Below, one piece after another: positions 1-25,899 of a DNA stretch of 25,899 nt. The notes beneath the pieces were generated by a model. The model had not been told where the DNA came from, made no database searches, and saw only the letters and a list, made by a program, of their open reading frames with translations. Position numbers and translations under genes: made by a program. Source of the stretch: a virus; the IMG/VR virus record IMGVR_UViG_3300044675_000271, positions 1-25,899 of that record; one strand, 5' to 3'. The number at the start of each line of letters is the position of its first letter. Position 1 is the first letter of the stretch.

Positions 1-318
1 AAATTGACTCGGCGCTTGCATATTAGCTATGCCTTCTTGCGCTCTGGTCTGCATGGGCTGAAAACCTGCAATACCTTTGCTTGGGTCGTAGGAAGTTTGG
101 TTTCCTTGCGCGTCATATGTACCGCCATACGCTTTGTATGGTTGGAAGCCAGTTATGTCAAAACCCCCTCCCTCAGTGGGAGTGCCTTGGAACAATTGCT
201 TTTGAGTCGCACCAAGCATTGTCTCCACATACGGCTGCGCATACTCAGGGATGTTTGTCTGATAACTTGTAGATGTGGTTTGTGTTGGGCCACCACCGCC
301 GCCGCCGCCGAATGACAT
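1..318 (-). CDS. Gly-rich virion-associated protein (N-terminal part, runs off window)
   Basis: The gene starts at the ATG ending at 318, behind an AGGAG Shine-Dalgarno about 7 bases upstream, and stays open for 106 codons to the window edge, so the C-terminus is missing. The product begins MSF followed by seven glycines, then a Thr/Ser/Gln-rich stretch and a Tyr-rich region containing TGFQPYKAYGGTY and YDPSKGIAGFQPMQ. I recall similar starts in freshwater phage proteins located among late tail or internal virion genes. It is the last gene of this minus-strand run and lies 14 bases after the GNAT-like gene. A structural or ejected virion protein is the best guess from position and low-complexity composition; there is no enzymatic motif in the visible part. 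Confidence 0.75.
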   Translation of the reverse strand, partial: MSFGGGGGGGPTQTTSTSYQTNIPEYAQPYVETMLGATQKQLFQGTPTEGGGFDITGFQPYKAYGGTYDAQGNQTSYDPSKGIAGFQPMQTRAQEGIANMQAPSQF

Positions 319-332
319 ACTGGACTCCTAAT

Positions 333-740
333 TTATAGTTTGATACGCATGACTCGATAAGTAGTTTTCATACCCATCTTTTCATACATCGGCACTAAAT
401 TTTCTTTGCACCAACATTGCGCCGTCGTTGCTCCATGCAAGCGCATCCATGCCTTAGCTTCTTCAAATACGTTCTCACGGACAATCCCTTTGCCGCCCAT
501 TAAATTAACATGAGCTACTCTTTTGCGTGGATAGTCCATAAACTCAACCGTCACTGCGCCCGTAATGCCTTCATCTGGCTCGTTCCACACTAACAAAAAA
601 GTACGGCCTGTACGAACTGAATACTCAACCTGTTCAATCGTAATCTCTTCTGGATCAAGGTCAATAGCTTTTTGAAGTAAAGGCGCAGCAATAGGCCATA
701 CCTGTGGCAACTCGTTTGGGTGAACTTGGTAGAGCGGCAT
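333..740 (-). CDS. GNAT-like acetyltransferase-fold phage protein
   Basis: The 135-residue product has the layout of a GNAT-fold protein. It has an N-terminal helical part (residues 8-45), strands around FLLVWNEP and ITGAVTVEFMDYP (48-71), a helix with EEAKAWMRLHGA (93-104), a strand with AQCWC (107-111), and a terminal NLVPMYEKMGMKTTYRVMRIKL region typical of the last GNAT helix and strand. The Gly-rich stretch LMGGKGIV (80-87) lies where the acetyl-CoA loop would be, but a classic R/Q-x-x-G-x-G/A signature is not clean, so catalysis is uncertain. Its start overlaps the stop of the upstream 654-residue gene by one base. Whether it modifies a phage or host target is unknown; it could be a fold-only structural derivative. 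Confidence 0.7.
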   Translation of the reverse strand: MPLYQVHPNELPQVWPIAAPLLQKAIDLDPEEITIEQVEYSVRTGRTFLLVWNEPDEGITGAVTVEFMDYPRKRVAHVNLMGGKGIVRENVFEEAKAWMRLHGATTAQCWCKENLVPMYEKMGMKTTYRVMRIKL

Positions 741-2704
741 TATTTGGGCATGAATTTGTTAGGGTTGATCTGTTTACCTTGCTTTGGATTACCTGTACGT
801 GCCTTACGCACGTCGTTCATCATTTTGTGGAGTTTCTTTGCGCCCGCTTCTGTTGAGCCATTACCAAGGTGAGACACCACGTCGGCTGGAATTACGAACT
901 CTCCGTCAGCCAGACGAGCAGGCTGCTTACCTGCGATTGTGGCAGGAATATTGTCAGACATGCCATCGCCCGGGCCTTTTAAAAGCCTAGGGTTTCCGCC
1001 AGCAGCATAACCACCAAGAGAAGTAATACCGCCACCTGCCATTTTTTGCCCGCCTAAAAGACCCATAAGTGAGGACATTCCCTGTTGTGGATTACCGCCA
1101 AAAGTTGTGCCTTTCATAGAAGAAAGATCTTGTGGTTCAGGCCGTTCTATAAAAGGAAATGGCCCTTGAGGAGCGCCAAGACCCGGGGTTGATGAGGCTT
1201 GATACGGTTGCATACGTCGAGCTTGATCCGCAACAAGGCTTGGGTTTGATGTGACTTGTGGCGCGTTGTTGTTTCCTGCAAACCCCCCATTGTTTTGAAA
1301 AGGATATGTTGCGCCACCACCATTACCGCCGCCGTAACCCTCACCACCTAAATTGAGGGGAATATGCAAGTCTAAGTTACCGCTTCCGGTAACACCGCCA
1401 TCAGCATATCTTTTTGAATGTATAACGCCGCCTTGCGCAGCTTCAGTTGTTTTGGGAGACTCGTCGCTTGCCTTTATGGTCACGGGAACCATATTAAGTT
1501 TTCCCATGGGGGTTGGACGTTTCATGCCGGGGACTTGCAGGTTGGCGCGTTTGTTTACTTTTGCCATGCGAACTTGTGCGGCGGTAAGTGGATCAAGAGA
1601 CCGAGTATCTGGATCAGTATCAAAAACAATGCCCGGATCTCCACGTTCTGCTGGGGGAGCCTTAGTTTGCGTCATCTTTTCATAGTAATCTAATTGTTTA
1701 GATAGATCTCCACCTCTTCTATAGGAAGCGATGCCGCCAGACGCCATGTTGTACGCCTTGGGTGTATATTGATAGTCTTGTGGGTCAGCCTGCCGTCCTT
1801 TAAAATCAGACGACATCTTGTATTTAGTCAAAATACCATCGTAGGGTTTTTTCTCTGGCTGGTCTTCTGGATCAAACAAACCTAATTTTTGTGCTACTCC
1901 ATATGCACCAATAGCGGTTTTGAACGGGTTTTTATCCATCCAATCTAAGGCATCGCCAATACCTTTCATAAACCCAGATTGTGGAGTAGCAGAAGCTGGG
2001 GCGGTGCTGCTGCTCAAAGGAGATGAGTAATTTAACCCTTGGCTCATAGAATATTGATTCGGCCCAGCCAGTTGGTCTGGAGTAAGTGTTCTGCTGATGC
2101 CTGTACTTCCTCCTTGTTCTAAACCGCCCGCGCCACCCAAATCCATAGAACGAGCATTTTGATTTAAGTTTTGATATAGCGGGTTTTGAGATCCAGTAAC
2201 TTCAGCAGGGGGAGGATTCATCATGCTACCCTGCCCTGTATATGCTGTTACTTCAGCGGGAGGGGCAGCAGAACTTGCTCTAGCCATTTCTTGACCGCGT
2301 TGAATTGCTTCAATCTCGGCTTGCGAGAACCCTTGCCGCGCAACCTCTGCTTGTTGCTGAGCAATCTGAGCCGCGTTAGCGCTTTCTGCCCCTGCAACAG
2401 ATTCAATACCAGCCGCAGCAGTTTCAGCAGCAGGCGCAGCGCCAGCCCCAATTTCAGCCCCCAAAATACCAGCAGTTTCAGCAGCAGGTGCAATACTAGC
2501 TCCGACTTCAGCGCCCAAAATACCAGCGTTTGATGCAGTAGAGGCAACAGTGGCGGCTTCAGCAGCGGCGGCGGCGGCGGCGGCGGCTTCAGCAGCGGCG
2601 GCGGCTTCGGCAACAGCGGCGGCAGTGGCAGCGGCTTCGGCAATCGCAATAGCTTCAGCGGCAGCGGCGGCTTCAGCCATGGTAAACGCGGCAATCATTG
2701 GCAT
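740..2704 (-). CDS. Large Ala/Gly-rich probable internal virion protein
   Basis: This 654-residue product starts at an ATG 7 bases after a good AAGGAG. Residues 1-60 are almost entirely Ala with regularly placed Glu, an uninterrupted helix-former. Residues of about 60-95 carry two tandem 18-residue repeats containing GILGAE. The middle is Gln/Pro/Ser/Gly-rich with a short GIGDALDWMDKNPFKTAIGAYG segment near 248-270. MASGGIASYRRGGD, MAGGG and GGYAAGG motifs recur, and the last 85 residues form a conserved-looking block with PGDGMSDNIPA, RLADGEFVIPADVVSHLGNGS and KKLHKMM. I recall this terminal block in many phage proteins of unknown role. Late position, size and low complexity suggest an ejected or internal virion protein. 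The MASGG motif also occurs in the small proteins at 17967-18878. Confidence 0.8.
   Translation of the reverse strand: MPMIAAFTMAEAAAAAEAIAIAEAAATAAAVAEAAAAAEAAAAAAAAAEAATVASTASNAGILGAEVGASIAPAAETAGILGAEIGAGAAPAAETAAAGIESVAGAESANAAQIAQQQAEVARQGFSQAEIEAIQRGQEMARASSAAPPAEVTAYTGQGSMMNPPPAEVTGSQNPLYQNLNQNARSMDLGGAGGLEQGGSTGISRTLTPDQLAGPNQYSMSQGLNYSSPLSSSTAPASATPQSGFMKGIGDALDWMDKNPFKTAIGAYGVAQKLGLFDPEDQPEKKPYDGILTKYKMSSDFKGRQADPQDYQYTPKAYNMASGGIASYRRGGDLSKQLDYYEKMTQTKAPPAERGDPGIVFDTDPDTRSLDPLTAAQVRMAKVNKRANLQVPGMKRPTPMGKLNMVPVTIKASDESPKTTEAAQGGVIHSKRYADGGVTGSGNLDLHIPLNLGGEGYGGGNGGGATYPFQNNGGFAGNNNAPQVTSNPSLVADQARRMQPYQASSTPGLGAPQGPFPFIERPEPQDLSSMKGTTFGGNPQQGMSSLMGLLGGQKMAGGGITSLGGYAAGGNPRLLKGPGDGMSDNIPATIAGKQPARLADGEFVIPADVVSHLGNGSTEAGAKKLHKMMNDVRKARTGNPKQGKQINPNKFMPK
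2420..2527 (-). repeat. Two tandem 54-bp repeats in the 654-residue gene
   Basis: Units 2420-2473 and 2474-2527 share the same first 15 bases and the same last 13 bases (CCAAAATACCAGC on the plus strand), with scattered differences between. Each encodes an 18-residue unit of the form GILGAE-x-GA-x-x-APAAETA, in frame, so this is an internal duplication of the coding sequence. Confidence 0.85.
2565..2587 (-). repeat. GCC/GGC trinucleotide tract coding poly-Ala
   Basis: A run of GCG/GGC triplets on the plus strand encodes consecutive Ala on the minus strand, within a wider Ala/Glu-coding region at about 2535-2690. Such a tract can change length by slippage without changing frame. Confidence 0.8.
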
Positions 2705-2708
2705 AGTA

Positions 2709-3050
2709 TTACTCCTTAATTTTGGGTGACTCTAGGCCTGTCCCACGCAGATTGTGTAAGCAGCAGAGCATAACGTCATCAGTCAGTGCCATGAATTGAT
2801 GTTTTTTGCCAGCCGGAATGGTGATTACAGCAGGTGCTGTGTATTGTCCAAGAATCTCGCCATCTTGCCAAGCCTCGACTGTTCCACGTGAAACAATGGT
2901 AGCGTGGTCGTGTTCATGGACATGCTGAGATATGACAGTATTTACCTTCTCCAACCTGTACGACCGGATCCAGATGTCGTCAACTTCGTTAAACTCTACA
3001 TAATCGAGTGGAATCTGCTTGTAGTTAGGGTTTGTTTCTGGGTTGGTCAT
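2709..3050 (-). CDS. Cupin-domain protein
   Basis: The 113-residue product is a single cupin (RmlC-like double-stranded beta-helix) domain. Motif 1 is seen as HVHEHDHATIVSRG (43-56), giving several candidate metal-binding histidines (H43, H45, H47, H49). Motif 2 is seen as PAVITIPAGKKHQFMAL (73-89) with H84 as the expected last ligand, and CLHN follows at 97-100. Length is typical for a one-domain cupin. Its start overlaps the stop of the upstream gene by 4 bases (ATGA). It lies among virion genes, so it could be a small virion component or an auxiliary metabolic protein. The substrate cannot be inferred; the metal-binding residues look intact. Confidence 0.85.
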   Translation of the reverse strand: MTNPETNPNYKQIPLDYVEFNEVDDIWIRSYRLEKVNTVISQHVHEHDHATIVSRGTVEAWQDGEILGQYTAPAVITIPAGKKHQFMALTDDVMLCCLHNLRGTGLESPKIKE

Positions 3051-3361
3051 ACTTTGATCTTTAGCACATTTGAGGCAGAAGTGTCGTAATAGATGTCGCC
3101 CTTACGAAGATTGGCAAGGTCTGCTTGAGTTGGTAGGCTAACTTTGGTTGCGCCGGGGGTTGTTAAATCTGGCTGTGCGCAAGTTAATGCGGTTACAACA
3201 TCGGTAGTTCCAACGCCTTGAGAGGCAAACACAGCGGGAGAGGCGTTGTCTAGTTGATTAAAGTACAGGCGCAGCACATTGATAAGCTGCTCCATGTATT
3301 GCCGGTCATACTGATTGGGCGCTGCTGGTAAGCGGGGTTGTGTTGCGGTTTTTAATCCCAT
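3047..3361 (-). CDS. Conserved phage virion-associated protein
   Basis: The 104-residue product has a Pro-rich start (RLPAAPNQYDRQYMEQL, 10-26), then an amphipathic helix NVLRLYFNQLDN (28-39), and ends in RKGDIYYDTSASNVLKIKV, a short beta-like tail. I recall the helix pattern in small proteins placed next to the large tail protein in phages of this type. It starts 2 bases after the stop of the 747-residue tail gene and overlaps the cupin start by 4 bases. No membrane segment or signal is visible. A tail-associated role is inferred from position only. Confidence 0.7.
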   Translation of the reverse strand: MGLKTATQPRLPAAPNQYDRQYMEQLINVLRLYFNQLDNASPAVFASQGVGTTDVVTALTCAQPDLTTPGATKVSLPTQADLANLRKGDIYYDTSASNVLKIKV

Positions 3362-3363
3362 GC

Positions 3364-5607
3364 TTATCTCCTACCGTCAGGTCTGATGTCAATACGCGGT
3401 ACGCCCAACTGCCACTGGACACCAATCTCATCTGAGCTTACCTTGAACGCCATTTGACGACCACGAATTCTGACATACACCTGCTGGGTAAACTGCTGTA
3501 TTTCATAGGTTCTGGTGTTTTGGTAGTTCTGCGCACTGACAACATCTGGGTTGTTAGAACTGCCATATGGCGCACCGGGGTTGGCGCGGGGGAGTACCGT
3601 AAACATGGCAGTCGGCGCATTTACATCCGACCCATCAAAGCTTAAGTCAGGAATCAAGCGCCACACAAACCCAAAGTTGTGTCCGTCTCCGATGTCAAAG
3701 TCAGATGAGGTTACCTGCGCCACAATAGGGTTTGGTGGATTGACTGTGCCGTCGTCTACCCCATTTTCATGGTACACAAGTAGCGTGTTTGTACTGCCGC
3801 CAGCTACACCGTAGGTTGCTGCCATAGGATAAGCGCGTAATGCGCTGTCCAGCCATGCAGTGCGCCCTTGAAATGCCGTGCCGGTGTAGTTAACCCAGTC
3901 GCCGTAATACCAGACGTTATCCAAGTGGTTATAAATAACATAGCGGTCAATTACGTCGGAATCGGCAGAGCAATACTGCCACCACACCTCGTTGTAACCC
4001 TCGTTGGTTCCCGCCATAAACTGAAAAGATTGAGTTAAATTTATGTCGTTGTAGACATACTGGCGCAAAGTACATGGCAGCGTTTGAACGCGACCTGAGT
4101 ACATGTAGAACTTGTCCGTACCCATCCAGTACGAGATGTTGTTAGCGGTTGCTATTGCATTTGGCCCAACAATAGATATGTTGTTGCCCAAAATCTGAAA
4201 GCTCCAGACATAAGGTGGGCCAAGGTACTGCATAGAATAAATGGCAGAGTCCGTCAACACCAAAATCTCTTGGCGGGTCTGTATGGCTGTAATAATTTGC
4301 GAGCCATCACTTAAACGGAAGCTACCTGCTTGATTTGTAATAGCTGGCAACCATGTGGCAAAACTCTCTTGGTCAGACCAACGAATAAGCAAAGGATCTT
4401 GGACGGCACTGCCGTAGTCATTAACGCCAAAAGCAAGGACAAACCTCGAAGCATCTGACACCATGACAAAATTGGCAACTGTTGGGCATGAGGCATCTGT
4501 GGTAATTGTTCCCGATTTGGTGACAATTGAGGTGCTTGGGCCAAGATACTGACCTCGGTTAAACGTGTTAGCCGACGCAGAGTTTGCCCAGTAATACAGC
4601 GCACCGCCACGAGCGTTGAAGATCAAGTCCTCGCCAAAGGTTGACTGGCTCCATGTGCGAAGCTGTTGACCAATACCTTGACCGGCGGGAGCCGAAACAC
4701 CCCAACCAGTAAAGCTGGTGGACTGAACAACTGCTGCGTTGTCTGCATGAGAGGCGGCTGCGCCGGAGCCTGTGCCACTTAATCCACGAACACACCCCAA
4801 AAATTGAGTTGAATTTTTACTCGTATAAGAAATATTTTCTGAGTCAATTAAGATGTTTCCCGCCGCTGCAAACGCACTTGCATCATCCACCGTGATTGTG
4901 GTAACGGAATTATTTATAGCCCCATCAAGTTGGTTTGTTGCCGTACCGGGGATAACGCCGCCCCAAGTACCCGCGCCCCAGCCCACGTTCTGGGTATAGA
5001 CGGCATTACCTGTTGTGATTTGATAAGCGGCAATAACTGACGCACCGCCATTGCCCGAGTCGCCTGCGGTTGCTGCGACTGAAGACGTTATGGTGTACTG
5101 GTTAGAGCTTAGATAAGTGATCTGAAACTCAGCGTTCAGTATCGTGGCTGTGATGTTGCCACCCAAAGAAACCGCTCCGCTGTAAGTTACAAAGTCGCCA
5201 GTTTGCGCACCATGTCCGGCATCGGTAACTGTAATTGTTGTTGAACCGGTAGAAGCAGCAAAGGTGGCCTCACCTGCGGTAGTTGTATTGCGCAGCGGGG
5301 TTACATCATAGTAAAAGCCGTTTACACCACTCTGAATATAGTATTTTAAGTTTGTTCCCAGCGCCAACAAGTTGTAACCTGTTAAATTGAGCCAATTCCA
5401 TAACGCACGACAGACACCCCAAAGCGTACCTGTGGTTGGTTTTAACGCAGAAAAATTTGTCCCCGTATCTTTATCCCAGCCGCCAACCTTCTCAGGCATA
5501 CCTGAGCGGAACCGAATCTTGTTGGATGCGTAATACCCGCCCTCATTGGCATACGAGGTGCTTTCTCTGTTTACACCCGGGCGAAGCTGAAGTTTTTGTA
5601 AGGGCAT
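3364..5607 (-). CDS. Large tail protein, nozzle/stabilisation-like
   Basis: The 747-residue product begins MPLQKLQLRPGVNRESTSYANEGGYYASNKIRFRSG-type sequence (residues 1-36) followed by PEKVGGW. This start is characteristic of large tail proteins in podovirus-like environmental phages, comparable in place and size to packaged-DNA stabilisation or nozzle proteins. Residues of about 227-297 hold an inserted beta module (VTTITVDDASAFAAAG, then IDSENISYTS and GCVRGLSGTGSGAAASH) that also occurs in the gene at 16532. A second Ig-like stretch lies at 113-185. The remaining body is rich in aromatic strands such as WWQYCSADSDVIDRYVIYNH, as in propeller-like nozzles. It lies directly after the endolysin gene. 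The nozzle assignment is inferred from length and position. Confidence 0.8.
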   Translation of the reverse strand: MPLQKLQLRPGVNRESTSYANEGGYYASNKIRFRSGMPEKVGGWDKDTGTNFSALKPTTGTLWGVCRALWNWLNLTGYNLLALGTNLKYYIQSGVNGFYYDVTPLRNTTTAGEATFAASTGSTTITVTDAGHGAQTGDFVTYSGAVSLGGNITATILNAEFQITYLSSNQYTITSSVAATAGDSGNGGASVIAAYQITTGNAVYTQNVGWGAGTWGGVIPGTATNQLDGAINNSVTTITVDDASAFAAAGNILIDSENISYTSKNSTQFLGCVRGLSGTGSGAAASHADNAAVVQSTSFTGWGVSAPAGQGIGQQLRTWSQSTFGEDLIFNARGGALYYWANSASANTFNRGQYLGPSTSIVTKSGTITTDASCPTVANFVMVSDASRFVLAFGVNDYGSAVQDPLLIRWSDQESFATWLPAITNQAGSFRLSDGSQIITAIQTRQEILVLTDSAIYSMQYLGPPYVWSFQILGNNISIVGPNAIATANNISYWMGTDKFYMYSGRVQTLPCTLRQYVYNDINLTQSFQFMAGTNEGYNEVWWQYCSADSDVIDRYVIYNHLDNVWYYGDWVNYTGTAFQGRTAWLDSALRAYPMAATYGVAGGSTNTLLVYHENGVDDGTVNPPNPIVAQVTSSDFDIGDGHNFGFVWRLIPDLSFDGSDVNAPTAMFTVLPRANPGAPYGSSNNPDVVSAQNYQNTRTYEIQQFTQQVYVRIRGRQMAFKVSSDEIGVQWQLGVPRIDIRPDGRR

Positions 5608-5609
5608 GG

Positions 5610-5951
5610 TTAACCTACATTGCGCTCAAAATGAGGGCAATCAACAAGGGACTTGAAGTTACCGCCCCAACGGTTTTTAGGATGCAGAGTCTCCCAATAT
5701 GCACCTAGAGGGGCAAGGATGCCTTTGTCCCAAATGATCTTTCCGTCCTTGAAAAAGTTCAAGTCTATGGCGCAGCGCTTTAGATGAATGGAATTCATTG
5801 TCTTGGAACGACCCGTCTTGAAATAAATGGCTTGCTGCTCGGGAGTACGGGCAAGTTCCCCGCCGGTCACCACGAATCCTTGATCTGTAGCGTACTGGAT
5901 TAGCTTACACATGTCCAGCAAGAATGCAGCTTGTTCGGTGCTTAAGCTCAT
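5610..5951 (-). CDS. Endolysin, M15-family peptidase
   Basis: The 113-residue protein matches compact M15-type peptidoglycan peptidases (L-Ala-D-Glu or DD-peptidase type), which cut peptide stems of the cell wall at lysis. The zinc site is visible: H56 and D63 in SIHLKRCAIDLNFF (54-67, H-x6-D) and H107 in DCPHFE, with an acidic residue D104 three positions before it where the catalytic acid is expected. GELARTPEQQ (31-40) and WGGNF (95-99) are also typical. There is no signal peptide, so release through the adjacent holin is expected. The start overlaps the holin stop (ATGA). No cell-wall-binding domain is present. Confidence 0.9.
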   Translation of the reverse strand: MSLSTEQAAFLLDMCKLIQYATDQGFVVTGGELARTPEQQAIYFKTGRSKTMNSIHLKRCAIDLNFFKDGKIIWDKGILAPLGAYWETLHPKNRWGGNFKSLVDCPHFERNVG

Positions 5952-6457
5952 TTTTTCCTCATATCTGCAAGTTTTTCAATTGTGCGCCCGCCAAAGTAAG
6001 CGCCCATAATTAGCATACCCCAGTTACCCAGCAAGGTTACGTAAGATTCATTGGCGTTATAGCCATACGCAGACATCATGGCAAACAGGAAATACCCCAA
6101 AAAAATGGCAATAAGTGACATAGGGCGTATGTTTTTAGACAGCCAAGAGTCACTGGACATATCAGCTTGCCAGCGGTCAGTTACGTTGTCAGCGTCACTC
6201 TGAGCGGCTTTTGCCAGTAAATCCAATTCCGCCAATTCCATCTTGGCCTTCTCAATGCCCAGTTCAAGCAGGCGCTCTTCATGGGCAAATTGCAACTCCC
6301 GCAGCTTAGATACATCTTCTGGAGTTGGATTGTCAGGAATCTTTACGCCAAGCGTTTTTTCAACCACCTCTTTGCCTTTGGCTTGGATGGCAGACGACAG
6401 TAACCCCAACCCGTTTTGGGCTAGGCTACCGAGGAGGGATGCGACTATTGGAATCAT
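5948..6457 (-). CDS. Holin, three-transmembrane (Holin_3TMs-like)
   Basis: I place the start at the ATG ending at 6457 (MIPIVASLLG), which has AAAGGA about 8 bases upstream; a longer reading from a TTG at 6475 would swallow that site. The 169-residue product has a hydrophobic N-terminal segment (2-24) and a charged helical middle (45-95). Two strong membrane segments follow, at about 112-132 (RPMSLIAIFLGYFLFAMMSA) and 139-157, and the protein ends YFGGRTIEKLADMRKK. The NIRP...GGRTIEK pattern is that of the 3TM holin family. It precedes the M15 endolysin with a 4-base overlap, a normal holin-endolysin pair; its job is to permeabilise the inner membrane and release the endolysin. Confidence 0.88.
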   Translation of the reverse strand: MIPIVASLLGSLAQNGLGLLSSAIQAKGKEVVEKTLGVKIPDNPTPEDVSKLRELQFAHEERLLELGIEKAKMELAELDLLAKAAQSDADNVTDRWQADMSSDSWLSKNIRPMSLIAIFLGYFLFAMMSAYGYNANESYVTLLGNWGMLIMGAYFGGRTIEKLADMRKK

Positions 6458-6731
6458 CTCTTTTTTCCTTTTCAACTTGTCTACGCAATTTTTCTACTTT
6501 TTCAATCTGCACCTTGGCATCATGCTTGGCTTCAAGGACATCCAAATACAACATCCCCAGAAGAGGTAGCAACAATACTACAAGAACACAAGCAGCAATC
6601 CAACCCACAACTATCTCCCAATCTTGTACAAGAGGCCGAGGAGCAACCACATATATAGGAGGAATAGGATAGTCACCAGCAGGTACGCCTGCCTTTCCCT
6701 TAGAAGTCTTTCTTCCTCCCTGCGTTGCCAT
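6426..6731 (-). CDS. Small membrane protein with coiled coil, lysis-associated
   Basis: The 101-residue product has a basic Gly/Lys-rich N-terminus, a Pro/Tyr-rich patch (PAGDYPIPPIYVVAPRP, 17-33), one membrane segment at about 39-63 (WEIVVGWIAACVLVVLLLPLL), and a charged C-terminal coiled coil (66-92). The positive N-terminus suggests N-in, C-out topology, which is also that of inner-membrane spanins, but the periplasmic part is short for that role. Its first 121 bases overlap the end of the upstream gene in another frame, and its last 32 overlap the holin start. Its place just before holin and endolysin suggests a lysis-module role. The function is not established. Confidence 0.72.
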   Translation of the reverse strand: MATQGGRKTSKGKAGVPAGDYPIPPIYVVAPRPLVQDWEIVVGWIAACVLVVLLLPLLGMLYLDVLEAKHDAKVQIEKVEKLRRQVEKEKRDDSNSRIPPR

Positions 6732-7186
6732 GATTCATCATCCCGTTTCTTCCTTGCTTTGTCCTGCTCTATCTTGATGACATCCCGCATATCAAACACT
6801 TTGCTATACAAAGCCCCCATCTCTTTAGGAGCGCCGTACACCATTGCTTCTCTGATCTCCGTCTCCAGCAACGCCATCTGGTCTTGTGCCATGACCCGCT
6901 TTAGGGCGGCTTCCATCAGGTTGGCATCAGGGTTGTAGACGTTTTTGCTCTTTTCTTCCTCTTCCCTTATGTGGTCGGCAAGCTGTTCTTGCAACTTGAA
7001 AAATTGAGAAAGCTGGACAACGATGTCTGCCATGACTTGGGTTTCGTCAACGGCAACGTAGGCTTCTTTCTTTTTCGCCACAGGCTTGGGGCTTGCGGTG
7101 GGCGCTGATCCGAAGAGCTTCGCCCAGAATCCTCTGACTGCTTTGACATCTGAAGCAACTTCATCAACAGTTTTCTTGATCTCCAT
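6611..7186 (-). CDS. C-terminally membrane-anchored coiled-coil protein (real start probably further upstream)
   Basis: From the first in-frame ATG (ending at 7186) the product has 191 residues. It has a Lys/Ala/Pro-rich early region (27-43), long charged helices (45-165) with a likely coiled coil, and a single C-terminal membrane segment at about 168-187 (LLVTILFLLYMWLLLGLL) ending KIGR. This looks like a tail-anchored protein of the inner membrane. Coding-like sequence continues upstream in the same frame for 31 more codons (see 7187-7284), so this start is probably internal to the original gene. It overlaps the next gene by 121 bases. A role in the lysis module is inferred from neighbours; I do not recognise an enzymatic domain. 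Confidence 0.75.
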   Translation of the reverse strand: MEIKKTVDEVASDVKAVRGFWAKLFGSAPTASPKPVAKKKEAYVAVDETQVMADIVVQLSQFFKLQEQLADHIREEEEKSKNVYNPDANLMEAALKRVMAQDQMALLETEIREAMVYGAPKEMGALYSKVFDMRDVIKIEQDKARKKRDDESWQRREEERLLRERQAYLLVTILFLLYMWLLLGLLYKIGR

Positions 7187-7284
7187 GAAAGACGTTTTAG
7201 CGTCTTTGTACAGCTTGCACCCCTGCTTGATAGCAGCGACACAGGCATTGGCGGCGAAGAGGATGCTGAGTGGGTCAATTTCAT
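7187..7284 (-). other. Missing 5' end of the 191-residue gene: ATT start or 1-base deletion
   Basis: In the frame of the downstream gene, the 31 codons from the ATT ending at 7279 read IDPLSILFAANACVAAIKQGCKLYKDAKTSF and lead directly into MEIKK. That is a plausible hydrophobic N-terminus, and I recall a similar pattern at the start of related phage proteins. No ATG, GTG or TTG lies in this frame after the upstream in-frame TGA. An ATG ending at 7284 lies one frame off; if its A-run were four instead of three bases, it would read MKIDPLS in frame. Either a rare ATT start (GGTGA about 6 bases upstream) or a one-base A-run deletion would explain this. Confidence 0.55.
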
Positions 7285-7291
7285 TTCACCG

Positions 7292-8386
7292 TTATGCAGT
7301 ACGCTGCCACATGTAAACCACAATATATGGTTGAAGGTTTGCGTTTGTTCCGCTTGAACCTGCGCTGGCAACAGTTGTTGTTGATGTGATGTTTGCAGTG
7401 CCTGTGTTTGTTGGGTCAACTTGTGTTCCGCCTGAATTACCATTCACAAATCGACCGCTACCACCACCACCGCCAGTCGCGTCTGTTCTTATGATGTGGG
7501 TGTGACCACTATCTGTTGACGTTGTTGTTGCCGTGTGGGTGTGGCTAACTACAACTGCATCTGCACTACCACCAGTAGCACCAGCTACATAAGTAGTTCC
7601 ATTTTGACCAATCATTACAGTACCAGCGCTAAATGCAGCCCATGTACCAAAGCCAAGCAATGTGCCGGGGTTGGTTGCAACAGTAGCCGTGTAAATAGCG
7701 CCAATTGGAAAAAGCAAGTTACCCACCAGCGCTGTGATTGCCGCCGCCGTAGTAACTCCAGTGCCGCCATTGGCAACAGGCAGGGTTCCGGATACGTCCG
7801 TAGCAAGCGCAACTTGAGACAAAGTAGTATTTGTACCGTCCGAACGAAGCACTCGGTTATTTGTCTGTGTGCCTGCTAACGCATTAATTGCTGCTTGTTG
7901 GGTTGTTTGTCCTGTACCACCATTGACGATAGGTAATGTGCCGGTAATGCCGTTGCTCTTGGTGTCATAGAAGTTTGTTCCATCAGACCAAATCATGACC
8001 TTATCGCCATTGGCAATAGCTACTCCAGTACCAGCAGCCGTCGTATTACCAATAACTGTAGAGTTGTAGATCGTGATGGTATAGCCAGCATTGTTCCAGA
8101 TGATGTACTGCTTAGACACGGGCGGGGCGTAGATAGCCGTTGCCGCAGACGCACTGTTGAACTTCAGCATGGCGTACACCGATTGGTTTAAGTTGGCTGT
8201 AGATGTTGGCCCGTTCACATAAGTAAGCGCTTGAGCAGTGGAGGTGACCGTTACCGCTTGATACCCCGCAATAGCGGTATCAAAGATGTAAGCGAAGTTG
8301 TTGTCCGTGGTTGACCCCCATGTACCGGCTTGGTCGCCAGAGCCAATAAGCTCGACTCGTAGGCTGGTGGAATATGTACTGCTCAT
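7292..8386 (-). CDS. Tail fibre with collar-like C-terminal domain
   Basis: The 364-residue product has a virion-binding-type N-terminus (TSLRVELIGSGDQAGTWGSTTDNN, split at 8-30) that I recall from many environmental phage fibres. It has a beta-rich shaft with two GTLP-x-x-NGGTG repeats (149-159 and 200-210). The C-terminal domain starts FPIGAIYTATVATNPGTLLG (226-245) and includes GTWAAFSAGTVMIG, the His pairs HTHT (282-285) and HTH (295-297), and the ending NLQPYIVVYMWQRTA. That layout matches collar or short-fibre tips in which His-x-His sites bind metal. A strong AAGGAG precedes the ATG, and the start overlaps the upstream gene by 4 bases. It is probably a receptor-contacting adhesin. Confidence 0.88.
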   Translation of the reverse strand: MSSTYSTSLRVELIGSGDQAGTWGSTTDNNFAYIFDTAIAGYQAVTVTSTAQALTYVNGPTSTANLNQSVYAMLKFNSASAATAIYAPPVSKQYIIWNNAGYTITIYNSTVIGNTTAAGTGVAIANGDKVMIWSDGTNFYDTKSNGITGTLPIVNGGTGQTTQQAAINALAGTQTNNRVLRSDGTNTTLSQVALATDVSGTLPVANGGTGVTTAAAITALVGNLLFPIGAIYTATVATNPGTLLGFGTWAAFSAGTVMIGQNGTTYVAGATGGSADAVVVSHTHTATTTSTDSGHTHIIRTDATGGGGGSGRFVNGNSGGTQVDPTNTGTANITSTTTVASAGSSGTNANLQPYIVVYMWQRTA

Positions 8387-8568
8387 GGTGTTTCTCCTTG
8401 TTGATGCTGAGACAATTGCGCATCGGTGGGTTTAGACAATGTTGGATGATTCCATTCTGCAATGTAGTCGCCTTTGCCGTCAGAATCATTTTGTAATTTG
8501 ATTACAAACATGAAATCACGATCTGTTAAATCAGGATAAAGTGTTTTGATTTTTTCAATTAAAGTCAT
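8383..8568 (-). CDS. Small fibre-associated protein, XkdW-like
   Basis: This 61-residue protein contains LIEKIKTLYPDLTDRDF (3-19) followed by IKLQNDSDGKGDYIAEWNHP (23-42) and KPTDAQL. I recall this pattern from XkdW-like small phage proteins and from the N-terminal part of tail-fibre assembly proteins. It lies between two fibre genes, coupled at both ends: TAATG with the upstream gene and ATGA with the downstream one. A role as fibre-folding or attachment partner fits the position, but the biochemical function is unproven. Highly charged, no membrane segment. Confidence 0.75.
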   Translation of the reverse strand: MTLIEKIKTLYPDLTDRDFMFVIKLQNDSDGKGDYIAEWNHPTLSKPTDAQLSQHQQGETP

Positions 8569-9182
8569 TACAAACTCCTTATCATTGCGCCATTAAAAGC
8601 AGTTTGTTGCCCCCCTTGCACAGCCAGCGTTCCTGTTCCAGCTAAGTAACAATACATTTCAACATAATCTGTACTCCCATTCATGTTAATGACGTAAGAT
8701 AAATTTATAGACGCGCCTTGACTTGAGTTTGCAACAAAATTTGTATATGTTTCAACAGCACCATTTTTATATAGAGCCAAAACCACCTGAGTTACTGTAC
8801 CTGTTGTTGTATAAACAAGGCTACTGTTGACTTGATAGTAACCTGCAACAGTAGGCGTAAATCTTGATGACGCAAAATTGCTGTTGGTATCAAATTTTTC
8901 AGTATCAAATGTTACCTTTACATAAACTCCATTTGACATTGCTGTCCCAGAAGTCGAATACGCATTAAACGCAGGCATAGTTGTGACCCCCGTACCGCCA
9001 GAAGCCATTGGCAAAGCATTGGCTAACGTCACCACCTGAGCCGTGCTAATAGTCACAGCAGTCGTTGCTGCACCACCAGCCGTCGTTGTTTGCAAAGCCC
9101 AAACGCCCGTGCCATCAGCCGAATACTTTATCCCAGCACTTCCGCTGGATACACCGTTATCTGCAAGTAACGTATTAGCCAT
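8568..9182 (-). CDS. C1q-like jelly-roll fibre protein
   Basis: The 204-residue product has a short fibre-type N-terminus with [20 protein letters not shown] (28-47) and an [10 protein letters not shown] linker (59-68). From about residue 70 a C1q/TNF-like jelly roll follows: [21 protein letters not shown] (split, 72-92), FDTNSNF (97-103), [20 protein letters not shown] (105-124), ALYKNGA (136-142), and the closing [23 protein letters not shown] is the usual C1q strand pattern. Trimeric C1q heads bind ligands, so this is probably an adhesin or fibre tip. Its first 8 bases overlap the end of the 56-residue gene upstream. Confidence 0.85.
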
Positions 9183-9345
9183 TGTTCACCTCATCTGCGG
9201 GTTCAGGCGTATTGCCCTCAGCAAGCCATGCAAGGTAGGCTTGGTAGTCTGTGTTGGCGGGGTCAAAGGGAATCCATGCGTTGTCTACCAATCTTTTGAC
9301 GACTGTTATATTTCCCGTAAAAGAGTCTTTAATTAATTTATACAT
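9175..9345 (-). CDS. Very small fibre-associated protein (56 residues)
   Basis: Reading from the ATG ending at 9345 to the TAA at 9175 gives 56 codons. The product starts [19 protein letters not shown], continues [19 protein letters not shown], and ends in an acidic [11 protein letters not shown] tail. The [22 protein letters not shown] pattern is one I recall from tail-fibre-associated phage proteins. It fills what would otherwise be a 175-base gap between two fibre genes and overlaps the C1q gene by 8 bases. The ribosome site is weak (GAGA). It is probably one of the small partners that alternate with the fibre genes here. Confidence 0.72.
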
Positions 9346-9357
9346 TTGTCATTCTCA

Positions 9358-10335
9358 TTAAAGTTCTGCAGTGGCATAGAAGCCACTATTTGCATTATTA
9401 AAAAAATATGCCCTACCTGTTGCGGCAGGATTTGCGCTTAAGTTTGCTGAATCAAATGATGGAGTTCCATCTATCCCTACAGCACCTGAAAGATTTGATG
9501 TGTTAAATGTTCCAATTGTTGCAACTGTAGGGGCGGCTCTTTTTGGCACAGCAAAACTCCAAAGCATTGCCAAAGATGGAATGCTTGTGGTAACAGCATA
9601 TATATCTACAAAAAAAGACCTTGCGGCTGCATTATTAACTCCAAGAATTTCATAGTACCTCTGACACAAAGCCAACTCAGTCCCATAAGGTCTGTAATCA
9701 AAGCTCGTTGCTGTTGCTGATTCCTCTAACTGGATATTGCCAACTACCCAAGTACCAGATGTCTGTGCGCCAACAGTTAAGACAATTTCAATGCCTGTTG
9801 TGGCGGCGGCAGGAATGCTGATTTGCGTGCTGTAGCGTGTCAGTGTTGATGTGACAGTAAACGTGCCTGTTGCAATCTGTGTGCGTGTAGGGCTTGCCAA
9901 TGTGCCAAACGTATCAGCAGTGTTGGCGTAATACGCAGTCCACGTCACTGTTGTTAGCAAGCTGTTTGATATATCAAGAGACAAGGTAGCAGTAGTGCCA
10001 GCCATGTCATAGCTGTTAAGTTGCTCTATACGCTGACCAATACCAACCGCAGTAACAGATGCCGCACCAGTAATTTGCAATCTGTTTTTAGTTGCACCTG
10101 AACCAGCCACTTGTGCCGCTGTTACGTTTGCGCCTGTACAGTACACATAAAATCTGTCAACAGTTGAATAGCCAGCAGCAATGGTTGAACCAGCAGTAAT
10201 GGTTGCAGACGTTGCTCTTTGTGCAATTTGCATCTGACCATTGATGATGCGGTTTTTAAAGCCGTAGTAACTGTTGTACTGCAAGCTATTGTCAGGAAAT
10301 GTTATCCCGTTTGTGCCGTCTACAACAACTGTCAT
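9358..10335 (-). CDS. Tail fibre with carbohydrate-binding-like domain
   Basis: The 325-residue product begins with a short fibre head, MTVVVDGTNGITFPDNSLQ, then FKNRIINGQMQIAQRATS (26-43) and STVDRFYVY (57-65). This is the standard start of a beta-sandwich found in many phage fibres (NG.m.iaQR...DRw pattern). Around residue 195, GNIQLEESATATSFDYRPYGTELALCQRYYE marks the end of that sandwich, a signature seen in carbohydrate-binding-like modules. The last 100 residues form a distinct domain that may contact the receptor. The start overlaps the 90-residue gene by 4 bases (ATGA). It is inferred to be a host-recognition fibre. Confidence 0.82.
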   Translation of the reverse strand: MTVVVDGTNGITFPDNSLQYNSYYGFKNRIINGQMQIAQRATSATITAGSTIAAGYSTVDRFYVYCTGANVTAAQVAGSGATKNRLQITGAASVTAVGIGQRIEQLNSYDMAGTTATLSLDISNSLLTTVTWTAYYANTADTFGTLASPTRTQIATGTFTVTSTLTRYSTQISIPAAATTGIEIVLTVGAQTSGTWVVGNIQLEESATATSFDYRPYGTELALCQRYYEILGVNNAAARSFFVDIYAVTTSIPSLAMLWSFAVPKRAAPTVATIGTFNTSNLSGAVGIDGTPSFDSANLSANPAATGRAYFFNNANSGFYATAEL

Positions 10336-10604
10336 GTTGTCACCTTTGGATATTTGTCTTTAACTGCTTGGCAGTCGGCGATGTACTTTGCAATCTGCAC
10401 TTGGTCGCCTTTGACTACGCCGTCGAGGTAGTCAGCCATTGGGGGGTACTCAGCAGCGCGTTTGACTTGGTAGGAATTTGCATCAATGTACGCTTGGACA
10501 GCATCCTTGTCGTACTGCACTGGATTGTCGTCAATGTCATAGGCTTCGTCACCACGAATGGTGACAACAGTTGGGTTTAATTTGAAAATTATTTCGTGGT
10601 TCAT
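10332..10604 (-). CDS. Small fibre-associated protein (90 residues)
   Basis: The product carries an N-terminal strand region (MNHEIIFKLNPTVVTIRGDE), an acidic middle, and a conserved-looking RAAEYPPMADYLDGVVKGDQ (49-68) followed by AVKDKYPK. The YPP...LDG..KGD...YI.DC.AVK.KYPK pattern occurs in small proteins encoded beside phage fibres. It lies between two fibre genes, 1 base after one stop and overlapping the next start by 4 bases. A chaperone or adaptor role for fibre assembly is an inference from context. Confidence 0.72.
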   Translation of the reverse strand: MNHEIIFKLNPTVVTIRGDEAYDIDDNPVQYDKDAVQAYIDANSYQVKRAAEYPPMADYLDGVVKGDQVQIAKYIADCQAVKDKYPKVTT

Positions 10605-10605
10605 A

Positions 10606-11544
10606 TCATCCCCTCACATAGCCGGTGGCAGAGGTATTATTAATAGAAGTTGTTCCGCTTCCAGATGTTGCACCGATTGCAATGTAGTATTGATGAAATC
10701 CCTCGGCTGGTTGATGCCATCCACCTAACAAATTGGGGTAATTGGTGCTTGCCCCTGTTGTGTATATGAATTGATAAACACCGTAACCATTCGCTGTACT
10801 GTTATCAAAAACAGCTTGTTGCAACGCAAAGCTGCCTGTCATACCCCCTTGACCAGCAAGCCAAACACAAATTCCATCATCCGCCCAATTCAAACTGTTA
10901 ACCATCGCCGGGCTGACAACCACCTGAGATGTACTTGAAGTAGAGTAATTACTTGCTGTTGCAAAAAAATGTCTATCACGCCTATTAAAATAAGACAAAA
11001 CTTGTCGGCTAGTTGCTACATCAACAAACTGCGACGCCGCACTTGTGTAAATCATGCCCACCAACGTAAAAGCGTTGTTCCCCGACCTGATTCTTACTCC
11101 CACATTTCCTGCTGTGGTGTCTGTTGCATATGCAGTCACACTTGCAGACAGAGTGACGTTACCACCCGAAATATTAGCGTAGATGTAATATCGAGTCGAT
11201 GCCGACAGTCCGCTGTTTGAAAGCGTTACACCAGCAGATGGGATAGCGTAGATTGCCCCAGCAATCTTAATGAATTGACCATTAAATGGAGTTAGCGTTA
11301 AAACGGTAGAACTTGTTGCCACCAATCGACACTGCCCAACTTCTTGGGATAGTCCAGTAATTCCTGAACCTGATCCGGTAAAAGAAGTTGCAGAAAGAGT
11401 ACCAGCAAATGTAGTATTTTGAGATGTATCAATCGTAACCGCAGTTGTAGGTGTAGCACCTGTTTGAAGGACGAGTGCGCCTGTGGTGTCTGCAACAACT
11501 TGGTATGCAGTTGTTATTGTGGTTGATGACTTGATCGTACTCAT
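10606..11544 (-). CDS. Tail fibre protein
   Basis: The 312-residue product starts MSTIKSSTTITTAYQVVADT and has TGALVLQTGATPTTAVTIDT (22-41), then GTLSATSFTGSGSGITGL (48-65), the standard coiled or beta-helical fibre linker. Beta-rich sequence follows (residues 75-190), then a C-terminal domain of about 120 residues with aromatic and Gly-rich loops (GGWHQPAEGFHQYYIAIGA) ending TGYVRG. The N-terminal TTAVTI motif is shared with the C1q fibre at 8568-9182, suggesting a common attachment module with interchangeable tips. Start overlaps the upstream gene by 4 bases. Confidence 0.8.
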   Translation of the reverse strand: MSTIKSSTTITTAYQVVADTTGALVLQTGATPTTAVTIDTSQNTTFAGTLSATSFTGSGSGITGLSQEVGQCRLVATSSTVLTLTPFNGQFIKIAGAIYAIPSAGVTLSNSGLSASTRYYIYANISGGNVTLSASVTAYATDTTAGNVGVRIRSGNNAFTLVGMIYTSAASQFVDVATSRQVLSYFNRRDRHFFATASNYSTSSTSQVVVSPAMVNSLNWADDGICVWLAGQGGMTGSFALQQAVFDNSTANGYGVYQFIYTTGASTNYPNLLGGWHQPAEGFHQYYIAIGATSGSGTTSINNTSATGYVRG

Positions 11545-12011
11545 ATGATTACGTGCCTTTGTCCAGAAGCGATTGTGATCGTCACGCCGCTGTTAATTGT
11601 CAGAGGGCCAACAGTAAAGCCATTCTGCCCCGTGGCAACCGTTCCGCTTACCGTAGCGGTACTAGCATTAAGCAACACTGCTCCAATACCGCCGCCAACA
11701 GCGTTGGCTGTGAACTCTGCGGGGTAGGTAACAAACACATCTTTTGTACCCGCACTGAAGTTGACCAGCGAGCCTGAGTTGCTGGACGAAATAACTGTGG
11801 TTCTGGCAAGCGTTGTACCTGATGAAGTGTATGTACCGATACCAACTTCCCACTCCGATCCTGTTTGCCCAGCAATGGTGTAGTAGGTGGTGTTTCCGTC
11901 ACCAATGGCTGAAAAAGACTGATACCCAGTTGACGCGCCAAGAAGCGTCACTGTTCCCGTACCAGCCGTGGTAGTTGTCTCTTTAACTCGGTCTGCAAGT
12001 ACGAAAGCCAT
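11541..12011 (-). CDS. Conserved tail-associated structural protein
   Basis: The 156-residue product begins MAFVLADRVKETTTTAGTG and has GYQSFSAIGDGNTTYYTI (29-46), GSEWEVGIGTYTSSGTTLAR (51-70) and AGTKDVFVTYPAEFTANA. I recall this VKETTTT.GTG...GYQSF..IGdGNTTYY pattern from many phage virion proteins located just before fibre genes. All-beta composition, no membrane segment. It follows the repeat fibre by 8 bases and is coupled to the next fibre. It may be a connector between tail and fibres; that role is inferred from position. Confidence 0.8.
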   Translation of the reverse strand: MAFVLADRVKETTTTAGTGTVTLLGASTGYQSFSAIGDGNTTYYTIAGQTGSEWEVGIGTYTSSGTTLARTTVISSSNSGSLVNFSAGTKDVFVTYPAEFTANAVGGGIGAVLLNASTATVSGTVATGQNGFTVGPLTINSGVTITIASGQRHVII

Positions 12012-12019
12012 GTGTGTCC

Positions 12020-13831
12020 TTAATCCGTCTCAACCAAAGTCCAGCTAGATGTTTCTGCGTCATCCACCAACGCCCAATTGGATGTTTCTGAGTTATCCAC
12101 CAAAGCCCAGTTAGCTGTTTCCGCGTTATTCACCAACGCCCAGCCAGCAGATTGGGAATTGTTGACATTTTGCCAGTTTGCGGTCTGGCTGTCATCTACC
12201 AACTTCCAGTAGATTGCAATTACATCCCCAACAGAACCTGTAGCCTGAACCCCAGATAGAGCAATAGAAAGAACCGGGCCAACTGAACCAACTGCTCCAG
12301 TAGCACTGTCTCCTGTTAGCGCGACTTCTTTGCTGTGTGTAATTGTTCCCACTGCGCCCGCAGCCGAAACGCCTGTCAACGACCTTATCAGGTTGTAGAT
12401 AACCGATCCTACAAACCCTTCGGCTTGATTACCGTTTTCAGTTGGGCTATTTGTTTCTTCAACTGTACCAACCGCCCCGGAAGCTTCAACCCCTGTCAGT
12501 GCAACTGACTGGCTTTGTACAACAGAACCAACCGCGCCTGATGCTGAAACACCTGACAGGGCTTGGGTGTTTACGAGGCTGACTGTGCCAACACCACCAG
12601 ATGCCTGAACGCCCGTCAAAGCAACTGACTGGCTTTGTGTAACAGAACCAACCGCACCTGTGGCCTCAACACCGGACAGGGCAATTGAAATTACTGGGTC
12701 AACTGTACCAACTTCACCTATCGCTACATCGCCGGATGTCGCATCCGACTCGTTGTAGATCATTGTCCCGACAGCACCGGAAGCCGCCACGCCCGTCAGG
12801 GCAACCGTAGTAATTTCCGTTACCGAACCAACCGCCCCCGAAGCAGATACGCCTGTTAAAGCTATAGAAGCGCTTGGGACAACCGTTCCTACAGAACCTG
12901 TGGCTGCTACCCCAGTGATGGGGAAAGAATTGCTAAATCCAACTGTTCCAGCGCTACCTGCTGCTTGGACACCCGTGAGTGCTATTGTTGTGCTTGGTAC
13001 TGCCGTACCAACGGAGCCTGTGGCTTGGTTGCCGTTTTCAGTTGGGCTGTTTGTTTCTGTAACATCTCCTACGCTACCCGTAGCCGCTACGCCTGTCAGA
13101 GCAATAGACAAAGAAGTTGTTACTGTCCCTACGTTACCTGTGGCGGCATTTCCATTTTCTGCAACGGTACTAGATGGTGTAACAGTGCCAGCATTACCAG
13201 AAGCAAGCACGCCTGTTAGCGCGACTTCTTTGCTGTGTGTAACCGTGCCAACTGCGCCAGAGGCTGAAACTCCAGTAATGGCTATTGTTGTACTCGGTGT
13301 GGTTGTACCCACTGCACCCGTAGCTTGATTGCCGTTTTCGGCAGGGCTGTTTGTCTCTGTGACATCCCCAACAGCACCTGATGCCAATACACCAGTCAGG
13401 GCAACCGTAGTGGTTTCTGTGACATTTCCAACAGCGCCAGAAGCTGCTACCCCGGACAGGGCAATTGTGTTGGTTTCTGTAACGCTTCCAACAGCGCCTG
13501 TGGCTAAAACTCCCGTTAGAGCCTTTGTGGTGGTTTCCGTTACAGAACCAACAGCGCCTGTGGCTGAAACACCTGTCAGAGCAACCGTACGAGACGGTAC
13601 TACTGTGCCTACGTTACCTATCGCAACATTGCCATTTTCTGTCGGATTGTTTGTCTCTGTAACGCTTCCAACAGCCCCAGACGTAGATACACCCGTCAGA
13701 GCAACTGTAATAGTTTCTGTGACATTCCCAACATTCCCAGTCGCAGCTACACCCGTCAGGGCTACGACGACATCTGCAACCTCACCAAGAGCGGCGTACG
13801 GCGACTGGGCATATGCGGATATACCAAACAT
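12020..13831 (-). CDS. Long tandem-repeat fibre-like protein
   Basis: The 603-residue product has a short head (MFGISAYAQSPYAALGEVAD), then about 26 head-to-tail repeats of roughly 20 residues (23-540). The consensus is [VI]ALTGV-x-A-[ST]-G-x-VG-x-V-T-x-[ST]-x-x-x. About six units have a TENGN-like or DATSGD-like first strand instead of ALTGV. The C-terminus (541-603) switches to five 11-residue repeats of the WALVDDAETSN type plus a partial one. Such regular Gly/Val/Thr repeats suggest a beta-solenoid or stacked-strand fibre; the Trp repeats could be a cap or binding surface. The TAG two codons before the ATG fixes the start; the GGAGG upstream is rather distant, with AGG about 9 bases away. 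It lies among tail genes. Confidence 0.85.
   Translation of the reverse strand: MFGISAYAQSPYAALGEVADVVVALTGVAATGNVGNVTETITVALTGVSTSGAVGSVTETNNPTENGNVAIGNVGTVVPSRTVALTGVSATGAVGSVTETTTKALTGVLATGAVGSVTETNTIALSGVAASGAVGNVTETTTVALTGVLASGAVGDVTETNSPAENGNQATGAVGTTTPSTTIAITGVSASGAVGTVTHSKEVALTGVLASGNAGTVTPSSTVAENGNAATGNVGTVTTSLSIALTGVAATGSVGDVTETNSPTENGNQATGSVGTAVPSTTIALTGVQAAGSAGTVGFSNSFPITGVAATGSVGTVVPSASIALTGVSASGAVGSVTEITTVALTGVAASGAVGTMIYNESDATSGDVAIGEVGTVDPVISIALSGVEATGAVGSVTQSQSVALTGVQASGGVGTVSLVNTQALSGVSASGAVGSVVQSQSVALTGVEASGAVGTVEETNSPTENGNQAEGFVGSVIYNLIRSLTGVSAAGAVGTITHSKEVALTGDSATGAVGSVGPVLSIALSGVQATGSVGDVIAIYWKLVDDSQTANWQNVNNSQSAGWALVNNAETANWALVDNSETSNWALVDDAETSSWTLVETD
12023..12211 (-). 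repeat. Five 33-bp repeats coding Trp-containing 11-residue units
   Basis: The fibre C-terminus consists of W-x-x-V-[DN]-[DN]-[SA]-[EQ]-[ST]-[AS]-x units in series, ending in WTLVETD. The period changes sharply from 60 to 33 bases at about 12211. Confidence 0.85.
12212..13765 (-). repeat. About 26 tandem ~60-bp coding repeats
   Basis: Each roughly 60-base unit encodes one 20-residue repeat of the long fibre. Units differ mainly by synonymous or conservative changes, with plus-strand cores like CCTGTCAGAGCAAC recurring. Lengths of 57 to 63 bases occur where the TENGN-type units lie. Confidence 0.88.
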
Positions 13832-13856
13832 GGTCTACGGCCTGCGCCGCCTCCGC

Positions 13857-14333
13857 TTAGGTTGTAGCCAGACGCAACAGTGCTGTTGTTGTGGTGTTTG
13901 CAGGCATCGTCAAAGTGAAAGTACCTGCTGTGATGGTCTGTGAACCAAAAGTGTGGACGCTAACAGCCTTGTTGCTCTGTGTGGAGTTGTAGATTAGCAC
14001 CGCATCAAACGCCGTAGTCAGGGTCACTGAGGTGTACACCAAACTGGCAGAAGGCGTAAAAAAGGCTACGCCAGCGGTTGCTGATGCATTAGTGGCGGTG
14101 GGAGGCGTTGCATTTGTTACAGCTATGCCGCCAGCAGAGTATCCAGTACCGGACACTTCATTGGTCACTGAGTATGCAGTGGTTGATGCGTTGATGGTGG
14201 CGGAAGCCAAGTACAACGCAGCTTTGAAGGTGTCGGCTGCGGATGTGCCACGGGTTGGCGCAGTGCCAAAGTTGTGGGTTGCTGTCATCAACTCGCCCAT
14301 GAACGAGGTACACATTGATTGGGTATTTGCCAT
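13857..14333 (-). CDS. Virion protein, paralogue of the 14537-14959 gene
   Basis: The 158-residue product starts MANTQSMCTSFMGELMTATHNF and carries ADTFKAALYLASATINASTTAYSVTNEV (split, 33-60), then GYSAGGIAVTNATPP, and ends in a TFTLTMPANTTTTALLRLA strand. The same order of elements (C-x-SF...LM, ALY...AT-x-NAST-x-AY...EV...GY-x-AGG, ...TFT...P) appears in the 140-residue product encoded at 14537-14959, so the two are duplicates that have diverged. All-beta composition. It lies between tail adaptor and fibre genes, which suggests a tail or decoration role; no exact function recognised. Confidence 0.78.
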   Translation of the reverse strand: MANTQSMCTSFMGELMTATHNFGTAPTRGTSAADTFKAALYLASATINASTTAYSVTNEVSGTGYSAGGIAVTNATPPTATNASATAGVAFFTPSASLVYTSVTLTTAFDAVLIYNSTQSNKAVSVHTFGSQTITAGTFTLTMPANTTTTALLRLATT

Positions 14334-14342
14334 GATATTTCC

Positions 14343-14537
14343 TTAAAAAGAAGCTGCCTCGCCACCAGCAAACACAGGTGGCTTTTTCAAAGTTACATGA
14401 GCAGAACGGTGGACAAGCTCTCCGTCCAACCAGTACTCAACCCATGTGGTGAGTTCATTGTCATTATCGACTGTACCCTCTCGCTTTTCAAGCAGAGATT
14501 CGTCCATGTCGCCTTTGGTTGTGGTTACAAGTGCCAT
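14343..14537 (-). CDS. Small conserved phage protein (64 residues)
   Basis: The product is hydrophilic: MALVTTTKGDMDESLLEKRE at the start, then WVEYWLDGELVHRSAHVTLKK (split, 32-52) and a Gly/Ala end. It lies between the two paralogous virion genes, sharing one base with the upstream gene (TAATG-type coupling) and lying 9 bases before the next start. The EYWLDGELVHRSAHV strand pair looks like part of a small beta-fold. I do not recognise a function. Confidence 0.65.
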   Translation of the reverse strand: MALVTTTKGDMDESLLEKREGTVDNDNELTTWVEYWLDGELVHRSAHVTLKKPPVFAGGEAASF

Positions 14538-14959
14538 TACGCTATCCTTATGATTGCTGATGTGTTTGATACAACGGGGAACTGTACCGTGAATGTTGTT
14601 GTTGAAGTCTTATCTGCGCCAAAGTCAAGCACACAAACTCCACCACCTGCTCCAACTTTGTAAATCAATGCGCCACGGGCAGTTAGGGCTGAAGTCCAGA
14701 CCGCATTGTTGAATGATATATATGCTGTATTACCAGAGCTACCTACCGTGGGAGTTTGCGCAATCGTGAGCGCCAAGCCGCCAGCCGTGTACCCAGAAGC
14801 CACAACTTCGCCCGTAGACGTATAAGCCGAGGTAGAGGCATTAAGCGTGGCTGCATTTGTATACAAGGCCATGTAGAACACGCCGGACGTAAAATCGAAC
14901 GTCCCGTTCATCAACCCTGTTTTGAATGAGTCGCAAGACCAATTGCCTGTAAAAGCCAT
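14537..14959 (-). CDS. Virion protein, paralogue of the 13857-14333 gene
   Basis: The 140-residue product starts MAFTGNWSCDSFKTGLMNGT, then FDFTSGVFYMALYTNAATLNAS (split, 21-42), AYTSTGEVVASGYTAGGLAL (45-64) and GALIYKVGAGGGVCVLDFGA. I recall proteins with this F...LM.GTFDF...F.MALYT..A.L.A.T.AYT...EV..SGYTAGG pattern as conserved phage structural proteins. It directly follows the adaptor gene (one-base overlap) and has a diverged copy two genes downstream. A tail-decoration or connector role is inferred from place and all-beta composition. Confidence 0.8.
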   Translation of the reverse strand: MAFTGNWSCDSFKTGLMNGTFDFTSGVFYMALYTNAATLNASTSAYTSTGEVVASGYTAGGLALTIAQTPTVGSSGNTAYISFNNAVWTSALTARGALIYKVGAGGGVCVLDFGADKTSTTTFTVQFPVVSNTSAIIRIA

Positions 14960-15681
14960 CAGGTCACCGCCTGTCTATACTGACCCGAACGATACGCATC
15001 CTGACGCTCCATGCCATCGCCCAGACGTTTAGCCAATGCAAGCGCTTCCTTATACTTCATGTCATATCCAGCAATGATATCGACCTCACCCTTCATGAAG
15101 GTGTAGGCCTCAACCAAAGAGCCGTACAACAGCACAGAGTCAAAGTTGTCACCGAGCCATGTCTGACCAGAAGCGACAGTAGTAATTGACTCTGGGTAGT
15201 AATAGTAATGCAGCTCTACGTAATACGTGGCATCAGGTGTTGGGCCAACAATAAGAGAAAGCTCGTTTGTGATTGCCGAACTGATAATTGTCGGGCCAAA
15301 CAAAGCGTAGTACTTTGGCTCCCCTGTGTCGTTTGGCGTTGGGTATGCCTGACGAATGAAGTTCACGTCCTTGTTCAACAAATACTCAAACGTGCCTGTG
15401 TCCAAGTTTCCGCCGACAACACCTGTCACCAGCGCCAAGGAATAAACCGCCAGAAAATCTTCTGGTAAAGATATGTACTTGTTGTTTACAGTGATCGGAG
15501 TGTACTGATTCTTACGCAGTGATGGGAATTGAATCGAGTTGTATATACGTTGCTCAGCCTGCGTGATGAACATATTGATCTGCGTGGTTGCAGATACAGT
15601 ACTTCCACTCGCAAGGTATACATCGGGGAACTGATTCTCCGTGTATGTCTGAATCGTGTTATACAACGACGTGTAGTTCAT
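14959..15681 (-). CDS. Head-tail adaptor protein, SU10-adaptor-like
   Basis: The 240-residue product begins with a helix NYTSLYNTIQTYTENQFPDV (split, 2-21), then INMFITQAEQRIYNSIQFPSLRK (split, 35-57) and YISLPEDFLAVYSLAL (69-84). It ends with the helical GSLVEAYTFMKGEVDIIAGY block and EALALAKRLGDGMERQDAYRSG. This arrangement is that of adaptor proteins of the SU10/T7 gp11/P22 gp4 type, which form the ring joining portal to tail. The Tyr-rich middle (YYVELHYYYYPES) is a strand pair. Start overlaps the previous gene by 4 bases. It is consistent with a podovirus-like tail. Confidence 0.82.
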   Translation of the reverse strand: MNYTSLYNTIQTYTENQFPDVYLASGSTVSATTQINMFITQAEQRIYNSIQFPSLRKNQYTPITVNNKYISLPEDFLAVYSLALVTGVVGGNLDTGTFEYLLNKDVNFIRQAYPTPNDTGEPKYYALFGPTIISSAITNELSLIVGPTPDATYYVELHYYYYPESITTVASGQTWLGDNFDSVLLYGSLVEAYTFMKGEVDIIAGYDMKYKEALALAKRLGDGMERQDAYRSGQYRQAVT

Positions 15682-15944
15682 GCCATCGGGCCTCTAGCCA
15701 TCACGCCTTTGGTGGCGCAGCCAGTACCACGAACTTTGATACCGTCGGTTTTGACAGGCTGATTACCCGCAAATTTACTGATGTTGCCAACGCTCATGTT
15801 GACCGTTTTGGATTCGCTGCGGTTTGGCAATTTGCCGGGGTTGGGTTCAATCCCCACAGCTTTGCCAGTCATGGTGTGTGGCTCCGCATACACAGCTGCG
15901 TTACCAACTTCTTTGCCCATTCGTTTGTCGCTGAATTTAGCCAT
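15678..15944 (-). CDS. Small basic phage protein with DGIKxRGTGxATKG tail
   Basis: The 88-residue product starts MAKFSDKRMGKEVGNAAVYA and ends VKTDGIKVRGTGCATKGVMA plus RGPMA. The terminal DGI-x-x-RG-x-G-x-ATKG resembles the C-terminal peptide of the proteins encoded at 17967-19914. The N-terminal part is polar with PHTMTGKAVGIEPNPGK. The gene is coupled at both ends (TAATG at 15944, ATGA at 15678-15681). Function unknown; position beside the tail adaptor suggests head or tail completion. Confidence 0.72.
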   Translation of the reverse strand: MAKFSDKRMGKEVGNAAVYAEPHTMTGKAVGIEPNPGKLPNRSESKTVNMSVGNISKFAGNQPVKTDGIKVRGTGCATKGVMARGPMA

Positions 15945-16123
15945 TAACCGCTCCTTTGATTGATTGCGCGAGACATGTTACGTCCTTGACGCATACGGTC
16001 TTCAGAGGTGGGGCCACCTTTTTTTAATTTGGTCATTGGCTTGCCGGGGTGCAATTTTTTCTCGTGCTTATGCACAGCGCCCGCAATCATTTTCTTGTCT
16101 TGTTTTAAATCTTTCTTGTCCAT
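15944..16123 (-). CDS. Small Lys-rich phage protein (59 residues)
   Basis: I place the start at the ATG ending at 16123, 6 bases after AAGGAG; a GTG one codon earlier would be too close to that site. The product is strongly basic: MDKKDLKQDKKMIAGAVHKH, then EKKLHPGKPMTKLKKGGPTS, EDRMRQGRNMSRAINQRSG. It belongs to the small lysine-rich set around the connector genes. GGPTSEDRMRQGRNMSR is a conserved-looking end. It might bind DNA or an acidic partner, but nothing in the sequence proves it. Confidence 0.72.
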   Translation of the reverse strand: MDKKDLKQDKKMIAGAVHKHEKKLHPGKPMTKLKKGGPTSEDRMRQGRNMSRAINQRSG

Positions 16124-16133
16124 CACCGACTCC

Positions 16134-16523
16134 TTATGTTGTTGCTACCGTTACTGTACCAAGTTCTACAACTAAAACCAAGTTATTTGGGGTTAAAGCC
16201 GAATCAAAACTGGATGAACCACCGACTGGATTCCACCCCCACTGAAATACCCGACTACCGCCTCCGTTGTACCCATCAGCTAGATCACCAGAAACTTGGT
16301 AGCTTGTATCCGGCCTAGGTTCACGCACTGCCTGCGGGTCATTGACTGGATACATACCCAACTGAAGCTGCGGCTGGTCTGGATCCCAGCAGGTCGGGCA
16401 GACTTTGATGTTGTATATCTTGGTCTTAACAACCTGCTTGCGCAACTCCTGCAACTTGTACCGCTGCCCACACCTATCGCATTCGCCGATTGAATATTTA
16501 CCTGAAGCAAATCTATTTGGCAT
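16134..16523 (-). CDS. Zinc-ribbon phage protein
   Basis: The 129-residue product has an N-terminal zinc-ribbon-like site: C15 and C18 in ECDRCG, C42 and C45 in VCPTCW, spaced as in a four-Cys ribbon. It then has DPDQPQLQLGMYPVNDPQAV (47-66) and REPRPD, conserved-looking. The Gly-rich middle (82-103, GYNGGGSRVFQWGWNPVGG) precedes a beta tail (NNLVLVVELGTVTVATT). It lies between the connector-like 307-residue gene and small basic genes. A structural head or tail role is most likely from context; an enzyme motif is absent. Confidence 0.8.
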   Translation of the reverse strand: MPNRFASGKYSIGECDRCGQRYKLQELRKQVVKTKIYNIKVCPTCWDPDQPQLQLGMYPVNDPQAVREPRPDTSYQVSGDLADGYNGGGSRVFQWGWNPVGGSSSFDSALTPNNLVLVVELGTVTVATT

Positions 16524-16531
16524 AGCTCACC

Positions 16532-17455
16532 TCAGTAGAACAACTGCCTTGGGACAAACCGATCTGGGGCTTTCTCGCGATCTTCTTGGGAAGCCAACAG
16601 CCACTGCTGCTCATACTCACCCTTTAAGAATGCGACACGATCAGGAGAAACGTCAGGCCGCTTAGAACCGACGTAGAACGCCAATCCAGCCACCATACAA
16701 GGAATCAGACGGAAAGGTATGTCTTGCACGTTTACACCAGTTCCAGCGTCATGAAGTCTACGCAGTCTCCAATACACGAAGGTGTAATCCCCGCCGGAGT
16801 TGGGAGCAGGCCAGACATTGATACAAGGTAGGTTCTGCGCATAGATTGCCGCGCCGGTTGTATGCGCCGCTGCCGTAGTGCCGTTTTGTCCACGAGTGCA
16901 ATTTATCAGGCTGTTGCCGTCCACATTGGTATACCCAATGGTCTCAGAATCAATCTTGATAAACCCTGTAGTGGTTAACCCTGATGTACTGCTGACCACA
17001 ACGGTCGTTGCAGTGCTGGTAATCGTGCCATTTAACGTGACTGAAGTCGCATTTGTCTGCGCCGTCTGACGGTTGATCCACACTTGAATTGGACGCCCAG
17101 TCGTAAGTTTGTTTGGAATGGTCGAGTAGGTAGGCTCAGAAATACGAGAAATGTTGACGTCTGTCTGATTTGACGCTACACCGTTGCTCTGCCGAATTAC
17201 ATGGTCAAGCAAGTCAATCGTGTCTTCTGGAAGTGGGTATACCGCCTGTCCGGTAACCATGGTGATTGCGCCTTCTTCTACAGTCCACAGGTTAATACCA
17301 CGGTTTGCCCATTCGATGGTCAACAGATTCAGCGAACGGCGTGCCGTACGAAACTCATAGCCAGTACGAACCTCTATGCCCGCCCGCTCATACGCTTCCT
17401 CGATCATCTCATTGAGATCAAGGTTAAACGAGTTGGAAGAAGCTGTATAAGCCAT
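16532..17455 (-). CDS. Connector-like virion protein with inserted beta module
   Basis: The 307-residue product begins with helices NLDLNEMIEEAYERAGIEV (11-29) and SLNLLTIEWANRGINLWTVE (41-60), then AVYPLPEDTIDLLDHVIR (71-88), an adaptor/tail-tubular-like start. Residues of about 135-207 form a separate beta module: TITSTATTVVVSSTSGL, IDSETIGYTN, NCTRGQNGTTAAAHTTGA. This also occurs in the 747-residue tail protein. The C-terminal part (INVWPAPNSGGDYTFVYWRLR, split, and SKRPDVSPDRVAFLKGEYEQ) is conserved-looking. It probably forms part of the head-tail connector ring system; a second adaptor lies at 14959-15681. Confidence 0.78.
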   Translation of the reverse strand: MAYTASSNSFNLDLNEMIEEAYERAGIEVRTGYEFRTARRSLNLLTIEWANRGINLWTVEEGAITMVTGQAVYPLPEDTIDLLDHVIRQSNGVASNQTDVNISRISEPTYSTIPNKLTTGRPIQVWINRQTAQTNATSVTLNGTITSTATTVVVSSTSGLTTTGFIKIDSETIGYTNVDGNSLINCTRGQNGTTAAAHTTGAAIYAQNLPCINVWPAPNSGGDYTFVYWRLRRLHDAGTGVNVQDIPFRLIPCMVAGLAFYVGSKRPDVSPDRVAFLKGEYEQQWLLASQEDREKAPDRFVPRQLFY

Positions 17456-17688
17456 TATCTAAAACCTGCTGTTTTCTTTGCAATGCCTTTAGGCTGGGCT
17501 ACAAACTGTTTACCCGCCGCCTTACCTTTACGCTTGGCTTTGGTTGTAGCAGCATACTCCGCAGAGGACAAAGACTTGATAGCCGCTTCAGGAAGATATC
17601 TCTCACCTGTTTTTGACGAAGGCTTCCCCGACTTGGTACGCCATTTCTGGTCACCCCAGTTTTTAAGGGAAGTCTGCGGTGCTTTCAA
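17455..17688 (-). CDS. Small basic protein, DUF5872-type second half, TTG start
   Basis: The 77-residue product contains SLKNWGDQKWRTKSGKPSSK, GERYLPEAAIKSLSSAEYAA and GKQFVAQPKGIAKKT. I recall this W...KWRTKSGKPS..TGERYLP..A...LS..EYAAT pattern from DUF5872-type viral proteins. There is no ATG or GTG at the 5' end; the start is a TTG overlapping the upstream TGA (TTGA), 9 bases after GGAGG. It ends at the TAA next to the connector gene. The frame upstream of the TTG stays open for at least a dozen codons, so a frameshifted fusion with the preceding gene cannot be excluded. Function unknown. Confidence 0.75.
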   Translation of the reverse strand: MKAPQTSLKNWGDQKWRTKSGKPSSKTGERYLPEAAIKSLSSAEYAATTKAKRKGKAAGKQFVAQPKGIAKKTAGFR

Positions 17689-17963
17689 TCTTTGTATCCT
17701 CCACCAGCGGCTTTGTATTTCTTGGCTACAAGCTGCGCTTTACGGGCTGACCATTGACCAGCGCCCGTGCCATGTGTTGCCGCCGCCTTAACCTGAGACA
17801 CAATCCGCTTACGCAAACTGGGCTTAGTGTAATTACCGGCAGCATTGACACTCCCGCCTTCCTTATATACCTCGACCTTGTTCGGATCATCCTTGCGGGT
17901 GATCGTCTTTGCCTTTGGCATCTTAGAAGGGCTGATAGCGCCCATACCACGAGAAGACATCAT
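17685..17963 (-). CDS. Small basic protein, QWSARKAQ-type first half
   Basis: The 92-residue product has TITRKDDPNKVEVYKEGGSV (20-39), NAAGNYTKPSLRKRIVSQVK (40-59) and GTGAGQWSARKAQLVAKKYK (65-84), ending AAGGGYKD. The pattern TRKDDP..VEVYKEGGSVNAAGNYTKP.LR and GQWSARKAQ..A..YK..GGGYK is one I recall in virus proteins of unknown function, in some of which it is followed in the same chain by the RYLP module encoded next door. The start has a doubled ATG. Its GGT GGA GGA codons supply the ribosome site of the next gene. Likely virion or DNA-associated because it is very basic; no function recognised. Confidence 0.76.
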   Translation of the reverse strand: MMSSRGMGAISPSKMPKAKTITRKDDPNKVEVYKEGGSVNAAGNYTKPSLRKRIVSQVKAAATHGTGAGQWSARKAQLVAKKYKAAGGGYKD

Positions 17964-18017
17964 GATTTAGCACATCTTTCCGCGAGTCTTACCTCGCTGA
18001 GCAATGCCATCAGCACG
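17961..18017 (-). repeat. Copy 1 of duplicated gene-end/gene-start junction
   Basis: This 57-base stretch matches 18207-18263 at 51 of 57 positions by hand alignment. It covers the last codons of the tail peptide, the stop, a 3-base spacer and the ATG of the next gene. The copy at 18207 plays exactly the same part one gene upstream. Confidence 0.85.
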
Positions 18018-18209
18018 GCTAGAGGCTGTGCCGCCAGAAGCCATGTTTTTGATTTTATATGCAGCTTCGGTCTTACGTTGGGTATTGGCCTCTTCTTTCT
18101 GAGCATTCATCTTTTTGATGTCTTCAGAAGTCATAGAGTCCTCGTAAGTCGTGCCGGGGCGACGTGGTTTATACGCGCCCATTGTTCCAGCTTGTGTACT
18201 AGTAGCCAT
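17967..18209 (-). CDS. Small basic protein with RADGIAQRGKTRGKMC tail
   Basis: The 80-residue product has a basic, Thr/Tyr-containing N-terminus (MATSTQAGTMGAYKPRRPGT), a charged helix (EDIKKMNAQKEEANTQRKTE), and then MASGGTASSRADGIAQ plus RGKTRGKMC at the very end. The last 20 residues are nearly the same as the end of the 221-residue product encoded upstream, also at the DNA level. It starts 3 bases after that gene's stop; the GGAAGGA within the upstream tail codons is the only nearby ribosome site. Function unknown. See the shared C-terminal peptide finding. Confidence 0.74.
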   Translation of the reverse strand: MATSTQAGTMGAYKPRRPGTTYEDSMTSEDIKKMNAQKEEANTQRKTEAAYKIKNMASGGTASSRADGIAQRGKTRGKMC

Positions 18210-18263
18210 GATTTAACACATCCTTCCGCGAGTCTTACCCCGCTGAGCAATACCATCCCCACG
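18207..18263 (-). repeat. Copy 2 of duplicated gene-end/gene-start junction
   Basis: Partner of 17961-18017; both contain CGCGGAA-R-GATGTG-Y-TAAATCATG on the minus strand. Beyond about 57 bases the similarity fades quickly, although MASxG codons follow in both genes. Confidence 0.85.
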
Positions 18264-18878
18264 ACGTGAGGCCGAAACAGAACCACTGGAAGCCATCTTC
18301 TTAACTGCGCCACCACGCTTAAAAGAAAAAGCTTCGTCCGGTAAAAATTTATTTGCCCTTGAAACAGCCTCAGCCGTTTCTTTTGCCTCCGCAGCAGCTG
18401 CAATATCATCTGCATCTTTTGACGCCGCTTTAGTAAACCGTGCTTCTCTAACAGCCTTTGCCGGAGCGCTATTTTTTACCGCATTAACGCCAGTAGTTAC
18501 CGCAGACCGTACTTTATCCGCAGACTCTAGGGGCCTTGCAACTGCGCTAAGAACTGCCCGCCCCGGGTTAAGAAGAAGCTCAGGGTGTGAACCCTCAAGC
18601 GCTTGTGAGCTTTCCATCTCATCACGTTTTTTACGCTCTGCTGGAGACAACTCGCTTTTTAGCTTTGGTTTATACGGAGCAGGAGCAGGAGGGGTATCTA
18701 CTTTTGTTGGCGCATCTACTTTTGCTGAAATAGTTTCTTTTACAGGGGTGGCTTTTTTCGCAGGCGCTGAGCCCTCTTCCTTGTACTTGGTGTTGTACTT
18801 TTTACCCTTAAACTCAAACTCTTTATCGCCGCTAGATCGCGCCGATTTAAAAGCTTTTTCAAATTCACTAAGCGCCAT
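18213..18878 (-). CDS. Basic/Ala-rich protein with shared C-terminal peptide
   Basis: The 221-residue product begins with a compact module MALSEFEKAFKSARSSGDKE plus FEFKGKKYNTKYKEE (F..AF..AR..G...F...GK.Y.T.Y), a pattern I recall at the start of several phage proteins. A Lys/Pro/Ala-rich linker (36-80) and a helical Ala-rich part (100-180) follow. The end is FKRGGAVKKMASSGSVSASR plus RGDGIAQRGKTRGRMC. The start ATG follows TAAGGAG in which the TAA is the upstream stop. The final peptide is shared with neighbouring genes. It could be a head-interior or DNA-binding protein from its charge; that is only an inference. Confidence 0.75.
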   Translation of the reverse strand: MALSEFEKAFKSARSSGDKEFEFKGKKYNTKYKEEGSAPAKKATPVKETISAKVDAPTKVDTPPAPAPYKPKLKSELSPAERKKRDEMESSQALEGSHPELLLNPGRAVLSAVARPLESADKVRSAVTTGVNAVKNSAPAKAVREARFTKAASKDADDIAAAAEAKETAEAVSRANKFLPDEAFSFKRGGAVKKMASSGSVSASRRGDGIAQRGKTRGRMC

Positions 18879-18887
18879 GATTACTCC

Positions 18888-19355
18888 TTAGCAGGTTTTA
18901 CCGCCAGATTTCATCTTAACCATCATGCCTTTGGTTTTGCCTTTTGTAGCAACGCCGTCAGCGGCTTTATGACCAGCAGCTAAGCCGCCTTTTTTCATCG
19001 CGCCCTTACCGTCACCAATAAAAGCAGGTTTACCGTCTTTCATAGGCATACCACCAGCAGCCATCTTAGTCATGCCGCCTTTTTTCATCATGCCCATACC
19101 ACCAGCAGGAGGCATTGCAGGACGGGCAGGAGCCATAGCGCCTTTACCAGCACCACGTTTTTTAGCAGCCGCCACCGCCATCATCTTGGGATCCATTTTT
19201 GTAGCCATATCACCACCTCTTTTAAAAGTTTTGCCTTTGTCGGCGTTTGAAAATTCTTTGCCCACAGACTGCGGGACTCCTGCTTTCTTGGCAAACGCTG
19301 GATTGTGGGCCACCGCTTCCATGAATCTGTGTTGCTTTGCACTACTGCTTGGCAT
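18888..19355 (-). CDS. Met/Lys/Gly-rich protein with repeated MKKGG motifs
   Basis: I place the start at the ATG ending at 19355, sharing one base with the upstream TGA (TGATG); a GTG one codon earlier is possible. The 155-residue product has an N-terminal module PSSSAKQHRFMEAVAHNPAF plus AKKAGVPQSVGKEFSNADKGK, similar to short phage proteins with a KQ-RFM pattern. A long low-complexity part follows with MMKKGGMTKMAAGGM and AMKKGGLAAG repeats, and then AADGVATKGKTKGMM and a GGKTC end. It carries a variant of the shared KGKTKG peptide. Strongly basic, no membrane segment despite its Met content. Function unknown. Confidence 0.75.
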   Translation of the reverse strand: MPSSSAKQHRFMEAVAHNPAFAKKAGVPQSVGKEFSNADKGKTFKRGGDMATKMDPKMMAVAAAKKRGAGKGAMAPARPAMPPAGGMGMMKKGGMTKMAAGGMPMKDGKPAFIGDGKGAMKKGGLAAGHKAADGVATKGKTKGMMVKMKSGGKTC

Positions 19356-19594
19356 CACTTCCCCGCTTGAATAAGCTGGTCAATTTTTGCTTCAAGGCGA
19401 TTAAACCGTTGGTCAATGTGGTCAGTAATTCTCTGAACTTCTGCATTAGTTGTGTAATCACGGGCGATCTCCTCACGGGTTATGTTGAGCAAACGCTCAA
19501 CTCGTTTGACATCTTCAAACTTTTCTCGAATGAAAAACCAAAGTCCTGCCAACATAGCAGACAAAATGGCTGACCAGATTGTATTGACGTCCAT
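19355..19594 (-). CDS. Small membrane-anchored coiled-coil protein
   Basis: The 79-residue product has an N-terminal membrane segment (IWSAILSAMLAGLWFFI, 6-22) followed by a charged coiled coil to the end (REKFEDVKRVERLLNITREE, then VQRITDHIDQRFNRLEAKID). This topology is common in small phage proteins annotated as holin-like or hypothetical. It lies inside the basic-protein island, far from the holin and endolysin at 5610-6457, so a holin role is doubtful. It is coupled upstream by TAATG and downstream by TGATG. It might anchor a complex to the inner membrane. Confidence 0.74.
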   Translation of the reverse strand: MDVNTIWSAILSAMLAGLWFFIREKFEDVKRVERLLNITREEIARDYTTNAEVQRITDHIDQRFNRLEAKIDQLIQAGK

Positions 19595-19914
19595 TAAACA
19601 AACCTACCCTTTGTTTTGCCTTTGACAGCACAGCCATCTGCACGAGAAGAAGCGCTGGAGACTTTGCCGCCTTTTTTAAACTTGGGTTTCCTCAACCCAA
19701 TCACTTTACCCCGTGTTTCGCGTTTTACTTCATCATCCGCCTCATCTCTTGCAGATTTTATTGACTCTAACTTATCCTCCCGAGAAGTTTTAGGGTCAAG
19801 AACTGTGTTGTAATATTTTTTTTCGCCCGCGTGTTCGCCAATTTTAGTTTTTGCTAGGCTAAGTTCTTCAGACGTACGGTCTTTAAAATCTGGGAACGAT
19901 AATTTTTGTGGCAT
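19594..19914 (-). CDS. Small charged protein with RADGCAVKGKTKGRFV tail
   Basis: The 106-residue product is mainly charged helix: LSFPDFKDRTSEELSLAKTK (5-24), EDKLESIKSARDEADDEVKRE (split, 46-66), followed by GKVIGLRKPKFKKGGKVSSA and SSRADGCAVKGKTKGRFV. The end is another copy of the shared C-terminal peptide (SSRADG-x-A-x-KGKTKGR). The start lies 6 bases after a GAGG, part of the upstream TGA context. No recognised domain. The acid/base split (helical body, basic tail) would suit binding to a virion surface or to DNA. Confidence 0.74.
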   Translation of the reverse strand: MPQKLSFPDFKDRTSEELSLAKTKIGEHAGEKKYYNTVLDPKTSREDKLESIKSARDEADDEVKRETRGKVIGLRKPKFKKGGKVSSASSRADGCAVKGKTKGRFV

Positions 19915-19922
19915 TTTTTACC

Positions 19923-20180
19923 TCAACATTTCCATCTTGCTAGAGAAGCTGCCTTACGGGTAGGCTTACCTTTTTCATCTTTCATTGGGCCGGGCATACC
20001 AGACATACGTGCGCAGAAAGAATCCTTGCGCTTACCGCCTTGTGGCTGCGGAGCTTTCAAGTTGCTTCCTGTTGCTGCGTTGTACTTGGCACGGCCTTTG
20101 GCAGTCAAACCCGCCCCCTTAGAAGCGGGTAGTTTTTCACCACGACCAATTGCAAGGGAGGGGCCTTTTTTCTTAGCCAT
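19923..20180 (-). CDS. Conserved phage protein, DUF6321-like
   Basis: The 85-residue product has a block that I recall as widely conserved in phages (DUF6321-like): SLAIGRGEKLPASKGAGLTA (8-27), KGRAKYNAATGSNLKAPQPQ (28-47), KDSFCARMSGMPGPMKDEKG (52-71), ending RKAASLARWKC. The combination GLTAKGRAKYN..TGSNLKAPQP and SFCARM.GMPGPM is very distinctive. It overlaps the upstream gene by 8 bases. Cys56 and the terminal Cys85 are the only cysteines. Basic; the biochemical role is unknown to me, despite wide conservation. Confidence 0.83.
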   Translation of the reverse strand: MAKKKGPSLAIGRGEKLPASKGAGLTAKGRAKYNAATGSNLKAPQPQGGKRKDSFCARMSGMPGPMKDEKGKPTRKAASLARWKC

Positions 20181-20454
20181 AGAACACCGTGATTTTTGCG
20201 GTTGCGGGTAGCGTTACATGAATGTCTGTTGTAAACAAAATGCCTTCGCCGGGAACGGATAGCGTAATTGGTTGTGTGCCAGTGCCAATATTAAATTGCA
20301 AACGAACCGCGCCAGAAGCACCGCCGTCACGAAAAATAACATCCCCCGCTGTTCCGCCAGAAATGCAATGGTATGCCTTAAGGCGGTTGCGCCCAGAAAC
20401 CATAGTGCCAGTCGCTTCTACGTGCGAGGCTTTTACGTCTGTCTGCATTGCCAT
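20173..20454 (-). CDS. Small beta-rich virion protein (93 residues)
   Basis: I place the start at the ATG ending at 20454, 7 bases after AAAAGGAG; a TTG further upstream would fall inside the terminator hairpin. The product MAMQTDVKASHVEATGTMVS then has GRNRLKAYHCISGGTAGDVI, FRDGGASGAVRLQFNIGTGT and ends in LPATAKITVFYG. The fold appears to be all-beta, of the small head-decoration or capsid-associated kind (LKAYHCISGG.AG.V.FRDGG pattern). It is the first gene after a hairpin and ends in an 8-base overlap with the DUF6321-like gene. Confidence 0.76.
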   Translation of the reverse strand: MAMQTDVKASHVEATGTMVSGRNRLKAYHCISGGTAGDVIFRDGGASGAVRLQFNIGTGTQPITLSVPGEGILFTTDIHVTLPATAKITVFYG

Positions 20455-20472
20455 AGTCAATCTCCTTTTAAA

Positions 20473-20489
20473 AGGGGCCAAAGCCCCCT
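20473..20489 (-). terminator. Hairpin terminator or attenuator before the small-gene island
   Basis: On the minus strand, GGGGC-TTTG-GCCCC forms a five-pair GC stem (about 20474-20487) followed by TTTT. It lies 8-10 bases after the stop of the gene at 20497 and abuts the AAAAGGAG of the next gene, so it could reduce read-through and also shield that ribosome site. Confidence 0.65.
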
Positions 20490-20496
20490 AGATCAA

Positions 20497-21018
20497 TTAA
20501 GCAGTGCGTGTGAAGACGTACGCTGTGGCACTAGAGAACATGATAGTGAAACGAGCAAGTCCTGTTACGCCTGAAGGTACTGTCAACAGACCTGCGCCAG
20601 CGCCAGAGCCAGCGGCAGCGGCAGCAGACAAAATGCCGTTGGTGGCCACAGCAATAGTCACGGTCGATGCGCCAGCGGTGTTGTCAACATACAAGTCCAG
20701 CGTAGTGCCGCGAGTTGCACCAATAGCAGTACCAAGGTCTGTGCCGGTAGGCAAAGTGATGGTTGTGCCTGCGGCTGAAGTAGAGGTGATGTAGCCAGTT
20801 GCAACTTCTGCTGCGGTGGCTGTAGCCGTTGCGTTGATAGCAGCGGTTGATGGATGATTTATATCGGTAAAGACCAGATTTGTGGCTGTTAAATTGGTTA
20901 CGCTAGTGGTAACACCAAGAGTAGAAGTCGTAGTGACTGCGCCAGTGGTTGCGTTAATTGAAACAGTTTCAAAACCGTTTTGCGAACGTACTGGGCCGCT
21001 AAATGTACTATTTGCCAT
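20497..21018 (-). CDS. Head-associated beta-rich structural protein
   Basis: The 173-residue product starts MANSTFSGPVRSQNGFETVS, with INATTGAVTTTSTLGVTTSV (21-40) and NLTATNLVFTDINHPSTAAI (42-61), followed by a Thr/Ala-rich beta domain and the ending GLARFTIMFSSATAYVFTRTA. The STFSGPVRS.NGF start is one I recall from environmental phage proteins encoded right after the capsid gene. A decoration or head-fibre role fits the location. A GGAG lies 9 bases upstream. It is enclosed by two hairpins (21117-21145 and 20473-20489), so its expression may be set separately. Confidence 0.78.
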   Translation of the reverse strand: MANSTFSGPVRSQNGFETVSINATTGAVTTTSTLGVTTSVTNLTATNLVFTDINHPSTAAINATATATAAEVATGYITSTSAAGTTITLPTGTDLGTAIGATRGTTLDLYVDNTAGASTVTIAVATNGILSAAAAAGSGAGAGLLTVPSGVTGLARFTIMFSSATAYVFTRTA

Positions 21019-21116
21019 GTTTAATTCTCCATGCGTTGTAGCGTATCAATCTGCATGAGGTCAGCCGAGCCTGTTTGATACGCCGATGAATCTCGGAATG
21101 TGTTCAATATACATCA

Positions 21117-21145
21117 AAAGAAAAGGGGGCACAAGGCCCCCTTTT
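21117..21145 (-). terminator. Strong rho-independent-type terminator after the capsid gene
   Basis: The arms 21121-21130 and 21136-21145 pair perfectly over ten bases (AAAAGGGGGC / GCCCCCTTTT) around a five-base loop, with TTTTCTTTT following on the minus strand. It begins right after the tandem TGATGA stop of the major capsid gene. The A/T ends make it usable in both directions, but no plus-strand gene approaches it. Confidence 0.88.
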
Positions 21146-21148
21146 TCA

Positions 21149-22060
21149 TCAGGACGAACCGGGAGATGCGTACATTCCCAACGGATCAGACCAGCCGAAC
21201 GAATAACGCTCGCGAGACTTGTAACGTACGTTACCGGTGTCGAAGTCGCCGTCCATGCTGTTAGACAGCGGAGTACGGACAAAGTGCTTCATACCGTTAG
21301 GCACGTCAGTAGTCAGATACCAACCATTGGTATCGGTCAAGAAGTGGTTCTGTGTGTACCCTTCAGGGATAGAACCATTGTTCTTCAACGCATTGATATC
21401 GTTGTCGGTTGTGCCAACACGGAGGCTGGTTTCCAACAGGCGGGTAGCCACGAATTGCAATGAAGGAGGAACAATCAACTTCTTAGGCTTAGCAGCGATC
21501 AACAAACCACGCTCGTCTGTCCAAGCAGCGATCTGAATAACAGCGTTTTCCAACGAAGTTTCATTCAAGTCAGCAGCAGTGGAAGGACGGTTGGAGTTAG
21601 TGCCACCGTTAATCAGCGGGTGAGCAGTGCTGAACAGAGAAACGCCATCACCACCGGTATAAGCGGCAGAGAAACCGTTATTCAAAACAGCAGCAGCTTT
21701 AACCTGCTTGGTATAGGACATAGCACGAGCCAGACCTTTGGTGTAACGAGCAGACAAGCTGTCGTACAAGTTGTCCTCAATGGCCTCTTCGGTCAATGAG
21801 AAACCCAAAGCAATGGTTTCGTGGTTATATCGAGCAGTCCATGCTTCCTGTGCATTGTCATAAGCGATGGCAGAGCCTTCGTTCTTAACAGGTGCAGCAG
21901 AGAAACCAGACAGCTTGGTCTCTTCTTCAAAAGAACGCTCAGAGGTTTCGGTTTCATAAATTTCTTTATGTTCCTCACCGTAGCGAGCATATTCCAAACC
22001 AAACAAAGCATTCAAGCCGGGCAGGAGTTCTTTAAGTAGTTGTGCGCGTGAAATAGCCAT
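21149..22060 (-). CDS. Major capsid protein (Mu gpT-like, HK97 fold)
   Basis: The 303-residue product starts MAISRAQLLKELLPGLNALF. It has FEEETKLSGFSAAPVKNEGS (44-63), YDNAQEAWTARYNHETIALG (67-86) and LTEEAIEDNLYDSLSARYTK (89-108). The strongest signature is FSAAYTGGDGVSLFSTAHPL followed by INGGTNSNRPS (130-160), as in Mu gpT-like capsid subunits. The end, RERYSFGWSDPLGMYASPGSS (283-303), is also typical. Length fits an HK97-fold subunit without a protease domain. It is preceded by a scaffold gene and followed by a terminator, as for the most abundant late product. No separate head protease is seen here. Confidence 0.92.
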   Translation of the reverse strand: MAISRAQLLKELLPGLNALFGLEYARYGEEHKEIYETETSERSFEEETKLSGFSAAPVKNEGSAIAYDNAQEAWTARYNHETIALGFSLTEEAIEDNLYDSLSARYTKGLARAMSYTKQVKAAAVLNNGFSAAYTGGDGVSLFSTAHPLINGGTNSNRPSTAADLNETSLENAVIQIAAWTDERGLLIAAKPKKLIVPPSLQFVATRLLETSLRVGTTDNDINALKNNGSIPEGYTQNHFLTDTNGWYLTTDVPNGMKHFVRTPLSNSMDGDFDTGNVRYKSRERYSFGWSDPLGMYASPGSS

Positions 22061-22072
22061 TTAAATAACTCC

Positions 22073-22906
22073 TTAAGCGCCAGTGGCGGAATAGTAGCCA
22101 TGGAAACCTTGGTTCAATTTAACCAAAATTTCAGGATACTGAGTGAACACCACGGTCGATGTGTAAACACCAGAATTCAATGTGAATGTGGCGGCTTGGT
22201 TCAGCACAACAGAAGTTGCGCCTGCGGCGGCTGCGGTATCCACAAAAGAACCTGTCTGTGCAACTTGACCATTAGTGGTCAACACAGAAACGTCCGTACC
22301 AACTGGCAATGCGAAAGGCAAAGCACTGACGGTCAAGGTGGTTGTACCTGTACTGTAAGTGGCTGTACCCAACGAAACTGCTGTATCTGTAACCAAACCA
22401 ACCATGCGCAAAGGCAGAGTGGTAGTTACAGGAGTGTTAGTTGGAGCTAAAACGGCGTTGGAAGAATTGCCTGTGGTTGTGCTGCCGGTGTTATTGATGG
22501 CTGACAGGTTAGTGCCAATCATCGCCATAGCGCCAGAAGCGACAACGGTTGTAGCGGAACAGACAACAGCCTTGAACACAGCATCAGGATCATCGTAAAT
22601 ATAAGCTTGGCAGTCACCAGCAGCGGTGCTTGCGGGCCAGTATTGTGAAAACTGCTTTTGCTTTGTTACGGGGTTTGTGAATGTGCAACCCAAGAAAATA
22701 CCGACAGTCTGGTTAAGAGTGTCGCCGGTAGAAACTGTGGCGCGTGTGGCAAAGCCACGGGACAGAACAACGAAATCACCGTAGAAGATGTCAGTCGCAT
22801 AACCGTATTGGATGTTGTACATGCGGGTAGAACCTGCAAATACTTGACCTCCAATTAGATTCTGCGGCAACAGCCCATACGGAGCTGATACAACGGGATA
22901 AGCCAT
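22073..22906 (-). CDS. Head surface/decoration-type structural protein
   Basis: The 277-residue product starts MAYPVVSAPYGLLPQNLIGG, then QVFAGSTRMYNIQYGYATDI (21-40), FYGDFVVLSRGFATRA and TVGIFLGCTFTNPVTKQKQF (67-86), and ends QYPEILVKLNQGFHGYYSATGA, split at 256-277. The PYGL.P..LIGG......R.Y.I..GY.T.IF.GD pattern is one I recall in head proteins beside the capsid gene in environmental phages. A Thr/Val-rich inserted beta region lies at about 172-245. It directly precedes the capsid gene; I consider a capsid decoration protein most likely. Confidence 0.82.
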   Translation of the reverse strand: MAYPVVSAPYGLLPQNLIGGQVFAGSTRMYNIQYGYATDIFYGDFVVLSRGFATRATVSTGDTLNQTVGIFLGCTFTNPVTKQKQFSQYWPASTAAGDCQAYIYDDPDAVFKAVVCSATTVVASGAMAMIGTNLSAINNTGSTTTGNSSNAVLAPTNTPVTTTLPLRMVGLVTDTAVSLGTATYSTGTTTLTVSALPFALPVGTDVSVLTTNGQVAQTGSFVDTAAAAGATSVVLNQAATFTLNSGVYTSTVVFTQYPEILVKLNQGFHGYYSATGA

Positions 22907-22922
22907 TTAAGGACTCCTTGAA

Positions 22923-23390
22923 TTAAACACCTTTGCCAAAGCTTGTCGAAGATCTGTTCTCTCTAAAGAGTGGCATCCTCGGGTCACTTTGACGCATTAG
23001 GCTATTGTCAACAGCGTCCGTTTGAGCTTGTGTCATTTCCGCAAAATGTTCGTTGCGTTGTTCCATAAACTCAGACGGGCACTTGCAAAGCAACAGCCCA
23101 CCAATTTCGATATTATTTTTAAATCGACTATCGGGGTCGATTAAGAACTGAAACTTCGGCTGTTCTTCGATTGCGACTGGCTCCCAACCTTCCCGGAACT
23201 TGCCGGAAATGTTTCGCTGGTCAACTTTATCTAAAACTGTTATCCGAATCCATCTGTACGCATATCCCGGCTGTTTATCAGGTTCGGGAAGGAGTTCCGC
23301 TTGCTGCCATTTCTTAGGGCGCTCTTGCGTTGCTCTACTCTGCATTTCTCGCGACAATCTGCTTTCAGCTGCTTTTACGTCTATTGCCAT
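22923..23390 (-). CDS. Conserved head-module protein of unknown function
   Basis: The 155-residue product starts with a charged helix (MAIDVKAAESRLSREMQSRA), then KKWQQAELLPEPDKQPGYAY and RWIRITVLDKVDQRNISGKF (46-65), an alpha/beta part REGWEPVAIEEQPKF, and IGGLLLCKCPSEFMEQRNEH (96-115). The end is polar. WE-PV-x-IEEQ and GLLLCK.P.EF are the most conserved-looking parts. It lies between scaffold and head protein genes with a one-base gap. I recall proteins like this in the same place in related phages, but not a function. Confidence 0.76.
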   Translation of the reverse strand: MAIDVKAAESRLSREMQSRATQERPKKWQQAELLPEPDKQPGYAYRWIRITVLDKVDQRNISGKFREGWEPVAIEEQPKFQFLIDPDSRFKNNIEIGGLLLCKCPSEFMEQRNEHFAEMTQAQTDAVDNSLMRQSDPRMPLFRENRSSTSFGKGV

Positions 23391-23391
23391 C

Positions 23392-24366
23392 TTAGGCCTC
23401 CAATTTCATTGCTTCACGAGCGTACTGCTCGTTGGTTAACTTTAATTTTTTAGCCAAGGCAACTTGTGTCTTTGTTAGCACGACCTGTTTAGGGGCGGTA
23501 CTACGTCTAGCAGGTGCAACGACTGTGCTTGGTTTTGTACGTTGAGGTTTATCCTCATCGTTGTTTGTAGTAGCCGAAAATTCTTCTGGGAATCTGCGTC
23601 TGACTTCTTTATCGATACTGCCGTAATATTCGTCAGTACCTATGTATCCACGTCCGTACCGTTCTGCAAGCTCTTCGTGGACTCCTTCAGCAAATTTGCG
23701 CATCGCCAACTTGTTTCGGTCTACAAACCATGGGTTGTTCGAGACCCAGTTAGCGACCTTAGGATCCATCTGCTGACTTGCAGGCTGGTTAGTTTGGGTA
23801 GTTTGTACACGATTTTCGTCAACTTGTACAGTGGGCCTGAAATTTTTTGCCTTATCAAGCTTCATTTCTGCCCGAACTAACTCTTTCTGTGCAGCCAAAA
23901 GCTTGTCAGAATCGCCGGAGTCATAAGCCTCCTTGTAATTCCGTTCAGCTTTGTCAACTTCCATCTCAGCAGAACTTTGATACGTGGAAATTAATTCTTT
24001 TTCACCGTTTTGTATCATAGATTTGAGTCTTTTATTCTCATCTAAGATACGTTCAGCAACTGTTAGCGCTTCCTGTTGTTCACGGAAAGCAGCCTCTTTT
24101 GCCCGACGTTCGTCATGCCAAGCCTTTTTATATTGCTTGAACTTGACTTTTACGTTCTTTGTGTACTCCTCGGATTCATCAGCCTTTTCTAGTTCTTGCT
24201 GTGTGTTTTCATCCAAAGGAGGTGTAGCAAATTGATCTTCTTGTGGAGTGTCATCGACGACTTTTACTTCGACTTCATCATCCTCAATAGTGATATTTAC
24301 TTCTTGCACATTCTTTTCTTCCTCGAGTTCATCGGGAAATTTGTATTCACCACCGAATCTTGACAT
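23392..24366 (-). CDS. Scaffolding protein
   Basis: The 324-residue product has a strongly acidic N-terminus (residues 10-70), a long coiled coil with many Lys/Glu (80-180), and a Gln/Thr linker (182-200). It then has a conserved-looking NPWFVDRNKLAMRKFAEGVH (212-231) and DEYYGSIDKEVRRRFPEEFS (246-265), and a basic C-terminal helix pair LTKTQVALAKKLKLTNEQYA (298-317). Acidic start, coiled coil and basic end between portal and capsid genes are typical of scaffolds, which direct capsid assembly through the C-terminal helix and then leave. No protease domain is visible. Confidence 0.87.
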   Translation of the reverse strand: MSRFGGEYKFPDELEEEKNVQEVNITIEDDEVEVKVVDDTPQEDQFATPPLDENTQQELEKADESEEYTKNVKVKFKQYKKAWHDERRAKEAAFREQQEALTVAERILDENKRLKSMIQNGEKELISTYQSSAEMEVDKAERNYKEAYDSGDSDKLLAAQKELVRAEMKLDKAKNFRPTVQVDENRVQTTQTNQPASQQMDPKVANWVSNNPWFVDRNKLAMRKFAEGVHEELAERYGRGYIGTDEYYGSIDKEVRRRFPEEFSATTNNDEDKPQRTKPSTVVAPARRSTAPKQVVLTKTQVALAKKLKLTNEQYAREAMKLEA

Positions 24367-24375
24367 GTACGCTCC

Positions 24376-24786
24376 TTATTTGCGTTTGATGCCACGGGGG
24401 TCTTCTACAACACCTTCGACTGAGTCGTCGTTGATGATGCGGAATTCGCGTCCGTGGATGAGTAAACGTGAGCCTGCGTTGGGTCTAGTCAACACAAAAT
24501 CACCTTTTTGACACCAAGGCCCAGTAGGGAACTTTGCCTTGTCCATGTAGCAGTCTGGGCCAAGATCAACAACAAACAAAACTGTAGTGAGCAGTTCGTC
24601 GTATCGCAAGGTCTCGTCTGCTTTGATGATCCCGATATCACCCTCATACTCTTTCTCCTGTTCGGGGATCGCGCACAGGATTTTGTAGCCCGCAGGCTTT
24701 GGCAATTGAGTTGCCTTCTCTTCATCTTTCTTGTGCATGACAGCCGATAGGTCGATTGCCAATCCAAGATCTAAGGTTTCACTCAT
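24376..24786 (-). CDS. GroES-like co-chaperonin
   Basis: The 136-residue product has a GroES-like domain at about 29-130. PAGYKILCAIPEQEKEYEGD (31-50) and IGII (51-54) stand where the mobile loop and its hydrophobic contact are expected. VLFVVDLGPDCY (69-80), FPTGPWCQKGDFVLTRPNAG (86-105) and LLIHGREFRIINDDSVEGVV (108-127) follow as the beta-barrel core with the GD.V turn. The first 28 residues are an extension. A phage GroES homologue would replace or assist the host lid on GroEL for folding the capsid protein. It lies between portal and scaffold, 9 bases before the latter, which fits head folding. Confidence 0.85.
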   Translation of the reverse strand: MSETLDLGLAIDLSAVMHKKDEEKATQLPKPAGYKILCAIPEQEKEYEGDIGIIKADETLRYDELLTTVLFVVDLGPDCYMDKAKFPTGPWCQKGDFVLTRPNAGSRLLIHGREFRIINDDSVEGVVEDPRGIKRK

Positions 24787-24982
24787 CCGAATTCTCCATA
24801 TTTCTCGTCAGGTCTGTGATGTATCTACGAGCGGTGAGCAGACCTGTAATTTCCCCACACATCCCGCAGTACTCGTCGTAAGACCTAGCAGCTCGCGCCC
24901 CTAAGTTTTCTTCGAGTTGTTTGACTCTCTCGTCAATTTGTTTTGCTGTGTAATCCAGCGCTTGTTTCATTTCGTAAGACAT
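24779..24982 (-). CDS. Small helical protein between portal and co-chaperonin
   Basis: The 67-residue product is mostly helical and charged: MSYEMKQALDYTAKQIDERV (1-20), KQLEENLGARAARSYDEYCG (21-40), MCGEITGLLTARRYITDLTR (41-60). The start overlaps the portal stop (TAATG) behind a GAAAGG site, and the end overlaps the GroES-like start by 8 bases. Two Cys lie in YCGMCG (38-43). It may be a short coiled-coil helper. No known family recognised. Confidence 0.72.
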   Translation of the reverse strand: MSYEMKQALDYTAKQIDERVKQLEENLGARAARSYDEYCGMCGEITGLLTARRYITDLTRNMENSDE

Positions 24983-25899
24983 TACTCACCTTTCTTGTTA
25001 GTAGGTTTTTGTCTTTGTTGTTCAGCTTGCCGTAATTGCATTTCCATTTGTCGCTGGAGCTTTATCAACTCAATACCTGCTTTAGCGCCTTCGGTTTCTT
25101 TATCCGACTCTTGCCTTTGCTGGTCGTGCATGTTGTTCATAGCCAGCTTTGCTCCTTCCATCTCTTGATTGGACTCAATACGCTTGAGTTCAACTTGGAT
25201 CTGAGCCATCTTCGCTTGCATGTCAGCCATGTCTTTCTGAGACTTACGTTGCAGATCACCTTGCTTGATCTGCAATTCTTGCTGCTGTAATTGAATGAGC
25301 GGATCTTCCTGCATCTGCTTATTCTTCTGCTGTTGAGCTTCTTGCTGGTTCTGTTGAAGAAGTTGCTGAGATGCTTGCGCTGCCATCTTAGAAACTTGAA
25401 CTTCCATCTCAGGAGACATTTGTTCTTCGTCCTTCTCCTCGTTGTACGGAGGTAAGGTCTGGCCCATAGTCATCTCAACCTGCTTGCGATACTCCATACC
25501 TAAGTGCTCGAATACGTGAGCCATCATTGCAGCTTGTAACTGCTGGGCCATCTGAGGATTCATACCCACGATGCTTTGTATTTTTGGATCCTGCATCGCT
25601 GACATGTGGACTGCAATGTGAGCCTGATGGTCTTGGTAGATGAACGCCTTGACTGGCTTGTTGGAGAGGATGTTCATGTTCTCTGTGACTGGGTCACGAG
25701 GCTTCATGTCCTCTGCCATTGGCACAAGCTTCTGGTAGTTCTTGATACCGATCACTTCCAACATCTGTCTGTGAAGCTGGGGTAAGTCATACAGTTGTGG
25801 CGCGGTTTGCGCCAACTGCAATGCCGCTTGATACTGGATAACCTTTTGGGCCATCGTAGCTGCATTAGGATCGCTAACTGGTATCACTTCTACGTAGTC
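24982..25899 (-). CDS. Portal protein, C-terminal part (5' end outside window)
   Basis: The frame is open to the window edge (codons for DYVEV precede the first GTG), so the N-terminal part lies outside. The visible 305 residues begin VIPVSDPNAATMAQKVIQYQ. They include LAQTAPQLYDLPQLHRQMLE, RDPVTENMNILSNKPVKAFI and YQDHQAHIAVHMSAMQDPKI, then a long Gln/Met/Lys-rich coiled coil with QQLLQQNQQEAQQQKNKQMQ and an EQQRQKPTNKKGE end. I recall PVSDPNAATM.QKV.QYQAAL and KAFIYQDH.AHI.VHM from portal proteins of podovirus-like environmental phages. The portal forms the twelve-subunit ring for DNA entry and exit. The Gln-rich coiled coil may form the long barrel. Confidence 0.85.
   Translation of the reverse strand, partial: DYVEVIPVSDPNAATMAQKVIQYQAALQLAQTAPQLYDLPQLHRQMLEVIGIKNYQKLVPMAEDMKPRDPVTENMNILSNKPVKAFIYQDHQAHIAVHMSAMQDPKIQSIVGMNPQMAQQLQAAMMAHVFEHLGMEYRKQVEMTMGQTLPPYNEEKDEEQMSPEMEVQVSKMAAQASQQLLQQNQQEAQQQKNKQMQEDPLIQLQQQELQIKQGDLQRKSQKDMADMQAKMAQIQVELKRIESNQEMEGAKLAMNNMHDQQRQESDKETEGAKAGIELIKLQRQMEMQLRQAEQQRQKPTNKKGE

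Follow-up and report, generated by a model that had tools for sequence, protein, structure and literature searches.

Repeat shafts are already known from phage fibres. In the Kuravirus SU10, the adaptor is the docking site of the long tail fibre, the fibres attach by their N-terminus, and a fibre-dock loop of the nozzle presents three Trp residues (the Trp star), 8 and 10 residues apart, that dock a trimeric fibre (PMC9509320). Among phages from aquatic environments, DSL-LC04 was assembled from a metagenome of Dishui Lake (PMC10611076), and curli genes have been described among the auxiliary genes of HTVC023P-type pelagiphages (PMC9599517). Tandem repeats in phage proteins have also been studied in crAssphage, where those of the BACON domain were considered as a hotspot of evolution (PMC6949934). 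A search of the open-access full-text literature found no description of a modular design in which interchangeable arrays share a conserved period.

The window analysed here is a 25,899-nucleotide stretch of DNA from a freshwater virus of bacteria (IMG/VR record IMGVR_UViG_3300044675_000271), and Table 1 presents an overview of its repeat gene and neighbours. The initial annotation described 26 twenty-residue repeats in a 603-residue protein followed by an abrupt change to 11-residue Trp repeats. This anatomy stands, although the location of the gene on the minus strand had been overlooked. The units are all exactly 20 residues long and in register, and Gly is invariant at unit positions 5, 10 and 13 (26 of 26 in each case). 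Self-identity of the protein amounts to 0.48, 0.52 and 0.53 at lags of 20, 40 and 60 residues, respectively, compared with a maximum of 0.17 at any shift in 300 shuffles, and its composition is rich in A, G, T, S and V. The tail Trp residues stand at positions 542, 553, 564, 575, 586 and 597, the first of them being the final residue of unit 26. What an account of the gene as nearly pure repeats missed is that the array is replaceable and lies between two conserved ends, an N-terminal anchor (the 22-residue start MFGISAYAQSPYAALGEVADVV in this protein) and the Trp tail.

Table 1. The repeat gene, its parts and the adjacent genes (positions in the window).
Feature	Position	Strand	Type or family
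Repeat-shaft gene (P0001), 603 aa	12020..13831	-	ORF
N-terminal anchor, aa 1-22 (MFGISAYAQSPYAALGE...), kept in relatives, including those with unrelated shafts	13766..13831	-	
26-unit array with 20 residues per unit (aa 23-542); consensus VALTGVSASGAVGSVTETTT	12206..13765	-	
Trp tail at the C-terminus (aa 542-603), six W at 11-residue intervals	12023..12208	-	
ENGN-type variant unit 3	13586..13645	-	
ENGN-type variant unit 8	13286..13345	-	
ENGN-type variant unit 11	13106..13165	-	
ENGN-type variant unit 13	12986..13045	-	
Unit 18 (DATSGDVAIGEVGT), within block YNESDAT.GD recurring in most short relatives	12686..12745	-	
ENGN-type variant unit 23	12386..12445	-	
phrog_644 protein immediately upstream of the repeat gene; family match adjoins the repeat gene in 56/56 distinct relatives	13857..14333	-	
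Small conserved 64-aa protein between the two phrog_644 genes; 56/56	14343..14537	-	
phrog_644 paralogue	14537..14959	-	
SU10-type adaptor (PF24175, E 3e-21); head-tail ring carrying the tail	14959..15681	-	Pfam SU10_adaptor
Stand-alone protein similar to the N-terminal part of proteins annotated as tail fibres (CRP-603 gp58, ct7L0027); 3' of the repeat gene in most relatives	11541..12011	-	

Searches with the repeat protein against Pfam (no hit at E<1), PHROGs and PDB sequences assigned it to no family and found no homologue of known function. The position of the gene points to a virion fibre or shaft as the likeliest role, in agreement with the fibre originally proposed. In all 56 distinct relatives, a phrog_644 gene, the small gene, a second phrog_644 gene and the repeat gene follow one another on the same strand. 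A homologue of the adaptor is present in 55 of the 56, and one of the fibre-like protein in 42, nearly always directly downstream; the likeness of the latter to fibre N-terminal regions (CRP-603, ct7L0027) and to a stand-alone HTVC023P protein was recognised by eye. All nine other records tested also contained the adaptor family, and in most relatives it lies about 1.2 kb upstream with the phrog_644 genes in between. No repeat gene is recognisable at this slot in HTVC023P, CRP-603 and ct7L0027, where a fibre-type gene itself occupies it. The repeat gene would therefore be an optional insertion between neck and fibre; either tails of this type can do without it or something else has taken its place in those phages. 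The phrog_644 family, of unknown function, also has weak matches in jumbo Caulobacter phages.

Other genes of the minus strand have features of their own. A 654-residue protein (740-2704) begins with a low-complexity stretch of Ala and Glu that includes tandem repeats (2416-2635), carries MAxGG motifs at scattered places, and matched no family. Four consecutive small or basic proteins (17967-18209, 18213-18878, 18888-19358 and 19594-19914) are otherwise unlike but share a C-terminal motif, for example SSRADGIAQRGKTRGKMC or ADGVATKGKTKG, and a looser version of it, KVRGTGCATKGVMARG, closes 15678-15944.

The window protein, itself uncharacterised, belongs to a large environmental family, with relatives encoded on 151 IMG/VR stretches. 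Bacterial genomes contributed a single distant stretch, in a metagenome-assembled genome on a contig of 3.4 kb, which is uninformative on the host. The earlier suggestion that unit number varies between phages is borne out, since it ranges overall from about 2 to 48 in related contigs. Complete relatives in the first set span 222 to 1011 residues and 7 to 48 units, those recognised by the counter in a second sample, picked by the upstream gene, have 6 to 30 units, and shorter forms of 111-139 residues carry two to four units as judged by eye. Of 966 unit spacings across relatives, 756 equal 20 residues and nearly all others fall within 18-22. Unit number also changes between close relatives. 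In the most similar pairs that differ in length, the DNA flanks of L071 or L073 are 93-96% identical to those of L027, yet the proteins have 7 versus 16 units and 6 versus 4 Trp; for L071 and L027, flanks of 94.0% and 94.7% identity enclose this nine-unit difference.

Recombination between phages appears to have shaped the window gene as well. Its nucleotides 454-1010 are 89% identical to L008 and L001, with L012 also among the closest to the middle, while its start is best matched by L050 (94%) and its end by L010 (90%); by these matches the gene is a mosaic. Three relatives of equal length (L019, L021 and L025, 1011 residues each) differ in sharp internal patches, a pattern that suggests gene conversion between units.

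Between units of the window gene, mean pS is 0.70 and mean pN 0.375 (0.27 in the core), with synonymous sites near saturation and the invariant Gly residues encoded by all four codons, and pN/pS among orthologues is roughly 0.1-0.28. The copies are ancient, and purifying selection on the protein has kept them similar; selection on the protein had been read from the synonymous differences at the outset. The near-saturation of synonymous sites, together with the core pN and the Gly codons, rules out recent slippage. An assembly artefact in the repeat count, which the initial annotation had raised as a concern, is likewise ruled out because the units are old and the longest exact repeat within the gene is 31 nt, below ordinary short-read length. 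Copies of equal length also occur in separate assemblies, for example a 654-residue form in five contigs.

The central result came from sampling by the upstream phrog_644 gene or by the anchor. Four of the contigs chosen by phrog_644 (L128, L136, L157 and L166) share the anchor, here VFGISAFSQAPFSSL, and the Trp tail, and between these ends lies a different array, SETATATDSVSAAATF.... These ETATATD arrays also have a period of 20, with a lag-20 identity of 0.26-0.46 versus at most 0.23 in shuffles. Alignment of the ETATATD and window unit profiles by hhalign gave an E-value of 0.89, similar to a column-shuffled control. The comparison lends no support to a shared origin of these two main kinds of unit, although they may have a very old one. 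A scan with the anchor alone recovered at least 79 contigs. Among the anchor matches listed (79 contigs), about half carry the array type of the window and the others include several further classes, such as ASITGTATVTANGIRIQ and LTENSGLADSSTQTSAF; the period is mostly 20, in some 21 or 22, and a few arrays have no clear period. Nearly all complete proteins among these listed matches end in Trp, or Trp and Tyr, spaced 10 or 11 residues apart. As judged from sequence, then, arrays of several unrelated kinds, mostly of period 20 and sometimes of 21-22, occur between one type of anchor and one type of Trp tail. Single-sequence searches around the anchor matches listed, limited to contigs with enough sequence, located phrog_644 upstream in 38 of 72, the adaptor in 36 of 47 and the fibre domain in 42 of 67, and the slot is therefore shown directly only for the closer relatives.

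Across 82 non-redundant proteins, the C-terminal aromatic run comprises two residues in 16 proteins, three in 9, four in 41 and six in 16. A run of five was absent from these 82 sequences, which are mutually related, and a strictly even number is ruled out by the nine proteins with three. Runs of four and of six both occur with unrelated arrays. BLAST searches against isolate phages matched the Trp tail to DSL-LC04 only and the ETATATD shaft to nothing. The slot can also hold long proteins beginning MADRYW..., rich in T, G and N and with TTTGTQVVNVTS repeats (L092 5189-7555, L104 5008-7659 and L110 5303-8419); one or a few ETATATD units close the L092 and L104 proteins, the latter also having a Trp tail at its end.

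Turning to the fold, the protein has the tandem units of constant length, with hydrophobic and Gly residues at constant positions, that are expected of a beta-solenoid, and the beta-solenoid suggested initially is plausible. Such a solenoid would rise by about 0.48 nm per unit, or some 12 nm for 26 units. An AlphaFold monomer of the window protein places two strands per unit, with strands in nearly every unit, at a mean pLDDT of 47.8 and a pTM of 0.36; a 221-residue relative reached a mean pLDDT of 31.5. With monomer models at pLDDT 31 and 48, the strands agree with the suggested fold and the fold itself is unproven. Obligate trimers are often poorly predicted as monomers. Neighbours found by Foldseek in the PDB were mostly left-handed beta-helices, none of them significant (best E 0.036), and matches to viral models were set aside at TM-scores <0.35. 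A trimeric autotransporter (YadA-like) head was sought and gave no Pfam hit at E<1, the BpaC head matching in Foldseek at E 0.036 with a probability of 0.18. Searches of PHROGs and Pfam gave no match to known fibre families. A collagen-like fibre was rejected, as there are no G-X-Y triplets and the invariant Gly residues occupy unit positions 5, 10 and 13 only.

Superimposed on the array is a second unit type. In units 3, 8, 11, 13 and 23, E-N-G-N replaces L-T-G-V, and unit 18 has T-S-G-D there. A variant had been reported every two to five units, which holds only if unit 18 is counted; the ENGN units by themselves are spaced by 5, 3, 2 and 10. The regular spacing also claimed is not seen in the window, where 51% of permutations match or exceed the observed regularity, and is found instead in long relatives (0/5000 for L019 with 48 units; p=0.0024 for L016 with 41 units). 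Over 16 representatives, no adjacent variant units were observed versus 11.1 expected (0/5000). A TETN[NS]P segment precedes most ENGN units, and of 129 variant units 96 have Pro two residues ahead of the E, compared with 23 of 890 other units. Since Pro takes this place in most variant units, the variant is best described as a module straddling two units.

Considered together, these findings suggest that the repeat protein probably belongs to the virion of a podovirus, a short-tailed phage, where it would form a modular shaft or arm of variable length on the tail, level with the adaptor and fibre. Attachment to the tail may be through the short, aromatic N-terminal anchor, and the tandem array would build a stiff, beta-rich rod that is longer or shorter according to the number of units. 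The Trp-repeat tail, in turn, may cap the rod or hold a partner, possibly the fibre from the neighbouring gene. Under such an arrangement the ends would be conserved for fit, while the rod could gain or lose whole units, recombine between phages or be swapped for another repeat of 20-22 residues. The exchange of rod sequence with retention of unit length argues that the job of the rod may be mechanical. More tentatively, the proteins might constitute a tail-arm family with two fixed ends, in which interchangeable, unrelated arrays retain rungs of 20-22 residues and length varies by whole rungs; the Trp tail could then be a dock for a trimeric fibre or a continuation of the solenoid by two 11-residue halves per rung, and fibre reach would be tuned by unit number.

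An unlikely alternative to such an arm is that the array itself is a receptor- or glycan-binding adhesin, with the loops of the ENGN units as the binding sites and length as a by-product. The placement of these units, mostly behind TETN[NS]P, never adjacent and near-regular in long relatives, would suit this reading, but many short relatives have no ENGN unit at all and arrays of unrelated sequence lack it altogether. About equally unlikely is a decoration of the head or neck, or an internal or ejected protein. Its closest invariant neighbours are indeed two phrog_644 proteins of unknown role beside the adaptor; however, the product of the next gene looks like the N-terminal part of a tail fibre, and the extreme length variation fits an external arm better than a packed internal part.

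A low-complexity linker without a defined fold is improbable. While the low pLDDT of the short relative and a composition dominated by A, G, T, S and V could be read this way, the strict register over 26 of 26 units, the three invariant Gly residues in four codons, the hydrophobic pattern, the strands modelled in nearly every unit and the 20-22 period retained by unrelated arrays all argue for defined structure. A curli-like functional amyloid, called to mind by the csgA/B/F/G genes that related phages carry (PMC9599517) and by a repeat length near that of curli, can hardly be entertained. The unit is unlike the curli repeat as generally known, the gene sits in a structural cassette away from secretion genes, neither a curli repeat in the unit consensus nor csg genes in the neighbourhood were found when looked for, and the Foldseek match to CsgA is insignificant (E 1.9).

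If the protein is a tail arm, nature has supplied a series in which the ends are constant, the unit number runs from 2 to 48 and several unrelated unit sequences share one period. Such a series would serve as a ready-made test of how adsorption depends on the length of the arm and the sequence of the rod. The same set would probe what fixes the rung length of β-rods. In addition, the anchor and Trp tail offer a handle by which to name a family whose tested members go unrecognised by Pfam and PHROGs.

Among the known systems, the BACON-domain protein of crAssphage is alike in having tandem repeats but repeats a folded domain rather than 20-residue units. SU10 has an adaptor of the same Pfam family near its long and short tail fibres and nozzle loop. 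No sequence relation to these was found, and here the Trp residues are C-terminal on a separate repeat protein, in 2-6 copies 10-11 residues apart. In the cultured Pelagibacter phage HTVC027P, gp68 (QGZ17849.1) occupies this slot, directly after an adaptor homologue (gp66) and a phrog_644 protein (gp67). It has a GWG N-terminus, VTGFALSANLGSVTV-like (VTG) repeats and Trp near its end, a likeness recognised by eye from sequence and position, as the protein is too diverged for a BLAST match. A clearer relative is DSL-LC04 WJZ48131.1: while this 376-residue protein is annotated as hypothetical, begins with a GWG-type N-terminus and shows about 30% identity, it shares GVQATGQVG-type repeats, a Trp tail and the gene order from adaptor to stabilization protein.
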